A stretch of 64,000 nt of DNA from Chitinophagales bacterium (lineage in GTDB: Bacteria > Bacteroidota > Bacteroidia > Chitinophagales > Saprospiraceae), in the NCBI GenBank assembly GCA_013298845.1, contig JAAFJN010000009.1, positions 1-64,000 on the forward strand, read 5' to 3'. Numbering within the stretch: the stretch's first letter is position 1; each line of letters starts with the position of its first letter. Under the pieces are notes generated by a model that saw nothing but the letters and a program-made list of their open reading frames with translations, ran no database searches and was not told the origin of the DNA. This document shows positions 1-64,000 of this stretch, one piece after another. Position numbers and translations under genes: made by a program.

Positions 1-13
1 TATCCCACATTTA

Positions 14-48
14 TCCTGGGTTAGGGCAGGCACAAGGCCTGCCCCTAC
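14..48. repeat. REP-like hairpin, copy 1
   Basis: A 35-bp sequence repeated at 181-215. It contains a perfect 8-bp stem, GGGCAGGC at 24-31 and GCCTGCCC at 37-44, around the loop ACAAG. Its place next to a RAYT gene fits the REP palindromes such transposases recognise; that link is inferred from family knowledge. Confidence 0.75.
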
Positions 49-53
49 TACGC

Positions 54-144
54 GTTCACGTTACCACGTTCCCCCCCCGTTCACGTTACCACGTTCCCCC
101 CCCGTTCACGTTACCACGTTCCCCCCCGTTCACGTTATCCACGT
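54..144. repeat. 25-bp tandem repeat, about 3.7 units
   Basis: Units start at 54, 79, 104 and 128. Each reads GTTCACGTTACCACGTT followed by a run of 7-8 C. The last unit is partial and differs slightly (GTTATCCACGT). The C-runs vary in length, which suggests slippage. It lies between the two REP hairpins, so it may be part of a REP cluster (BIME-like). Confidence 0.8.
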
Positions 145-180
145 ATTTTTATATTTTGCGTATTTCCATACTCACATTCG

Positions 181-215
181 TCCTGGGTTAGGGCAGGCAC
201 AAGGCCTGCCCCTAC
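181..215. repeat. REP-like hairpin, copy 2
   Basis: Identical over 35 bp to 14-48. The stem arms are at 191-198 and 204-211. It ends 6 bp before the stop codon of the RAYT gene, so it may also act as its transcription terminator. Confidence 0.75.
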
Positions 216-220
216 GTTGT

Positions 221-724
221 TTACCGATACGGTTTTTTGGGATTTTGGATGATATACCGCTTGATGGCCTCGTATGCTTCCCGATTTCGGATGATGGTTT
301 CGTAATAATTGCGCTGGAATAACCTTTTGCGAAAAGGAGGCCAATTGTCGTTTTTGACACCCTTGATGTATTCCACCGTTACAATGGATTGTAAGGCACC
401 AATAATATCGCCCAGACTTTTGGGATCAACGGCCTGCCCGTCCCGAAACACATTTTTTATTTCCAAAATGCAATGAAAATGATTGGGCATAATTTGATAT
501 TCATGCAAGACGGCCATTGGAAAACGTTGAGGAAGCGCCAGCCATTCCCTATCCAACAATTTTCCGGCATCGTTTAATACCATTTTTTGGTTGTGAATAT
601 GCCCAAAGTAATCAACGCGATCCTGGCAAATAAAGGTGACAAAATAAATGCAATCGCTGGAATAGTCGTGCCCCGCCAAACGAATGGAGCGCCGATGATG
701 TCGGCTTGGATCATAATAACTCAT
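221..724 (-). CDS. REP-associated tyrosine transposase (RAYT, Y1_Tnp family)
   Basis: 167 aa. A single-strand DNA transposase-like enzyme of the IS200/IS605-related Y1 family, thought to act on REP palindromes. The HUH motif is seen as MPNHFH at residues 79-84. The catalytic Tyr is probably Tyr157, in RYIIQNP near the C-terminus, after the family-typical QRNYYETIIRN segment. I chose the ATG at 724 because the family begins just before this point; the 32 codons further upstream are not family-like. The two hairpins at 14-48 and 181-215, downstream on its coding strand, are its likely DNA partners. Length is normal and no frameshift is visible, so it may be active. Confidence 0.88.
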   Translation of the reverse strand: MSYYDPSRHHRRSIRLAGHDYSSDCIYFVTFICQDRVDYFGHIHNQKMVLNDAGKLLDREWLALPQRFPMAVLHEYQIMPNHFHCILEIKNVFRDGQAVDPKSLGDIIGALQSIVTVEYIKGVKNDNWPPFRKRLFQRNYYETIIRNREAYEAIKRYIIQNPKKPYR

Positions 725-803
725 ACGGTAGGTAATGATAAAATAAGTTTGAAATACGGTAGTGGCCGCAAAGATAGGGATGTTACTATTTTTCCACAAT
801 AGG

Positions 804-835
804 TTGCGCAAACCCAACAAAGTGCATGTACATTG
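804..835 (+). promoter_or_regulatory. possible Bacteroidota promoter for the 908 gene
   Basis: TTG at 804-806, a 22-bp spacer, then TACATTG at 829-835, close to the TTG/TAnnTTTG consensus of the Bacteroidota main sigma factor. The start codon is 72 bp downstream. The -7 box has one T fewer than the consensus. Confidence 0.35.
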
Positions 836-907
836 CGTCTATACCCGTACCGATACACCTTTTTTATTTCACAACAGCGTTTTTGCTGTTTTAACTAATC
901 ATTTATC

Positions 908-2674
908 ATGCGTTCTTTTATTTTGACATTACTGCTTTTTTGTTTTTTTTCCATTCTAAAAGCCCAAGCCCCTTGCGAAATTTTCAACTTAACTGTAGCC
1001 ACCGGCGATTGTACCGGCGATTTGACGTACACAGCGGTGGTTAACTTTGAAGTATCCAACACGACCAACGCGTCGTTTGACCTTTGGGCAAATGGCACCT
1101 ACATGGGTAATTACCCGTTGTCGGCTCTGCCGTTGACCATTCAAAATTTCCCATACAATGGCGGCGTGAATGACGTGGTGAAAGTGTGCATCAACGATAA
1201 CGCGAACTGTTGCCGCACGAAGGAATTCCCCGTGCCCGCTTGTATCACGAACCCGCAACCTTGCGAAATCGTTAATTTAACTGTAGCCACCGGCGATTGT
1301 ACCGGCGATTCGACGTACGCAGTGGTGGTTAATTTTGAAGTATCCAACACGACCAACGCGTCGTTTGACCTTTGGGCAAATGGCACCTACGTGGGTAATT
1401 ACCCGTTGTCGGCTCTGCCGTTGACCATTCAAAATTTCCCGTACAATGGCGGCGTGAATGACGTGGTGAAAGTGTGCATCAACGATAACGCGAACTGTTG
1501 CAAAGTGAAGGAATTCCCCGTGCCCGCTTGTATCACGAACTCAGAGCCTTGCGAAATTTACGATTTAACGGTAATCACGGGCGATTGCACGGGCGATTCG
1601 ACGTACCAGGTAAAAATTGATTTTGAAGTATCCAACACGACCAACGCGTTGTTTGATCTTTGGGCCAATGGCACCTACGTGGGTAATTACCCGTTGTCGG
1701 CTCTGCCGTTGACCATTCAAAATTTCCCGTACAATGGCGGCGTGAATGACGTGGTGAAAGTGTGCATCAACGATAACGCGAACTGTTGCAAAGTGAAGGA
1801 ATTCCCCGTGCCCGCTTGTATCACGAACTCGGAGCCTTGCGAAATCTTCAATTTAACCGTGACTACCGGCGATTGTTGGCCTGATTCTACCTATTTCGCC
1901 ACCATCAATTTTGGCGTCCAAGGTTCCACCAATGGGTTGTTTGACCTTTGGGCCAATGGCATTTACGTGGGCAATTACCCGCTGTCGGCGCTGCCGCTGA
2001 CCATCCAGCATTTTCCGTACAACGGCGGTGTGAATGACGTGGTGAAAGTGTGCATCAACGATAACCCGAACTGCTGCCAGGTGAAGGAGTTTCCCGTTCC
2101 ATCGTGCTTTTTGGGCAATTGTGTGATTGATAATTTGCTCGTTCAAACAACCGCCTGCGTGTGTGGTAAGTTTTTTGCGGTCATTACTTTTGACCACGAA
2201 AATGGCAGCAACGATGGTTTCGACATTGGCGGGAATGGCGTTAATTACGGTAATTTCGCGTACAGTCAGCAACAACCCATCATTCTTGGCCCGTTGGAAG
2301 GAGACAATACCACGCCCTACGAATTTGTGGTGCGCGACCACAGCCTGACCGGCTGCAAAGACGCGGTTGAAGTGGGTAAAATAGATTGCCCCGAATCGCC
2401 CACCTTCGAAATTATCAACAACGAAGGCAATGTTCAATTGGCACCCAATCCGGCAACTTCGAGTTTATCGGTGACGGCCACCTTGCGCAATGGCACCCTC
2501 AATGGCAGCGGACAAGTGAGCATTATCAGCGCCGATGGTCGCGTGGTTAAAAATATTTCGGTAAATACAGCAGCGAGTTTCAGCATAAATATCGGAGATT
2601 TGCCACCCGGCACTTATGAACTGGTTTTAGATACCGATTTGGGCCGATTAACCGGAAAATTCAGTAAGATTTAA
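908..2674 (+). CDS. T9SS-secreted protein with four near-identical 96-aa repeats
   Basis: 588 aa, not assigned to a known enzyme family. Residues 1-20 are a signal peptide ending AQA. From about residue 22, four tandem 96-aa modules start with PCEI and carry NFEVSNTTNA, FDLWANG and a cysteine pair (NCC). A fifth, divergent module follows (about 400-500). The last 80 or so residues (from LAPNPATSS, with DLPPGTYEL) are a type IX sorting domain, so the protein is probably exported and attached to the surface. Conserved cysteines in each module suggest disulfides. The modules are nearly identical in DNA, so recent duplication or gene conversion is likely. An adhesin or matrix role is a guess. The next gene starts 10 bp downstream. 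Confidence 0.85.
   Translation: MRSFILTLLLFCFFSILKAQAPCEIFNLTVATGDCTGDLTYTAVVNFEVSNTTNASFDLWANGTYMGNYPLSALPLTIQNFPYNGGVNDVVKVCINDNANCCRTKEFPVPACITNPQPCEIVNLTVATGDCTGDSTYAVVVNFEVSNTTNASFDLWANGTYVGNYPLSALPLTIQNFPYNGGVNDVVKVCINDNANCCKVKEFPVPACITNSEPCEIYDLTVITGDCTGDSTYQVKIDFEVSNTTNALFDLWANGTYVGNYPLSALPLTIQNFPYNGGVNDVVKVCINDNANCCKVKEFPVPACITNSEPCEIFNLTVTTGDCWPDSTYFATINFGVQGSTNGLFDLWANGIYVGNYPLSALPLTIQHFPYNGGVNDVVKVCINDNPNCCQVKEFPVPSCFLGNCVIDNLLVQTTACVCGKFFAVITFDHENGSNDGFDIGGNGVNYGNFAYSQQQPIILGPLEGDNTTPYEFVVRDHSLTGCKDAVEVGKIDCPESPTFEIINNEGNVQLAPNPATSSLSVTATLRNGTLNGSGQVSIISADGRVVKNISVNTAASFSINIGDLPPGTYELVLDTDLGRLTGKFSKI
971..2106 (+). repeat. four 288-bp in-frame tandem repeats
   Basis: Units start at 971, 1259, 1547 and 1835, each exactly 288 bp apart. 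Units 1-3 are almost identical over long stretches (for example the part encoding YPLSALPLTIQ); unit 4 has drifted more. All remain in frame inside the 908-2674 gene. Confidence 0.9.
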
Positions 2675-2684
2675 CCTTATTACT

Positions 2685-3737
2685 ATGACGAATATTCAAG
2701 GACCTGCTATCTTTTTGGCCCAATTTATGGGCGACACCGCTCCCTTTAACTCCCTCGAAAGTATTTGTAAATGGGCCGCTGATTTGGGCTACGTGGGCGT
2801 GCAAATTCCCACCTGGGACAGCCGCCTCATTGACCTCGAAAAGGCCGCCAATTCTAAAGACTATTGCGATGATTTGAAAGGACGCGTAGAAGCCTGTGGC
2901 GTTCAGATTACCGAACTGTCCACGCATTTACAAGGCCAATTGGTAGCGGTAAATCCGGCGTACGATGCCATGTTCGATGCGTTTGCGCCCGAACACCTGC
3001 GCGGAAACCCCAAAGCACGCACCGAATGGGCCATTCAAACCCTCAAATACGCGGCCAAAGCCAGCCAAAACCTGGGACTCAATGCCCACGTAACGTTTTC
3101 GGGTGCGCTGATTTGGCATACCGTGTATCCGTGGCCACAACGTCCCGCCGGATTGGTCGAAGCCGGATTTAAAGAACTGGCCCACCGCTGGCTCCCGATC
3201 CTGAATGAATTTGACGCATGTGGCGTGGACCTTTGTTACGAAATTCACCCCGGTGAAGACCTCCACGATGGGGTTACTTTTGAGCGCTTTTTGGAGGCTA
3301 CCGGCAACCACAACCGTTGCCATATTTTGTACGATCCTTCGCATTTTGTGTTGCAACAACTCGATTACCTGCAATACATTGATTTTTACCACGAACGCAT
3401 CAAAATGTTCCACGTAAAAGACGCCGAATTTAACCCAACGGGCAAAAGCGGTGTGTACGGCGGGTACCAGGGTTGGGCCGAGCGCCCCGGCCGTTTCCGG
3501 TCTTTGGGTGACGGACAGGTAGATTTCAAGTCTATATTCAGCAAGTTAGCGCAGTACAACTACACAGGTTGGGCCGTGTTGGAGTGGGAATGTTGCATCA
3601 AAGATTCCGCGCAAGGCGCCAAAGAAGGTGCACCATTTATTCAAAACCACATCATTAAAGTCACCGAACGCGCATTTGATGATTTTGCCGGGGCTGCCGT
3701 GGATGAAAATCTGTTAAAAAGCATCATCGGCATCTAG
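2685..3737 (+). CDS. sugar phosphate isomerase/epimerase family protein (xylose isomerase-like TIM barrel)
   Basis: 350 aa, cytoplasmic, no signal peptide. It belongs to the AP-endonuclease-2/xylose-isomerase-like TIM-barrel fold, whose members isomerise or epimerise sugars using a divalent metal. Likely metal ligands are visible in the usual order: Glu in CYEIHPGE (about 186), Asp in ILYDPSHF (about 217), His in MFHVKDAEF (about 244) and Glu in VLEWE (about 302). The substrate cannot be told from sequence. It starts 10 bp after the surface-protein gene and ends 12 bp before the next gene, so co-transcription is likely. Confidence 0.85.
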   Translation: MTNIQGPAIFLAQFMGDTAPFNSLESICKWAADLGYVGVQIPTWDSRLIDLEKAANSKDYCDDLKGRVEACGVQITELSTHLQGQLVAVNPAYDAMFDAFAPEHLRGNPKARTEWAIQTLKYAAKASQNLGLNAHVTFSGALIWHTVYPWPQRPAGLVEAGFKELAHRWLPILNEFDACGVDLCYEIHPGEDLHDGVTFERFLEATGNHNRCHILYDPSHFVLQQLDYLQYIDFYHERIKMFHVKDAEFNPTGKSGVYGGYQGWAERPGRFRSLGDGQVDFKSIFSKLAQYNYTGWAVLEWECCIKDSAQGAKEGAPFIQNHIIKVTERAFDDFAGAAVDENLLKSIIGI

Positions 3738-3749
3738 ATTTAACATTCC

Positions 3750-4745
3750 ATGAGGCTAAAAAATACCATCATTCTGGTATCTTTGCCGCCCTTTTTGGCG
3801 GGTTGTGGTGTTTCGGGGGGTAAAAACGCTTCGGACGCCGTGCAGTACATGCTCCGCCAAGATCAGGGAACCCGGTGGTTATTCTGCCTCGCCTTGGTGA
3901 TTGTTTTTTGGCAAACTATAAAATTGATCAGAGCCGGGCTTCGTTTGCTTTGGTGGACACTAAAAAAAACGAAGCCCGTTCTTTTCCGACCCAAATTGGT
4001 CAATATGTTGTTGGCAGCCGTAGCGGCCACGTTTTTGTGGGCCGTCAGCGAGCCGGTCGCCGATGTGATTCAGGAATTGGAACAACGTTATTGGACGCCG
4101 GTTTGGATTGGAAAAACGAGCAGTTTTAACGAAGCGCATTTAACGGCCATTTACGAAGCCGAATTGGCCAAAAAAGTGGACCCTTACGAACTGGAGGTGA
4201 TTAAAAAACGCACCCGGGAAATGGCCGAAAAAATTCAGTCCACACCATTGGCTATTTACGAATGCGCTTATTTGGAATGCGGCCTGAATCCGTACACGAT
4301 TCGCAAGGATTTGGTCGCCGCCGGATGGATTCAATTTACACGAACGGGTTTGCTGGGCCTTACGTACCAGGGAAAATCCGTTCAATTTGATCAGGTTTTG
4401 TACGCGTGTCGTCAGCGAAATATTGACCTGATGATGGATTTAAGTGAAATATATTTAACCGATAAGTACAAAAGAGCCCACGAAAAGCCATTGTATAACA
4501 CCATTGACTTATACCTCGCTCTTTTTGCACCGGCGTTTATTGGCGCTCCTTCGGATAAAATATTATATCAAGGATACCAGAATCCAAGTTATTACCTCAA
4601 TAAAGGCTTGGATGGCTGGTTTACACAAGACATGCCCGACGGGCGAAAATTGATTCTTCGTAAAAACTCCGCCTGCGACGGCGCGATTACCATTTACGAG
4701 ATTTATTTAGCCCTCGAAGCAAAGAAAAACAGATTGGTAGGTTAA
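3750..4745 (+). CDS. membrane-anchored lysozyme-like (SLT-like) protein, putative
   Basis: 331 aa. The N-terminus has a possible lipobox, LAGC at 17-20, then two membrane segments at about 42-60 and 83-100. The C-terminal half has a stretch like the catalytic core of soluble lytic transglycosylases: ECGLNP at 176-181, with Glu176 as candidate catalytic acid, followed by AAGWIQF at 190-196 (compare the family's ESG-NP and GLIQF motifs). A role in peptidoglycan cleavage is inferred. The overall similarity is short and no other phage or secretion genes are near. The gene ends 4 bp before the next, which also encodes a membrane protein, so the two may act together. Confidence 0.5.
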   Translation: MRLKNTIILVSLPPFLAGCGVSGGKNASDAVQYMLRQDQGTRWLFCLALVIVFWQTIKLIRAGLRLLWWTLKKTKPVLFRPKLVNMLLAAVAATFLWAVSEPVADVIQELEQRYWTPVWIGKTSSFNEAHLTAIYEAELAKKVDPYELEVIKKRTREMAEKIQSTPLAIYECAYLECGLNPYTIRKDLVAAGWIQFTRTGLLGLTYQGKSVQFDQVLYACRQRNIDLMMDLSEIYLTDKYKRAHEKPLYNTIDLYLALFAPAFIGAPSDKILYQGYQNPSYYLNKGLDGWFTQDMPDGRKLILRKNSACDGAITIYEIYLALEAKKNRLVG

Positions 4746-4749
4746 TAAA

Positions 4750-5742
4750 ATGAAATTGTTCCCTCTGCTATGCTGCCTAGCCTTTGTGCTCGGTGGCTTT
4801 TCCAACGTGTACGCCCAAGCAAAATCGGTGCGTGTTGAAACGTATTTAGGTAGTTTTCGTTACGAAAATGATAAACCCGTCGGTACGGTAAAGTTCATCT
4901 TCCAACGGGCCGTATTTACCCGCGAAGGCAACGGCCGAAAATCGTACAAACAACTTCTGAGTGGCCAGCGCGGTTATTCCAACAACGACAACGCCGGTGA
5001 CTTATTGGCCGTTCAAGTGGTGCATAAAGGCGAAACAATGGCCATTTATCCCGAACCCAAAGGCAAAAAAAGCAACGGTCGGCCCATAGTTCAGGAGCCG
5101 GAACCCACGCCCACGGCACCCTCCGAATTGGTAAAATCAAAACGCAATGAAGCCCGCGCCGTACCAGCGCAAATTGTCAACGAACCGCCGGAAACATCCG
5201 CTCCGGTGGCCTCCACCGATCCCGTTCGTCCGCGTGCTTTGTTCCCCAATGAACCCAACCAAAGTGTTCAGCCAGGCGGGAAGGGCAGTATTTCGTTGCC
5301 CGATTCGGCGACGCTGGTGCAAAACCTGGAAGGGGCCAAACAAACCATGACCGGCTGGAAAGCCCGCCTTTGGCAAAGCGCTCAACCCATTTGGGAATTT
5401 GTGATGTGGACGTTTAACAGCATTATTGTGTTGCTGATTTGTTTCGCGGGTTTGTGCCGCTACATTGCCAAAACGGCCGCCGCTGAAAGTAAAATTTCGC
5501 CCAAAGGCCGCGTAATTACCGGTCGCTGGATTATCGGGGCGCACCAAAATGCTTCGGGTATGTTGCTGATTATCACCTGGGTCATCGCCATCTTTTTCCT
5601 GATTGACATCTTTATGTGGCTGATTTACCTGGATTTGCCCATTTGGTTGTTGTTCCTTATTTGGTTTCCGACCCTGTGGCTGGCCGAAAAAATTACGGGC
5701 TGGATTGTACCTAATTTAAGGGGTGATGATAATTACGCGTGA
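4750..5742 (+). CDS. membrane protein of unknown function
   Basis: 330 aa, not recognised. Signal peptide at 1-22 (ends YAQA); a small beta-rich region to about 95; a Pro/Ala-rich low-complexity linker at about 105-180; then hydrophobic segments at about 217-236, 265-285 and 290-315. The layout suggests an exported domain tethered to the inner membrane. It begins 4 bp after the lysozyme-like gene, so the two are probably one transcription and functional unit. It could belong to a phage- or secretion-like apparatus, but nothing in the sequence decides this. Confidence 0.6.
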   Translation: MKLFPLLCCLAFVLGGFSNVYAQAKSVRVETYLGSFRYENDKPVGTVKFIFQRAVFTREGNGRKSYKQLLSGQRGYSNNDNAGDLLAVQVVHKGETMAIYPEPKGKKSNGRPIVQEPEPTPTAPSELVKSKRNEARAVPAQIVNEPPETSAPVASTDPVRPRALFPNEPNQSVQPGGKGSISLPDSATLVQNLEGAKQTMTGWKARLWQSAQPIWEFVMWTFNSIIVLLICFAGLCRYIAKTAAAESKISPKGRVITGRWIIGAHQNASGMLLIITWVIAIFFLIDIFMWLIYLDLPIWLLFLIWFPTLWLAEKITGWIVPNLRGDDNYA

Positions 5743-5787
5743 TGGGAAACATATACTTACGTGTATTATGATTTTTACGAGCCAATT

Positions 5788-5820
5788 TTGTAATAATTTG
5801 AATTAGTTTGCTTAACTTTG
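5788..5820 (+). promoter_or_regulatory. Bacteroidota-type promoter of the J-domain operon
   Basis: TTG at 5788-5790, a 22-bp spacer and TAACTTTG at 5813-5820, a good match to the TTG/TAnnTTTG consensus. The start codon at 5859 lies 38 bp downstream. Confidence 0.65.
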
Positions 5821-5858
5821 CGTCCATTAATTTCAGTTAAGTCGTTATTGAATGGTTT

Positions 5859-6428
5859 ATGTTTAAAAACTATTATCATGTATTGAAAATTAGCAATGAT
5901 GCGAGTCAAAAAGAAATTAAAGAGGCTTTTCGAAGATTAGCGTTTCAAAATCATCCTGATGTTAATAAATCTTTTGATGCTCATGAGAAATTTATTGAGA
6001 TTACTGAAGCCTATGAAGTCCTCAAAGATATTAATAAGAGAAGAGAATACGATGAAATATATGAAAAATATATTTCGTATGATGGCAGATTTAATGGCAG
6101 TTCAAGATTTGCGGAGTCTGATTATGGTAGAAAATATAGAGAGTGGCAAGATTCTGGAAAGAAAAAAAGTGAAGAGTTTGCTTCTACGCCTTTTGATGAA
6201 TTTGCTAAAAATATAGTTAGGGAAGTAAAAGTTGGTGCTAATTACCTCCCTAATCTACTAGCTGTTTTAATAACAGTAAGTATTGCTGTTACTATTATTT
6301 CTAAGTCTGATTCAGTCGCAACAGCAGCACCGTCATTGATCTTTTTCTATGTCACTTATCATTTATTGAATGTTGCCATCAAAGACTACAAAAAAGAAAA
6401 ATTTATTTATAAAAATTATAAAAAATGA
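5859..6428 (+). CDS. membrane-anchored J-domain (DnaJ-like) protein
   Basis: 189 aa. Residues 4-68 form a J domain with the HPD motif at 32-34, which stimulates the ATPase of a DnaK/Hsp70 partner. There is no Gly/Phe-rich region and no zinc finger, so this is not housekeeping DnaJ. Two hydrophobic segments at about 130-150 and 155-172 suggest that the J domain recruits Hsp70 to the membrane. The gene is markedly AT-rich with A/T-ending codons, unlike its neighbours, so recent transfer is plausible. Its stop codon overlaps the next start (ATGA), so the two are translationally coupled. Confidence 0.85.
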   Translation: MFKNYYHVLKISNDASQKEIKEAFRRLAFQNHPDVNKSFDAHEKFIEITEAYEVLKDINKRREYDEIYEKYISYDGRFNGSSRFAESDYGRKYREWQDSGKKKSEEFASTPFDEFAKNIVREVKVGANYLPNLLAVLITVSIAVTIISKSDSVATAAPSLIFFYVTYHLLNVAIKDYKKEKFIYKNYKK

Positions 6429-6841
6429 TATTTATTCAAGCGATAGTTTACTTTGCATTATCAATTTCTATTGCCCATTTTTTAGGAAAATCTAGACAAA
6501 TTGGCTTTGGTTGGTCACTCTTTTTTTGTATTTTTTTGACATTAATTGGCGGGTTTATTATCACAATGCTCAGCCGAAAATATTATGACTCAAATCCGTC
6601 GCCATCTAAGATTAAGTTAGTTATTGGATGGCTGATTGGGATTGTATTTGGTCTTGCATCAATCTTATTAGTGTTTTTACTTGTTAAGGACTTTTCTTTT
6701 TTCTATAAAGCATCCTCGTTCAGAAAATTAATGGTGTTAAATCAGGTAAATATCATGATTGGATTATCTGGCTTGGGGTTTTACTTGATTGGCCTCGCAA
6801 AAGGTAAAAAATACAATAATAGCCTTCCTCTAAAAAACTAG
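6425..6841 (+). CDS. small polytopic membrane protein coupled to the J-domain gene
   Basis: 138 aa, not recognised. Four hydrophobic segments are seen, at about 3-20, 27-48, 65-88 and 105-125. The start codon overlaps the stop of the J-domain gene by 4 bp. It shares that gene's AT-rich composition, so the pair was probably acquired together. A complex with the J-domain protein is an inference from coupling. Confidence 0.7.
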   Translation: MIFIQAIVYFALSISIAHFLGKSRQIGFGWSLFFCIFLTLIGGFIITMLSRKYYDSNPSPSKIKLVIGWLIGIVFGLASILLVFLLVKDFSFFYKASSFRKLMVLNQVNIMIGLSGLGFYLIGLAKGKKYNNSLPLKN

Positions 6842-6926
6842 TCCTTACTTGCAATCTTATTTTCAAGAAAAAATTTTCACCCAAGACATTTAGAGGCAAT
6901 TAATTCCATGATCCATTCATAATCTA

Positions 6927-7865
6927 GTGTTTCGATTGCTCAAATATACCCTCTACACCCTCCTCGCCGCCATCGGGTTAATCTGCCTCTTTTTTGGCCA
7001 CACCGATAAATCACTGGCCGAACTCACGCCCGCCTACGCGCCCGCGCCGTCGGCGTTTGTGGAGATCAACGGGATGCAGGTCCATTACCGCGACGAAGGC
7101 GACCCGGCGGATACGTTGCCCATTGTTTTGATTCATGGCACCGGTGCCAGTCTGCACACCTTTGAGGCGTGGGCTACCGCATTAAAACAAAAAAAGCGGG
7201 TAGTTCGGATGGATTTACCGGCGTTTGGCCTCACCGGGCCTTTCCCGAACCGCGATTATTCGATGGATCATTACGTGGAATTTGTGGAACGTTTTCTGAA
7301 CGCACGGGGCATCCGGCGTTGCATTTTGGGCGGAAATTCCCTGGGCGGACAAATTGCCTGGGAGTTTACCCACAAAAAGCCGGACATGGTGGACAAACTC
7401 ATCTTAATTGACGCGGCAGGTTACGCTTTAAAATCTACCAGTGTGCCCATTGGGTTTAGAATTGCCCGAACGCCTTATCTCAGTACCATTATGACCTTTA
7501 TTACGCCGCGTTTTATGGTAACATCGAGCGTCGAGAACGTGTACGCTGAAAAAAGTAAAGTGTCGGAAGAACTGGTAGATCGCTACTTTAACCTGACTTT
7601 ACGTGCCGGAAATCGCCAAGCCTTGGTGGACCGGATGAACACCGTGTACGATACCACGCGGGTACAACGCGTGAAAAACATTCAGCAGCCGACCTTAGTG
7701 TTGTGGGGTGGCCAGGACCAATTGATTCCCCTGCGCAGTGCGTACCGTTTTCACGATGATTTGCCCAACGATACGCTGGTCATTTTGAACTATGCCGGCC
7801 ACGTGCCGATGGAGGAACATCCGAACGAGAGTTTAAATGCGGTGTTGTATTTTTTGAAATGGTAG
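6927..7865 (+). CDS. alpha/beta hydrolase
   Basis: 312 aa. An N-terminal hydrophobic segment (4-24) acts as signal or anchor. The alpha/beta hydrolase fold shows the oxyanion region LIHGTGAS (about 69-76), the nucleophile elbow GNSLGG (Ser at about 136), an acid Asp in WGGQDQLIP (about 264) and the catalytic His in AGHVPMEEHP (about 292). It is an esterase, lipase or C-C hydrolase-type enzyme of unknown substrate. The start is GTG; the ATG just upstream (6908) runs into a stop after five codons. GC content returns to the local norm here. Confidence 0.85.
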   Translation: MFRLLKYTLYTLLAAIGLICLFFGHTDKSLAELTPAYAPAPSAFVEINGMQVHYRDEGDPADTLPIVLIHGTGASLHTFEAWATALKQKKRVVRMDLPAFGLTGPFPNRDYSMDHYVEFVERFLNARGIRRCILGGNSLGGQIAWEFTHKKPDMVDKLILIDAAGYALKSTSVPIGFRIARTPYLSTIMTFITPRFMVTSSVENVYAEKSKVSEELVDRYFNLTLRAGNRQALVDRMNTVYDTTRVQRVKNIQQPTLVLWGGQDQLIPLRSAYRFHDDLPNDTLVILNYAGHVPMEEHPNESLNAVLYFLKW

Positions 7866-8024
7866 CCGTTTGCCGAAAAAATTACTTTGATTCCTCCCTC
7901 TAAATGGCTAAAAATCAACTTTTTTAAAGTTTTTTGCGGAGATAAAACATGAAAAGCGAAAAATGCCCGGTAATTTTACTTCTTTTGCGCATTCAATTTT
8001 AAATCAAGTAATTAAGTCTTACGT

Positions 8025-9680
8025 ATGCAAGCAAACAATACACAGATTTGGGGTCATCCCCGCGGGTTAGCACTGCTGTTTTTCACCGAAATGTGGGAGC
8101 GCTTTAGTTATTATGGCATGAGGGCCATTTTTACACTGTACATGATTCAGGCTTTGGCCATGAAAAAAAATGAGGCCTCCGAAATCTACGGGAGTTATAC
8201 CGGTCTCGTTTACCTCACGCCTTTGATTGGCGGCTACGTGGCCGACCGCTATTGGGGCAACCGCCGCAGTATCACTTTTGGTGGTGCATTGATGGCCGTG
8301 GGGCAATTGTTTATGTTTTTTAGCGCCAGTTCTTACCAAAATACCGCGACGGCCATTCCATTAATGTGGGCTGGCCTTTGTACTTTAATGGTGGGTAATG
8401 GCTTTTTTAAACCCAATATTTCGTCCATGATTGGCCAAATGTACGTGGATGGCGACAAGCGCAAAGATGCGGCTTACACCATCTTTTACATGGGGATCAA
8501 CCTCGGTGCGTTTATTGCGCCGCTGGTGTGTGGTGCATTGGGAGACACGGGCAATCCCGCCGATTTTAAATGGGGTTTCCTCGCGGCGGCCATTGGCATG
8601 GTGTTGGGTACCGTGTTGTTTCACACGCAAAAAGACAAATACGTTATTGATCCCAACGGCAAACCCATCGGGGCCGAACCCAACCAAAAAGTAAGTGCCG
8701 ACAGCGGGGCTTCCGGCGGTGGTTTGAGCGGTTCACAATTGGGCCTTGGCGGTGGTTTGTTGGTAGCGGGTTTCCTTGCTTTTTGGAAAGGAATTGGTTT
8801 TGACGCCATTGGGGCGCTCATTTACGCTTCTACCATTGCCATGATGGTGATGATTATTACCGATAAATCGTTGAGCAAAGTAGAACGCGACCGGATTATT
8901 GTACTCTACGTTTCGGCGTTTTTTGTGGTGTTTTTCTGGGCGGCATTTGAGCAGGCGGGCGCTTCGCTCACGTTTTTTGCCGAAGAACAAACCAACCGTA
9001 CCATTTTTGGAACCACTATTCCGGCTTCTTTTTTCCAATCGGTGAACGCCGTAGCGGTGGTATTGCTGGCCCCGGTGATTGCGGCAGTGTGGTCGGTATT
9101 GGGCAAACGCAAAGCAGAACCCAATTCGCTGGTCAAACAAGCCCTTGGTCTGGTTACCCTCGCCATTGGTTACGTAGTGATTGCGATTGGTGTAAAAGGT
9201 CTTGGCCTCGATGCGAAAGTGAGCATGTTTTGGTTGATTGGGTTGTACGTGATTCACACCATCGGTGAATTGTGCCTTTCGCCCATTGGCCTTTCATTGG
9301 TGTCCAAATTATCGCCCATTCGTTTTGTATCCTTGTTGTTTGGCGTTTGGTTTTTGGCCAATTCCGTAGCGAACAAAGCCGCTGGTCAGTTGAGCGGTTT
9401 GTATCCTCCGGCCGGTGCCGAGTACAAATTGGCATTGGACAACGGCATTGACGAGCGTACCTACACTGGTTTGCTCGAAGGTTCCATTTCGGCAACGCCC
9501 GAACAAGTAACTGTTGCCGCCGAAAAAAATATTCCGCTGAAATACCCCACGTTTTTGGGTAGTCCGGTAAGAGATTTATACCAATTCTTCATGATTTTTG
9601 TGGGTATGGCCGGTATAGCAGGTTTAATCCTGTTCGGTCTCTCCTTCCCACTCCGAAAAATGATGCACGGAGCGGATTAG
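8025..9680 (+). CDS. POT/PTR family proton-coupled peptide transporter
   Basis: 551 aa, inner membrane, 12-14 membrane segments of the major facilitator superfamily. It imports di- and tripeptides with protons. The POT signature ExxER is seen in FTEMWERFSYYGMRAIF (about 21-37), followed by the GGYVADRYWGNRR loop. A weakly hydrophobic Ser/Gly-rich linker near residues 225-240 separates the two six-helix bundles. Length is typical. The stop codon is followed directly by a low-complexity GATATGAGTGAG tract, and the next gene converges on it. Confidence 0.93.
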   Translation: MQANNTQIWGHPRGLALLFFTEMWERFSYYGMRAIFTLYMIQALAMKKNEASEIYGSYTGLVYLTPLIGGYVADRYWGNRRSITFGGALMAVGQLFMFFSASSYQNTATAIPLMWAGLCTLMVGNGFFKPNISSMIGQMYVDGDKRKDAAYTIFYMGINLGAFIAPLVCGALGDTGNPADFKWGFLAAAIGMVLGTVLFHTQKDKYVIDPNGKPIGAEPNQKVSADSGASGGGLSGSQLGLGGGLLVAGFLAFWKGIGFDAIGALIYASTIAMMVMIITDKSLSKVERDRIIVLYVSAFFVVFFWAAFEQAGASLTFFAEEQTNRTIFGTTIPASFFQSVNAVAVVLLAPVIAAVWSVLGKRKAEPNSLVKQALGLVTLAIGYVVIAIGVKGLGLDAKVSMFWLIGLYVIHTIGELCLSPIGLSLVSKLSPIRFVSLLFGVWFLANSVANKAAGQLSGLYPPAGAEYKLALDNGIDERTYTGLLEGSISATPEQVTVAAEKNIPLKYPTFLGSPVRDLYQFFMIFVGMAGIAGLILFGLSFPLRKMMHGAD

Positions 9681-9687
9681 TTTAGTG

Positions 9688-9908
9688 GGGAGATATGAGA
9701 TATGAGTGAGGAGATATGAGATATGAGTGATGAGTTTTTTTTCTTTTAAAGTGCTTAAAATGATTGTGATACGATTGATAAATTTTAATTTATTTATCAA
9801 AAGAAGAGCGCTCTACGACGGGCAAACTCATCACTCCTCACTCCTCACTCATCACTCCTCACTCATCACTCCTCACTCTTCACTCTTCACTCTTCACTCT
9901 TCACTCTT
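9688..9908. repeat. bipartite inverted low-complexity element between convergent genes
   Basis: Left arm 9688-9729 reads GGAGATATGAGATATGAGTG repeats; right arm about 9828-9908 reads the complement-type CTCATCACTCCTCACTCTTCAC. The spacer holds CTCTACGACGGGCAAACTC (9811-9829), shared with 32076-32094. The right arm runs into the stop codon of the minus-strand gene (TGA at 9903-9901). It probably folds in RNA from both sides and may end both transcripts. Confidence 0.75.
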
Positions 9909-11379
9909 TCACCATCCATTGCTGTCCAATGGCTTTACCCGTAACAGCATCCTGCATTTTAAATAGATAGGCTCCGGCTGGCAAATGGGATACATCCACC
10001 TTGGAACAAGGCGGTGCTATATCGGCAACCAACTGCCCTTTCCGATTGAATACCTGTAAGTGTCCCGTGGCCGCGTGGCTCAGGTCGGTTTGTACAATGC
10101 CGCTGAATGGATTGGGATAAAAAGCCAACGAAGCCGCCGCTTTCGGGAGTGGAAGTTCGGTGGCGCTCACGACATCGCCGTTTTGGGTATCAATGCGGTG
10201 AATTTGCAAAAGAGGATTCAATAACGCCGTAATACAATTGAGTACCAGGTGTCCTTCGGCAGTTATTAAAATAGAATAAGGAAATGCGATGGTATATTTT
10301 TTTTGCCAAACGGGATTTAACAAGCTATCGAATTTAAACACATAGGTCAAGCCTTCGCTGCCATTGTAATTGGCGTAATAAATAAACCCTTCGGCGTCGG
10401 TGGCGAAAGACCTGCCGCCGTTCGTTCCAAAACCACAAACGGGCAGGTTATAGCCTTTTATCAGTGCTAAATCGGGTGTGCGCACCTCAATGACCACGGT
10501 TTCTTCAGGGCACCCGGTTCCAGCGTACTCGGCTTCTTGTAACTGCGTAAAAGTGTAAGAACTGCTGTACAACCGATTGTTCAGGAGTTGGCCCACGCAA
10601 CCACTGGTGCCATTCCCCAAAAAAGGATCATTGAACCAGGTTGTGCCTTCTACTACCCCGCTGGCGAGATTAAACCGGCCAATCAAACCACCTTCTCCAA
10701 AATTATCCCCTTCCGGAGCGGTTGGGCCTTTCATATACCCAAACAAATAAAAGGCATCGGGACTAATGGTCGTGTACGTATGGTACGAGAGGGAATCAAT
10801 ATTTTTCATAAATTTTGTAAAATACACCGTACCATCCAAACCCAATACTTCGTACTGGGTATAGGGAAGAAAAGCAGGAGTTAAAGCGTAGGGCATAACG
10901 GAAAACAAGGTATCGTTCCGAATCATTCGAGCACCGCGATCAAAGGTAATCAGCCCATCTCCGGTGTTATAAATCATCATGGAAGCATTTTCAGGAAGCA
11001 CCGGCCAGGATTGCTCCATAATAACCTCCAAGTCTTTATTAAATTCCAGTAAAACGCGATCTCTTCCGTCAACGCTAAAACGTAACCCGTCAAAGAACAA
11101 ACGATCATTGTACTGCACAAAATTACCGTTGTGGCTAAATCCTGTATCCAACGGCTTGGAAGATACAATTGCGCCGGTATTATCTACTTTATACAAAATA
11201 GTCTGGTTTTGAGAACCATCGTTGATATAATAGTACAAATCATTGCCCCACGCTGCCGCGTCAAAAGTGGGACGTGAAGCCGGTTGATTGGAGAGAGCGG
11301 AAAAAAATGGTAATGAGCCTTGGGCAAAACCGTTGATAAAGCAGCAAACACCCAGAAAGAGAAAATAAAAGTTGCGCAT
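9901..11379 (-). CDS. T9SS-secreted protein, unknown function
   Basis: 492 aa. I start at the ATG giving MRNFYFLFLGVCCFINGFAQ, a clear signal peptide; the 19 codons upstream lack signal character. The body is beta-rich with repeated YYxN and TFD/FDSLL-like motifs, suggesting a beta-propeller-like fold, but no enzyme family is recognised. The C-terminal 80 or so residues, from FYPNPFSG to LPAGAYLFKM, are a type IX sorting domain, so the protein is secreted or surface-bound. The last codons and stop (VKE, TGA) are already made of the adjacent GTGAAAGAGTGA repeat. Confidence 0.75.
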   Translation of the reverse strand: MRNFYFLFLGVCCFINGFAQGSLPFFSALSNQPASRPTFDAAAWGNDLYYYINDGSQNQTILYKVDNTGAIVSSKPLDTGFSHNGNFVQYNDRLFFDGLRFSVDGRDRVLLEFNKDLEVIMEQSWPVLPENASMMIYNTGDGLITFDRGARMIRNDTLFSVMPYALTPAFLPYTQYEVLGLDGTVYFTKFMKNIDSLSYHTYTTISPDAFYLFGYMKGPTAPEGDNFGEGGLIGRFNLASGVVEGTTWFNDPFLGNGTSGCVGQLLNNRLYSSSYTFTQLQEAEYAGTGCPEETVVIEVRTPDLALIKGYNLPVCGFGTNGGRSFATDAEGFIYYANYNGSEGLTYVFKFDSLLNPVWQKKYTIAFPYSILITAEGHLVLNCITALLNPLLQIHRIDTQNGDVVSATELPLPKAAASLAFYPNPFSGIVQTDLSHAATGHLQVFNRKGQLVADIAPPCSKVDVSHLPAGAYLFKMQDAVTGKAIGQQWMVKE

Positions 11380-11575
11380 ATTATTAATTTTAGAAGCAAA
11401 TGATATAAAACAAAGCAACCTCCCCAAAGTTGACAAGTAGTGAACGAATATTAAAACAGTTGCAGGCTGTACTACTCATTTTAATATTAGTTTTGTCACT
11501 TCGGCGGAGGTTGCGCTATGTTATTTACCACCCCGGACATTTATGTTTGCAGGGGCAAATACAGTTAAAAAACAA

Positions 11576-12898
11576 TTACATCTCACTAGGAGAAACCACT
11601 TTTATATCTATTTCAATGAATACTTTGGCAGTGCGGGAATAAAAGTGATAAGTTGGGTGTTCTTGTTTGAGTGCTATATCATTAGGTGCCGGGAACCCGG
11701 TTTGACCTGCCCCGTCAGACGCTCGCACAAACGTACCAATCAAGCGACGACGCTGGGAGAGGGGAGGGTTTTGGGAGCCTGTTATCGCTTGATTTACCTG
11801 GGGCACATAAAAGTTACCTACATCACGGTTACTCGTACCATAATTGATTAATTTGGTCAAACCAAAGCAATTTTCGTCGGGCAGGCTAGGCGAAAATGAG
11901 ACATCGCCGTGGATTTTATACTGACCGTTCGAAAGAAAGTTAGGAGACTGATTACCAATATTCACTAAATTATCCAAAAATGTACCAACAAAATTGGGGT
12001 TAGGAGCGAATGTACTATTTTTAAAAAATGTACTCACTATAAACAACGGAGCAGGTGTATTGCCCAATGGGAACTCCGCTCTAAATAAATTAGTTTGTAC
12101 GTGCGCAATTGGGGACAAAATTTGTACGCTTGGGTTCACATTAGGATTGTTGTTAACAATGGGAGACGGCGGGAGGTTTTTCAAGAAAAAACCAATTTGA
12201 GAATTCGCTGCTTTACCAATTTCTTCATTGGCCTCACCAGCACAACTTGTTACAGTGTAACCGTAAGTTGAGGGAAAGGGAAAACCTACTTGTTTCGCCC
12301 AACGAATTTCGAATGGATTGTGAGCAGCAATATCGTATGGCTTGTCTGATTCGCTCCAGCCAATGGATGTAATTAAATACACTTTATACCCTTCCGATGT
12401 TTCAACTGGTGCCCCAATATCAACGAAACGAAACCTTTTGTCCGCGCCATCTACTGCATCGAAATGCCCAGAAAGCACTTGGAGTACATTTGCGTACATT
12501 TTGGCGATTTGTTCAGCATCCCAAGTGCCCGGAGCATCCACCTTGGCGGAATCAACCGAAATTTTTTCGTTATTAAAACAAATACCCGGATAACTCAGAT
12601 ACTGGTTAAAAATCATTTCCACTGATTCGGCTGCTTTATCGGACTCCATCGTAATTTCTTCCACATTACCAGCCAAAACATTGTCGATCCTTGATTTTAA
12701 CTTCGTGGTTTCATCTATCGTTTTTTGAAATTCTAAAGCATCTTCTTCGCTATGTTGATCCTCGCCTCCCCGATCACCCACAATGGCATTGGTATTAACT
12801 AACGAATTCTCGGCGGTGGATTCTTTTTTACACGCCATCCACCATAATGATGAAGAAAGGAACAAAACTGCGAGCGATAAATAGGTTATCTTTTTCAT
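11576..12898 (-). CDS. lipoprotein, unknown function
   Basis: 440 aa. Starting at the ATG at 12898 gives MKKITYLSLAVLFLSSSLWWMACKKES, a lipoprotein signal with lipidated Cys at about 23; the longer reading adds 17 non-signal residues. An acidic stretch with GGEDQHSEED follows, then a helical region to about 110, then a Pro/Asn-rich region with no recognised domain. Codon use is somewhat more AT-rich than in neighbours. It is monocistronic, with about 200 bp to the next gene on each strand. Confidence 0.65.
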   Translation of the reverse strand: MKKITYLSLAVLFLSSSLWWMACKKESTAENSLVNTNAIVGDRGGEDQHSEEDALEFQKTIDETTKLKSRIDNVLAGNVEEITMESDKAAESVEMIFNQYLSYPGICFNNEKISVDSAKVDAPGTWDAEQIAKMYANVLQVLSGHFDAVDGADKRFRFVDIGAPVETSEGYKVYLITSIGWSESDKPYDIAAHNPFEIRWAKQVGFPFPSTYGYTVTSCAGEANEEIGKAANSQIGFFLKNLPPSPIVNNNPNVNPSVQILSPIAHVQTNLFRAEFPLGNTPAPLFIVSTFFKNSTFAPNPNFVGTFLDNLVNIGNQSPNFLSNGQYKIHGDVSFSPSLPDENCFGLTKLINYGTSNRDVGNFYVPQVNQAITGSQNPPLSQRRRLIGTFVRASDGAGQTGFPAPNDIALKQEHPTYHFYSRTAKVFIEIDIKVVSPSEM

Positions 12899-13305
12899 AA
12901 AAACTAAATTAGTAAAAAAATCTTGTAATTGACTTTTTAGATTGAACACTTCGATTTGATGCGTCTGGAAGTATTGACGCTCCTACTTCTTTTTAAAGTG
13001 GTTTCAGATCTTCCCACTTTGTAAAAAAACCGGTTACTACTTTTCAAGTACAATCGCATGATTAATTAAGGAATAAATGTTGGCCGACACACAAAAATCA
13101 TGTTATTGTATTTGAATGATGCAAAAGTAGGGTGGTTACTACCGCTTGAGCGGTGTTTTTCAGATTGTTGTTTCGCTGTATTAAAAATAAATTACCGGAA
13201 TTCTATAAAATTATCCGCTCAAAGTGTTTAAACTATCAACTATTTTCGCGCTTGATTGTTAAACAATCAGATATTACGCCAACTCCTTTTTTTCCTTCAT
13301 TAAAA
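12899..13305. other. intergenic region, AT-rich, divergent promoters expected
   Basis: About 400 bp between the divergent lipoprotein gene and the 13306 gene. An in-frame GTG reading from 13153 could extend the latter by 51 residues, but these look non-coding. I see no RNA gene, strong hairpin or clear TAnnTTTG box. Confidence 0.5.
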
Positions 13306-14307
13306 ATGCCTGTTATGAGAGTTCACATGCCTGTTCAAAAAGCGTTGTTCAATGCTGTTACACAAAGGTTCTCTAACCAATCAAGTGCCATTAGGGACTA
13401 TTTAAAACAGTTCCCCGGTTGCGCCGAAAGTACCGCCCGAAGCCGATTCAATAATACCATTGCCATCGAATACGAGCACGGTATGCGGATCGCCGCTCAT
13501 TATGGTCTGCACGACCTGCACATTTGGCCCGAAGGTTGGCCCGAAACCCACTTTTTGATTGAAACGTCATCAATGGAACCCGACATAGATGCCTATTTGC
13601 ACATGCTCAACGATGATCTGTTGCGCGTACGGCGAACCGAAGAAGCCAAAATTTACCTGACCATTCACGAAATGCCGCTGTTTTTACTCAAAAAGTACCG
13701 AATGCTGGCCGCTTTTTTGTTGTACTACACCTTTGTTATTGATTGTCGGTTACCCAAATTAAAAAACGTTGCCTTCGGAACCACTTTTTTATCCCATCCC
13801 AGTATTCAAAAATGGTTGGATAATTGCCGCGACGCCCTGCACAATTACCAACTCATTGAAGGGGTGGAGTATTGGTCGCCCTTTATGTTTAATCATATTT
13901 TAGCCAAATTACGCGCCGCCGACCGCATCGGGAGTTTTGAAAACAATTCCTATTACACCCAAATTCAAAACGACGTTCACTCTTTAATTGGCGACATGGA
14001 AAACATGACCGCCGCCGGTCAAAAACTCATTGGCCCCGAGAAACAAGGTGCCGCCGTGCGGATTTTTAACCACGACGGACTACTCAACGATACCTCGATG
14101 GTGGTACAGTCACGGGCCATTCATTTGGCCTACGTGGAGCATGGTTTGTTAAATTTGCACCGTTATTGCTCAAAATTTGCCGATCAATACCTTAACCGCA
14201 TCGAAAGTCATTCGGACCTGTGCAGCGAATTGGGGCGCCGTCCTCACTCCACCACGCGTTTTTTTGACCAACTAAAACGCAATGTGGATATGCAGTGCAG
14301 CGTATAA
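13306..14307 (+). CDS. uncharacterised protein, possible regulator
   Basis: 333 aa from the ATG at 13306 (MPVMRVHMPVQKALFNAV); an ATG three codons later is also possible. The first 70 residues, with FSNQSSAIRDYLKQFP and STARSRFNNTIAIEYEHGMRIAAHYGL, look like a helical segment and could be a helix-turn-helix; this is weak. The rest is helical with no family I know. No signal peptide or membrane segment is seen, so it is probably cytoplasmic. It stands alone, followed by a promoter for the YceI gene. Confidence 0.55.
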   Translation: MPVMRVHMPVQKALFNAVTQRFSNQSSAIRDYLKQFPGCAESTARSRFNNTIAIEYEHGMRIAAHYGLHDLHIWPEGWPETHFLIETSSMEPDIDAYLHMLNDDLLRVRRTEEAKIYLTIHEMPLFLLKKYRMLAAFLLYYTFVIDCRLPKLKNVAFGTTFLSHPSIQKWLDNCRDALHNYQLIEGVEYWSPFMFNHILAKLRAADRIGSFENNSYYTQIQNDVHSLIGDMENMTAAGQKLIGPEKQGAAVRIFNHDGLLNDTSMVVQSRAIHLAYVEHGLLNLHRYCSKFADQYLNRIESHSDLCSELGRRPHSTTRFFDQLKRNVDMQCSV

Positions 14308-14374
14308 TTTTTACGCCCTCACATGGTATTTTCATTTTGCAAAAATAAAAATGTATAAAAGGGGAAAAACTTTT

Positions 14375-14406
14375 TTGGAAAATAGATGTTTTAACACTTA
14401 ATTTTG
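14375..14406 (+). promoter_or_regulatory. Bacteroidota-type promoter of the YceI gene
   Basis: TTG at 14375-14377, a 21-bp spacer and TAATTTTG at 14399-14406, close to the TTG/TAnnTTTG consensus; the start codon is 26 bp downstream. Confidence 0.6.
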
Positions 14407-14432
14407 CAACACTAAAAAATAACTTGTACAAT

Positions 14433-14957
14433 ATGGCAACTAACACATGGGCGCTTGACCCTTCTCACAGCGAACTTCAGTTCAAAGTAAAACACCTCAT
14501 GATCACCAACGTTACCGGTCAGTTCAAAATGATTTCGGGCAGCATCGAAAGCGATGGCGATGGTTTTGACAATGTAGCGGTAAATTTCACCGCCGACCCC
14601 GCATCGGTGGATACCGGCAGCGAACAACGCGACGGACACCTGAAAAGCCCCGACTTTTTTGACACAGAGCAATTCCCGCACATTACTTTTGAATCTGGTA
14701 GTTTCAACGCCAACGCTGGCAAAATTGAGGGTAACCTCACTTTACACGGTGTTACCAAACCAGTTGCGTTGGATGTGGAGTTTTCAGGCACTAATAAAGA
14801 CCCTTGGGGCAACGAAAAAGCCGGTTTTTCCATTTCTGGTAAAATTAACCGCACCGATTTTGGCCTCAACTGGAATGCCGCCCTCGAAGCCGGTGGTGTT
14901 TTGGTAAGTGAAGATGTGCGCATTTCTGCCGAAGTTCAGTTTGTAAAACAAGCGTAG
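14433..14957 (+). CDS. YceI family protein
   Basis: 174 aa. A lipocalin-like beta-barrel family that binds isoprenoid-type lipids in some members. The typical opening WALDPSHSELQFKVKHLMI is seen at residues 5-23, then repeated strands and the TLHGVTKPVALDVEF segment, ending in ISAEVQF. There is no signal peptide, so this copy is probably cytoplasmic, unlike E. coli YceI. The ATG at 14433 is preferred to the TTG three codons upstream because homologues begin at MATxxW. Length is normal. Confidence 0.9.
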   Translation: MATNTWALDPSHSELQFKVKHLMITNVTGQFKMISGSIESDGDGFDNVAVNFTADPASVDTGSEQRDGHLKSPDFFDTEQFPHITFESGSFNANAGKIEGNLTLHGVTKPVALDVEFSGTNKDPWGNEKAGFSISGKINRTDFGLNWNAALEAGGVLVSEDVRISAEVQFVKQA

Positions 14958-14985
14958 AACCATAAAATCATACTACTTTTGCCCA

Positions 14986-17598
14986 ATGCGATTGAACCAA
15001 TGGCATTGGGCTTTTTTTTTGTTGGCGTGGGGGACGGTGGTCTGTGCCCAGGAAATACCGCGTATCCGACATTTTGCCCCCTCCGATTACAAAGCACAAA
15101 ACCAAAACTGGTCCCTGGCCACCTCCGAACAAGGTTGGATATACGCTGGTAACAACAGCGGCCTCATCGAAATGGACGGCTCCAACGCGCAGTCTTATTT
15201 TCTGCCCGATAAACAAACCGTCCGTTGTGTGGCGACCGGCGAACAGCAGGTTGTCTTTTGCGGCGGCATGAACGAATTCGGGTATTGGAAACCCACCGCC
15301 AATGGCCTCCTCGAATATACTTCCCTTAGCCGCGATATTTTAAATCCGCTCCAAAACGAAGAAATTTGGCATATTCTCGTGTTGCCCGGCGAAGTACTAT
15401 TCCAGTCTTTTTCCACCATATACCGCTATGATTATCAAAAAGTGACCGTTGTTCCACCGCCGGGTAATATTATGTTTGCCCACGTGGTGTACGGCAAGGT
15501 GCTGGTACCCGTCATTGGGAAAGGCATCTACGAATTTATGCCCGATCATTCGTTTCGTATTTTGGATAATACGGCCACTTTAGGCGATAAATGGGTGCAG
15601 TTTTTGATCGAAGGCAGCAATGGTGCCGTGTGGGCCGGTACCGCCAATCACGGCGTGTACACCATTCACGGCAGCGAATGCGCCCCGCTCAACCACGAAC
15701 TCAACGGCATTTTTAAACAATTTCAACTCAATAAAGCCCTTGCTTTGCGCCAGGGCGGCTGGATCATCGGGACAATATTGAACGGCGTGTACGTATTGGA
15801 CCAAAACCAGCAACTCCAATACCATATTTACCGCGAAAATGGCCTCCAAAACAACACGGTACTGGCCATCACCGAAGACCGGGACGGCAACGTGTGGCTG
15901 GGACTGGACCGGGGCATTGACTGTATTGCGCTGGGTAATCCGCTGCGGGTATTTGACGACCAAACCGGGCAAATTGGTACGGTATACGCCGCTACTACTT
16001 TTGAGGGGCGGTTGTACATCGGGACGAACCACGGCGTTTTTTACCGAAACATCAACGCGGGCAACGGTCTTGGGAGCGAAAAATTTAAAATCATTGAAGG
16101 TACCCAGGGACAGGTTTGGCAATTGCAGGTCTTTGGTGATGAACTGATCTGCGGGCACAACAGCGGCACTTTTTCCCTGAAAAATGGGAGAGTACGGCGC
16201 ATTTCGAGCGTTACCGGCGGCTGGTGCACCATCGAAATACCAGCGCAGCCGGATATATTGTTACAAAGCACGTATTCGACCCTCGTTGTTTTTCGTAAAA
16301 ATGCCGCCGGGCAATGGGCGTTTTCGCACCATCTGGAGGGCATAAATGCTTCTTTAAAAAAAATCTACTTCGACGATAAGGGCCAACTTTGGGGCGAACA
16401 CGCCAATAAAGGTTTTTTCCAAATTCAACTTAACGCATCGCTCACCGAAGCAACGGCTACACCGATGACTGCCCGACGCGATCAGGGGATAATTACCCTA
16501 CCGGGTATTCAAGGTGAATATTTTACCACCGACAGCAGTGGTGTACATGTTTTTACGCCGCAGGGACGGGGGCATTTGCCGTTGTTTTTGGTTCCTAAAT
16601 ACGAGCAAATTGCCGCTATTTCGGATAGCCAATACCTTTTTTGCCTCGAAAACGGGTATGCTTTGCTCCACCGCCGACAAATGACGGCGTTTACGGGCAA
16701 CAACAGTTCGGCACCCGTTATCCGGCGCATTACAACCGGGTTGGGAGAGATACTGCCCTTGCGCGAACAGATGGTCTTGCCTTGGCGGCAAAACACCCTG
16801 AAATTCCGGTTTTCGGTGCCGTTTTTTGATCATCCACCGCAGTATTCGTGGAAATTGGAAGGTTTATCGGAGCAGTGGTCGCCGTGGCAAACCGACGCCG
16901 AAAAGGAGTTCATTCACCTGCCCGAAGGCAAATACATCTTGATGGTCCGCTCCGACGCGGGTCCCGGTGTTTGTCAGTTTCACTTTGAAATATTGGCACC
17001 TTGGTACCGTTCGGGTTGGGCCTATTTGGGCTACACCATGTTGTTGGGTGGTTTGTTTTTTTTGTTTGAACGGTATAATCGCCTGCGTTTGGTGCGGCAG
17101 CGGGAAAAGTTAGAGGCTGAAAAAGAACGCGAATTGGCCATTCAAAAAGCCCAGGCCGAAAAAGAAATTTTGATGCTGGAAGTGGAAAACAAAAACCGCG
17201 ACCTGAGCAATGCGGCCTTTAACCTGATTCGCAAAAATGAAGCCTTGCAGGGTTTAAAAGAAGAACTCGCCCAGTCGGCCAAAGGGACGGGCGCGATGGA
17301 TAAAATCATCCGGCACATTGACGAGCATTTGGAAGGCGACCACGATTGGGAAATTTTTGAGGCTTCGTTTAACCAGGTACACAACGACTTTTTTAAACGC
17401 CTGAAGCAAGATTACCCCGAACTCACGCCGGGCGATTTGCGGTTGGCCGCTTATCTGAAAATGAACTTGTCATCAAAAGAAATTGCGCCGCTGTTTAATA
17501 TTTCGATTCGGGGAGTAGAGAACAAGCGCTATCGGCTCCGAAAAAAATTAGGGCTACCAGAAGATGCCAATTTAATCGAGTTTATGCTCAGTTTTTAG
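14986..17598 (+). CDS. ligand-binding sensor/DNA-binding regulator (beta-propeller, Y_Y_Y, HTH)
   Basis: 870 aa. Signal peptide at 1-21 (VVCAQ); a periplasmic region with propeller-type repeats (VWAGTANHGVY, VWLGLDRGID, LYIGTNHGVF) to about 560; a Y_Y_Y-like domain at about 590-670 (KLEGLSEQWSPWQ, EGKYILMVR); one membrane helix at about 680-705; a charged coiled coil at 710-765; and a cytoplasmic LuxR-like helix-turn-helix at about 805-870 (LTPGDLRLAAYLKMNLSSKEIA, RYRLRKKLGL). There is no kinase domain, so it would signal directly across the membrane. It lies just before the GH144/GH3/SusCD genes and is likely their substrate-responsive regulator. Confidence 0.85.
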   Translation: MRLNQWHWAFFLLAWGTVVCAQEIPRIRHFAPSDYKAQNQNWSLATSEQGWIYAGNNSGLIEMDGSNAQSYFLPDKQTVRCVATGEQQVVFCGGMNEFGYWKPTANGLLEYTSLSRDILNPLQNEEIWHILVLPGEVLFQSFSTIYRYDYQKVTVVPPPGNIMFAHVVYGKVLVPVIGKGIYEFMPDHSFRILDNTATLGDKWVQFLIEGSNGAVWAGTANHGVYTIHGSECAPLNHELNGIFKQFQLNKALALRQGGWIIGTILNGVYVLDQNQQLQYHIYRENGLQNNTVLAITEDRDGNVWLGLDRGIDCIALGNPLRVFDDQTGQIGTVYAATTFEGRLYIGTNHGVFYRNINAGNGLGSEKFKIIEGTQGQVWQLQVFGDELICGHNSGTFSLKNGRVRRISSVTGGWCTIEIPAQPDILLQSTYSTLVVFRKNAAGQWAFSHHLEGINASLKKIYFDDKGQLWGEHANKGFFQIQLNASLTEATATPMTARRDQGIITLPGIQGEYFTTDSSGVHVFTPQGRGHLPLFLVPKYEQIAAISDSQYLFCLENGYALLHRRQMTAFTGNNSSAPVIRRITTGLGEILPLREQMVLPWRQNTLKFRFSVPFFDHPPQYSWKLEGLSEQWSPWQTDAEKEFIHLPEGKYILMVRSDAGPGVCQFHFEILAPWYRSGWAYLGYTMLLGGLFFLFERYNRLRLVRQREKLEAEKERELAIQKAQAEKEILMLEVENKNRDLSNAAFNLIRKNEALQGLKEELAQSAKGTGAMDKIIRHIDEHLEGDHDWEIFEASFNQVHNDFFKRLKQDYPELTPGDLRLAAYLKMNLSSKEIAPLFNISIRGVENKRYRLRKKLGLPEDANLIEFMLSF

Positions 17599-17702
17599 TC
17601 TTTTTTTGGTGTGGCGTAGTAATAATGAGGCGATTAATTTCACAATAATGTTCTTTCTACCGCATATTCGCCCTGATTTTATTACTAACCACACCGATCG
17701 TC

Positions 17703-19556
17703 TTGAGCAAAATTTGGATATTAGCATTTACCCTCTTCACCACCTGCGCCATTGCCCAGCAACCATTACCTCCCGCCAGCGTTGCGGTGACACCCTACGA
17801 AAGGCACGTGAGTATCGCCTGGGAAGCCAGTCCCTCGGCCAATGTTTCGGGGTACCAGGTCTACCGCTCCGATGACAGCGTTACGTTTACCTTGCTCAAA
17901 TCTACGGGCGCCGCGAACCGATTTGTGGTGGACTGGACCGGCGACGAAGGCACCAATTTGAAGCGCTGGTACCAAATTCGCACCACGGTTAACGGCGGAC
18001 TCACCAGCAATTTTACCCCGGCCCAAACGGCCCAAACGTTCACCATGAACGATGAGCAATTGCTCGATATGGTGCAGTACCACACCTTCCGGTATTTTTG
18101 GGACTTTGGTCACCCGGTGAGTGGTATGGCCCGCGAACGCACGGGCAGCGGCGAAACCGTTACCTCGGGCGGAACCGGATTTGGCGTCATGGCCATTATT
18201 GCCGCCGTGGAGCGCGGCTGGATCACCCGCCAGCAGGCCGTTGGCCGAATGCTGCAATTGGTGTCTTTTTTACAATATGCCGACCGTTTTCACGGGGTGT
18301 TTCCGCACTGGATGAACGGCACCACGGGCAATACCATCGCCTTTAGTCAATTCGACGATGGCGGCGACCTGGTGGAAACGGCTTTTTTGATGCAGGGTTT
18401 GCTTACGGCAAGGGCGTATTTTGACAACAACAACGCGCAGGAATCGGCCGTTCGCGATGTGATTACGTCACTCTGGCACGAGGTGGAATGGGATTGGTAC
18501 CGCCGCAACAACAGCGGGGTTTTGTATTGGCACTGGTCGCCCAATCACGGTTGGCAAATGAATTTTCCGCTGCGTGGTTTTTACGAGGCACAAATTGTGT
18601 ATATTTTAGCGGCGGCATCGCCTACGCACGGAGTACCCGGCTCGTTGTACCAAACGGGATGGACCTCCAGCAATTACGCCAACAACTCCATTCACTACGG
18701 CCATAAAATTTTCTGTGGTCCGTTTGGCGGAGGCCCCATGTTTTTTGCGCATTATTCGTACCTTGGGTTTGATCCCCGTTACGTTAAAGACGCGTTTTGC
18801 AATTATTTTATCCGCAACCGTAACCACGCCTTAATTCAGCAGGCGTACAGTGTTGCCAACCCCGAAAACCACGACGGTTACAGTGCCGATTGCTGGGGAC
18901 TTACCTCCTGCGATGGACCGAGTGGTTACAGCGCCCACGATATACATCCCAACGCCGACGATGGCACGATTGCACCCACGGCGGCTTTGGCCTCCATGCC
19001 TTACACCAAAGCCGAAAGTATGGCGGCCATGCGGCATTTTTACCGCGAATTGGGCGAAAAACTGTGGGGAGAATACGGTTTTTACGATGCCTTTAACCTG
19101 AACCAGAACTGGTTCGCCAATTCCTGCCTGGCCATTGACCAAGGTCCCATTGTGGTGATGATCGAAAATGCCCGCACTGGTTTGTTTTGGGATTTATTCA
19201 TGAAAAATAGCGAAATCGCCCCTGCACTCACCGCATTAGGGTTTCAGCCGGACAATGGTACGGTGGATATTGCAACGCCGTTAGAAGTACAGGGATTCGA
19301 CGCGGTGGTATTTCCCAATCCGGTTGCGGCCAACCAACCGATTCAGGTGGAGTTTTCCGTTTTGGAGGCGCAAACCTTAACCGTTCAACTGTACAGCATC
19401 GGTCACCAATACATTCGTACTTTGGTTGACGATCAAAAATATACGCCCGGAATTCACCAACAGCAGTTTCCATTACCCACCGTGCCCGCTGGCACGTATT
19501 TGCTCGAAATATCGGGTGCCAAGGGCAAAAAAACGCTGCCAGTGGTGGTGAAATAG
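17703..19556 (+). CDS. GH144-like glucoamylase-family protein, putative endo-beta-1,2-glucanase (T9SS)
   Basis: 617 aa. TTG start, chosen because it begins a good signal peptide (ITAL-type segment ending AIAQQ); no in-frame ATG fits. A fibronectin type III-like domain at about 22-110 is followed by the glycoamylase/GH144 (alpha/alpha)6-barrel catalytic domain at about 115-515: LLDMVQYHTFRYFWDF, TGFGVMAIIAAVERGWI, DDGGDLVETAFLMQGLL, WHWSPNHGWQMNF, YGHKIFCGPFGGGPMFFAHYS. A C-terminal sorting-like domain (FPNPVAANQ, VPAGTYLLEI) ends the protein. Characterised GH144 enzymes cut beta-1,2-glucan to sophorose-type oligosaccharides. The GH3 and SusCD genes downstream fit that pathway. Confidence 0.85.
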   Translation: MSKIWILAFTLFTTCAIAQQPLPPASVAVTPYERHVSIAWEASPSANVSGYQVYRSDDSVTFTLLKSTGAANRFVVDWTGDEGTNLKRWYQIRTTVNGGLTSNFTPAQTAQTFTMNDEQLLDMVQYHTFRYFWDFGHPVSGMARERTGSGETVTSGGTGFGVMAIIAAVERGWITRQQAVGRMLQLVSFLQYADRFHGVFPHWMNGTTGNTIAFSQFDDGGDLVETAFLMQGLLTARAYFDNNNAQESAVRDVITSLWHEVEWDWYRRNNSGVLYWHWSPNHGWQMNFPLRGFYEAQIVYILAAASPTHGVPGSLYQTGWTSSNYANNSIHYGHKIFCGPFGGGPMFFAHYSYLGFDPRYVKDAFCNYFIRNRNHALIQQAYSVANPENHDGYSADCWGLTSCDGPSGYSAHDIHPNADDGTIAPTAALASMPYTKAESMAAMRHFYRELGEKLWGEYGFYDAFNLNQNWFANSCLAIDQGPIVVMIENARTGLFWDLFMKNSEIAPALTALGFQPDNGTVDIATPLEVQGFDAVVFPNPVAANQPIQVEFSVLEAQTLTVQLYSIGHQYIRTLVDDQKYTPGIHQQQFPLPTVPAGTYLLEISGAKGKKTLPVVVK

Positions 19557-19585
19557 GGTTGAATTGGTTCGTAAGGTTGAATTGG

Positions 19586-19706
19586 TTGCTCGTCGTAGCG
19601 TACACGTTTGTTTTGTTGCTCGTCATAGATTACACGTTTATTTTGTTGTGGTATACACGTCATCTCAGGTGATCTAATCTGCCAAATCTGATAGATTTGG
19701 AGATTC
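19586..19706. repeat. direct repeat plus REP-like hairpin
   Basis: TTGCTCGTCGTAG at 19586-19598 and TTGCTCGTCATAG at 19616-19628 are two copies of a 30-bp unit; they are the complement of the core found at 9811 and 32076. A hairpin follows: CCAAATCT at 19682-19689, loop GAT, AGATTTGG at 19693-19700, extended by AATCT/AGATT outer arms with one bulged base. Confidence 0.65.
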
Positions 19707-19847
19707 GCAAACCCCAAAAGAGCATAGGCAGCAAAAAGCATGTATATTGCAGGAGAAACCCAATTTAACGAATACCCTACAACGGGTAAAAAATTCAACA
19801 AGTTCAAAAAATTAAACAAACAATAATTAATTAAATATTTCTATTTT

Positions 19848-22800
19848 ATGAAAAAATCCTTACTTTTTGCCCTGCTGGTCCTATTGTTCTGGACAGGTGC
19901 ACAAGCCCAAGTCATTTATGAAGACTTTGAGGGTGGAGCCGCCGATCTGGCATGGATTGGCCTCAATGGTACGTACAACGGTGCCGTAGCCAACCCCGAC
20001 GCAACGGGAGCCAATACCAGTGCGTTCGTGGGTTCTTACACCAACGCCGCGAATTTTGACTTTTGTTTCGCGTTGTACACGTTTCCCAATACGCTGGATA
20101 TCAGCGAATTTAACCAGTTTAAAATGAAAATCTGGTCGCCCACGGCTCCTTGCAAAGCCCTCCTCAAATTGGAAGGTCCCGGTGGTCCGGCGGTGGAAAA
20201 AATTATTGACATCACCGTTCCCAATCAGTGGGTAGAATACACTTTTGACCTTTCGAGTGGCGCGGGTTTGACCAACCTCAAAACCATTTTGATATCGTTC
20301 AATTCGTTTGTATTGGGCGACGACAAAACGTATTATTTCGACGATATCGTAGCCACCAAAGCCGAAGCTTGTTTCGCCGATTTTGAAGGTCCTGGCCTCA
20401 ATTTCCTCGGTTTGGATGGTACTTTGACCGCTCCGGTGGCCAATCCGGCTCCGAATCAGGTGAACAGCAGTGACAATTGCGCGCAGTACGTAAAATCAAA
20501 CATGCACGCTTACAGCCTGATTTTGGCCGATAACGGTACGCCATTCGATCTTTCGGTGTACAACCAGTTCAAAATCAAAATTTACGCTACTGCTCCCACG
20601 CAGGTATTGTTCAAACTGGAAGGTACCGGCGGCGGTTTTGAAAAAATCAAAAATATTGCGGTCACCAACGCGTGGCAAGAGTACACTTTTGACTTTAGCG
20701 CCCAGGCGGCCAACACGGGTTTAAGCAAAATTGTAATGTTTTTTGACCCCGGCGTTGAAACCAGCGGCGACACTTATTATTTTGATGATGTTTGCGCCGT
20801 TCCTAACCCTTGTCCCAACGTTACGCCGGATCCCAAAATCATTGACGATTTTGAATGTAACCGCAACGCAACGTACGCTTTGGGCTGGGAAAGCCTGGTC
20901 GTGACAACCAACCCGAACAAAAACGGCGACAACAACTCCTCCAAAGTAGGTACGTGGTTTGACCCGATTGGCCCGGGCAGCGAATACGCCGCTTTGGTCA
21001 TTGACTACGAAAACCCCATTGACCTGAGCGTGAACAACCAGTTCTCCTGCCAGGTATGGGCACCTAAAGCCGGTACCATGTTGCTCAAAATTGAAGGTGG
21101 CACCTCTGCCAAAGAAGTAGCGGTACAAATCACCGAACCCAACCAGTGGATCACCTGCACCGCCGATTTCAGCAGCGAAATTGGTGAAGGCCACCGCAAA
21201 CTTGTGCTCTTTTTCAACGCGGGCGTAATTGGCGAACCCGGAGACACCTATTACATTGATAATATTACCCTGGCACCACCTACGGCCTTGCCACCATTGG
21301 AAGACTTTGAAGGCAGTATCAGCCTGGGCTGGCAGCCATTGGACCAAAATACCGTTATCCACGGTAATTTCACCGGTCCAACGCCGAACCCAAGCCCCAA
21401 TGGCGTGAATAATTCCGCCGAAGTAGGTTGTTATTCCAAAGGTGCATCTGCGTTTTCTACTTTGCAGGCGATTTCTTTGACTAACCTCGACCTGTCGGTT
21501 TACCAACAGTTTAATATTGATGTACTCAGCCCCGCCAGCGGTGGTTCAGTAACCATGCAACTCAATTCCCCTACCCAGGGTAACAAAGATGCAACGGCTA
21601 CAGTAACAACGCCCGGCCAATGGGAAACCCTCAAGTTTGACTTCTCGGCGTTCTCTGGTGTTACCGATTTTGGTGAAGTTCGTTTGGTTTTCGCGCCCGG
21701 AACAGCCGCCGAAGGCCAGTCTTGGTGCCTTGATAACCTCCGCCAAACGGAAGTAACCATTGACCCTTGCGCGGGTGTTGTGGCGATTCCAAACATCGTG
21801 GATGACTACGAGTGCCAACGCAACTACACGCAGGTATTCTACGGTGCATCGGATTTGAGCGTGGTAAACAACCCATTCCTCACGCCCGATAACGGTTCGT
21901 TAAAAGTAGGTAAATACGTTGACCCGGCCGGTGCCGGTACCGAATTTGCCGGTATTGGTATCGAATTCCCCGCTCCAATTGACTTTTCTTTGTACAACCA
22001 TTTGTCTATGCAGGTGTACGCTCCTGCCAACAATGTACCTTTCTTGTTTAAACTCGAAGGCGGTACCGCAGTGGAGGTATTCGATACTATTCCAACGGGT
22101 AACAAATGGCACAAGTTCGACATTGATTTCAGCAGCGCCCTCGGAAAAGGCAATAACAAACTCGTTATTTTCTTCAACGTATTGAGCGCTACCGGCGGTG
22201 GCACTTACTACGTGGACAATATCAAATGGCAACGCGCCGGTTACAATGGCTGCGTAGCCGACCACGAAACTCCCGGCAATATCACCAGTTGGACGTATTT
22301 CGCCAATGGTTCGTTGGAAACAGCGGGTTACACCTTCGAAATTATTGACAACCCCAATGCTTCCGGTATCAATACCTCCAGCAAAGTGGGTAAATTCGTA
22401 AAAGCCGGTGATGCTTTGCCATTCGCGGGTATGTACACCAACCCTAACCTGGAATCTCCGATTGATTGGAAGGGCGTAAAAACCATGCGCGCCAAAGTGC
22501 ACATGGACCACATTGGTAACCTTGCCCTCAAAGTAGAAGGTTCGGCAACCGGTGCTCCGGCCCTCGAACTTAAAACGCCCAACACCAAAACCAACGAATG
22601 GGAAGAACTCAGTTTTGATTTCTCAACGGTTCCTGACAACGGTGAATACCAGCGTATGACCTTGTTTTTTGACTTGGGTATTGACGCTACCGGCGTTGAC
22701 GTAACGTCTTATTTCGACGATATCGTGATTGGTGCCGGTGCTTGCGGCGAGTCCAGCGTGTTTACGCCCACCATTGCGGCGATGCGTTTGTTGCCGAACC

Positions 22801-23012
22801 CGGCCACCGATAAAGTGTGGATCAGACAGGTAGAAGGTGCCGCTCAAATGGACATCTTTAATGCCTATGGCCAACGCGTTGGTTCCGTTTCTGTCAACAA
22901 CGACCTCACTACGGATATTGACGTTGCGCGTTTCCCCGCCGGTATGTACCATATCGCCGCGTACAACGAACAGGGCCGCCTGATTGGTAACGGTAAATTT
23001 ATTAAACAATAA
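19848..23012 (+). CDS. T9SS surface protein with six carbohydrate-binding-like modules
   Basis: 1054 aa. Signal peptide at 1-20 (GAQAQ). Six modules of about 150 aa follow; each opens with DFEG or DxExxx, has a SxxVGxY/F element, an xFxxKxxAP strand, LKLEG, a NxW-x-x-x-FDFS strand and ends TYYFDDI. This jelly-roll-like pattern resembles carbohydrate-binding modules (CBM11-like), but no family is assigned with certainty. The last 75 or so residues (LLPNPATDKV, FPAGMYHIAAY) are a type IX sorting domain. Between GH144 and GH3 genes it may be a surface glycan-binding protein; that role is inferred. A strong terminator follows 4 bp after the stop. Confidence 0.8.
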   Translation: MKKSLLFALLVLLFWTGAQAQVIYEDFEGGAADLAWIGLNGTYNGAVANPDATGANTSAFVGSYTNAANFDFCFALYTFPNTLDISEFNQFKMKIWSPTAPCKALLKLEGPGGPAVEKIIDITVPNQWVEYTFDLSSGAGLTNLKTILISFNSFVLGDDKTYYFDDIVATKAEACFADFEGPGLNFLGLDGTLTAPVANPAPNQVNSSDNCAQYVKSNMHAYSLILADNGTPFDLSVYNQFKIKIYATAPTQVLFKLEGTGGGFEKIKNIAVTNAWQEYTFDFSAQAANTGLSKIVMFFDPGVETSGDTYYFDDVCAVPNPCPNVTPDPKIIDDFECNRNATYALGWESLVVTTNPNKNGDNNSSKVGTWFDPIGPGSEYAALVIDYENPIDLSVNNQFSCQVWAPKAGTMLLKIEGGTSAKEVAVQITEPNQWITCTADFSSEIGEGHRKLVLFFNAGVIGEPGDTYYIDNITLAPPTALPPLEDFEGSISLGWQPLDQNTVIHGNFTGPTPNPSPNGVNNSAEVGCYSKGASAFSTLQAISLTNLDLSVYQQFNIDVLSPASGGSVTMQLNSPTQGNKDATATVTTPGQWETLKFDFSAFSGVTDFGEVRLVFAPGTAAEGQSWCLDNLRQTEVTIDPCAGVVAIPNIVDDYECQRNYTQVFYGASDLSVVNNPFLTPDNGSLKVGKYVDPAGAGTEFAGIGIEFPAPIDFSLYNHLSMQVYAPANNVPFLFKLEGGTAVEVFDTIPTGNKWHKFDIDFSSALGKGNNKLVIFFNVLSATGGGTYYVDNIKWQRAGYNGCVADHETPGNITSWTYFANGSLETAGYTFEIIDNPNASGINTSSKVGKFVKAGDALPFAGMYTNPNLESPIDWKGVKTMRAKVHMDHIGNLALKVEGSATGAPALELKTPNTKTNEWEELSFDFSTVPDNGEYQRMTLFFDLGIDATGVDVTSYFDDIVIGAGACGESSVFTPTIAAMRLLPNPATDKVWIRQVEGAAQMDIFNAYGQRVGSVSVNNDLTTDIDVARFPAGMYHIAAYNEQGRLIGNGKFIKQ

Positions 23013-23016
23013 TGCC

Positions 23017-23049
23017 AACGGCCGTCCGTAATGGTTACGGACGGCCGTT
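23017..23049 (+). terminator. intrinsic terminator after the six-module gene
   Basis: A perfect 15-bp stem, left arm 23017-23031 (AACGGCCGTCCGTAA), loop TGG, right arm 23035-23049, followed by TTTTAAAC. It lies 4 bp past the stop codon and would separate the GH144/module genes from the GH3/SusCD genes. Confidence 0.85.
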
Positions 23050-23135
23050 TTAAACATTTTTGGCGTGGATAATGACGGCGTTGCGCGTTTCGTCGCGCGT
23101 TTTCGTTGCGCGTTTTCGTTGCGCGGACGTTGCGC

Positions 23136-23163
23136 GTAGAGACAGACGGCCGTCTGTCTCTAC
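23136..23163. repeat. 28-bp perfect palindrome, REP-like, after GCGTTGCGCGTTTTC repeats
   Basis: A perfect palindrome whose left half is GTAGAGACAGACGG. It is preceded at 23079-23135 by degenerate GTTGCGCG/TTTTC repeats. GTAGAGAC...GTCTCTAC ends are, from memory, typical of REP-like repeats in Bacteroidota and cyanobacteria. It sits in the leader region of the GH3 gene. Confidence 0.7.
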
Positions 23164-23250
23164 CGCGTCGCGCCGTAATATAACGTCAACCGTACAACCA
23201 CGGTTTGCGGCCGTCCATACCAACCGTTTTACAAAAAAATTCAACAAAAA

Positions 23251-25455
23251 ATGCGCACCCATACCTTAATTACCCTCCTGATACTCCTTAGCCAAACGTT
23301 ATTTGCCCAAAAATACCAACCCTCACTCCAAAACGAAAAAAAAGTAAATGCCCTGCTCGCCAAAATGACATTGGACGAAAAAATTGGGCAACTCACCTTG
23401 TACACCACCGATTGGGGTTCGACGGGACCAACCATCCGGGAAGGGTACAAAAACGACATCCGTTCGGGGGCTTGTGGTAACCTGTTCAACAGCCACACCA
23501 CCGAATTTGTGCGCGAATTACAACGCGTTGCCGTGGAAGAAACCCGCCTCAAAATTCCGCTGTTGTTCGGGTTCGACGTTATTCACGGGTACAAAACCAT
23601 TTTCCCCATTCCCCTCGGCGAAGCCTCCTGTTGGGACATGAACGCGATTGAACTATCGGCGCACATTGCCGCCAAAGAGGCCGCCGCCGCTGGTTTGAAC
23701 TGGACTTTTGCGCCCATGGTGGACGTTAGCCGCGATCCGCGTTGGGGCCGCGTGATGGAAGGTGCAGGGGAAGACACTTACCTCGGTGCTCAAATTGCCG
23801 CCGCCCGCGTTCGGGGTATTCAGGGTAAAAAACTGGGGGGCACCGATGCGCTTTTGGCCTGCGTAAAACACTACGCCGCCTACGGAGCACCCGTTGCCGG
23901 TCGCGATTACAACACCGTGGACATGAGCGAACGTTTCCTGCGCGAGTACTATATGCCACCTTACCAGGCCGCCGTGGAAGCCGGAGCCGCCACCGTAATG
24001 ACCTCTTTTAACGACTACGACGGCGTCCCAGCCACGGGTAATAAATATTTGATTGACAATATTTTACGCAAAGAATGGGGGTTCAAAGGATTTGTCGTGA
24101 GCGATTATACCGGTATTAACGAAATGGTGAACCACGGCGTGGTAAAAGACGAAAAAGAAGCGGGCGAACTGGCGTTCAACGCCGGGATGGACATGGATAT
24201 GCAAGGCTCCATTTTTCAACGTTTTTTAAAACAATCGGTGAAAGAAGGAAAAGTCCGCGAAGCCGATATTAACCTCGCTGTTAAACGGATTTTGCACCTC
24301 AAATACGATTTGGGTTTGTTCGATGATCCGTACAAATTTTGCAACGCCGAACGCGAAAAAAGCACCCTGCTCAGCGCCGAAAACCGCGCTGCCGCCCGCG
24401 ATATTTCCCGTAAATCCATTGTTTTGTTAAAAAATGACAACCAAACCCTGCCCCTTCAAAAAGGCAAAAAAGTGGCCCTCATTGGCCCATTGGCCGCTAA
24501 TAAAAGCGAACTGATTGGCAACTGGAACGGCGCGGGCAACGCCAACGATTGCGTCAGCCTGCGCGAAGGTTTGGAAAAATACCTCGGTACAACCATTAAC
24601 ACCATCGAAGCCTGTCAGGTCAACAGCACCGACAAAAGTGGCTTCCCGGCCGCCCTCGATGCCGCTAAAAACGCCGATGTAATCATTGTAGCCGTGGGCG
24701 AAACCGCCATGATGAGTGGCGAAGCCGCCGCCCGCGCCGAAATTACCCTGCCCGGCGTTCAGGAAGACCTGGTATTGCAATTGTGCCAAACCGGCAAACC
24801 CGTGGTCGTGGTATTGATGAATGGCCGCCCATTGGCCATTCCGAATATTGCCGAAAAAGCCAGCGCCATTTTGGAAACCTGGTGGCTCGGTACCGAAGCC
24901 GGTAATGCCATTACCGATGTGTTGTACGGCGAATACAACCCCACCGGCAAATTACCCATGAGTTTCCCGCGTACGGTGGGTCAGGTACCCATTTATTACA
25001 ACCACAAATCTACGGGCCGCCCGTACGATCCCAATTCCAAGTGGACCTCCAAATACATTGATCAACTCAACAGCCCCCAATGGCCCTTTGGCTTTGGGTT
25101 GAGTTATACCACTTTTGAATTTGGCGCGCCCACGGCCAAAGCCACCCTGAGCAAGGATGCATTTGTGCAGGTTTCGGTCACTGTTTCCAATACCGGAAAA
25201 CGGGCCGGCACCGAAACCGTTCAACTCTATATCCGCGACCTCGTGGGATCGGTGACCCGCCCCGTGAAAGAACTCAAAAGTTTTCAGCAGGTCACCCTTC
25301 AACCCGGCGAATCGCGCGTGGTAACGTTTAACCTGAGCAAAAAAGACTTCTCCTTTTACCGCAAAAATATGCGTTTTGGCATGGAATCCGGCACTTTTGA
25401 GATCATGACCGGCGGCGATTCGGAGCGTTTGACGCGCACCACCATTACTTTGTGA
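23251..25455 (+). CDS. bglX: GH3 family beta-glucosidase
   Basis: 734 aa, periplasmic or exported; signal peptide at 1-19 (TLFAQ). The GH3 N-terminal barrel, C-terminal alpha/beta sandwich and fibronectin III-like domain are all present. The nucleophile is Asp285 in FVVSDYTGINEM; the substrate-binding KHYAAYG (206-212) and GRDY are visible; the Fn3-like end carries VSVTVSNTGKRAGTETVQLYI. It would cleave oligosaccharides from the GH144 enzyme to glucose. A homologous GH3 from Bacteroides acts on sophoro-oligosaccharides (from memory), so beta-1,2 specificity is plausible but unproven. It is separated from the upstream genes by a terminator and starts a GH3-SusC-SusD operon. Confidence 0.92.
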   Translation: MRTHTLITLLILLSQTLFAQKYQPSLQNEKKVNALLAKMTLDEKIGQLTLYTTDWGSTGPTIREGYKNDIRSGACGNLFNSHTTEFVRELQRVAVEETRLKIPLLFGFDVIHGYKTIFPIPLGEASCWDMNAIELSAHIAAKEAAAAGLNWTFAPMVDVSRDPRWGRVMEGAGEDTYLGAQIAAARVRGIQGKKLGGTDALLACVKHYAAYGAPVAGRDYNTVDMSERFLREYYMPPYQAAVEAGAATVMTSFNDYDGVPATGNKYLIDNILRKEWGFKGFVVSDYTGINEMVNHGVVKDEKEAGELAFNAGMDMDMQGSIFQRFLKQSVKEGKVREADINLAVKRILHLKYDLGLFDDPYKFCNAEREKSTLLSAENRAAARDISRKSIVLLKNDNQTLPLQKGKKVALIGPLAANKSELIGNWNGAGNANDCVSLREGLEKYLGTTINTIEACQVNSTDKSGFPAALDAAKNADVIIVAVGETAMMSGEAAARAEITLPGVQEDLVLQLCQTGKPVVVVLMNGRPLAIPNIAEKASAILETWWLGTEAGNAITDVLYGEYNPTGKLPMSFPRTVGQVPIYYNHKSTGRPYDPNSKWTSKYIDQLNSPQWPFGFGLSYTTFEFGAPTAKATLSKDAFVQVSVTVSNTGKRAGTETVQLYIRDLVGSVTRPVKELKSFQQVTLQPGESRVVTFNLSKKDFSFYRKNMRFGMESGTFEIMTGGDSERLTRTTITL

Positions 25456-25485
25456 AACCAATAACCATTCATAAAATTCTATTGT

Positions 25486-28416
25486 ATGCGATTATTTATT
25501 AAAAAAGCATTGCTCATTCCCCTCGTTCTTCTACTCACCGGGATGGCAGTAATGGCGCAAACGCGCGTTACCGGTACCGTGAAAGACGGCAGCACCGGCG
25601 AAATGCTCATTGGGGCAACCATTAAAGAAAAAAATGTCAACAACGGGGCCATTACCGACGTAGAAGGCCGGTTTGTGCTCACCGTGGCCAGCACCAACGC
25701 CACGCTGGTGGTGAATTACACGGGTTACACCGAACTGGAAATTCCGCTCAATGGCCGCACGGAGGTAACGATTGACCTTAGCGACAACAACAACCTCATC
25801 AACGAGGTGGTGGTTATTGGTTACGGCACCCAACGCAAAAGTGACCTTACCGGTGCCATTGGTACGGTAAAAGCCAAGGACATTGAAAAAATCCCCACGG
25901 CATCGGTGGAGCAGGCTTTGCAGGGAAAAGTAGCCGGGGTGTACGTGTCTCCGGCCAGCGGTGAACCGGGACGGGGCGCTACCATCCGCATTCGGGGTAC
26001 GGGTACCCTGAACAACGCCAGCCCGTTGTACGTCGTGGACGGTATGCTCCTCGACGATATTACGTTCCTCAATCCGCAGGATGTTGCCAGCATTGAAGTG
26101 TTAAAAGACGCTTCGGCCACGGCGATTTACGGTAATCGCGGTTCTAACGGGGTTATTTTGATCACGACCAAACAAGGTACGGGCAATACCCGCCCCGTGG
26201 TATCGCTCAGCACTTCGTACGGCAGCCAAAGCATTGCCCGCAAATTGCCCCTGGCCAACGCCGCACAATTTGCCGAAATGTACAACGAACTCAAAGGCAA
26301 CAACTATTTCCCCGATCCCGCCGCCCTCGGAACGGGCACCGATTGGCAAGATGAAGTATTCCAAACCGCGCCCATGGGCAATATCCAACTCGGCGTGGCG
26401 GGTATGAAAAAGAAATTTGCCTACAACGTTTCGGGCAACTATTTCAACCAGGAAGGTATCCTGAAAGAAACGGGTTTTAAACGGATGACGGGCCGTTTTA
26501 ACGGCGATTATGCCGTGCACAAACAGGTGAAAATCGGGGCGAACCTGGCCTTGTCCAACGAATTGCGCGACAACGTGGGCGGCGGCGTCATTGGTGGTAT
26601 TTACCGGATTCCACCCGTTTTTGCGCCCCGCGACAGCACCGGTGATTTCACCGATCCCACCTTTTTTGGCCAATCCATTGGCAACCCGGCGGCCGATCTT
26701 TTTTACAAAAATGACAACACCACCCGCGTGCAACGCTACGTGGGCACTTTGTACGCCACCTGGAATTTGTACAAATATTTTACGTTAAAAACCAATTTTG
26801 GTTTTGACCGCCGCAACGAGCGTTTTTACAATTTTGAACCCATTTTTGAGGTGTCTTCTTCGCAGTTGAACAACCTCGAACGCACCACGCGCGACACCGT
26901 TAAAGAACGCACGTGGCTGTTGGAAAACACCCTCAATTTCGACCGCGCCTGGGATAAAGTGCGCATCGGGGCAGTGGTGGGCCAAACCGCGCAGGAGTAC
27001 ACGTATTTTAAACGCAATACCGTCAACGAAGTGTTGCAGCCCAACGGCGAACAACGCCGCGACCGCGCCATGATTAGTTATTTGTCGCGGGTAAATGCCG
27101 TCTTTTTTGACCGTTATCTGGTCACGGCTTCTTTGCGCGCCGACGGTAGTTCGCGTTTTAGCCGCGATAACCGCTGGGGTTATTTCCCATCGGCGGCCGT
27201 GGGTTGGAACGTGGCGCAGGAGCCATTTATGGAGGGACAAAAAATCTTTGACCGCCTTAAATTGCGCGCTTCGTGGGGGGTAACAGGCAACGATAAAATT
27301 CAGGATTACCCGTCATTGGGGATTATTTCCGACGAACTGTACGCCTCATTCAACGATACCGTTCAGCCCGGTGCCACGTTGGTGAACTACGCCAACGCCG
27401 ATATTCGTTGGGAAACCACCGAACAAACCGACATTGGGTTGGAATTTGCCTTGTTCAAAGGCCGCCTCAGCGCCGAAATTGACTGGTACCGCCGTTTTAC
27501 GTACGATATTTTGAGTGATTTGCCCATTCCCGATTACGTTGGTTCGGGCAGCAACCCGTTTGTTAACGCCGCTCAGGTCGAAAATACGGGTTGGGATATG
27601 ACCCTTCAATGGCGCGAAAGTCGCCGCAAATGGGGCTATAATTTCACGGCCATTTATTCGCCCGTCAAAAACAAAGTGCTCCAACTCAACGAAGGAAAAT
27701 CCGAAATTTTTGACGGACGAACGGCGCAGGGCGACTTTGCTACCCGCACTATTGTGGGCCAACCCATCGGCGCATTTTACGGTTACCAAACGGCCGGTAT
27801 TTTCCAAAATGAAGAAGAAATTGCCAGCAGCCCCGTTTTTGGCAACGAACAACCCGGCGATTTTAAATTTGCCGACCTCAACGGCGACGGCAAACTCGAC
27901 GCCCAGGACCGCACTTACCTCGGCAGCCCGATTCCAACGCTGACTTACGGGTTCTCGGCCGGTTTCGACGCGTTTGGCTTTGATGTTTCCGCCGATTTCT
28001 TCGGGGTACAAGGCAATAAAGTAGTGAATGCCAAAGCCGTGGCGCGGTTCGACACGCCCAACTGGGAAACCCTGTGGTACGAAAACCGCTGGACCGGCGA
28101 AGGCACCAGTAATACCGTTCCGCGCGTGACCAACGGCGGCCACAACTATCGCATGTCCGATTTCCTCATTGAAGATGGTTCGTTTCTGCGTTTGCGCAGC
28201 ATTGTTTTGGGATATACTTTGCCCAAACAGCCCGCCAAAAAAATCGGATTGTCGCATGCCCGCGTATATATTAGCGGCACCAATTTGTGGACGCGCCAGT
28301 CGTACTCCGGTTTTACGCCAGAATTCCCCAATGACAGCGTTTTCCGCGCCGGAATGGACTTTTTGAACTATCCAATGGCCAAAATGATGAACTTTGGTTT
28401 GGATGTTCGGTTTTAA
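25486..28416 (+). CDS. SusC/RagA-family TonB-linked outer membrane transporter
   Basis: 976 aa. Signal peptide at 1-24 (MAVMAQ); a carboxypeptidase-D regulatory-like domain at about 25-105 (TRVTGTVKDGSTGEMLIGATI); the TonB plug at about 110-220 with the family motif SIEVLKDASATAIYGNRGSNGVILITTKQG-type segment around residue 203-232; then a 22-strand barrel ending in MMNFGLDVRF with a C-terminal Phe, as usual. It imports oligosaccharides through the outer membrane using TonB energy, with SusD as lid. It lies 30 bp after the GH3 gene and 26 bp before susD. Confidence 0.95.
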   Translation: MRLFIKKALLIPLVLLLTGMAVMAQTRVTGTVKDGSTGEMLIGATIKEKNVNNGAITDVEGRFVLTVASTNATLVVNYTGYTELEIPLNGRTEVTIDLSDNNNLINEVVVIGYGTQRKSDLTGAIGTVKAKDIEKIPTASVEQALQGKVAGVYVSPASGEPGRGATIRIRGTGTLNNASPLYVVDGMLLDDITFLNPQDVASIEVLKDASATAIYGNRGSNGVILITTKQGTGNTRPVVSLSTSYGSQSIARKLPLANAAQFAEMYNELKGNNYFPDPAALGTGTDWQDEVFQTAPMGNIQLGVAGMKKKFAYNVSGNYFNQEGILKETGFKRMTGRFNGDYAVHKQVKIGANLALSNELRDNVGGGVIGGIYRIPPVFAPRDSTGDFTDPTFFGQSIGNPAADLFYKNDNTTRVQRYVGTLYATWNLYKYFTLKTNFGFDRRNERFYNFEPIFEVSSSQLNNLERTTRDTVKERTWLLENTLNFDRAWDKVRIGAVVGQTAQEYTYFKRNTVNEVLQPNGEQRRDRAMISYLSRVNAVFFDRYLVTASLRADGSSRFSRDNRWGYFPSAAVGWNVAQEPFMEGQKIFDRLKLRASWGVTGNDKIQDYPSLGIISDELYASFNDTVQPGATLVNYANADIRWETTEQTDIGLEFALFKGRLSAEIDWYRRFTYDILSDLPIPDYVGSGSNPFVNAAQVENTGWDMTLQWRESRRKWGYNFTAIYSPVKNKVLQLNEGKSEIFDGRTAQGDFATRTIVGQPIGAFYGYQTAGIFQNEEEIASSPVFGNEQPGDFKFADLNGDGKLDAQDRTYLGSPIPTLTYGFSAGFDAFGFDVSADFFGVQGNKVVNAKAVARFDTPNWETLWYENRWTGEGTSNTVPRVTNGGHNYRMSDFLIEDGSFLRLRSIVLGYTLPKQPAKKIGLSHARVYISGTNLWTRQSYSGFTPEFPNDSVFRAGMDFLNYPMAKMMNFGLDVRF

Positions 28417-28442
28417 TGTAACAAGCAAAAGTTGAGCACACC

Positions 28443-29921
28443 ATGAAAATACACAAATTATTACTCACCATTACGCTGCTTGCGAGCGGTTGCCAAAAGG
28501 ATTTTCTTGACCGCCGCCCTCCCGGAGAACTCACTTTTGAAGAGTTTTTCCAAAATGCTGATCAGGCTGTACAAGCCACCAATGCCGTGTACGAACAGTA
28601 CCGCAGTTTTGACCTGGCCGCGCTCAGTTATATTGGCTGCACCGATATCCTCAGCGACGACGCAGACAAAGGTTCTACGGCCAACGACGCTCCGCTGTTG
28701 AGTGACCTGGATAACTTCACGATGGATGCCACTAACCCGTACGTTGCGCCGTTGTACAAAGGGCATTACCGTGCCATTGCCCGCGCCAACGTGGCCATTG
28801 AAGGTATTGCCGCCGTGGAAACCATGGACGAAACGTTGCGCAGCCGTTTGATTGGCGAATGCAAGTTTTTGCGCGCTTATTCGTACTTTTTGCTGGTACA
28901 ATGGTTTGGCGACCTGGTTTTGGTCACAAAAACCCTGCAAGGCGACGAATATTACGCGCAATCGCGCCAACCCAAAGAGGCTATTTACGCGCAAATTGAG
29001 CAAGATCTCAAAGACGCTGCCGCGGTACTGCCCGAAAAAGACGGTTACCCGGCCTCCGAAAAAGGACGCGCCACCAAGGCAGCCGCCAAAGGTTTGTTGG
29101 CCAAATTATACATGTTGAAAAAAGACTGGGCCAGCGCCGAAGCACAATGCATGGATATTATCAACGGCGGCAAATACAGCCTGCTGACGCGGTACGCCGA
29201 TAACTTTTTGCCCGTGGGCGAAAACGGCACTGAATCTGTTTTTGAAATTCAAACCGTTGCTTTAGAGACCCAACAAGCCGCCGGACCCGGTTCTTCACCT
29301 TATAATATGGTGCAGGGCGTGCGGGGTGTGCCTAATTTGGGCTGGGGTTTTAACCGCCCCTCGGATAACCTGGTGTCTTCGTACGAAAATGGTGATCCGC
29401 GCCGCGAAGCAACGATCATTTACGTGGGTGAAATTTTGCCCGATGGTTCTACGCAGGTAAAAGACAACCCGGAAATCATCAACGAGCGCTACAACCAAAA
29501 AGCGTGGGTTCCCGCCCACTCGGGCTTGCAGGACAACGGCCCCGGTAATATCCGCGTATTGCGTTATTCCGATATTTTGTTGCTCGCAGCCGAGGCCAAA
29601 AACGAATTGGGCAAATCCGGCGAAGCGTTGCCGCTGATCAACCTGGTGCGCAAACGTGCGCGCGGTACCAATAACTTTATCCTCCCGGACGTAACGATTA
29701 CCGATCAAACGCAATTGCGCGAACGCATTTACCGCGAGCGCCGGGTAGAATTGGCGATGGAACAACACCGTTGGTTTGATCTGGTCCGCTGGGGTCGCGC
29801 CGAAACGGTGATGACTGCCCTGGGCAAAAGTTTCGTGGCCAACAAACACGAAGTGCTGCCCATCCCTCAAACCGAGGTGGATCTCACCAGCGGCAAAGTG
29901 ACGCAGAATAACGGGTATTGA
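28443..29921 (+). CDS. RagB/SusD-family outer-membrane lipoprotein
   Basis: 492 aa. Lipoprotein signal with the lipidated Cys in LLASGCQKDFLDRRP (about 17). The SusD-family fold is shown by the N-terminal PPGELTFEEFFQNADQAVQATNAVYE, the TPR-like helices (ECKFLRAYSYFLLVQWFGD) and the C-terminal RERIYRERRVELAMEQHRWFDLVRWG motif. It binds glycan at the cell surface and closes over SusC. Length is typical. The stop codon is followed directly by the GTGAATAGTGAA inverted element. Confidence 0.95.
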   Translation: MKIHKLLLTITLLASGCQKDFLDRRPPGELTFEEFFQNADQAVQATNAVYEQYRSFDLAALSYIGCTDILSDDADKGSTANDAPLLSDLDNFTMDATNPYVAPLYKGHYRAIARANVAIEGIAAVETMDETLRSRLIGECKFLRAYSYFLLVQWFGDLVLVTKTLQGDEYYAQSRQPKEAIYAQIEQDLKDAAAVLPEKDGYPASEKGRATKAAAKGLLAKLYMLKKDWASAEAQCMDIINGGKYSLLTRYADNFLPVGENGTESVFEIQTVALETQQAAGPGSSPYNMVQGVRGVPNLGWGFNRPSDNLVSSYENGDPRREATIIYVGEILPDGSTQVKDNPEIINERYNQKAWVPAHSGLQDNGPGNIRVLRYSDILLLAAEAKNELGKSGEALPLINLVRKRARGTNNFILPDVTITDQTQLRERIYRERRVELAMEQHRWFDLVRWGRAETVMTALGKSFVANKHEVLPIPQTEVDLTSGKVTQNNGY

Positions 29922-29928
29922 TAGAGAT

Positions 29929-30045
29929 GAGTGATGAGTGAATAGTGAATAGTGAAGAATGAAAAGTGGATAGTATGGTCAACTATTCACTTTTCACTAT
30001 CCACTTTTCACTATTCACTTTTCACTATTCACTTTTCACTTCTTA
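29929..30045. repeat. inverted GTGAATAGTGAA / TTCACTATTCAC element
   Basis: Left arm 29929-29978 reads GTGATGAGTGAATAGTGAAG-type repeats; right arm 29982-30045 reads ACTATTCACTTTTCACTATC-type repeats, so the two pair over 35 bp or more with few mismatches around the loop ATGGTCA. It lies directly after susD and may be its terminator or a 3' RNA-protecting hairpin. Confidence 0.8.
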
Positions 30046-30071
30046 CCTTTGTGTTCAAATTGGGATTTACT

Positions 30072-30410
30072 ATGAAAAATTACCTTACGATTGCCTTAGC
30101 CGTTCTGTTCCTTGCAGCTTGTAATGGCACCTCCACTACTCATTTAAAATCAGAAACCTTTAAAGTGTGGGGAAATTGCGGCATGTGCAAAAAAACCATT
30201 GAAAAATCGTTAAAAGTATCCGGAATTGCCGACGCGGACTGGAATAAAGACACCAAAATAATGACGGTTTCTTTTGATTCTACCGCTATCTCGTTGGACC
30301 AAATTCAAAAAAATATTGCCGCCGCCGGTTACGATACCGAACAACTGCGCGGCGACGACGCTGCTTACGCCAACTTGCACAGTTGCTGCCAATACGAGCG
30401 GAAAGAGTAA
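30072..30410 (+). CDS. heavy-metal-associated (HMA) domain lipoprotein
   Basis: 112 aa from the ATG at 30072, which gives a lipoprotein signal MKNYLTIALAVLFLAACNG (Cys17). The longer reading upstream is encoded by the repeat tract and is not real. Residues 30-95 form an HMA fold with the metal-binding CxxC in GNCGMCKKTIEKSL, like copper chaperones, plus the strand DTKIMTVSFDSTAISL. A second Cys pair, SCCQYE, lies near the C-terminus. It probably binds Cu(I) or a similar soft metal at the periplasmic face. No copper ATPase is nearby. Confidence 0.8.
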   Translation: MKNYLTIALAVLFLAACNGTSTTHLKSETFKVWGNCGMCKKTIEKSLKVSGIADADWNKDTKIMTVSFDSTAISLDQIQKNIAAAGYDTEQLRGDDAAYANLHSCCQYERKE

Positions 30411-30466
30411 AAAACTGCCTAAAAAACGCTGCCCTCCACCACCAATTTTACTATATCACCACAAAC

Positions 30467-31909
30467 ATGAATAAAATTCTTGTAGCCAACCGGGGCGAAA
30501 TCGCCCTCCGTATTATGCGCACAGCGCGTACAATGGGCATTAAAACCGTGGCGGTTTATTCCGAAGCCGACCGCAATGCCCCCCACGTTCGTTTTGCCGA
30601 TGAAGCCTATTTATTGGGGCCTGCACCATCGGCGCAAAGTTATTTAAAGGGGGATTTAATTATCGAAATTGCCCAAAAAATTGGGGTTGATGGCATTCAC
30701 CCAGGCTACGGTTTTTTGAGTGAAAACGCCGGTTTTGCCCAAAAAGTAACCGATGCGGGCATTACTTTTATTGGCCCCCGCCCCCACAGCATCGAAATAA
30801 TGGGCAGCAAACTGGCCGCCAAAGAAGCCGCTAAAAAATACAACGTTCCCATGGTCCCCGGCATTGAAGAAGCCATTACCGACGTGCAAATGGCCGTTGA
30901 AATCGGGCGCCGCGTGGGGTATCCCATTTTAATTAAAGCCTCCGCCGGTGGAGGTGGTAAGGGCATGCGGATTGTTGAACGCGAAGAAGATACCAGCGAA
31001 CAAATGGAACGCGCCATTTCCGAAGCCGTTTCGGCTTTTGGCGACGGCTCCGTTTTTATCGAAAAATACGTCTCGTCGCCCCGCCACATCGAGGTGCAAA
31101 TCATGGGCGACACCCACGGCAATGTGGTGTATTTGTTTGAAAGAGAATGCTCTATCCAGCGTCGCCACCAAAAAGTAGTGGAAGAAGCGCCCAGTGCCAT
31201 CCTCACCCCGGAAATCAGAAAAGCAATGGGAGAAGCGGCCGTTCGGGTGGCCAAATCCTGCGATTACGTGGGCGCAGGCACCGTCGAGTTTCTGCTGGAC
31301 GACCAATTGAATTTTTATTTTCTCGAAATGAATACCCGTTTGCAGGTGGAGCACCCGGTAACGGAAATGATTACCGGACTGGATTTGGTGGAATGCCAAA
31401 TCAAAGTGGCCCGTGGCGAACAACTGCCCTTTACCCAGGATGACCTCAAAATTATGGGGCACGCCATGGAACTCCGGGTGTACGCTGAAGATCCCATGAA
31501 TAATTTTTTGCCGTCGGTGGGTACCCTGAGCGTATATCGCCGCCCCGAAGGTGAAAATATCCGCGTGGATGACGGTTACACCGAGGGTATGGAAATCCCG
31601 ATTTATTACGACCCGATGTTGGCAAAATTAGTGACCTACGGCAAAACCCGGGGCGAAGCCATTCAACGGATGCGCGAAGCCATTGCCCAATACGAAATTG
31701 AAGGCGTCGCTACGACCTTGCCCTTTGGCCGTTTTGTGATGGACCACCCCGCATTTTTATCCGGAAACTTTGACACCCACTTCGTGAAACATTATTTCAG
31801 CCCGGAGACCCTCAATCAATCAACGGAAAAGGAAGCCGAGATCGCCGCCAAAGCCGCGTTATACCTCCACCTCCAACAAAAGAAGATTCTAAAAGTCAAT
31901 TCTTTTTAG
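30467..31909 (+). CDS. accC: acetyl-/acyl-CoA carboxylase, biotin carboxylase subunit
   Basis: 480 aa. It carboxylates biotin on the carrier protein with ATP and bicarbonate. All three domains are present: N-terminal KILVANRGEIALRIMRTARTMG, ATP-grasp with the glycine loop KASAGGGGKGMRIVE (about 158-172), ERECSIQRRHQKVVEEAPS (about 225-243), EMNTRLQVEHPVTE (about 288-301) and the C-terminal biotin-carboxylase domain (LRVYAEDP). The start is the ATG at 30467, where the family begins. No biotin carrier or carboxyltransferase gene is adjacent; it could instead serve a propionyl-CoA carboxylase. The stop codon TAG lies at the edge of the TAGTGAAAAGTGAA tract. Confidence 0.92.
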   Translation: MNKILVANRGEIALRIMRTARTMGIKTVAVYSEADRNAPHVRFADEAYLLGPAPSAQSYLKGDLIIEIAQKIGVDGIHPGYGFLSENAGFAQKVTDAGITFIGPRPHSIEIMGSKLAAKEAAKKYNVPMVPGIEEAITDVQMAVEIGRRVGYPILIKASAGGGGKGMRIVEREEDTSEQMERAISEAVSAFGDGSVFIEKYVSSPRHIEVQIMGDTHGNVVYLFERECSIQRRHQKVVEEAPSAILTPEIRKAMGEAAVRVAKSCDYVGAGTVEFLLDDQLNFYFLEMNTRLQVEHPVTEMITGLDLVECQIKVARGEQLPFTQDDLKIMGHAMELRVYAEDPMNNFLPSVGTLSVYRRPEGENIRVDDGYTEGMEIPIYYDPMLAKLVTYGKTRGEAIQRMREAIAQYEIEGVATTLPFGRFVMDHPAFLSGNFDTHFVKHYFSPETLNQSTEKEAEIAAKAALYLHLQQKKILKVNSF

Positions 31910-32130
31910 TGAAAAGTGAAAAACGAATAGTGAAAAGTGTATAGTGAAAAGTGAAAAACGAATAGTGAAAAGTGTATAGTGAAAAGTGAAAAACATTTTT
32001 AAAGTAGATACAATGAACACTCTACGCTTAGTGAATCTTAGTGCATTCTTACTTTCTTAGTGATAAAAAAGAACACTCTACGACGAGCAAACTCTTCACT
32101 ATTCGTTATTCACTCTTCACTATTCACTCC
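31907..32130. repeat. bipartite inverted low-complexity element between convergent genes
   Basis: Left arm 31907-31990 has two copies of TAGTGAAAAGTGAAAAACGA-type units; right arm about 32093-32130 reads CTCTTCACTATTCGTTATTC. The spacer carries CTCTACGACGAGCAAACTC (32076-32094), shared with 9811-9829. The element includes the stop codons of both flanking genes (accC TAG at 31907; DUF692 gene TGA at 32126-32124). Confidence 0.75.
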
Positions 32131-33242
32131 CCACTTTTTTTCCACTTGTGCGCAATAGCCATTGCCGTCTCCAGCATAACCGGCGACCAACTTTCCACGC
32201 GCCAATCGCTATTGGCTAGGATAGAGGTACTTAATTGCGCCCGGGCATCGGTGACCGAGGGCGCATTTTCGAGAATACGCGACAACACAAACTGCTGCTC
32301 GAACAACCGGGCATCGCTTACGGGATCGGGCGCGATGTGGAGGTTCGCCGGGGCTAAAAAGTCGAGGTAAGGTGCGTTTTTTTGGCTATTTTGAACGATG
32401 CGGTCGAGGGTATAAAAATCGCGTTGGTATTGCTCCTGCGCCGTCGCCGTGTCGAGGGCCGTTCCCATTTGTTCCAATACCACAAATTTTAAATTCGGGC
32501 AACGCGGAATCACTTTTTCCAATAACTCAAAAACCGCAGCGGGGACCGCATCATCGTGGGTATCGCGACGAACCATGCGCTCCGGTTCGCTGGTTGTAGA
32601 TTGCCAAGAACCGCCCGAAACGTGCACTTCGCGCACCCGTTCGAGGGGATACAATTCGATAATATCCGTAAAATCTACCTCAAAATTGTGCATTTGGCAG
32701 TACAAATTGTGCAAATCGAGGATAATAAAACCGTTCACGGGCGCAATGAGCCGGGCGAGAAATTCGCCGTGCTGTTCCACTTCCCGCAAACTATAAGCGT
32801 AAGCCAGATTTTCGAGTCCAACGGGGCACTGGGCGGCTTCGCTGATGCGCGCGAGGCGGTCTTGCCCCAGGGCCATCGTAGCGGCGTTGTACGGCACACT
32901 CATGGGCGCACCCTGGTGGAAATTAGCGCCGGTCATAAACCCAAAGTGTTCGGTAACGTGGTCAAAACGGTAGTGGCGGGCCACCCGGCGAAGGTGATCG
33001 AGCCAAGTGGCCTGTTCGGGGCGCCATTGTCCCGAAAACAGGGAATAAAACACCCCGTGGCCAATCAATCGGCCTTCGGCGGCGAAAACGTGCAGGAGTT
33101 CCTCGAACCAATCGGGGACGTGGGAGCGATCATAAAGGGCATCAAATGACCACTCCAAGCCCTGCACCCGCTCAGATTCGAACAGGGGCAGGGCCGTTTG
33201 CAGGATAAAAGTATCTAAGTTACAAGCGATGGAGGTGTGCAT
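32124..33242 (-). CDS. DUF692/MNIO family multinuclear iron oxidase, putative RiPP-modifying enzyme
   Basis: 372 aa from the ATG at 33242 (MHTSIACNLDT); an earlier ATG at 33281 would overlap the peptide gene and adds 13 atypical residues. DUF692 enzymes (MbnB, TglH, ChrH) are TIM barrels with two or three irons that oxidatively rework Cys or other residues of ribosomal peptides. Candidate ligands are in place: His62 (GHGV), Glu98/His99 (TEHFGF), Glu144 (LENLAY), Asp176/His178 (DLHN), His207 (VHVSGG), Asp227/His229 (DTHDDAVP) and Glu257. The C-terminal 100 or so residues are an extra helical part. A small Cys-peptide gene lies 14 bp upstream. No separate partner (TglI/ChrI-like) gene is seen. 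Its end (SGE, stop) runs into repeat DNA. Confidence 0.85.
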   Translation of the reverse strand: MHTSIACNLDTFILQTALPLFESERVQGLEWSFDALYDRSHVPDWFEELLHVFAAEGRLIGHGVFYSLFSGQWRPEQATWLDHLRRVARHYRFDHVTEHFGFMTGANFHQGAPMSVPYNAATMALGQDRLARISEAAQCPVGLENLAYAYSLREVEQHGEFLARLIAPVNGFIILDLHNLYCQMHNFEVDFTDIIELYPLERVREVHVSGGSWQSTTSEPERMVRRDTHDDAVPAAVFELLEKVIPRCPNLKFVVLEQMGTALDTATAQEQYQRDFYTLDRIVQNSQKNAPYLDFLAPANLHIAPDPVSDARLFEQQFVLSRILENAPSVTDARAQLSTSILANSDWRVESWSPVMLETAMAIAHKWKKSGE

Positions 33243-33256
33243 ATACAACGGTGCCG

Positions 33257-33445
33257 CTATCCCATGCCGCAGGCGGGACAATCGAAGGTTTCGTTTTCTT
33301 TTTCACCGACGCCGCATTTGCCACCCATACCGGATTCGTCCTTTTTTTGGAGCAATTCCTCTTCAATTTTGGTGCAGGATGCCTGCGTGACGCCCACCGC
33401 AACGGCGACGGCAATGGTTTTGAGCAATGCTTTTGAAATTTTCAT
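33257..33445 (-). CDS. small exported Cys-peptide ending CPACGMG, candidate RiPP precursor
   Basis: 62 aa. A Lys-rich start and hydrophobic segment (4-20, AVAVAVGV) give a signal peptide; Cys24 follows (QASC, a poor lipobox). After a charged stretch come GMGGKCGVGE (39-48, Cys44) and the terminal DCPACGMG (55-62, Cys56 and Cys59). Such a layout, a signal-bearing leader and a short Cys/Gly core at the very C-terminus, resembles precursors modified by DUF692 enzymes. The DUF692 gene begins 14 bp downstream on the same strand. Which residues are modified, and the role of the product, cannot be told from sequence; a metal-binding role would fit CxxC. Not being modified (a plain metal-binding peptide) is the main alternative. 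Confidence 0.7.
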   Translation of the reverse strand: MKISKALLKTIAVAVAVGVTQASCTKIEEELLQKKDESGMGGKCGVGEKENETFDCPACGMG

Positions 33446-33514
33446 AGTTAAAAATTGTGTTTGGTTGTGAATACTGTGGGTAATGACGTGGGAATTGGGG
33501 GGGAGGTTGGGTTT

Positions 33515-33551
33515 GGATAGTGATGAGAGATGAGATATAAGCGATGAGGTC
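33515..33551 (+). repeat. AGTGATGAGAGATGAGATAT tract
   Basis: A single arm of the low-complexity family seen after many genes here, lying upstream of the Cys-peptide gene and just beyond the stop of the coding remnant at 33569-33727. Confidence 0.6.
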
Positions 33552-33568
33552 TTGCAAATTGTAAAGGA

Positions 33569-33727
33569 TCACAAATCAAATTCAAAATAATAGGCCCTCC
33601 GCTCCCGGGCTTTCCACCCTGCCGCATTACTATATGTCTCCATCGGATAAGCCGGTGTATAGTCATATTGATTACCCGTTTTGCGTTCGTAGGCTGCCAA
33701 TGGGGGGATAAAGCAGCGCCTCAAAGG
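33569..33727 (-). pseudogene. possible coding remnant after the PhyH-like gene
   Basis: An open stretch of 52 codons, no start in the first half, that reads like real protein: FIPPLAAYERKTGNQYDYTP, then AYPMETYSNAAGWKARERRA and YYFEFDL before a stop. The first in-frame ATG is at 33643, leaving only 24 codons. It overlaps the end of the PhyH-like gene by 7 bp in another frame. It could be the tail of a lost gene or chance; I do not recognise it. Confidence 0.35.
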
Positions 33728-34497
33728 TCATTAACCTTTATCCCATTGATAATCGCTTTTTCAATCGGGCAGCATTGATCGTAAGGTTGTTTTATGTTAA
33801 AATCAGTTTTGGGCAACAGGGGTGGTTGTGCCATAAATTTCGGGTTTTTTCCCCGGTGTTCCTGCGCCGCGTGCACCATAAAAGGATGGCACAAATAAAC
33901 CGTTCCGGCAGTTCCGGTGGCGGCTATTTCCTTGCGCGGTGGTAATTGATCCAGTTGTTGCGCTAATTGTACAAAGGATAACCCGGTTTCACCCGCTGTT
34001 TGCAACAAAGAGGCTACATCCAGGTGTGATCCCGCCCGAATAAGGGTTGGTGCATCATCCTCCGAAACGTCCGAAAACAAAAACAACATCAGCAGCGCGC
34101 GCCCTTTTGAACGTACATTAATCCTCCATTCAAAATAATTATCCGCGTTGTCGTCGGAAAAACTGGCATCAACGTGCCAACCCGTGTCACCGGCGGGTAC
34201 TTTACTCGGAAATCGAATGGGAAACGTTCCCAAAGTGGTTCGCGGATACCAATTATCACCCGCCAACTGGTGAAAAGTCTGGTGTAAAACGCTGGTGTTG
34301 GCGGCGGCTTTGAAAGGCTCCAGTCCCATTTCTCCAATCCTGATTACCGGTTGCGTCCACGTCAACGGATTATCGGGGTCCGCTCCCGTGGCTTTCCACA
34401 ATAGAGACCGGCATTCCGCCGCAATTTCAGCCGAAAAAGCATTTTCTATTTTCAGGTATCCTGATTCAATAAACTGTTCGATTTTTTCCGAAGGCAT
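33721..34497 (-). CDS. phytanoyl-CoA dioxygenase (PhyH) family protein
   Basis: 258 aa, cytoplasmic. A non-haem Fe(II)/2-oxoglutarate-dependent dioxygenase fold: the HxD motif in GWHVDASF (His at about 106, Asp at 108) and the distal His in HPFMVHAAQEHRG (about 208), with Arg at 214 as 2-oxoglutarate contact. The substrate is unknown; PhyH relatives hydroxylate lipids, amino acids and natural products. It lies upstream of the DUF692/peptide pair on the same strand, but a gap of 275 bp separates them, so a link is only a possibility. Length is normal. Confidence 0.85.
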   Translation of the reverse strand: MPSEKIEQFIESGYLKIENAFSAEIAAECRSLLWKATGADPDNPLTWTQPVIRIGEMGLEPFKAAANTSVLHQTFHQLAGDNWYPRTTLGTFPIRFPSKVPAGDTGWHVDASFSDDNADNYFEWRINVRSKGRALLMLFLFSDVSEDDAPTLIRAGSHLDVASLLQTAGETGLSFVQLAQQLDQLPPRKEIAATGTAGTVYLCHPFMVHAAQEHRGKNPKFMAQPPLLPKTDFNIKQPYDQCCPIEKAIINGIKVNDL

Positions 34498-34544
34498 TTT
34501 ACATAATTATTAATGGGAGGCTGTCTCACAAGCAAACACTCCAG

Positions 34545-34620
34545 TGTTCAAAAAATCGGCGTTCAATGTTCAAAAAATCGATGTTCGGCGTTCGGTGTTC
34601 GATGTTCGATGTTCAAAAAA
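34545..34620. repeat. GTTCAAAAAATCG/GTTCGATGTTCG low-complexity tract
   Basis: Seven or more degenerate copies of a TGTTCAAA/TGTTCGAT/GTTCGGC unit. It lies between the PhyH-like gene and the broken CPACGRG reading frame. This looks like slippage-generated sequence with no visible coding content. Confidence 0.7.
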
Positions 34621-34627
34621 AGGTATT

Positions 34628-34756
34628 TTATCCCCGGCCACAAGCGGGACAATTCAAGGGGGCGTAGCCATTTTCGCCGGTGCTGTGTTGGCTGTTTTCA
34701 CTGTTGATAAAACTACTGCAAAGACACTTGGTTGCAAGTAAAGGGTTGGGGCTGAA
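34628..34756 (-). pseudogene. start-less reading frame ending NCPACGRG, decayed peptide gene?
   Basis: An open frame of 42 codons ends in NCPACGRG and a stop, matching the tail DCPACGMG of the peptide at 33257-33445. It has no ATG or GTG. One extra base in the run of five G/C at 34658-34662 would instead join the tail to a frame reading VVLSTVKTANTAPAKMATPP, which also lacks an ATG but looks like a leader. It overlaps the end of the VOC gene. It may be a decayed or frameshifted precursor copy; the match is short. Confidence 0.35.
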
Positions 34757-35132
34757 TTAAATCCCACAAATTACCGTAACAATCCTTAAACACCGATACC
34801 ACACCGTAAGGCTCCGTGGCGGGTTCGCGGACAAATTCCACCCCTTTTGCGCGGTAATTGTGGTAATCGCGCCAAAAATCGTCGGTGTGCAGGAACAGAA
34901 AAACCCGGCCGCCGGTTTGGTTACCCACCCGCGAAGTTTGCTCGTCGTTGGCGGCTTGGGCCAACAAAATCGAGCAACCCGCACCGCCCGGCGGCCGCAC
35001 CACCACCCACCGTTTGGTGGCGCTCATAACGGTGTCTTCCAGTAGTTCAAAACCGAGGGTGCGGGTGTAAAAATCAATGGCTTTGTCGTAATCATCCACG
35101 ACCAGCGCAATTTGTACCAGTTGTTGTTTCAT
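34713..35132 (-). CDS. VOC (glyoxalase/bleomycin resistance/dioxygenase) superfamily protein
   Basis: 139 aa, cytoplasmic. Vicinal-oxygen-chelate fold with two beta-alpha-beta-beta-beta units: VQIALVVDDYDKAIDFYTRTLGFELLED at the start and GVEFVREPATEPYGVVSVFKDCYGNLWDLIQ at the end. The usual metal-binding Glu near the C-terminus is replaced (WDLIQ), and the first His position is Gln, so metal binding is doubtful and the function is unassigned. Length is typical. Confidence 0.88.
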   Translation of the reverse strand: MKQQLVQIALVVDDYDKAIDFYTRTLGFELLEDTVMSATKRWVVVRPPGGAGCSILLAQAANDEQTSRVGNQTGGRVFLFLHTDDFWRDYHNYRAKGVEFVREPATEPYGVVSVFKDCYGNLWDLIQPQPFTCNQVSLQ

Positions 35133-35162
35133 GGCGACAAAGATGCGGCGGATTTGGCAAAA

Positions 35163-37559
35163 CTACTCTACCCGGCTCTTCAAATCTTCGGTGGCCGATT
35201 TCCGCTGCCGCGCATCTTTTACCGTGGTTTTACCAAAATTATACGTCGCATTCAGGCGCAATTGACGGCTGTCCCACCCGCCGGAAGCCACGGCGTACAG
35301 ACCACCAAATTCCGCTACCCCGCGCCAACGCATGCTCTGAAACACGTCTCCAACCACCAAACGTACCGAAAAACGGTCGTTTTTGTACTGCGCACCCGCG
35401 TCCATGAACCAAAATACGCGGTTCCGGTACGTGCCGCCCCACACGCTGGGGGTGTTGTACGAACCACTTAATTCCACACTAAAGCCGCGACCCACGTTAT
35501 ACGAAGTTTGCGCGTAGGTGCTCACGGCGTAATTCTGGATGTCAATGGTTTTGCCCGGTGCAAAATTGGCGCGGTACGCCGTGTACGAAGCCGTTGCGGT
35601 GGCAAAACCCGACCAGCGGGCGTTGATCTGGAACGGGTAACTGCTCGTGAGGTTCCATACGCGCTGGTCATCAAAATTTTCTTTGCGCAAAAAACTGCGA
35701 CGCTCTTCAATCGTATCCGACAAATTGGCGAAATAGTTGTTGACATAACTGTACGATAACGAGGTATTCAACGTCCATTTCCACGTGTGGCTCACTTCGG
35801 CGGTGTGGGTGTATTGCGGCAACAAAAACGGATTTCCTTTAAAATACGTCAATTCGTTGAGGCGGTATTCAAACGGATTTAAGTCGGCGTACACCGGGCG
35901 GTCAATGCGGCGGCTGTACGAAATACCCCAGCGGTGGTTTTCGCCCGCGCTGTACGCGGCACTGGCGCTGGGAAACAGATCGAGGTAATTGCGGCGCACA
36001 TTTTTGTCGGCAATGTCGTTAGCGGTGCGCAAATTGCCCTCGCTGCGGGTGTTTTCGGCGCGTACACCCAGTTGGCCTTCCCATTTTCCGGCGCTAAAAC
36101 GCGTTTGCGTGTACAGGGCGTGAATGGCTTCGTCGTACACAAACTGGTTGCTGCGGGTCGGATCCGGGACGTTATTTTCCAAAAAAGTAAAGGTATTATC
36201 GGTGCGGACGCGGGCAGTTTTGGCCCCGGCACTCCACGTTATTTTTTTGCCAAATGCCTGCTCCCAATCCATTTTCACCGAATACAAATCAATGTTAGTG
36301 GGTGTTTCGGAGTAAAAATCCACTTCCCGGATAATTTCGGTGGGGTTATTCACCGCCACGTAGCGGTTGGGCACTGTTTCGTTGGCCCAAAGATCGTAGG
36401 TACCGTAATCGGCATCCACGTTGAGCGAACGTTCGTTACCGGTCCACTGGTAATTCAGGTTGGTATTCAGGTTGTTGCGGTTGCCCCGGCGGGTGCTGCC
36501 CGACAACAGCAGTTCGATGGGTACATTCGGGGCATTTTCCAAATACACCGGTGCCGTAGTGTTGGCGGTAGAAACGGTTTGGTTGTTAAAGCCATTCACC
36601 ACCACGCCTAAGGTGTGTTTTTTGGCCAAAAACCAATCAACGCCCGCTTTGTAATTGTGGTTATTGCCGTCCCAAATGCTTTCGGTTTTTTGGTCAAAAA
36701 TCAAACCGTTTTGGCGGCGATAAAAGTCAAAAAAGTTCCAGGATTTGCCAAAATTGTTGCCATAAGTGCCAAAAAGATTGATTTGGCGGTTGCGGTAATT
36801 CAGCGAAACATTGTTGTTGTTGCGCAAATACCGTCCCTGCGTTAAACCCGTCGAAATAGTGCCATTTACCCCGTAGTTTTTATTTTTTTTGAGGCGAATA
36901 TTGATAATACCGGCGTTTCCGGCCGCATCGTAACGGGCCGATGGATTGGCGATAATTTCAATGGCTTCGATGTCGGAGGCTTGCATAGCCTGCAATTGGG
37001 CGGCCAAATCGGTATTGCCCAGCGGCGAAGGTTTACCGTCAATGTAAATCCGAACGCCATTTTTGCCGCGCAGGGCGATATTGTCGTTTTGGTCCACAAT
37101 AACGCCGGGACTTTTGCGGAGCAATTCGAGGGCCGTATTACCGGTGGCTAAAGTCGAATTTTGCACGTTAAACACCAATTTATCGGATTTTACCTCAAAC
37201 ATCGGTTTGCGGGCCGTGATGGTGACTTCTTTTAAATCTGAGGCCGCCGCCGTTAACTGAAGGGTATTTTTGGGCGAAAGCGCGTCGCTGGTGCCGCGCC
37301 ATTCGACAAAACCCAGGGCGTTAATCACCATTAAAAAACGGGGCGTATGATCGGGCAAAATGGCTTCAATTCGACCGTCGGCATCGCTGATTTCGGTTTT
37401 GAACAAACTGGAATCGCGGGCCGATAACAGGTGAACAATGGCGCCTTCAACGGGTTGTTGGGCGGCATCGGTGAGGCGAAAAGAAACGACCTGGGCCTGG
37501 GCCGAAAAAACAACACAGCAAAGGCTGCAAAAAAGGCTGATAATGATATTGAAACGCAT
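35163..37559 (-). CDS. TonB-dependent receptor, outer-membrane beta-barrel family
   Basis: 798 aa. Signal peptide at 1-22 (FSAQAQ); a carboxypeptidase-regulatory-like domain (VVSFRLTDAAQQPVEGAIVHL) at about 24-100; a plug domain at about 115-220 with NIALRGKNGVRIYIDGKPSPL and AIEIIANPSARYDAAGNAGIINIRLKK; then a barrel of OMP_b-brl_3 type. The substrate is unknown; this subfamily is often tied to metal or peptide sensing rather than SusD-linked glycans, and no susD is adjacent. It is divergent from a LytS/LytR pair, which may control it. Confidence 0.9.
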   Translation of the reverse strand: MRFNIIISLFCSLCCVVFSAQAQVVSFRLTDAAQQPVEGAIVHLLSARDSSLFKTEISDADGRIEAILPDHTPRFLMVINALGFVEWRGTSDALSPKNTLQLTAAASDLKEVTITARKPMFEVKSDKLVFNVQNSTLATGNTALELLRKSPGVIVDQNDNIALRGKNGVRIYIDGKPSPLGNTDLAAQLQAMQASDIEAIEIIANPSARYDAAGNAGIINIRLKKNKNYGVNGTISTGLTQGRYLRNNNNVSLNYRNRQINLFGTYGNNFGKSWNFFDFYRRQNGLIFDQKTESIWDGNNHNYKAGVDWFLAKKHTLGVVVNGFNNQTVSTANTTAPVYLENAPNVPIELLLSGSTRRGNRNNLNTNLNYQWTGNERSLNVDADYGTYDLWANETVPNRYVAVNNPTEIIREVDFYSETPTNIDLYSVKMDWEQAFGKKITWSAGAKTARVRTDNTFTFLENNVPDPTRSNQFVYDEAIHALYTQTRFSAGKWEGQLGVRAENTRSEGNLRTANDIADKNVRRNYLDLFPSASAAYSAGENHRWGISYSRRIDRPVYADLNPFEYRLNELTYFKGNPFLLPQYTHTAEVSHTWKWTLNTSLSYSYVNNYFANLSDTIEERRSFLRKENFDDQRVWNLTSSYPFQINARWSGFATATASYTAYRANFAPGKTIDIQNYAVSTYAQTSYNVGRGFSVELSGSYNTPSVWGGTYRNRVFWFMDAGAQYKNDRFSVRLVVGDVFQSMRWRGVAEFGGLYAVASGGWDSRQLRLNATYNFGKTTVKDARQRKSATEDLKSRVE

Positions 37560-37708
37560 AAGTGTTTGATTTTAAATTTTTTCTGTAAAAAACTGCCGTT
37601 TTTGTTTCGGCTCATTTTTAATTACTCCACAAAAGTAGGCACGCCCCAAACCGCCCACAAGGGGCATTCGGCGAGGTGCATTGGTGCTCGTTCAATGGCG
37701 GCTGAACT

Positions 37709-37740
37709 GCATTTCACCGATAAAATACGCATTTCACCGA
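37709..37740. promoter_or_regulatory. candidate LytTR operator: two direct GCATTTCACCGA repeats
   Basis: Two perfect 12-bp copies at 37709-37720 and 37729-37740, 20 bp apart, so on the same face of the helix. LytTR-type regulators bind paired direct repeats with about two-turn spacing. They lie 43-74 bp upstream of the lytS start, in the gap shared with the divergent TonB receptor. A -7-like TACCTTCG follows at 37771-37778. Confidence 0.55.
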
Positions 37741-37782
37741 CCGGAACGCCGCGCCTTGGGTGTAGTTATTTACCTTCGTGTC

Positions 37783-38862
37783 ATGATTCAACCCAATGTA
37801 CAACCCCATTTTTGGCAACGCCGTTGGTTGCTGCACATCCGCAACGGCGAACTGGTGGCGGTGCTGGTCGCTTATTTGGGGTACGCCATTTTGTATTGGC
37901 TCACCATTTATGCCAATACCAATTTTGCCCCGGACGCGCCGTTGTTTTTTGCCAAACAAATCAGCGTCAACTACGGCGTGCGTTTGTTGCTGACCATTCC
38001 GGTTTGGTGGCTGCTGTTTCGGCAATTGCGGCATTGGCCGTTGCAGTATCGGTTATTGCTGCACCTGCCGTTGTCGCTGTTGTACGTGGCGGCGTGGTTG
38101 TGGGGTTACCACCAAATCTGCGATGCGCTGGGCATCGGGTACATGACCGGCTCCGGGGTGGTGTGGGATCTGTACATTCCGTTTTTGTTGTACCTGCTGC
38201 AATTCGGGATTTTTCACACTTACGAATACATTAACAAGGCGCAGGAAGAAACCAAACGCGCCGCCATGTTGCAACAATTGGCGTTGGAATCGGAAATTAG
38301 CGCGTTAAAAGCCCAAATTCAGCCGCATTTTTTGTTTAATACGCTCAATTCCATCAGTGCGTCGTTGCCGCCGGAGCAGGAACGCACCCGCGAACTAATC
38401 GCGCAATTGGCCGATACCTTTCGGTTTGCCCTGCAAGCCAGCCAAAGCCACACCGTTCCGTTGGCCGACGAACTGGATTTTATCAAAAATTACCTCGCCC
38501 TTGCGCAGCAGCGTTTCGGCGAACGGCTCGTGGTTCGTTGGGATGTCCCCGATGCACTATTGGCCAAATCCATTCCACCCATGTTGTTGCAGCCTTTGGT
38601 CGAAAACGCGTTGGAACACGCCGTTGGCCCCAGCATCCATCCGGTGGAAATTGGGATAAAAATCCGGGAAAATGCGGGCCGATTGCGCATGGAAGTATCC
38701 GATACCGGGCCTTTTGTGTCCAATCAACCAAACCCGGTTTTGCCCGAAACGGGGGTGGGGTTGCGCAATACACGCCTGCGCCTGCAACGGCAATTTGGCA
38801 CCACGCTCACGATTCACAATAACCAGCCTTCGGGGCTTATTTTTCGTTTAGAGGTCGTTTAA
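37783..38862 (+). CDS. LytS/YehU-type sensor histidine kinase
   Basis: 359 aa from the ATG at 37783; a TTG 34 codons upstream would cross the direct repeats and is unlikely. Four membrane segments at about 23-43, 65-82, 90-108 and 128-147; a short coiled coil; then the His_kinase domain with the phospho-acceptor His182 in QIQPHFLFNTLNSISA and an HATPase domain with the N-box PLVENALEHAVGP and GVGLRNTRLRL. It would phosphorylate the LytR-like regulator encoded 5 bp downstream. The signal is unknown; there is no large sensor domain. Confidence 0.92.
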   Translation: MIQPNVQPHFWQRRWLLHIRNGELVAVLVAYLGYAILYWLTIYANTNFAPDAPLFFAKQISVNYGVRLLLTIPVWWLLFRQLRHWPLQYRLLLHLPLSLLYVAAWLWGYHQICDALGIGYMTGSGVVWDLYIPFLLYLLQFGIFHTYEYINKAQEETKRAAMLQQLALESEISALKAQIQPHFLFNTLNSISASLPPEQERTRELIAQLADTFRFALQASQSHTVPLADELDFIKNYLALAQQRFGERLVVRWDVPDALLAKSIPPMLLQPLVENALEHAVGPSIHPVEIGIKIRENAGRLRMEVSDTGPFVSNQPNPVLPETGVGLRNTRLRLQRQFGTTLTIHNNQPSGLIFRLEVV

Positions 38863-38867
38863 CCACC

Positions 38868-39605
38868 ATGAATATTCTCATTATTGACGACGAAGCCGAT
38901 GCACGGCGGCTGCTCCGCGAGTATTTGGCGGATTTTCCCCAATTGCACATTGCGGCCGAATGCACCAATGGCCTCGAAGCCATAACGGGCATTGACCAAC
39001 ACGAACCGGATCTCATTTTTTTGGATATTCAAATGCCCGGTGCGAGTGGATTTCAGGTATTGCAACAAATTGTGCACGTTCCGCAGGTGATTTTTAGCAC
39101 GGCGTACGACCGTTTTGCTTTAAAAGCCTTTGACCACAACGCGGTGGATTATTTGCTAAAACCTTATACCCGCGAGCGGTTTCGACAGGCTGTCAACAAG
39201 GTTTTGGTATCGGCCCCGGCCCGCAATTTGGCATCGGTGCGGAGCCTGGCCGAACAGATCAGTACCGAAACCCCGGCGGCAGCGGCGCGAATTTTGGTGG
39301 AGCAGGGCAACAAAATGGTGGCCCTCGCCCTCGATCAGTTGGTGTGGGTGGAGGCCGATGGCGATTATACGCGCTTGCACACGTCGGGCGGGCGCAGCCA
39401 TTTGAGCGCGATGAGTATGCTGGAACTGGAAAAACGCCTGCCCGCCGAGCAATTTGTGCGGATTCACCGCTCGGCCATTATCGGTGTTGCGCACCTGACG
39501 GGCACCGAACGCGCCGAAACGGGGCTGCACGTGCTGCTGTCGAACGGTGTAAAACACAAAGTAAGCCGGACGTACACCGAAATTTTGAAAAAATGGATGG
39601 TGTGA
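38868..39605 (+). CDS. LytTR-family response regulator
   Basis: 245 aa. Receiver domain at 1-120 with the acidic pocket Asp7/Asp8, phospho-acceptor Asp53 (LIFLDIQMP) and the conserved Lys in YLLKPYTRERF; LytTR DNA-binding domain at about 140-245 (WVEADGDYTRLHT, RIHRSAIIGVAHL). It is co-transcribed with the histidine kinase gene. The direct repeats at 37709-37740 are its probable target, which suggests autoregulation. Confidence 0.93.
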   Translation: MNILIIDDEADARRLLREYLADFPQLHIAAECTNGLEAITGIDQHEPDLIFLDIQMPGASGFQVLQQIVHVPQVIFSTAYDRFALKAFDHNAVDYLLKPYTRERFRQAVNKVLVSAPARNLASVRSLAEQISTETPAAAARILVEQGNKMVALALDQLVWVEADGDYTRLHTSGGRSHLSAMSMLELEKRLPAEQFVRIHRSAIIGVAHLTGTERAETGLHVLLSNGVKHKVSRTYTEILKKWMV

Positions 39606-39735
39606 AACCAAATTTTGGTTTGCTTGTTATACTTCGACTTTGTAGGTTTTGTACCAAAAATACGGTTCACCCGATTTTTCGGAGAACAAAACTTAACGAT
39701 GTTTGGATTATCACAAAGTGAATTGAAGATTAAAA

Positions 39736-39815
39736 CGATCTCGGAAGAGATCGGACATTGGTAGAAATTTTTGGCAGTTAAGGAAACACGATCTCGGAAG
39801 AGATCGAACATTGGT
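39736..39815. repeat. REP-like hairpin pair, CGATCTCGGAAGAGATCG
   Basis: Two copies of CGATCTCGGAAGAGATCG followed by RACATTGGT, at 39736-39762 and 39789-39815. The stem is GATCTC/GAGATC around GGAA. A third copy lies inverted at 45296-45328 with the same flank (GAGCCACCAATGT). Confidence 0.75.
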
Positions 39816-39845
39816 GGCTCCTTTACCCAGTTGACAACATAGTGC

Positions 39846-39912
39846 GACCCCTGCCGGGGTCGTTGGGAACAACGGCTCATTTTGCTACCAAGGTTTGACC
39901 CCTGCCGGGGTC
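39846..39912. repeat. REP-like hairpin pair, GACCCCTGCCGGGGTC
   Basis: Two identical 16-bp hairpins (stem GACCCC/GGGGTC, loop TGCC) at 39846-39861 and 39897-39912. They directly follow the GATCTC family, as if both belong to one composite repeat cluster of about 180 bp. Confidence 0.75.
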
Positions 39913-39965
39913 ATAGCATCCAAGTTTCGTGATTTTTTACGAAAATCTACGAAAAATAAAGAAGC

Positions 39966-40697
39966 ATGAAGCACCTCTTAATAACACCATTATTATTCAC
40001 CGTTTTTGCGCTCGCGGCCCAGAAGCCGGACCATGCACCGCGCAAAGACACCCAAACAAATTTATCAAAAAAGATGACCGTAGAAATTTGGTCGGACGTG
40101 ATGTGTCCGTTTTGTTATATTGGAAAACGCAAATTTGAGCAGGCACTCGCCCAATTTGAAGGCCGCGATAGTGTAGAAGTGATTTGGCGGAGTTTTCAGT
40201 TGGATCCTTCTTTACAAACGGATACCACCAAAACCGTGGCCGAGTCATTGGCCGAAAAAAAGGGTTGGTCGAAGGAAGAAACCGACAAAATGACGCAATA
40301 CGTGACCGATATGGCCCAACAAGTGGGTTTGGAATACCGTTTTGAAAAGGCCGTGGTAGCCAATTCTTACGATGCGCATCGGTTTACGCATTTTGCCAAA
40401 ACGAAAGGCAAACAAATTGAAGCGGAAGAACAGTTATTTGCCGCGTATTTTACCGAAGGAAAAAATACCGCCGACCACGCAACACTGGCGCAATTGGGCG
40501 CGGCCATTGGTTTGGACGAAAAAGAAGTATTGGAAGTGCTGGCCTCCAAGGCCCATAGCAGCGATGTGGACGAAGATATTTATACAGCGCGTCAATTTGG
40601 TATCAACAGCGTACCGTTTTTTGTTTTTAACCGCAAAAAAGCCGTTTCCGGCGCTCAAGACCCACAGGTGTTTTTGAAAGCGATGAGAGAGGAGTGA
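39966..40697 (+). CDS. DsbA family oxidoreductase (FrnE-like)
   Basis: 243 aa. From residue 37 on, MTVEIWSDVMCPFCYIGKRKFEQAL begins the FrnE/DsbA-like thioredoxin fold with the redox CPFC motif (47-50) and the helical insert, then SVPFFVFNRKKAVSGAQ with the cis-Pro loop. Usual FrnE proteins are cytoplasmic and start near residue 37; here the ATG at 39966 adds a signal-peptide-like MKHLLITPLLFTVFALAAQ, suggesting export. A start at 40074 would give the cytoplasmic form. Partner proteins are not obvious nearby. Its stop codon lies in GGAGTGAAAAGTGAAG repeat DNA. Confidence 0.88.
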   Translation: MKHLLITPLLFTVFALAAQKPDHAPRKDTQTNLSKKMTVEIWSDVMCPFCYIGKRKFEQALAQFEGRDSVEVIWRSFQLDPSLQTDTTKTVAESLAEKKGWSKEETDKMTQYVTDMAQQVGLEYRFEKAVVANSYDAHRFTHFAKTKGKQIEAEEQLFAAYFTEGKNTADHATLAQLGAAIGLDEKEVLEVLASKAHSSDVDEDIYTARQFGINSVPFFVFNRKKAVSGAQDPQVFLKAMREE

Positions 40698-40725
40698 AAA
40701 GTGAAGAGTGAATAGTGAAAAATGT

Positions 40726-41247
40726 TTACTGAAGATCAATAACTTTTGCCCCAAAAAGCCCACGTGTAACGGGCAGCGAAATAATGTCGCCGGGTTGCGA
40801 AATAGGGTAGTAGGGCTGCTTTTTGTACCGGAATTGTCGCACGGTATTGTTGTCGTTTACGGTAAGTACCCAGCCCGTGGGTTTTATTGCTTCGTCTTTC
40901 AACAGGCCATATCCCGTGGCGATATAGGCTTTTTCGGAAATAAATTTAAATTCGGAAAAGGTTTTGGTGCCCAACGTGCGGTTGAGTAAACTCCCGAACA
41001 ACGGCGCAAATAACGCGCTCATCACCATAATAAAAATGAGTTCCGGGTAGTGCCGGGATACGGGCGAAAACCGGTCGCGTTTGAGGTACAACGCGCCACC
41101 GGACAGCGCTAAACCAACCATAAATGAACCCCACAACAGGGGTTTTATGCCGATGGTATTGGAAAAACAAGCGAATTCGCGGGTGTACAGCCACATCAAT
41201 CCCAGAAATACCAGTACACCCGCTAATGCGTATAATCGTGTTGTCAT
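40726..41247 (-). CDS. membrane protein of unknown function
   Basis: 173 aa, not recognised. Three hydrophobic segments at about 4-21, 35-53 and 70-86, then a soluble tail of about 85 residues (NRTLGTKTFSEFKFISEKAYIA and a YKKQPYYPISQPGDIISLPVTRGLFG segment), which looks like a small beta domain. It ends 13 bp before the ABC-F gene start region on the same strand side (its own start is 13 bp from the ABC-F stop), so it may be co-transcribed with that gene. Confidence 0.6.
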   Translation of the reverse strand: MTTRLYALAGVLVFLGLMWLYTREFACFSNTIGIKPLLWGSFMVGLALSGGALYLKRDRFSPVSRHYPELIFIMVMSALFAPLFGSLLNRTLGTKTFSEFKFISEKAYIATGYGLLKDEAIKPTGWVLTVNDNNTVRQFRYKKQPYYPISQPGDIISLPVTRGLFGAKVIDLQ

Positions 41248-41260
41248 TGTTGTCTCAAAT

Positions 41261-42892
41261 TCACACCAACACCTCGTACATCGCCTTGCGCGCGGCTTTC
41301 ACCTTGTCGCTGTGCAGGTATTCGCTGTACGTCATGGACTGGTCAATGAGGCCGTTGGGCGTAATCTCGATGATGCGGTTGGCCACCGAATCGAGGATTT
41401 GGTAATCGTGCGAAGAGAAAATGATATTGCCCGAAAAATCCTGCATCCCGGTGTTTAACGCCGTAATGGATTCGAGGTCCAGGTGGTTGGTGGGTTCGTC
41501 CAAAATCAGGAAATTGGGGTTTGATAACATGATTTTTGACATCATGCAACGCACTTTTTCACCACCCGATAACACGCCGGAGCGTTTAAATACTTCTTCA
41601 CCGCCAAACAGCATCCGGCCCAAAAAGCCGCGAATGAACGATTCGTCCTTTTCTTTGGAGTATTGGCGCAACCAATCAATGAGGTTCATATCCTGGTCGC
41701 CGGAGAAATACGCGCTGTTATCGTTGGGCAAATATTGGGCAGAAATGGTTTGTCCAAACTGGAATTCGCCTTCAAAATCTTTGTCTTCACCCGATAAAAT
41801 TTCGAACAAAGCCGTAACCGCGAGAGCATTTCGGCTCAACACCGCAATTTTTTCACCGCGATTAAACCGTAAAAACAAGTCTTTAAACAAGTATTCACCC
41901 GTGTTGCTGCGTTTAGACAACTTTTCGATGTTCAAAATAACGTCGCCCGGTTCGCGTTCGGGTTTGAAAGCGATGTACGGGTAGCGGCGGCTCGATACCT
42001 GAAGTTCTTCCAGATTCAGTTTTTCCAACGCTTTTTTGCGGCTGGTGGCCTGTTTTGATTTAGAAGCATTGGCCGAGAATCGGGCGATAAAGTCCATCAT
42101 TTCCTGGCGTTTTTGCTCCACTTTTTTGTTTTTATCGGCCATTTGGCGCGACATCAACTGGCTGGTTTCGTACCAGAAGGTGTAGTTACCGGTGAACATC
42201 CGAATTTTTGCAAAATCCACGTCCACCACGTTGGTGCACACCATATCCAAAAAGTGGCGATCGTGCGATACCACAATCACGATGTTTTGGTAATCGGCCA
42301 AAAAATCGCACAACCAGTCGGTGGTTTCTGCGTCCAGGTCGTTGGTCGGTTCGTCCATCAACAAAATATCGGGCGAACCAAACAGTGCTTGCGCGAGCAA
42401 CACCTTTACGCGGTCAGATCCGTCGAGGTCTTTAACGAGTTTGTTGTGGAGGTGTTCGCCCACGCCCATGTTGCTCAACAGTTCGGCGGCGTCACTTTCG
42501 GCCATCCAGCCATTCATTTCGGCAAATTCCCCTTCCAGTTCGGCGGCCCGCATGGAATCATCCTCGGTGGCGTCGGGGTTGTCGTAAATGGCATTTTTTT
42601 CCTTCATGATGTCATACAGGCGTTTGTGGCCCATAATCACGGTGTCCAGCACCGGAAATTCATCGAAGGCAAAGTGGTTTTGGCTCAATACCGCCATCCG
42701 TTCGCCGGGGGTAATGTCCACCGTGCCGCGCGTACTTTCAATTTCGCCGGAAAGGATTTTGAGGAAGGTTGATTTACCAGCGCCATTGGCACCAATTACG
42801 CCATAACAGTTGCCTTTGGTAAATTTGAGGTTAACATCGTCAAAAAGAACCCGTTTGCCAAAATTTAAAGCAACATCGTTTACTGTTAGCAT
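41261..42892 (-). CDS. ABC-F family ATPase, YbiT-like
   Basis: 543 aa, cytoplasmic, two ATP-binding domains and no membrane part. ABC-F proteins bind the ribosomal E-site. Domain 1 (1-255) has Walker A GANGAGKST (34-42) and Walker B LLMDEPTNDLD but a weak signature (DLDGSDRVKV). Domain 2 (about 325-543) has a good signature LSGGEKVR and Walker B LILDEPTNHLD, but its Walker A is lost (LSRNALAVTAL). Only one of the two composite sites looks competent, a state I recall from other Bacteroidota YbiT-type proteins. The linker (about 255-320) carries the usual charged helices. Confidence 0.9.
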   Translation of the reverse strand: MLTVNDVALNFGKRVLFDDVNLKFTKGNCYGVIGANGAGKSTFLKILSGEIESTRGTVDITPGERMAVLSQNHFAFDEFPVLDTVIMGHKRLYDIMKEKNAIYDNPDATEDDSMRAAELEGEFAEMNGWMAESDAAELLSNMGVGEHLHNKLVKDLDGSDRVKVLLAQALFGSPDILLMDEPTNDLDAETTDWLCDFLADYQNIVIVVSHDRHFLDMVCTNVVDVDFAKIRMFTGNYTFWYETSQLMSRQMADKNKKVEQKRQEMMDFIARFSANASKSKQATSRKKALEKLNLEELQVSSRRYPYIAFKPEREPGDVILNIEKLSKRSNTGEYLFKDLFLRFNRGEKIAVLSRNALAVTALFEILSGEDKDFEGEFQFGQTISAQYLPNDNSAYFSGDQDMNLIDWLRQYSKEKDESFIRGFLGRMLFGGEEVFKRSGVLSGGEKVRCMMSKIMLSNPNFLILDEPTNHLDLESITALNTGMQDFSGNIIFSSHDYQILDSVANRIIEITPNGLIDQSMTYSEYLHSDKVKAARKAMYEVLV

Positions 42893-42940
42893 CGTATAAA
42901 ATAAAGAAATAATTTTTTAAAACGCCGGCAAAGGTACAAA

Positions 42941-42973
42941 AAAACGGCGGTTGAGCCAAAGTACCGCCGTTTT
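42941..42973 (-). terminator. intrinsic terminator of the dockerin-like cluster
   Basis: Perfect 11-bp stem, AAAACGGCGGT at 42941-42951 with its complement at 42963-42973. On the minus strand it is followed by a run of seven T, so it ends the transcript of the four-gene cluster that finishes at 43039. Confidence 0.75.
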
Positions 42974-42981
42974 AAATTTCC

Positions 42982-43018
42982 GAGAAGTTGCCCAAAGCCC
43001 CGCGTTGGGCAACTTCTC
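42982..43018. other. second strong hairpin, GAGAAGTTGCCCAA
   Basis: A perfect 14-bp stem, 42982-42995 with 43005-43018, and a 9-nt loop (AGCCCCGCG). It has no T-run of its own and lies between the terminator at 42941 and the stop of the 43039 gene. It may protect the 3' end or be another REP-like unit. Confidence 0.65.
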
Positions 43019-43038
43019 AGAAAACTAATCCCTTTTTA

Positions 43039-45174
43039 TTAACCGCGCCAAAACATGCGGCGGGTCAGCACACTGCCGTTGGTTTCGAGGCTGTAAAAAT
43101 AACAACCCGGTGCGCGCACCTCGTTTTCGGAAAGTATAATCTGGTGTTGCCCCTTGTCCAAATCGGCGGTTTTTTCCCAAACCACGCGGCCCTGCGCATC
43201 CCACAAACGGAAAACCGTGTTGGACGATTCGGGCAGATAAAACCCGATTTGGGTGCGTTCGGTCCACGGATTGGGCGAATTTTGACCCAAAATCACCGCG
43301 TTGGCGTTGGCAAATTCGGGGTGCAACGTGTAGGCTGCGCCGTCGCGGTCAAAACCGACGTTGGCCGTAATATCGCCCGATAACCGCAGTTGCGTTGGCC
43401 CAGCACCCGGGCGCACCCGCAGCGCAAAAGGCTGCGCACCCAATTCACTCGCCACCGTAATGACCGTTTCGCCGTTGCGTTCGTGAACGGCAAAATGCGC
43501 ATTGGTCAAATCGCCCTGCGGAATAATTTCGGCCAGGGTATTTTCGCCCAAATGCACCGTAAACTGGTAACCCGCCAAATGCGCGGGCGGTGTAAATTGC
43601 CACAATTGTTCCTGTTCACCGGTGTTTTTACTGTTCACGGTCACGGAAGCGCTTTTGAGGGAACGAATTTCGGAGGTTCCGCCAACTTGTTCAATGGTCG
43701 CCGTGTAGTCCACATCGCCCACTTTTACCGCCACAAAATCAAAATTGGTACTACCGGCAACGGGAATACTTTCCTGAATAACATCGGCAAATGGGTTGTT
43801 GGGGTTCGTAAATACTTGCGATTTGTCCACAAACCGCCAACTGTCGTTGTTGGGTAGTTGAATATACGTGCCCAAAAGTAGTTTACGCAGTTCCACAATG
43901 TCAAAAGTAGTCACGGTACCCGATTTATTGGCATCGGCGGCAATGAGTTTATACGGCGAATCGAGCGGTTCCAAGCCCAAAATATGGCGACTAATTAGGA
44001 TAAAATCCCAGGTATTCACGCCGTTGAGGTGATCAATGTCGAGTATAGGAACAATCGTTGCCCCGTTATTAAAAACGGCGGAGTTGGACAGTGTGAATAT
44101 TCCACCGGCCACGCTGACGACATTGGTATTGATCAAATTCCCGGTGTTGTCCGTCGAACCCAACATGATTTCTACGTCGGCCAAGCCTTTGTTTTCGGGG
44201 GTTTTGATCTCACCCGAAACAATCATCGGCGGGTCGGAGCAAACGCCGTTGTTATCCTGGATAGTCACGGTGGTCGTGCAGGAGTCTACCCGTCCGAATG
44301 GGTCGCGCACCCAAAGCCCTACGGTGTTCGCCCCCAGGTGCCCGCAATTGAACGAGACATTGGTTTGAGGCGCGCCGTTTTGCTGAAGCGGGAAACCACT
44401 GGTGTTGCCCATGCCATCGGGTTGCCCTTGTCGCCGCACGCCGATTTGGACCGTATTCGGATTATTGTCAATGATTTCTTCCAAAAAATCATTGGCCCAA
44501 AGCAGCACCGAACTATTGGGCATCGAGGGCAAAGAGACGGCGAGTCCGGGGTGGCACACAACTTTAGGCTCTACACCGTCTTGTAGTGTGGCGTTAAAAG
44601 TACAGGTCTGGGTGTGTCCGCAGCCGTTGGTGGCGTTCCATTGAACCTGATGGGTGCCGTAGGGCAATTCGGCGGGAATGGTCGTGGTACCGCTGATAAA
44701 ACGCACCTGCAATTGCCGCGTAAATGGCCCCACCGAATCGTTGGCCAGGTAAAAACGGTACCGAAGGTTATTGGCCACCATTCGGTCGTCGAAACTGCGC
44801 ACAAAGCCACCCAAAACGGTACCGCTGGCGATATTGTTAAAATGAATGCTGTCGCGCCCCGGTAACGAATCGCTGTCCACGCGGGTTTCGGGTTGGCCGT
44901 TGCCGTCCAAATCCAGATCGAGGATAAACCGGAATTGTGTGGTTCCGGTAGTGCACGAATCGTTGACCAATACCGTAAACGGCAACGCGCCTTCGAGTAA
45001 ATTTTGCGACCAATAGTCACTCGTCCACAATTTAAGATCATTGTCCGTTGTGTCGTTAATAACCACGGGGCTGGTCGGGCAATTCCATTGAAGCCCCTGG
45101 GCCTGTATTTCCAGGCCAATGCCGCTTCCAAACAGGAGCGACAATAAGATTGCTTTTACTAAAAATTTTGTCAT
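43039..45174 (-). CDS. T9SS protein with dockerin-like domain, paralog 1 of 4
   Basis: 711 aa from the ATG at 45174 (MTKFLVKAILLSLLFGSG, a signal peptide); longer readings begin in non-signal sequence. The first 330 residues share with the three paralogs LDLDLDGNGQPETRVDSDSLPGRDS and a YGTHQVQWNATNGCG segment (HYR/Ig-like repeats). A dockerin type I-like calcium-binding pair follows at about 395-460: DIDHLNGVNTWDFILISRHI and ADANKSGTVTTFDIVELRKL. A beta-rich, weakly cohesin-like part (LAGYQFTVHLG) and a C-terminal sorting domain (PNPWTERTQIGFYLPES) end it. It is the last gene of the cluster and is set apart from paralog 2 by 181 bp with hairpins. Confidence 0.85.
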   Translation of the reverse strand: MTKFLVKAILLSLLFGSGIGLEIQAQGLQWNCPTSPVVINDTTDNDLKLWTSDYWSQNLLEGALPFTVLVNDSCTTGTTQFRFILDLDLDGNGQPETRVDSDSLPGRDSIHFNNIASGTVLGGFVRSFDDRMVANNLRYRFYLANDSVGPFTRQLQVRFISGTTTIPAELPYGTHQVQWNATNGCGHTQTCTFNATLQDGVEPKVVCHPGLAVSLPSMPNSSVLLWANDFLEEIIDNNPNTVQIGVRRQGQPDGMGNTSGFPLQQNGAPQTNVSFNCGHLGANTVGLWVRDPFGRVDSCTTTVTIQDNNGVCSDPPMIVSGEIKTPENKGLADVEIMLGSTDNTGNLINTNVVSVAGGIFTLSNSAVFNNGATIVPILDIDHLNGVNTWDFILISRHILGLEPLDSPYKLIAADANKSGTVTTFDIVELRKLLLGTYIQLPNNDSWRFVDKSQVFTNPNNPFADVIQESIPVAGSTNFDFVAVKVGDVDYTATIEQVGGTSEIRSLKSASVTVNSKNTGEQEQLWQFTPPAHLAGYQFTVHLGENTLAEIIPQGDLTNAHFAVHERNGETVITVASELGAQPFALRVRPGAGPTQLRLSGDITANVGFDRDGAAYTLHPEFANANAVILGQNSPNPWTERTQIGFYLPESSNTVFRLWDAQGRVVWEKTADLDKGQHQIILSENEVRAPGCYFYSLETNGSVLTRRMFWRG

Positions 45175-45272
45175 GGGAAAGTATCTTTGATTAAAATTAA
45201 GTGTTTTGACTTCGGCAAAAGTCAAAATCTGGTGGAAAACGGAGCAGTTATTCTCATAGACCCGGCTGAGTC

Positions 45273-45328
45273 GCACATTGGTGTCAATTTGCAAAAAGAG
45301 CCACCAATGTGCGATCTCTGCCGAGATC
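45273..45328. repeat. inverted REP-like repeat with GATCTC hairpin
   Basis: GCACATTGGTG at 45273-45283 pairs with CACCAATGTGC at 45302-45312. The GATCTC-TGCC-GAGATC hairpin follows at 45313-45328. This is the same family as 39736-39815, in the opposite orientation, and lies between paralogs 1 and 2. Confidence 0.75.
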
Positions 45329-45355
45329 ATTTTAACGCGAAATTGCCGTTTTTTA

Positions 45356-47527
45356 CTAAAATTTTATTGTTTTTTGGACAAAAATCCGTCCTTCAAATTC
45401 GAGTGAATACGTGTGAAAACCGGGCAAAAATGCCGCACTTTCCACCAAATTATACGTATTTAAACCTTTGATACCGTTGGTTTGGTATTCGTGCACCAAA
45501 CGGCCCGTGGCGTCAAAAAAGCGCAAAGTGGCCGCTCCGGCGCGGGGCAATTCAAACCGGATCGCGGTGGTTTCGCGCCACGGATTGGGGGTATTGGCGT
45601 GCAATACCACTGCATCGCCACCGGTGGGGGCGTGCAGCAATAATTCCGTGGGTGTACCCGTGCGGTCGTACCCGATGGTAGGGGTAATGTCATTCGATAA
45701 CCGCACGCCTTCGGGACGGAAACGGGCGTCGGAGTTGTGCAAACGCAATGCAAAAGGCTGCGCACCTTCTTCACTCACCACGGTAAGCACCGTTTCGCCG
45801 TTGTGTTCGTGGATGGCAAAATGCTCCTTGGTCAAATTGCCCTGTGGAATAATGTCGGCCAGGGTATTTTGACCCAAATGCACCGTCATTTGGTAACCCG
45901 CCAAATCCGCAGCGGGTGAAAACTGCAATAATTGGCCGTTTTTATCCTCCGAAACCACTTTGGTCTCCATGAGGGCCGTTTTTACTGTGCGAATATCGCT
46001 CACGCCGCCTTGGAAGTTTGGGCTACCGGAGAGGTCCACATCGCCAATTTTTATCCCCACAAAATCGTATTCACCGGTAGAAACGGGTATGTTCTCCCGA
46101 ATTATATCGGCAAAGGGATTACTTGGGTTGGTGAATACCTGGGCTTTATCCACAAAACGCCAACTGGTATTGAATGGCAATTCGGAAAAAGTACCCAAAA
46201 TCAGTTTGCGCAGTTCTACAATGTCAAAAGTTGTTACAGTGCCTGATTTATTGGCATCGGCGGCAATGAGTTTATACGGCGAATTCAGCGGTTCCAAACC
46301 CAAAATATGGCGGCTAATCAAAATCAAATCCCAGGTATTGACCCCGTTGAGCGGGTCAATATCAAGTTTGGGGGTAATTTTGGCGTTGCTGCTCAACGGG
46401 AACGGCGAGGGCAGCAACCCGTAATTGCCGGAAGAATCGGTAATACCAAGTATTGATGGAAAAATGGGGGGGATACCATTACTTTGAGATTCGATGTGAA
46501 TTTCTACGTCGGCAACGCCTTCTTCTTCTTCCGTTTTAATCACCCCAATGTATTGAGGTTGGCCAGGTGAACACACAAATGCATTGTCCTGAATGAGGAT
46601 ATAGGTGGTGCAGGAATCGGTCAGGTTGTTGCTATCCATTCCCCAAAGATCAACTTGCTGGGTACCTATATCATTACAATTGAATGTTACACCAGTTTGT
46701 GGAGTGCCGTTAGCGTTGCGCGGGAAACCGGTGGTATTGCCCATGCCATCGGGTTGTCCTTTGCGCCGAATGGCAATTTTGAGGAGGTTAGAAGGGGTGT
46801 AATTATCTTCGATGTATAGCAGGAAATCACTGGCCCATAAATTAAGACCGGGTGGTTGCAGCCCCATTAAATTGACGGACAGACCATTAAAACACACCAC
46901 AGTCGGGGGTGCTCCGTCGCGCACCTGCCCCAAAAAACCACAAGTTTTGGTTTGTCCGCAGCCGTTGGTGGCGGTCCATTGTATCGCGTGGGTGCCGTAG
47001 GGCAATATCGCCGGTGAATTGTTGGTTCCCTGCATCCTGACCGATAAACGGCGCGTAAACGGCCCCACCGAATCGTTGGCCAAATAAAAACGGTATTTGT
47101 TAATGGGCGCAACGGGCCTAAAGTCAAAGTGCCGCACTTCGCCGCCAGTGACCGTTCCGCTGGCGATATTGTTAAAATGTACGCTGTCGCGGCCCGGCAA
47201 CGAATCGCTGTCAATGCGGGTTTCGCGTTGGCCGTTGCCATCCAGGTCCAGGTCCAAAATAAACCGGTAATGCGGGGTGCCCGTTGTGCACGAATCGGTG
47301 AGCAGTACATCAAAGATAAATCCCTCTTCGGCCAGGTTGTTGCTATTGGTTACCGGGTCCAGCCAATACGCGGCGTTCCAAAAATGCACATCATTGGATG
47401 ACAGGTCTTCTCTGATGACCGTACTGGTCGGGCATTCAAAGGACAATTGCTGGGCATTTGTCCCAAAGGAAATGCCGCATAAAAAAAGCAAAATAAAAAA
47501 TGTTGGTGTTGTAGAATACTTTGTCAT
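45356..47527 (-). CDS. T9SS protein with dockerin-like domain, paralog 2 of 4
   Basis: 723 aa. Signal peptide MTKYSTTPTFFILLFLCGIS (ends NAQQ). The domain order is that of paralog 1: N-terminal Ig/HYR-like part with LDLDLDGNGQRETRIDSDSL, the dockerin-like pair at about 400-465 (LDIDPLNGVNTWDLILISRH and ADANKSGTVTTFDIVELRKL), a beta domain (LAGYQMTVHLGQNTLADI), and a sorting domain that ends FVQKTIKF. It is closest to paralog 3. It starts 13 bp after the paralog 3 stop. Confidence 0.85.
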   Translation of the reverse strand: MTKYSTTPTFFILLFLCGISFGTNAQQLSFECPTSTVIREDLSSNDVHFWNAAYWLDPVTNSNNLAEEGFIFDVLLTDSCTTGTPHYRFILDLDLDGNGQRETRIDSDSLPGRDSVHFNNIASGTVTGGEVRHFDFRPVAPINKYRFYLANDSVGPFTRRLSVRMQGTNNSPAILPYGTHAIQWTATNGCGQTKTCGFLGQVRDGAPPTVVCFNGLSVNLMGLQPPGLNLWASDFLLYIEDNYTPSNLLKIAIRRKGQPDGMGNTTGFPRNANGTPQTGVTFNCNDIGTQQVDLWGMDSNNLTDSCTTYILIQDNAFVCSPGQPQYIGVIKTEEEEGVADVEIHIESQSNGIPPIFPSILGITDSSGNYGLLPSPFPLSSNAKITPKLDIDPLNGVNTWDLILISRHILGLEPLNSPYKLIAADANKSGTVTTFDIVELRKLILGTFSELPFNTSWRFVDKAQVFTNPSNPFADIIRENIPVSTGEYDFVGIKIGDVDLSGSPNFQGGVSDIRTVKTALMETKVVSEDKNGQLLQFSPAADLAGYQMTVHLGQNTLADIIPQGNLTKEHFAIHEHNGETVLTVVSEEGAQPFALRLHNSDARFRPEGVRLSNDITPTIGYDRTGTPTELLLHAPTGGDAVVLHANTPNPWRETTAIRFELPRAGAATLRFFDATGRLVHEYQTNGIKGLNTYNLVESAAFLPGFHTYSLEFEGRIFVQKTIKF

Positions 47528-47540
47528 GAGATTATTTTGA

Positions 47541-49706
47541 TTAAAATTTTATTGTTTTTTGTACAAAAAATTGCCCTTCAAATTCGAGCGAAAAGGTGTA
47601 TAAACCGGGTGAAAACGCCGTGTTTTCAACAATTTTAAAGGTGTTTAACCCTTTTATTCCCGCCGTTTGGTATTCGTTTACCAAACGTCCCGTAGCGTCG
47701 AAAAAGCGCAAAGTGGCCGTTCCGGCGCGGGGCAATTCAAACCGAAACGCGGTGGTTTCGCGCCAGGGATTGGGCGAATTGGGGTGCAATACCACAGCCG
47801 CTCCATCGGTGGGGGCGTGCAGCAATAATTCCGTGGGTGTACCCGCGCGGTCGTACCCAACGGTGGGCGTGATCTCGCTCGATAAACGTACACTTTCGGG
47901 GGCAACGTCGGGGTTGCGCAAACGCACCGCAAAGGGCTGCGCGCCTTGTTCGCTCACCACGGTAAGCATAGTTTCGCCATCGCGTTCGTGGATGGCAAAA
48001 TGGTCATTGGTCAAATTACCCTGCGGGATGATTTCGGCTAAGGTGTTTTGGCCCAAGTGCACCGTCATTTGGTAACCCGCCAAATCTGCGGCGGGTACAA
48101 ATTGCAACAACGGGCCGTTTTTATCCGCCGAAACTGCGTTCATGGTCACAACCGCCGTTTGGTTCGTCCGTAATTCGGTGGTGTTTTCCGTAAAATGCGG
48201 TGCTGCGCTGTTGTCCACGTCGCCAATTTTTACCCCAATAAAATCCGGGTTCAGGATTGATGTCGAAATGCTTTCTCGAATAATATCCCCGAACGGGTTG
48301 GCCGGGTTGGTAAATACTTGCGTTTTATCCACAAAGCGCCAACTGGTGTTGTTTTGCAGTTTGGGCAAGGTGCCTAAAATCAGTTTGCGCAGTTCCACAA
48401 TGTCAAAAGTGGTCACGGTTCCCGATTTATTGGCATCGGCAGCAATGATTTTGTAGGGGGAGTTTAACGGCTCCAAACCCAAAATATGGCGGCTAATGAG
48501 CGTTAAATCCCAGGTATTGACGCCGTTGAGGTGGTCAATGTCCAGTTTTGGGGTGATTATGGTATTACCGGCGATGGGTGGGGCATTTAAAAAAATATAA
48601 GTCCCGAAGGTATCACTGACCGCAACAATCTGGGGTAAAAAAATGGGAATTCCGTTGTTGGTGCTTGTAATGGTCACTTCCGCATCGGCAATACCCTCGC
48701 TATTTTCCGTTCTTAATGTTCCGGTGATGGGGTCGCTGTCTGATATTTCACAAACGCCTAAATTATTTTGAACCAATGTAAAAGTGGCGCAGGAATCCAC
48801 CAAATTATTGGCATCCATTGCCCAAAGACTGACGTCATTAAGGCCAATATCCAGACAATTAAATTGAACGCCGGTTTGTGGGGTGCCGTCGGCATTGCGC
48901 GGGAATCCGTGCGTTTTTCCCATGCCGTCGGGTTTGTCTTTTCGCCGGATGGCAATTCTTATTCGATTGGAGGGCGTGTAATTATCGGATGTATTCAACA
49001 AAAAATCGCTTGCCCACAAGGATGCAATCGCTGGTATCGTGTTGAGTACATTCACCGAAAGTCCATTGATGCACGTTACCTGCGGTGGTGCCGCATCGCG
49101 CACTTGTGCCACAAAAGAACAATATTTTTCGGGGCCACAAACCGGCGTGGCCAACCATTGAATGCTGTGGGTGCCATACGGCAACTGGGCGGGAATGGAA
49201 GTGCCGTTTCCCCCCATTTTAACCATCAAACGGCGCGTATAAGGCCCAATCGAATCATTTTCAAGCCAAAAGCGGTACCGCTCGGTAGCCGGAACGGGCC
49301 TGAAATCAAAACGCCGTACTGTACCACCCGTGACTTTTCCGCTGGCAATATTGTTAAAATGAACGCTGTCGCGGCCCGGTAACGAATCGCTGTCAATGCG
49401 GGTTTCGCGCAGCCCGTCGCCATCGAGGTCCAAATCCAAAATAAACCGGTAATGGGTTGTCCCACCCAAACAGGAGTCATTCACCAAAACGGTAAAGGAC
49501 TGTGCGCCGTCTGCTAAATCATGGGACGTAAGTAGGGCGTCGAACCAATAATTATTGTTCCACAACGTCGGGTCGTTGGTGGTAGTGTCTTCTGAAATAA
49601 CGATTCCCGTGGGGCATTGGAACGACAATTGCGCGTGCAGCCTCAAAGAAAGACACTGGAACAAAAGCAGGATAAAAAATATCGGTATTGTAGTGTATTT
49701 TGTCAT
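47541..49706 (-). CDS. T9SS protein with dockerin-like domain, paralog 3 of 4
   Basis: 721 aa. Signal peptide MTKYTTIPIFFILLLFQCLS, nearly the same as in paralog 2. The dockerin-like pair lies at about 400-465 (LDIDHLNGVNTWDLTLISRH; ADANKSGTVTTFDIVELRKL), then LAGYQMTVHLGQNTLAEI and a sorting domain ending FVQKTIKF. Long stretches in the C-terminal third match paralog 2 almost word for word, so gene conversion or recent duplication is likely. It starts 12 bp after the paralog 4 stop and is probably co-transcribed. Confidence 0.85.
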   Translation of the reverse strand: MTKYTTIPIFFILLLFQCLSLRLHAQLSFQCPTGIVISEDTTTNDPTLWNNNYWFDALLTSHDLADGAQSFTVLVNDSCLGGTTHYRFILDLDLDGDGLRETRIDSDSLPGRDSVHFNNIASGKVTGGTVRRFDFRPVPATERYRFWLENDSIGPYTRRLMVKMGGNGTSIPAQLPYGTHSIQWLATPVCGPEKYCSFVAQVRDAAPPQVTCINGLSVNVLNTIPAIASLWASDFLLNTSDNYTPSNRIRIAIRRKDKPDGMGKTHGFPRNADGTPQTGVQFNCLDIGLNDVSLWAMDANNLVDSCATFTLVQNNLGVCEISDSDPITGTLRTENSEGIADAEVTITSTNNGIPIFLPQIVAVSDTFGTYIFLNAPPIAGNTIITPKLDIDHLNGVNTWDLTLISRHILGLEPLNSPYKIIAADANKSGTVTTFDIVELRKLILGTLPKLQNNTSWRFVDKTQVFTNPANPFGDIIRESISTSILNPDFIGVKIGDVDNSAAPHFTENTTELRTNQTAVVTMNAVSADKNGPLLQFVPAADLAGYQMTVHLGQNTLAEIIPQGNLTNDHFAIHERDGETMLTVVSEQGAQPFAVRLRNPDVAPESVRLSSEITPTVGYDRAGTPTELLLHAPTDGAAVVLHPNSPNPWRETTAFRFELPRAGTATLRFFDATGRLVNEYQTAGIKGLNTFKIVENTAFSPGLYTFSLEFEGQFFVQKTIKF

Positions 49707-49718
49707 GAGATTGTTGTT

Positions 49719-51878
49719 TTATCGTATCATCATTTTCCGCGCAAAGGACTGGTTGTTGTAGTGCAGGGCATACCAGTATAGGCCGGGTAAAGATAATTCA
49801 TTTTTCTGAATCGTATAGGAATTATATCCTTCCGGCGAAATTTGATGGTGTTCGTGTACCAACTGACCGGTTGCGTTAAATACCCGCAGGGTGGTTGGGC
49901 CGGAATGTGGCAGATAAAACCCGATTTGGGTACTTTCGGTCCACGGATTGGGCGCGTTTTGAAACAAAAAAGCGGGTTGTTGTTCGTTGGCCAACATCCG
50001 CAACGCAAGGGGAGCGGGTGCGCCGTTGTGGTCGAAACCCAGGGCCGGAGTTCGGGCGGTATTTAACCCTAAAAATTCACTCGCGTATCCCGCCCGCGGT
50101 GCGCGCACCCGCAGGGAAAACGCCGCGTGGGGCAGTTCCGAAGCCACGGCCAATGTGTTTTCCGAGGCATCGCTGAAATGGGCAAAATGCGCGTCGGTGA
50201 GGCCATTTTCGGGGATAATTTCCAGGAGTTCCAACGCACCCAAATCCAGCGCCAATTGGCAGGCGGCCAGGTCATCGGGCGTTTGAAAATGTAACGTAAC
50301 CACTTCACCGACGGGTAAATATTGGTCTTTTACCGTCAAATAAACCGTTGGTTGTTGGCGCGATTCTATCGGCTCACTTGTGAAATCGGTGGTAGCCGTC
50401 AGGTCCACGTCGCCTACTTTAATGCCGATGAAATCGTGGTCGTATTTAAATACATGAGCGTATTCAACGATGATAGAATCCCGAATGGCTTCCGAAAAAG
50501 GGTTTTGTGGATTGGGAAACACCTGTTTTTTGTCCACAAAACGCCAACTGGTGTTGTTGGGTAATTTTTGGTAGGATCCCAGAATGAGTTTTCGCAATTC
50601 TACAATATCAAACGTCGTCACCGTTCCCGACCGGTTGGCATCGGCGGCGATGAGTTTGTACGGAGAGTTTAATGGTTCCAGCCCCAAAATATTGCGGCTG
50701 ATGAGTACCAAATCGTACGTATTTACGCCGTTGAGTGGGTCAATATCCAATTCTGGCTTGATTCCCCACGAACCTCCTGAAAATTGGGTCAACAAAAAAT
50801 AACCGGATTGAAGGGTGTACTTAATATCTAAATAACTATATGTGATATTTAAGGGACGAAAAATCACGGGTACTTCATTTAGGCCATTTCCTTCAATGCT
50901 GGTTACTTTTCCCCCTATTCTGGTTGTATTTCCATCACAATTGGTATTGGTTTGTACGAGCAGTTGGGTGGTGCATGAGGTCATATAACTACTGTCGCTG
51001 GCCCAAACCTCGACGGTGAATAAGCCAAGGTCACATTGAATATCATAACTGGTTTGGGAGTTACCGTTGTGATCTCTGGGCCACCCGGTTCCAAATCCGT
51101 AATTATCGTAGAATTCCAGTAACCGGATAGCGGTGGGCATTTGATTTAATGACAGGTAATTATCTTGTAATGCAGTGATAAAATCAATCGGATACAGCGT
51201 GTGGACCTGAGAAGCGTACAAGACATTAATCGTGGTATTGGGTACGCACACTAAAGTTGGCGAGGCACCATCTTTCACTTGCGCTTCCATCGTGCATTCC
51301 ACACTATTTCCACAAGTGTTGTACGCCAGCCATTGTACCCGGTGTTTTCCGTAAGGCAATTGAATGGGCATAAGGGTATCGCCCGAACGCCATTGAATGT
51401 GTAACTGGCGAACAACGGGCGACAAGGTATCAACCCCGATTTCAAATTGATATGCCTTCGAGGGCGGGACAAACCGAAAGTCAAAACTGCGGATTACCCC
51501 GCCGTTAATGGCCGAATTCAGGTTGTTGTAGTGGACTTTACCCGCCGCTGGCAACGAATCGCTGTCCACGCGGGTCTCGACGGTGCCATCGTTGTTCAGG
51601 TCTAAGTACAAAATAAACCGATAATGGGTCGGGCCGTTGGGGCAGTCGTCCGTGAGTTCTACCGCAAACGGAGCGGCTCCGTCGGCGAGGTTATTGGACA
51701 AAATCACCGGGTCCCCCCAATAAGCAGCGTTCCAAAGATGGGCATCGTTGTTAGTGGAGTCGTTGTAGGTAACTACCGAAGTGTTACAGTTAAATTGAAG
51801 GTTTTGAGCGCCCAACCGCAGGGTAAACAGGCCAATACAAACCATCAATAAGGCGAACTTTGTAGAAGTTTTTTTCAC
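49719..51878 (-). CDS. T9SS protein with dockerin-like domain, paralog 4 of 4 (first in operon)
   Basis: 719 aa. Signal peptide MKKTSTKFALLMVCIGLFTL (RLGAQ). Same domain order as the others, but the most divergent of the four: FILYLDLNNDGTVETRVDSDS in the N-terminal part; dockerin-like pair at about 385-450 (LDIDPLNGVNTYDLVLISRN; ADANRSGTVTTFDIVELRKL); and a sorting domain that resembles paralog 1 (PNPWTESTQIGFYLPHS). It is first in the transcription order and so would carry the promoter; 108 bp separate it from thiL upstream. Confidence 0.85.
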   Translation of the reverse strand: MKKTSTKFALLMVCIGLFTLRLGAQNLQFNCNTSVVTYNDSTNNDAHLWNAAYWGDPVILSNNLADGAAPFAVELTDDCPNGPTHYRFILYLDLNNDGTVETRVDSDSLPAAGKVHYNNLNSAINGGVIRSFDFRFVPPSKAYQFEIGVDTLSPVVRQLHIQWRSGDTLMPIQLPYGKHRVQWLAYNTCGNSVECTMEAQVKDGASPTLVCVPNTTINVLYASQVHTLYPIDFITALQDNYLSLNQMPTAIRLLEFYDNYGFGTGWPRDHNGNSQTSYDIQCDLGLFTVEVWASDSSYMTSCTTQLLVQTNTNCDGNTTRIGGKVTSIEGNGLNEVPVIFRPLNITYSYLDIKYTLQSGYFLLTQFSGGSWGIKPELDIDPLNGVNTYDLVLISRNILGLEPLNSPYKLIAADANRSGTVTTFDIVELRKLILGSYQKLPNNTSWRFVDKKQVFPNPQNPFSEAIRDSIIVEYAHVFKYDHDFIGIKVGDVDLTATTDFTSEPIESRQQPTVYLTVKDQYLPVGEVVTLHFQTPDDLAACQLALDLGALELLEIIPENGLTDAHFAHFSDASENTLAVASELPHAAFSLRVRAPRAGYASEFLGLNTARTPALGFDHNGAPAPLALRMLANEQQPAFLFQNAPNPWTESTQIGFYLPHSGPTTLRVFNATGQLVHEHHQISPEGYNSYTIQKNELSLPGLYWYALHYNNQSFARKMMIR

Positions 51879-51986
51879 GCTTTTGATTGTTTTTTTGTCT
51901 AAAATTCTAATACGTCAAAAAGCGGGCCGGAGTTGGTTTTAATTGAAAAAAATACCCTATTGATGGGATGGAATAATGTTGGCGAT

Positions 51987-53021
51987 CTAAAAATGCTGCC
52001 AGCCCTGGGCTTTCAGTTCGTGGATATTACCGCCTTTGGTTTGGAGTTTGACGCCGTGTTCCGGTTCCAAAATTTCCCCGGCAATGTAGATTTCGGGCAA
52101 ATACTTGAGTTTTTCGGCGTCGGAAGGGGCAATGGTGAACAAAAGTTCATAATCTTCGCCGCCGCTCAAAGCGCAGGTAATGGGATCGAGTTTGAATTGT
52201 AAAGCCATCAATTGGGCTTCGGGATGGATTGGAACGCCGTCTTCTTCGAGGAGTGCGCCCGTGTTGCTTTGTCGGCAAATATGAAATAATTCGGAGGCCA
52301 GTCCATCGGAGATATCAATCATACTCGTGGGTTTTACACCCACCCGGCGCAGTGCTTCGATCACGTCTTTGCGGGCTTCGGGTTTAAGTTGGCGACCGAT
52401 GATGTATTTCTGTTCCTGCAAATCCGGTTGTACCCCCGGATGCTCGGCCCAAATGCGTTTTTCGCGTTCGAGGATCTGTAACCCAAGGTAAGCAGCGCCC
52501 AAATCACCGGTGATACAAATCAAATCGCCGGGTTTGGCTCCGTTGCGATAGACCAATTGGCTTTTTTCCGCCTGACCAATGGCCGTTACACTAATCGTCA
52601 TGCCCTTGGGCGACGAGGTGGTATCGCCTCCAATCAGGTCCACCTGGTATTCGGCGCAGGCCGCGTGAATCCCGGCGTATAACTCCTCCAACGCCTCCAC
52701 TGAGTACCGGTTGGAAATGGCGATGGACACCGTGATATGTTTGGGCGTAGCGTTCATGGCGTAAATATCCGATACGTTGACCACCACCGATTTGTAGCCC
52801 AAATGCTTCAGCGGGGTGTACGCCAAATCGAAGTGAATACCTTCCACCAGCAAATCGGTGCTGACAACGGTGCACAATGGCGCATAATCCAGCACGGCCG
52901 CATCGTCCCCGATGCCTTTAATGGTAGAGGGATGAATATTGTCGAAAGCGTGGGTTAAGTGATCAATCAGCGCAAATTCACCCAATGAATTAACGTCCGT
53001 GCGTTTATTTGTCGAATCCAT
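51987..53021 (-). CDS. thiL: thiamine-monophosphate kinase
   Basis: 344 aa, cytoplasmic. It phosphorylates thiamine monophosphate to the active diphosphate with ATP. The PurM/AIRS-like fold motifs are seen: IGDDAAVLDY (about 37-46), STDLLVEGIHFD (54-65), GYKSVVVNVSDIYAMNATP (75-93) and LIGGDTTSSPKGMTISVTAIG (128-148), with SDGLASELFHI later. Length is normal. It is divergent from lptB with facing promoters in 60 bp. Confidence 0.94.
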   Translation of the reverse strand: MDSTNKRTDVNSLGEFALIDHLTHAFDNIHPSTIKGIGDDAAVLDYAPLCTVVSTDLLVEGIHFDLAYTPLKHLGYKSVVVNVSDIYAMNATPKHITVSIAISNRYSVEALEELYAGIHAACAEYQVDLIGGDTTSSPKGMTISVTAIGQAEKSQLVYRNGAKPGDLICITGDLGAAYLGLQILEREKRIWAEHPGVQPDLQEQKYIIGRQLKPEARKDVIEALRRVGVKPTSMIDISDGLASELFHICRQSNTGALLEEDGVPIHPEAQLMALQFKLDPITCALSGGEDYELLFTIAPSDAEKLKYLPEIYIAGEILEPEHGVKLQTKGGNIHELKAQGWQHF

Positions 53022-53048
53022 AAATGTCTAATCAAAAAAATGAACCGC

Positions 53049-53073
53049 AAAGGTACTAAAATTGCTACCTTTG
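53049..53073. promoter_or_regulatory. facing promoters of thiL and lptB
   Basis: Two -7 boxes face away from each other: minus-strand TACCTTTGC (complement at 53048-53056) for thiL and plus-strand TACCTTTG at 53066-53073 for lptB, forming an inverted repeat with a 9-bp gap. Clear -33 TTG boxes are lacking. The two genes probably compete for polymerase. Confidence 0.55.
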
Positions 53074-53080
53074 TGCCTCT

Positions 53081-53827
53081 ATGACGATGAAACTACGCGC
53101 AGAAAATATTCTTAAAATATACGGCAAACGCACCGTTGTACAGGGCGTTTCCTTTGATGTTAGTCAGGGCGAAATTGTGGGGCTACTCGGTCCCAACGGC
53201 GCCGGGAAAACGACGTCTTTTTACATGACCGTGGGCTTTATCAAACCCACCGAGGGCAATGTTTACCTCGATGATGAGGATATTACCAACCTACCCATGT
53301 ACAAACGCGCCCAAAAAGGCATTGGTTATTTGCCCCAGGAGGCATCGGTATTTCGCAAATTATCCGTCGAAGACAATATCAAGGCGGTGTTGGAAATGAC
53401 CCATTTGTCCAAAGCCGAACAAGCCGATAAACTCGAAAACCTCATCAACGAGTTTAATTTGCACAAAGTCCGCAAAAGCAACGGCGATACGCTTTCCGGG
53501 GGGGAACGCCGCCGCACCGAGATCGCCCGCGCCCTCGCCACCGACCCCAAATTTATCCTGCTCGATGAACCATTCGCCGGAATTGACCCCATCGCCGTGG
53601 AAGATATTCAGTACATCGTTGCCAAATTAAAAGTAAAAAACATCGGGATTCTCATCACCGATCACAACGTACAGGAAACCCTCAGTATCACCGACCGCGC
53701 TTACCTCATGTTCGAGGGCCGCATCCTCAAAGCCGGTACCGCCGAAGAACTCGCCGCCGATGAAATGGTCCGCAAAGTGTACCTCGGCAAAAACTTTGAA
53801 CTCAAAAGAAAAATTATTGAAATATGA
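53081..53827 (+). CDS. lptB: LPS export ABC transporter ATP-binding protein
   Basis: 248 aa, cytoplasmic ATPase of the Lpt machine that extracts LPS from the inner membrane, with LptF/G. Walker [10 protein letters not shown] (37-45), LptB-type Q-loop [15 protein letters not shown], signature [15 protein letters not shown] and Walker [13 protein letters not shown] are all present. The ATG at 53081 is used; the next ATG two codons on would also fit. It is preceded by the TACCTTTG promoter box, 7 bp upstream, so the leader is very short. The stop is followed by a GTGAAAAGTGAATAG tract. Confidence 0.93.
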
Positions 53828-53830
53828 TTT

Positions 53831-54273
53831 TAGTGAAAAGTGAATAGAGAAAAGTAAAAAGTTTTTTATTTTATAAGAGCATAAAAAACAAATTTTAAAA
53901 AAAATATTGTAATTTCGTTGGCTTTGTTGACTAAAAGACACCGACTATCCCGACCTGAAACTTTTTAACAGATTTCATCAAGATTGCGGTAAACTAATTG
54001 TCATGCTGGTCTCCTCCATTAAAACTACCCCAAAAGGAATTACCAAGTAGAACATCATTTTACACATCGCTGCACTCTAAATCATCCAACCACCATTAAC
54101 TCAACTTTTCACTCTTCACTCTTCATTTATCACTCTACACTTTTCACTCTTCACTCTTCATTTATCACTCTACACTTTTCACTCTTCACTCTCCATTTAT
54201 CACTCTACACTTTTCACTCTTCACTCTTCATTTATCACTCTTCACTTTTCACTCTTCACTTTTCACTATTATC
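53831..54273. repeat. low-complexity inverted element with 35-bp tandem repeat
   Basis: Left arm 53831-53863 reads AGTGAAAAGTGAATAGAG. Right arm 54109-54273 reads TCACTCTTCAC-type repeats; inside it a 35-bp unit starting CTTCATTTATCACTC repeats at 54121, 54156, 54191 and 54226. The 245 bp between the arms are AT-rich with no gene. The right arm lies just before the next promoter. Confidence 0.75.
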
Positions 54274-54285
54274 TGCCAAAATGCC

Positions 54286-54293
54286 TATCTTTG
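54286..54293 (+). promoter_or_regulatory. -7 box of the lipoprotein/sigma-54 regulator operon
   Basis: TATCTTTG, followed by CGAC, is a match to the Bacteroidota TAnnTTTG box. It lies 63 bp before the start codon, and no good TTG -33 box is seen in the repeat tract upstream. Confidence 0.5.
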
Positions 54294-54356
54294 CGACAAA
54301 TTGTCAGCCTGACAATTGTTTTTCTTTTCTATTTGCTTCAAAATCAATTATTTAAG

Positions 54357-54725
54357 ATGAGGTATAGCGCATTTTTAAGTTTATTCGTATGTTTTTTGAT
54401 GGTGGGTTGCAAACAAGAGCCACCCATTGACCCAACGTTGTTACATGGCCAATGGCGTGGTGTAGATTGGTTGGTGAAAGGCCAGCCATCGGGCCGCGAC
54501 GCCAAGGCCGTTCGGTTTGCTTTTGAACCCAATATGGCCTACGTCGCCGAATTTAACGAACAAAAAGAAACGGGCACCTATCGCCTTGATGGTCGTAAAC
54601 TGTACACCACCGGTGAAAATAAAATCGAAAAAGTAGTGAAAATTACCCGTATTTCACCCGATTCCCTCTTTTTGGACATGAACCGCGTCGGAACCGAAGA
54701 ACAATTAATCCTCGTTAAAGAATAA
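54357..54725 (+). CDS. lipocalin-like lipoprotein
   Basis: 122 aa from the ATG at 54357, which yields a lipoprotein signal MRYSAFLSLFVCFLMVGCKQ (Cys18); the 22 codons upstream are not used. The mature part, LLHGQWRGVDWLVKGQPS, AKAVRFAFEPNMAYVAEF and GTYRLDGRKLYTT, matches small lipocalin-like beta-barrel proteins of Bacteroidota. Ligand unknown. The sigma-54 regulator starts 3 bp after its stop, so the two are probably translated together. Confidence 0.7.
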   Translation: MRYSAFLSLFVCFLMVGCKQEPPIDPTLLHGQWRGVDWLVKGQPSGRDAKAVRFAFEPNMAYVAEFNEQKETGTYRLDGRKLYTTGENKIEKVVKITRISPDSLFLDMNRVGTEEQLILVKE

Positions 54726-54728
54726 ACA

Positions 54729-56039
54729 TTGGCTGCACAACCACTACAATCCATAAAAGCCCGATTTGGTATCATCGGGACTTCAACGCTACTGGATAAC
54801 GCGCTGGAAACGGCCATCCGGGTAGCACCTACCGACCTGACCGTCCTCATTACGGGCGAAAGTGGGGTGGGTAAAGAAGCCTTTTCTAAGGTGATACACG
54901 CCTTGTCGGTGCGCAAACACAACGATTTCATCGCGGTCAACTGCGGGGCCATCCCCGAAGGTACCATCAATTCGGAGTTGTTTGGGCACGAAAAAGGGGC
55001 TTTTACCGGGGCTATCGGGGAGCGCAAGGGTTATTTTGAAACCGTAAGTGGCGGCACCATTTTCCTCGATGAAATTGGCGAAATGCCCATGGATACCCAG
55101 GCGTTTTTGTTGCGTTTGCTCGAAAACGGCGAGTTTATCCGCGTTGGTTCATCTAAAGTGGAAAAAACCGACGTGCGCGTCATTGCCGCCACCAACGTCA
55201 ACCTCGAAGAACGGGTGCGCAACGGTAAATTCCGCGAAGACCTCTATTACCGCCTCAATACCGTACCCATCCGGGTGCCGGCCCTTCACCAGCGCCGCGA
55301 AGATATTCCGTTGTTGTTTCGCAAATTCGCCTATGATTTTTCGGAAAAATACCGCATTCAGGCCGTTCGGCTCGATCGCCAGGCCGAAGGTGTACTCGAA
55401 AGTTACCGCTGGCCGGGCAATATCCGCGAATTAAAAAACGTGGCGGAACAATTGTCGGTCCTCTCCGAAGAACGGGATATTAACGCCGATACCCTGATCC
55501 GACTCATGCCACAACTGATGGAACGCAATTTGCCCGTACCCGCCAACAAAAACGGCGGCGGCGGCGGGGAGTTCCAAGAGCGTGAACTGCTGTACAAGGT
55601 CTTATTTGACATGAAAAGCGACCTCAACGACCTCAAATCGCTGATTTATGAGTTGGTCAGCAGCAATAACCTCCGGATGCCCGATTTGTCGCGCTTGCGT
55701 TCCCTGCCCGCCAGCGTGGATTTTAAGGAGCAAACCTCCACCGGGTATTCGATGCCGCCCAACCAGGATATTCCTTCGTATTATGGTGCCAGCGATAACC
55801 GCGTCACGCCGATTGTGATTGATAACAACCGCCCGCCCACGGGTGAAACCACCTACCACATCAGAGATACGGATATTGTGGATACGCCCATTACCCTCGA
55901 AGATATTGAAAAAGAGGCGATTAAAAAGGCTTTGAAAAAATACAAGGGCAAACGAAAGGAAGTAGCCGAAGAATTGCAGATTTCCGAACGAACGCTTTAC
56001 CGTAAAATTAATGAGTACAACTTGTCCTCCATTAGTTAA
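54729..56039 (+). CDS. sigma-54-dependent transcriptional activator (no sensor domain)
   Basis: 436 aa, TTG start. AAA+ domain at about 12-245 with Walker A GESGVGKE (43-50), the sigma-54 contact GAFTGA (90-95), Walker B GGTIFLDEIGEM and the R-finger region. A Gly-rich break (about 275-282) and a variable linker precede a Fis-type helix-turn-helix at about 395-432 (ALKKYKGKRKEVAEELQISERTLYRKINEY). There is no receiver or GAF domain, so activity is probably set by a partner protein or by level. In Bacteroidota such proteins often act with sigma-54 on envelope genes. The coupled lipoprotein gene may be its signal link. Confidence 0.88.
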   Translation: MAAQPLQSIKARFGIIGTSTLLDNALETAIRVAPTDLTVLITGESGVGKEAFSKVIHALSVRKHNDFIAVNCGAIPEGTINSELFGHEKGAFTGAIGERKGYFETVSGGTIFLDEIGEMPMDTQAFLLRLLENGEFIRVGSSKVEKTDVRVIAATNVNLEERVRNGKFREDLYYRLNTVPIRVPALHQRREDIPLLFRKFAYDFSEKYRIQAVRLDRQAEGVLESYRWPGNIRELKNVAEQLSVLSEERDINADTLIRLMPQLMERNLPVPANKNGGGGGEFQERELLYKVLFDMKSDLNDLKSLIYELVSSNNLRMPDLSRLRSLPASVDFKEQTSTGYSMPPNQDIPSYYGASDNRVTPIVIDNNRPPTGETTYHIRDTDIVDTPITLEDIEKEAIKKALKKYKGKRKEVAEELQISERTLYRKINEYNLSSIS

Positions 56040-56129
56040 CGTTTTGAAAAACCTACCCGCATTCGGGCAACAAATTTCACTTTTGCAGTCTCTTTTGAAG
56101 GGTTTTCAACAAAAAATTAAACAATAAAA

Positions 56130-57560
56130 ATGAACCGCATTATTCTACTTGCACTGAGTTTATGCTTATCCGCCGGCGTTTTTGCCCAAAAAGGTTATAA
56201 TATCCGGGTAAAATTAGATAATTACCCCGAAAAAGACCTGATTTTGGGTTTCCATTACGGCGAAAAACAGTACGTAAAAGATACCGTCCAGGCCGATAAA
56301 GACGGCTTTTTTGTGTTCAAGGCCGATACCATGTTTCCTCCCGGAGTTTATTTGTTGGTGTTGTTGCCCGACAAACGTCCGGTAGAAGTGATGCTGAACA
56401 AAGAAGATCAGGACTTTACGCTCATGACCGACGCTAAAGAACCGGTGAGTAAAATGAAGGTAAAAGACTCCGACGACAATGAACTGTTTTACAAATATTT
56501 GCAGTTTATCGGTGGTCTCCGGCCCGAAGCCGATACCCTTCGCGCCCAAATGAGCCGCGCCAAAACCAAAAAAGATTCGGCGGCCATTACCGATAAATTA
56601 ACCAAAATGGACGAGCGGGTGAAAAAATACCAGCAAGACTATATTACCCAATACCCCAACCTCACCGGTGCCAAAATTGTAAAAGCGTCCATTGAGCCGG
56701 AAATTCCCGAATTTACCGGTACCGACGACAAAGACAAACAACGCAAACGGTACTATTACTACCGCAGCCATTTTTTCGATAACGTGAACCTGGCCGATCC
56801 GGTTTTTCTCCGCAGCCCCTTGTTACACACCAAATTGGATAATTTTATCGCCAAAGTGGCCCCCCAACACCCCGATTCGATCAATGTCATTATTGATGAC
56901 TTGTTCAAAAAAATGGAGGGTAGCCCCGAAACGCGCCGCTATTATATCAGTCATTTTCTCAATTATTTCGCCAAAATGCAATTGGTGGGCTTCGATGCCT
57001 GTTACGTGCACATTGGCAAAAATTACTTCTGCACGGCAACCTGGCCCGCCAAAGAAGACCTCGAAAAAATTTGTGATAACGTGCGCCGTTTGGAGCCAAT
57101 TTTGATTGGAAAAATCGCGCCGAATATCGTGGTGAAAGACCGCAACAATCAATCCCACGCGCTCTACGACGTAGATGCTGATTACACTGTATTGTTCTTT
57201 TGGGCACCCGATTGCGGACATTGCAAAAAAGCCGCGCCGCACCTCGTGGAATTTGCCAAAAAATGGAAAGATCGCGGCGTGAAAATCTTTAACGTGTGCA
57301 CCGCCGTAACCGATAAAGGCCCTGATTGCTGGAAAGGTGTGGAAGAAAAAGGATTCGACGATGGTCTTTTTATGAACATGTACGACCCATATATTCAAAG
57401 CCGTTACAAAACTTTGTACGACGTGCAAACCACGCCGCAAATTTTTATCCTCGACCGCAAACACGAAATTCTGATGAAACGAATTGGGGCCGAACAATTG
57501 GATAAAACGATGGAATCGCTCATCGAAATTATGAAAGAAAGAAAAAAACAGGGAAAGTAA
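56130..57560 (+). CDS. TlpA/AhpC-like thioredoxin-fold protein with DUF4369/5106-type N-terminus
   Basis: 476 aa, exported. Signal peptide at 1-19 (GVFAQ). N-terminal beta domain (about 20-115) of DUF4369 type, a helical middle, and a C-terminal thioredoxin fold from about 325 with redox motif WAPDCGHCKKAAPHL (CxxC with CGHC, like protein disulfide isomerases) and cis-Pro in VQTTPQIFILDR. It probably reduces or isomerises disulfides in the periplasm. An intrinsic terminator-like hairpin follows at 57596. Confidence 0.88.
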   Translation: MNRIILLALSLCLSAGVFAQKGYNIRVKLDNYPEKDLILGFHYGEKQYVKDTVQADKDGFFVFKADTMFPPGVYLLVLLPDKRPVEVMLNKEDQDFTLMTDAKEPVSKMKVKDSDDNELFYKYLQFIGGLRPEADTLRAQMSRAKTKKDSAAITDKLTKMDERVKKYQQDYITQYPNLTGAKIVKASIEPEIPEFTGTDDKDKQRKRYYYYRSHFFDNVNLADPVFLRSPLLHTKLDNFIAKVAPQHPDSINVIIDDLFKKMEGSPETRRYYISHFLNYFAKMQLVGFDACYVHIGKNYFCTATWPAKEDLEKICDNVRRLEPILIGKIAPNIVVKDRNNQSHALYDVDADYTVLFFWAPDCGHCKKAAPHLVEFAKKWKDRGVKIFNVCTAVTDKGPDCWKGVEEKGFDDGLFMNMYDPYIQSRYKTLYDVQTTPQIFILDRKHEILMKRIGAEQLDKTMESLIEIMKERKKQGK

Positions 57561-57595
57561 AATGCATTTGCCCGTTTGTCGGCGTGCGTTTAAGT

Positions 57596-57637
57596 AACAA
57601 ACCCGGTTTCGCTGTTAACAGTGGAGCCGGGTTTGTT
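57596..57637 (+). terminator. intrinsic terminator-like hairpin after the TlpA-like gene
   Basis: A perfect 11-bp stem, AACAAACCCGG at 57596-57606 and its complement at 57627-57637, with a 20-nt loop that holds a CTGTTAACAG palindrome, followed by GTTATT. It lies 36 bp after the stop. Confidence 0.6.
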
Positions 57638-57709
57638 GTTATTGGTTTGAATTTTCCATTGGCTTTATCGGCTTTTTTCATTTCTTTGCATTTAAATCAT
57701 TCAAACGGT

Positions 57710-59158
57710 ATGCGCATTTTATTCACTCTACTTGCAACGATGCTGGTTTCGGCGTCGGTTTTTTCGCAAAATTTCATTTCGGCCACTTACAAAGGGGCCA
57801 AAACCAAAGCCCAACTCAACGCTCAGTTTGGCTTGCCCATTTTCCAGTACGACGTTAAATATTATAAAGTAACGTACACCTCTAACGACGCAGCGGGGGC
57901 ACTGGATACCTTATCGGGACTGGTCGTAGTACCCACCGACCTCACCAAAATGTATCCATTACTGGTGTATCAGCACGGGACTTCCGACTGTAAAACCTGC
58001 GTTCCTTCGCGGTACGGCAGCCCCGGTGGTGGCGAAGGCGATGTAGGAACAGTGTTTGCCGGTATGGGCTACATTACCCTCATGCCCGATTACGTGGGTA
58101 TGGGCGACGGACGTGGTTTTCACCCGTACGTGCACGCCGCGACCGAGGCTTCGGCGGCGGTGGATATGGTGCGCAGTGCCAGCGGATTTATCCAGCAAAC
58201 GGCCAATGTCCCCCAAAAAAGCAGCCAAATATTTATCACCGGTTATTCGCAGGGCGGACACGCGGCAATGGCTTTGCACCGCGAAATGGAACTTAATCTG
58301 GCCAGTGAATTCACGGTCACTGCCGCCGCGCACTTGTCGGGGCCGTACAGTATTTCGGGCGTGATGCGCGATCTTATTCTCAGCGAAGAGGTGTATTATT
58401 ACCCGGCCTACATTCCAAATACTTCGTTGTCGTACCAAACCATGTACGATAACCTGTACGACGATCTCACGGATATTTTTAAACCGGCTTACGCGGGTTT
58501 TATCGAGCAGTTTTACAACGGCACCATCACGCTCGGTACCCTGAACCAAAATTTGATTCAGACGCTCACTGCTCAAACCGGTTCTTCGGTAGCCCGCCGG
58601 ATGTTGCAGGATAGCATTGTGGAGGCCATAACCAATAATCCGTTGCACCCCATTAATTTGGCGCTGAAAGACAACGATGTGTACGATTGGGCACCCGTTA
58701 CCCCAACGCGCATTTTTTACTGCATGGGCGACGATCAGGTGCCTTTTGAGAACAGCGTGTTAGCCCGCGACACCATGATCGCCAACGGTGCCGCTGATCT
58801 CGCCGCCACCGACGTTAATTCCACCGCCGACCAAGGTGGTTGTGTGTCCCCGGCTATTATTCAAACCATTGGGTTTTTCGCAGGCAAACAAGTAGTTTCG
58901 CCCGTTTCTGGTACCAACGAGGCATTCGGCGACGTGCAAATAACATTAGCGCCCAATCCCGCCTCCGAAACGTTAACCGTAGCCAATATTCCCAACGGTG
59001 CCACGGTAGAAATGATGGATGTAAACGGCAAAAACGTGTTCCGCCAACTCAACGTTTCCGGCGGCACCCTGGACATCAACGTCGGCAATATGCTGCCAGG
59101 CGTGTATTGGGTGCAGGTCGGCAGCGGCAAAGGCCGTTTGGTGCTGATTCAGCGTTAG
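57710..59158 (+). CDS. T9SS-secreted alpha/beta hydrolase (lipase/esterase-like)
   Basis: 482 aa from the ATG at 57710, which opens a signal peptide MRILFTLLATMLVSASVFSQ. Residues 40-385 form an alpha/beta hydrolase fold: VYQHGTSD (oxyanion region), the elbow GYSQGG with Ser180, an Asp in FYCMGDDQVPFENSV, and a His not clearly placed. It resembles secreted lipases and cutinase-like enzymes. The last 75 residues (LAPNPASETL, NMLPGVYWVQV) are a type IX sorting domain. The 42 codons upstream lie in the terminator region and are not used. Confidence 0.85.
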   Translation: MRILFTLLATMLVSASVFSQNFISATYKGAKTKAQLNAQFGLPIFQYDVKYYKVTYTSNDAAGALDTLSGLVVVPTDLTKMYPLLVYQHGTSDCKTCVPSRYGSPGGGEGDVGTVFAGMGYITLMPDYVGMGDGRGFHPYVHAATEASAAVDMVRSASGFIQQTANVPQKSSQIFITGYSQGGHAAMALHREMELNLASEFTVTAAAHLSGPYSISGVMRDLILSEEVYYYPAYIPNTSLSYQTMYDNLYDDLTDIFKPAYAGFIEQFYNGTITLGTLNQNLIQTLTAQTGSSVARRMLQDSIVEAITNNPLHPINLALKDNDVYDWAPVTPTRIFYCMGDDQVPFENSVLARDTMIANGAADLAATDVNSTADQGGCVSPAIIQTIGFFAGKQVVSPVSGTNEAFGDVQITLAPNPASETLTVANIPNGATVEMMDVNGKNVFRQLNVSGGTLDINVGNMLPGVYWVQVGSGKGRLVLIQR

Positions 59159-59310
59159 TCGAGACAGAAGACTTTATACAAAATACGTAAGACAAAAGAT
59201 GTTATAAACGGATCTTTTTTCAAAAAACTTCAAAAATCTTAAGTCTTGTTTCGGAGTTCTTAAATCAAAAAACATATTACCCCGCGCACAAAACAACCTC
59301 AAAAACGCCG

Positions 59311-59854
59311 TGTGGCTTTGTCATTCAGCAGGAATCTATGGGCTTGCCATTGGGAATAAAAGGATAAAAATCAAACGTAGCCATTAAAAGGCTATTTGTG
59401 ACCATAATTCACCGAGGAGTAGTGGCTTTTACGCACCATTTCAAATCAATAGATTCCGTCTGAATGACAAAGCCACACGGCCGTTTTTAAGGCTCTTGCG
59501 TAGTCCCGCATACTTTTTAGGGAGTGTCTTTTGTCGGAAATCCGAACTGCTCTGAGATGTCATCCACTCCGTACCTCCGGGATGCACCTCTCGCCGCCGT
59601 GCACTTGGAATTTGTTTTGTATGTTGCGGTTTTAGGGCGTACCTTAAAGTGTCCCGGCCCACAAAACATGCCTAATAACACTTATGTGGCTTTGTCATTC
59701 AGCAGGAATCTACGGGATCTAAATATTGGGTAAAAAGCGGGGAGTGCCGAAGTTATGGCAAAATAACCGAGATGCGCTTTGAACGCAAACGCCTTAACAG
59801 AGTGGCATTTTATGCAAAATCCGGTGCCCATAGATTCCTGCGGAATGACACTTG
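59311..59854. repeat. dispersed TTTGTCATTCAGCAGGAATCT family, four copies
   Basis: Copies at 59311-59342 (+), 59447-59478 (-), 59685-59716 (+) and 59829-59854 (-) read TGTGGCTTTGTCATTCAGCA, then GGAATCTATGGG or its complement, with changes. The alternating orientation lets neighbours pair. No gene is seen in the 870-bp gap 59159-60033; the region is a repeat island. Confidence 0.7.
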
Positions 59855-59966
59855 TTTTTGGTGTCATTGGACCGTGTGGCGCATTTTTGGGAAAAAACTT
59901 TTGTCGGAAATCCGAACCGCTCTGAGATGTCATCCACTCCGTACCTCCGGGATGCACATCTCGCCG
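59528..59966. repeat. 69-bp direct repeat with internal hairpin
   Basis: Copies at 59528-59596 and 59898-59966 differ at only two positions. Each starts CTTTTGTCGGAAATCCGAAC and contains GAGATGTCATCC, then GGGATGCACATCTC, which can form an imperfect stem. They are 370 bp apart. Confidence 0.8.
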
Positions 59967-60033
59967 CTGGACACGTTGCAACGAGTAAAAAACTGGAAAA
60001 TCCTGATTCGGCCATCAACTCATCACTCCTCTC

Positions 60034-61704
60034 TCATATCTCATCACTAAAAACCTCCATCCATCCTCGCGCCGGATGCTCGAACCGAATCCATTCGGCG
60101 TGTAGGTAGAGGCGATCCGCTGGCGTACCGTACAGTTCGTCGCCGACGATGGGCGTATTTAAACCTTGCGGGTGCGCGGCGTGTACGCGCAACTGATGCG
60201 TGCGGCCGGTAATGGGAAAAAAATGCACCCAGGTGGTATTGGCTTCGCGCCGAATAACTTTCCAGCGCGTTTGCGCGGGTTTTCCGTGTTCAAAACACAC
60301 CAATTGCCGCGGGCGGTCGTCCAGGTCCACGCGCAAGGGCAGGTCAATCCAGCCCTCATCCCCTTCGATGGGGCCGTTTAATTGGGCTACGTACCGTTTT
60401 TCGATGCGTTTTTCGGCAAATTGCGCCTGGATATACTGGTGTACTTCTTTGGTTTTGGCCACCAAAAGTAAGCCCGAGGTGGACATATCCAAGCGGTGTA
60501 CAATGAGCGGGCCGGTGGCGTCGGGGTAGAGCGCCCGAACGCGGGAGTACACCGAATCGTCAATTTTTTTACCGGGAACCGACAAAAATTCGGCGGGTTT
60601 ATGCACCACCAGCAAGTATTCGTCTTCGTAAACAATGGGCAAGGATTTGCCTGCCGCCGGATTTTCGTCCAACGGATTGGGATCAACGTCCAGCCCCGTG
60701 AGCATGTGCGATAAAATGGGGAAACATTTGCCCCGGCAGGCGGGATAAAATTGCCCGTGTTTACGAATTTCGGACGCTGGTGTTTGTCCCCACCAAAATT
60801 CGGCCATTTGGATGGGTTTTAACCGGTGTAAAAAAGCGTATTGCAGCAATTTGGGGGCCGCGCATTCGCCCGCTCCGGCGGGTGGAACCCCGTCCAAAAT
60901 ATCCTGAAAAATCGTTTTTAGGTTTTTACGTTCCCCTTTAGCGTTTAAAAAATGGTATTCGCGAAACAACAGTTCCTGCAATTGCCCCGATTTTTGTTTG
61001 CGGGTTTCTTTCAACGCCCGGATTTGTTCCCCAAAAGTATCGTAAATGCCCTGTACTTCGGCAATTTGTTGTTTCCAGTGGCGGTTTTGGTCTTTCCATT
61101 CAAAATGATGGCGGGCACTTTCGTGGTTGAGCGCGGTAAGTTCCTGCTCCTGAACGGTGGTATCGAGGTGTTCTTGAAGGGCCAGACGGCGTTGGTCGCG
61201 GATTTTTTTGGCGGCCTGGTGTTCTTGTTTCAGGGCGTTAAGCGCCTGTTCAGCGGTTGCTTTTACGGCATTTAGCCGGATTTCGGCGGATTTGAAATCG
61301 GGGTGTTGTTCCAATTGAGCGATTTGGCGGTTCAATTGATTGAGTTCTTCTTCCCCGATGCGGTAAAAACCATCTTCGCGCAGGGTATCAAAAACCGGCG
61401 GGACAAAACGCGGGTGGTGGTTGCTATTGGCCAATTTGCCCGAAAAAGCCGCCAAATATCCCAAGTTTCCGGCCTCGTCCTGCACAACCAGTACCCCAAA
61501 CATTTTACCAAGCCCTTCTTGTTCTGCTTCGATGCCAAAAGGGTGCTCCCAATCTTTTTGGTCTGCCAAGTGTTGTTGCAGTTGTTTCGCCGCCAAAATA
61601 GTAAGCGGATGCGGTTCGTAATGAAAGGGATAATTGAAACGCTCAGGCAGTTTTATAGAGGTTTGTACAGCGGATAATGGAATAAATAACGGGTTTTGAG
61701 GCAT
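60034..61704 (-). CDS. RluA family pseudouridine synthase with long N-terminal extension
   Basis: 556 aa. Residues about 355-550 form the RluA catalytic domain: LPIVYEDEYLLVVHKPAEFLS, the catalytic Asp406 in HRLDMSTSG and TGRTHQLRVHAAH. The first 340 residues are an extension with a Gln/Glu/Lys-rich helical region (about 115-240, likely coiled coil) and a Cys-containing segment (PACRGKC). Such long forms occur in several Bacteroidota and gamma-proteobacteria and modify rRNA or tRNA uridines. The four C-terminal residues, SDEI, and the stop are encoded by repeat DNA (AGTGATGAGATATGA). Confidence 0.9.
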   Translation of the reverse strand: MPQNPLFIPLSAVQTSIKLPERFNYPFHYEPHPLTILAAKQLQQHLADQKDWEHPFGIEAEQEGLGKMFGVLVVQDEAGNLGYLAAFSGKLANSNHHPRFVPPVFDTLREDGFYRIGEEELNQLNRQIAQLEQHPDFKSAEIRLNAVKATAEQALNALKQEHQAAKKIRDQRRLALQEHLDTTVQEQELTALNHESARHHFEWKDQNRHWKQQIAEVQGIYDTFGEQIRALKETRKQKSGQLQELLFREYHFLNAKGERKNLKTIFQDILDGVPPAGAGECAAPKLLQYAFLHRLKPIQMAEFWWGQTPASEIRKHGQFYPACRGKCFPILSHMLTGLDVDPNPLDENPAAGKSLPIVYEDEYLLVVHKPAEFLSVPGKKIDDSVYSRVRALYPDATGPLIVHRLDMSTSGLLLVAKTKEVHQYIQAQFAEKRIEKRYVAQLNGPIEGDEGWIDLPLRVDLDDRPRQLVCFEHGKPAQTRWKVIRREANTTWVHFFPITGRTHQLRVHAAHPQGLNTPIVGDELYGTPADRLYLHAEWIRFEHPARGWMEVFSDEI

Positions 61705-61937
61705 TTTAATGAATAAATTTTTGACAGGTAGAGGAGGGTTAATTCCAGCAGATGAATATAAGTGGGGGGCGAAACCTCATCAGATGCAAAAATAAGTATT
61801 TTTTTTAAAAAGATTAGCCAACCCTTTCAATTCAAAGCAGACATTTTTTAACCGAAGAGAAATCGGTTAAGTTTTTACCTTTCGCTCAAGAAACATCCCT
61901 TGAAAAATCAGCCGCTACGTGTATATTGCGTCAGATT
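61705..61937. other. intergenic, nothing seen
   Basis: 233 bp, AT-rich, between two minus-strand genes. It contains no repeat of the other families and no convincing hairpin. Confidence 0.5.
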
Positions 61938-62255
61938 TTACGCGTCTTCATCAATTTCCATCAAAGCGCCGTTTAATTCACCGTACGCGTGCATGTCTTT
62001 AGCGGCTTTGGCTACCTCCAGGCCGGTTTTGTAGGTACTGATGGCCGCCGGAAAATCTTCCCGTTTTTCCAGTAATTTCCCCAAATGGTAGTACAATCCT
62101 ACGTAATCCGGGTGTTTTTCTTTTAACTCCAAATAGTACCCGAGCGCTGTTTCGTTATCCTGTGCTTTTTCGTACTCTTTGGCCAGCGCGAATAAAGTGA
62201 ACGCATCATTGGGCTGTTCGGCGCGCAGTTGAAGTAAGTATTCTAATCTGTTCAT
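61938..62255 (-). CDS. small TPR-repeat protein
   Basis: 105 aa from the ATG at 62255 (MNRLEYLLQLRAEQPNDAF). About two and a half tetratricopeptide repeats are seen: DAFTLFALAKEYEKAQDNETALGYYLELKE and HPDYVGLYYHLGKLLEKREDFPAAISTYKTG-type helices, spaced 34 residues. A cytoplasmic protein-protein adaptor of unknown partner. It is divergent from etfB. Confidence 0.85.
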   Translation of the reverse strand: MNRLEYLLQLRAEQPNDAFTLFALAKEYEKAQDNETALGYYLELKEKHPDYVGLYYHLGKLLEKREDFPAAISTYKTGLEVAKAAKDMHAYGELNGALMEIDEDA

Positions 62256-62274
62256 GGTGCAAAATTGATACATT

Positions 62275-62310
62275 TTGCGTAACAATCTGCATTAGATTTT
62301 GTTACCTTTG
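62275..62310 (+). promoter_or_regulatory. promoter of etfBA
   Basis: TTG at 62275-62277 and TACCTTTG at 62303-62310 with a 25-bp spacer, slightly long but with a strong -7 box; etfB starts 58 bp downstream. Confidence 0.55.
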
Positions 62311-62368
62311 CAACCGCAAAAAAAACTTGCCCGACCAAAGCAAAAAATTTAAATACTAACATTTAGAC

Positions 62369-63115
62369 ATGAAGTTTTTAGTTTGTATCAGTCAGACGCC
62401 GGACACTACCTCAAAAATTTCGTTCTCCGGAGACGGAGCCGAATTTAATGCGGCTGGAGTTCAGTTCATTATGAACCCTTACGACGAGTGGTACGCCCTC
62501 GTTCGTGCCTGCGAAATTCGCGAAGCATTGGGTGATGGACACAAGGTTGTCGCCGTGAATGTAGGTCCCGCCGCTAACGAAACCACCATCCGCAAAGCAT
62601 TGGCCATTGGTGCCGATGAAGCGGTTCGTATCGACGCCGAACCTACCAGTGCTGCATTTGTCGCCAAACAAATTGCCGACTACGCAGCGAAAGAAAATTT
62701 TGATATTGTTTTTCTGGGAAAAGAAACCATTGACTACAATGGTTCGGAGGTTGGCGCAATGGTTGCCGAACACCTCGACTTACCCTTTGTTTCTTACGCT
62801 TCCAAATTGGACCTCAACGGGAACACCGCTACCCTCGAACGCGATATCGAAGGTGGGGTGGAAGAACTGGAGGTGAACACACCCTTTGTGGTGAGTGCCG
62901 CCAAAGGGATGGCCGAACAGCGGATCCCAAACATGCGGGGTATTATGATGGCGCGTTCCAAACCGCTTACCGTAGTGCCCGCCGTAGCGTTCGATGAGCC
63001 AGCCAAATCGGTGCGCTTTACGTTGCCACCCGCCAAAGCCGGGGTGAAACTGATTGATCCGGAAAATATGGATGAATTGGTACGCCTCCTTCACGAAGAA
63101 GCAAAAATCATTTAA
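62369..63115 (+). CDS. etfB: electron transfer flavoprotein, beta subunit
   Basis: 248 aa, cytoplasmic. With EtfA it carries electrons from acyl-CoA dehydrogenases to the respiratory chain. The family signature is seen: KFLVCISQTPDTTSKI, MNPYDEWYALVRACEIREAL, then VFLGKETIDYNGSEVGAMVAEHL and the AMP/flavin-contact segment. The etfA gene follows 21 bp downstream. Length is normal. Confidence 0.95.
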   Translation: MKFLVCISQTPDTTSKISFSGDGAEFNAAGVQFIMNPYDEWYALVRACEIREALGDGHKVVAVNVGPAANETTIRKALAIGADEAVRIDAEPTSAAFVAKQIADYAAKENFDIVFLGKETIDYNGSEVGAMVAEHLDLPFVSYASKLDLNGNTATLERDIEGGVEELEVNTPFVVSAAKGMAEQRIPNMRGIMMARSKPLTVVPAVAFDEPAKSVRFTLPPAKAGVKLIDPENMDELVRLLHEEAKII

Positions 63116-63136
63116 ACCTTTTCCATTCAAAACAAT

Positions 63137-64000
63137 ATGGTACTCGTATTCGCAGAATCACCCAATGGTCAACTCAAAAAAAGTGCATTTGAGGCCGTTA
63201 CGTACGGTAAAAAGACCGCTGATACATTAGGTGTCGCTTGTGTAGCCCTCGTTTTGGGCAGCAATGTAAAAGATGCCGCCGCTCTGGGTACTTACGGAGC
63301 CTCTAAAGTGTTGCACGTGAACGACGCTGCCCTCGATCAACTCGACAGCCAAACGTACAGCAACGCCATTGCCGCCGTGGCGCAACAACAAGGCGCAACG
63401 GTCGTTATTTTGAGCCATACCTCAACGGGCAAAGCCATTGCCGGTCGTCTTTCGGTAAAACTTAGCGCGGGTCTTATTTCCGGTGCTAATGCTTTGCCCG
63501 AAGTAAATGGCGCGCAATTGACCGTTAAAAAGCCCGTATTTTCCGGTAAAGCCTTCGCCGAATTGGCGTTGACCAGCCCCGTGAAAATCATTTCCCTGAT
63601 GGGTAATGCCGTTAAACCGGAAGCCACCGGCAGCAGCGCCAGTGTGGAAGCCGTTTCGGTGAGTATTCCGGCCGGACGCATTAAAGTGAAATCGGTGAAA
63701 CGCCAGGAGGGTATCGTTCCATTGCCCGAAGCCGAAGTCGTTGTGTCGGCTGGCCGTGGTATGAAAGGACCCGAAAACTGGGGAATGGTGGAAGAACTGG
63801 CCACTGAAATGGGGGCAACTACTGCCTGCTCACGCCCCGTTGCCGACAGCCATTGGCGTCCGCACCACGAACACGTGGGACAAACGGGTATTGCTATTCG
63901 CCCCAACTTGTACATTGCCATTGGTATTTCCGGGGCAATTCAGCACTTGGCCGGGGTAAATACCTCCAAAGTAATTGTCGTAATTAACAAAGATCCGGAA
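63137..64000 (+). CDS. etfA: electron transfer flavoprotein, alpha subunit (3' end outside window)
   Basis: The first 288 residues are present; the gene runs past the window end. It starts MVLVFAESPNGQLKKSAFEA. The FAD-binding C-terminal domain is visible: VVVSAGRGMKGPENW, ACSRPVADSHWRPHHEHVGQ and GIAIRPNLYIAIGISGAIQH. The full family length is about 320, so only about 30 residues are cut off. Confidence 0.95.
   Translation, partial: MVLVFAESPNGQLKKSAFEAVTYGKKTADTLGVACVALVLGSNVKDAAALGTYGASKVLHVNDAALDQLDSQTYSNAIAAVAQQQGATVVILSHTSTGKAIAGRLSVKLSAGLISGANALPEVNGAQLTVKKPVFSGKAFAELALTSPVKIISLMGNAVKPEATGSSASVEAVSVSIPAGRIKVKSVKRQEGIVPLPEAEVVVSAGRGMKGPENWGMVEELATEMGATTACSRPVADSHWRPHHEHVGQTGIAIRPNLYIAIGISGAIQHLAGVNTSKVIVVINKDPE

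Follow-up and report, generated by a model that had tools for sequence, protein, structure and literature searches.

Genes and features of the locus

The window, the whole stretch of DNA analysed, comprises 64,000 nucleotides of contig JAAFJN010000009.1 from a Chitinophagales bacterium (assembly GCA_013298845.1). On its minus strand, a gene for a 62 aa precursor peptide (33445–33257, with the stop codon at 33257–33259) precedes a gene for an MNIO (DUF692) enzyme (32124–33242), the predicted maturase, with 14 bp between the two. The peptide ORF begins with MKISKALLKT and shows a hydrophobic leader, an internal KCGVGE segment and a terminal CPACGMG (33260–33280), in agreement with the earlier note, which had described a peptide with a signal-like leader and these two segments. 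Against the NCBIfam model NF050125 (‘chryseobasin-related MNIO class RiPP peptide’), the peptide scored 46.4 bits, above the cut-off of 40, while the ChrA model NF050124 gave no match at E values up to 1. A plasmid search with the peptide as query also produced no match.

Judged from the sequence and from a Cys position kept across the precursors, residues 1–23 (MKIS to QAS; 33377–33445, minus strand) probably form a lipoprotein signal, which the earlier note had not seen, and the product would therefore be membrane-anchored. The lipobox Cys would be Cys24 (33376–33374, minus strand). A Cys was found at this place in 88 of the 89 tabulated precursors, the window peptide included, and the residue at −1 was Ser, Ala or Gly in all 88. 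The lipobox of the window peptide, QASC, retains the Cys but appears atypical: Gln at −3 was seen in only 2 of the 88 precursors, so that lipidation is less certain than for the characterised homologue DybA.

The residues following the lipobox Cys were compared to the LES consensus, as given in PMC5080379. With the Cys counted as +1, Lys was present at +3 in 28 of 76 non-redundant precursors (mean of 10.8 in 2000 tail shuffles, none of which reached 28) and C-x-K-[DE]2 in seven of the 76 (shuffle mean 0.5, none reaching 7). The control was rough and local: a regular expression selected 49 lipoprotein-like neighbours, three of them MNIOs taken in by mistake. It gave 11/49 and 1/49, respectively, and because of these values no family-specific surface-export signal is claimed. 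The window peptide itself continues with TKIEEE after the lipobox Cys, which is not the full C-x-K-[DE]2 pattern.

The enzyme gene encodes 372 aa when read from the ATG at 33242 (MHTSIACNLD), from which residue numbers are counted. An in-frame TTG at 33281, listed as the ORF start, would overlap the peptide gene and is the less likely start. The DUF692 assignment was confirmed by a match to PF05114 at 4.4e-30, the sole match to this family (E up to 0.001) in the assembly (6.37 Mb, 98% complete). The score on the ChrH model NF050165 was 376.8 bits, below the equivalog cut-off of 600, and the scores on the HvfB and BufB equivalogs (67.8 and 86 bits) did not reach the cut-offs of 360 and 310. The full set of expected iron ligands, claimed earlier, finds support at the level of sequence, with the candidate positions H62, E98, H99, E144, D176, H178, N179, H207, D227, H229 and E257 invariant in 54 aligned enzymes. 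By our reading of the motif context, N179, D227 and H229 would be the counterparts of the HvfB residues N175, D242 and H244 reported in PMC13419390.

An AF2 model based on the 54 aligned window and locus enzymes had a mean pLDDT of 91.5 and a TglH/MbnB fold; the best solved matches in Foldseek were TglH (8hci, 8hi7), MbnB (7tcr and others) and 3bww. TglH 8HCI can be aligned to the enzyme over residues from roughly 116 to 267. After the barrel part, the model continues with C-terminal helices at 311–326, 330–339 and 354–371. An extra C-terminal helical domain is described in PMC12636315 as a mark of ChrH-family enzymes.

Conservation and assignment of the pair

A profile scan of genome contigs with the enzyme identified 218 relatives, the closest of which were 62% identical or less, and the best 80 of the 218 loci were kept. 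In 79 of these 80, one or more peptides with a C..CG.G-stop end were found upstream of the enzyme gene and on its strand. The 79 loci held 88 such peptides, with two in each of nine loci. The single miss (L041) belongs to a genome, G003, with a precursor on another contig. In that genome the precursor (L156, contig C450) ends in CAACGMG, and the MNIO (L041/L020, contig C160) has no precursor beside it. Among the 89 tabulated peptides, window included, the core was CPACGMG in 60, CPGCGMG in 12, CPACGLG in 5, CPGCGLG in 4 and another form in 8. Within the genus of the window, a strong enzyme match (E below 1e-140) was obtained in only 9 of 36 other genomes examined, and the enzyme is thus patchy in the genus.

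No conserved third gene was apparent, as the commonest neighbour family besides enzyme and precursor occurred in 10 of 81 loci, counting ORFs of 70 aa or more and with some loci being short. SusC- and SusD-like families, named by eye, were present in 10 and 8 of the 81 loci, respectively, the window among them; such importers are reported to co-occur often (PMC12636315).

The pair of Dyadobacter crusticola DSM 16708 (L054) was scored as a control. We take this pair to be the dybA/dybH of PMC12636315, from strain name and gene order. Its peptide reached 61.1 bits on NF050125 and its enzyme, 57% identical to the window enzyme over 369 columns, reached 384.2 bits on NF050165, the same score range as the window enzyme and likewise below 600; the comparison rests on these two enzymes, with no Chryseobacterium ChrH among those scored. 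Because of the Dyadobacter-like scores and the 57% identity, the window pair was grouped with DybA/DybH, below the Chryseobacterium-type equivalog. The sequence data therefore support an assignment as RiPP precursor and maturase, in a two-gene unit of the DybA/DybH (chryseobasin-related) type. By analogy with the characterised pair, membership of this group together with its MNIO chemistry is given a probability of about 0.92.

The proposal of a DUF692 enzyme paired with a RiPP precursor, with a terminal CPxCGxG core and a setting in the Bacteroidota, was thus borne out by the NF050125 score, the 79 of 80 homologous loci and the identity to the D. crusticola enzyme. The description of the system as little described did not stand. 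The family is known experimentally from chryseobasin (2023, PMC10214503) and from DybA/DybH (preprint of November 2025, PMC12636315), and an NCBIfam model is dedicated to it. The window pair adds one more, slightly unusual member to a kind described in 2023–2025; it is not a new system.

According to PMC12636315, DybH alone installs a modification of −4 Da at CPACGMG, consisting of a macrocycle and a hydantoin with one free thiol; the heptapeptide suffices for recognition and a partner protein is not needed. The same source reports triacylation of DybA at the lipobox Cys upon expression in E. coli, and states that the function of the DybA group is unclear. The window pair shares with DybA/DybH the two-gene order, the terminal CPACGMG, the Cys at the lipobox place, a lone MNIO with a C-terminal helical domain, and the lack of a visible partner gene beside the pair. 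It differs in the length of the peptide (62 versus 50 aa), in the extra Cys44, in the lipobox (QASC versus ITAC in Dyadobacter) and in a second, remnant CPACGRG end upstream.

With chryseobasin (ChrA/ChrH(I) of Chryseobacterium, PMC10214503), the window pair has in common the CPACGMG core and a ChrH-type enzyme. However, the enzyme lies below the NF050165 cut-off, the peptide lacks an NF050124 match and has a third Cys, and no ChrI, ChrE or ChrP was found among the eight window neighbours scanned. S-methylation of the window peptide is not expected but conceivable, as the closest relatives found are at most 62% identical and no well-supported (starred) branch of the enzyme tree groups the window enzyme with others. 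The oxazolins and bufferins (HvfA-HvfB and BufA-BufB) are likewise MNIO-modified, secreted or lipidated Cys peptides, but their core motif differs and the window enzyme scores far below the HvfB and BufB cut-offs.

The same enzyme chemistry could instead act on a peptide that is cleaved by signal peptidase I, as in ChrA, and released without lipidation. Signal peptidase I signals are reported in ChrA and MelA1 (PMC12636315), the Gln at −3 of QASC would in our judgement make a cut after an ASC-like site conceivable, and one relative lacks any lipobox Cys; this precursor (L104, 5696–5971) ends in CPGCGMG and scored 34.7 bits on NF050125, below 40. Against release stand the near-constant lipobox Cys with Ser, Ala or Gly before it and the similar G003 peptide, which keeps SSCTKIEE where the window peptide has ASCTKIEE. 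Release by signal peptidase I is accordingly regarded as unlikely, and lipidation, by analogy with DybA, as likely.

The second CPACGRG end and neighbouring genes

A second end of this type is found in a start-less open frame ending LNCPACGRG-stop (34628–34756, minus strand). There is no ATG, GTG or TTG in frame and only about 34702–34631 resembles the family, matching positions 31–56 of the NF050125 profile with 15.7 bits (E 0.019), below the cut-off of 40. The strict CPxCGxG-stop pattern had two matches in the 6.37 Mb assembly, this one and the intact core 1.35 kb away, both at the window locus, and the reversed control pattern had none. At another locus, L063, the more distant of two precursors has a start of its own and ends in CIACGRG, and a decayed tandem copy is for this reason the simplest reading; from its sequence, the frame is probably what is left of a second precursor. 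A 22-nt TGTTCAAAAAATCG-type repeat occurs in three copies (34542–34628) directly next to the remnant, and repeats of this kind could have contributed to a rearrangement here.

Two further readings were discarded. One was that a frameshift had joined a VOC protein to a CPACGRG tail; of 40 genomes searched, 19 gave a VOC match at 1e-20, the window's own among them, and the 18 relatives in other genomes all end without such a tail. A genome with many tagged proteins is also out in this case, as the strict pattern occurs at two places only, both at the locus; a looser C-terminal pattern gave at least 10 matches versus 13 for its reversed control, and these matches are therefore noise.

The pair is flanked by a convergent biotin carboxylase gene on one side and a PhyH gene on the other. 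The latter (33721–34497, minus strand) lies between the peptide gene and the remnant, with a VOC gene (34713–35132, minus strand) upstream of it. Both could be thought of as tailoring enzymes of the same cluster, being the next genes upstream on the strand of the pair and having the CPACGRG end between them. However, no homologue of either was detected in the MNIO loci compared (E up to 1e-4), and PhyH is separated from the peptide gene by a gap of 275 bp. In the genus members that also have the MNIO, VOC was on another contig than the enzyme in all seven with a VOC match, and PhyH in all four with a PhyH match, many of these assemblies being fragmented, and no CPxCGxG end (nor the wider C..CG.G form) was present in the fetched stretches around the 18 VOC relatives. 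A tailoring role for these genes is thus very improbable.

Among the eight neighbours scanned with Pfam, no gene for a partner protein was found. The gene two positions away from the MNIO, on the opposite strand (29952–30410), encodes a small protein that looks like a lipoprotein and matches a heavy-metal-associated domain (PF00403, 1.5e-9); it had no homologue in the MNIO loci compared. Arrays of the heptamer TTCACT[A/C/T] lie between genes at 9826–9908, 29930–30041, 31907–32135, 40692–40721, 53832–53862 and 54104–54267, with 30 matches to a 13-mer at up to one mismatch versus 0.04 expected. At 29930–30041 and again at 31907–32135, two arrays face each other in inverted orientation, the second such pair lying where the biotin carboxylase and MNIO genes converge.

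The additional cysteine and the proposed working of the pair

Between lipobox and core, the window peptide carries an extra Cys44 within KCGVGE (33314–33316, minus strand). The CGVGE segment singled out in the earlier note is present, but as a motif it is not conserved in the family: among the tabulated precursors, all that is shared is a Cys in this part of the peptide, chiefly by Saprospiraceae-like members. At least one Cys between lipobox and core was found in 40 of the 89 tabulated precursors. When the trait was placed on the enzyme tree (36 with and 44 without; 80 of 81 rows scored), seven changes were needed, compared to 18 to 32 in 300 label shuffles; the tree was made by a quick method, with 28 of its 78 inner branches open. 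The extra Cys is therefore a lineage trait. The trait was lacking in the Dyadobacter, Spirosoma-group, Chitinophaga, Hymenobacter and Pontibacter rows. Saprospiraceae-like rows and some of Fluviicola commonly carry it, among them the culturable Flavilitoribacter nigricans (L059); L104 and L062 (Fluviicola chungangensis) are without it. The surroundings of the Cys vary (KCVKP, EKCEEN, ERCTTD, EKCNIP), and the L053 precursors read CGVGEEG and CVVGEEG.

A further arrangement, HxxxCxxxCxx[D/N]H, was observed between lipobox and core in 11 precursors from 10 loci, upstream of the MNIO in each (L028, L034, L042, L043, L052, L059, L063, L092, L093 and L102), and is absent from the window peptide. From its sequence, it is a possible metal or disulfide site.

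That Cys44 is a second modification site, giving a product with two different modifications, is scarcely probable: KCG resembles the EGKCG of oxazolins, a Cys falls in the same region in 36 of 80 scored pairs and L053 carries similar segments, but its context is not conserved and the one MNIO found in the genome is of a type reported to recognise the C-terminal heptapeptide alone (PMC12636315).

The preferred reading, DybA/DybH-type modification followed by lipidation, has its first three steps inferred from the characterised homologue. The peptide would be synthesised carrying a lipoprotein signal at its N-terminus. The MNIO would, in the cytoplasm, recognise the C-terminal CPACGMG without a partner protein and, using O2 and a mixed-valent iron cluster, carry out a four-electron oxidation (−4 Da), linking the two core Cys residues in a macrocycle and forming a hydantoin, with one thiol left free. 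Lgt and signal peptidase II would then process the signal at Cys24, yielding a lipid-anchored peptide with the ring at its free C-terminus. As a conjecture, the enzyme would leave Cys44 as it is, and this residue may then pair with the thiol set free in the core or take part in metal binding; in principle, its modification or an interfering effect is also conceivable.

The main text of PMC12636315 was not seen to mention the extra Cys, and within the finding only the extra-Cys lineage had no description in the literature consulted. It is possible, though doubtful, that the Saprospiraceae-like members, the window pair included, form a distinct DybA sub-type in which one or more extra Cys, placed within HxxxCxxxCxx[D/N]H in 11 other precursors, and the thiol left free by the MNIO together make a metal- or redox-active lipopeptide, not a mere ring-tipped anchor. 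As for the biological role, a thiol- or metal-related one in the cell envelope is tentatively the likeliest. A lipidated peptide with a C-terminal ring belongs to a product class described only in 2023–2025. That some precursors lie in tandem or apart from the MNIO suggests an enzyme able to act on more than one substrate, and the extra-Cys lineage provides a natural comparison set for the role of the free thiol.
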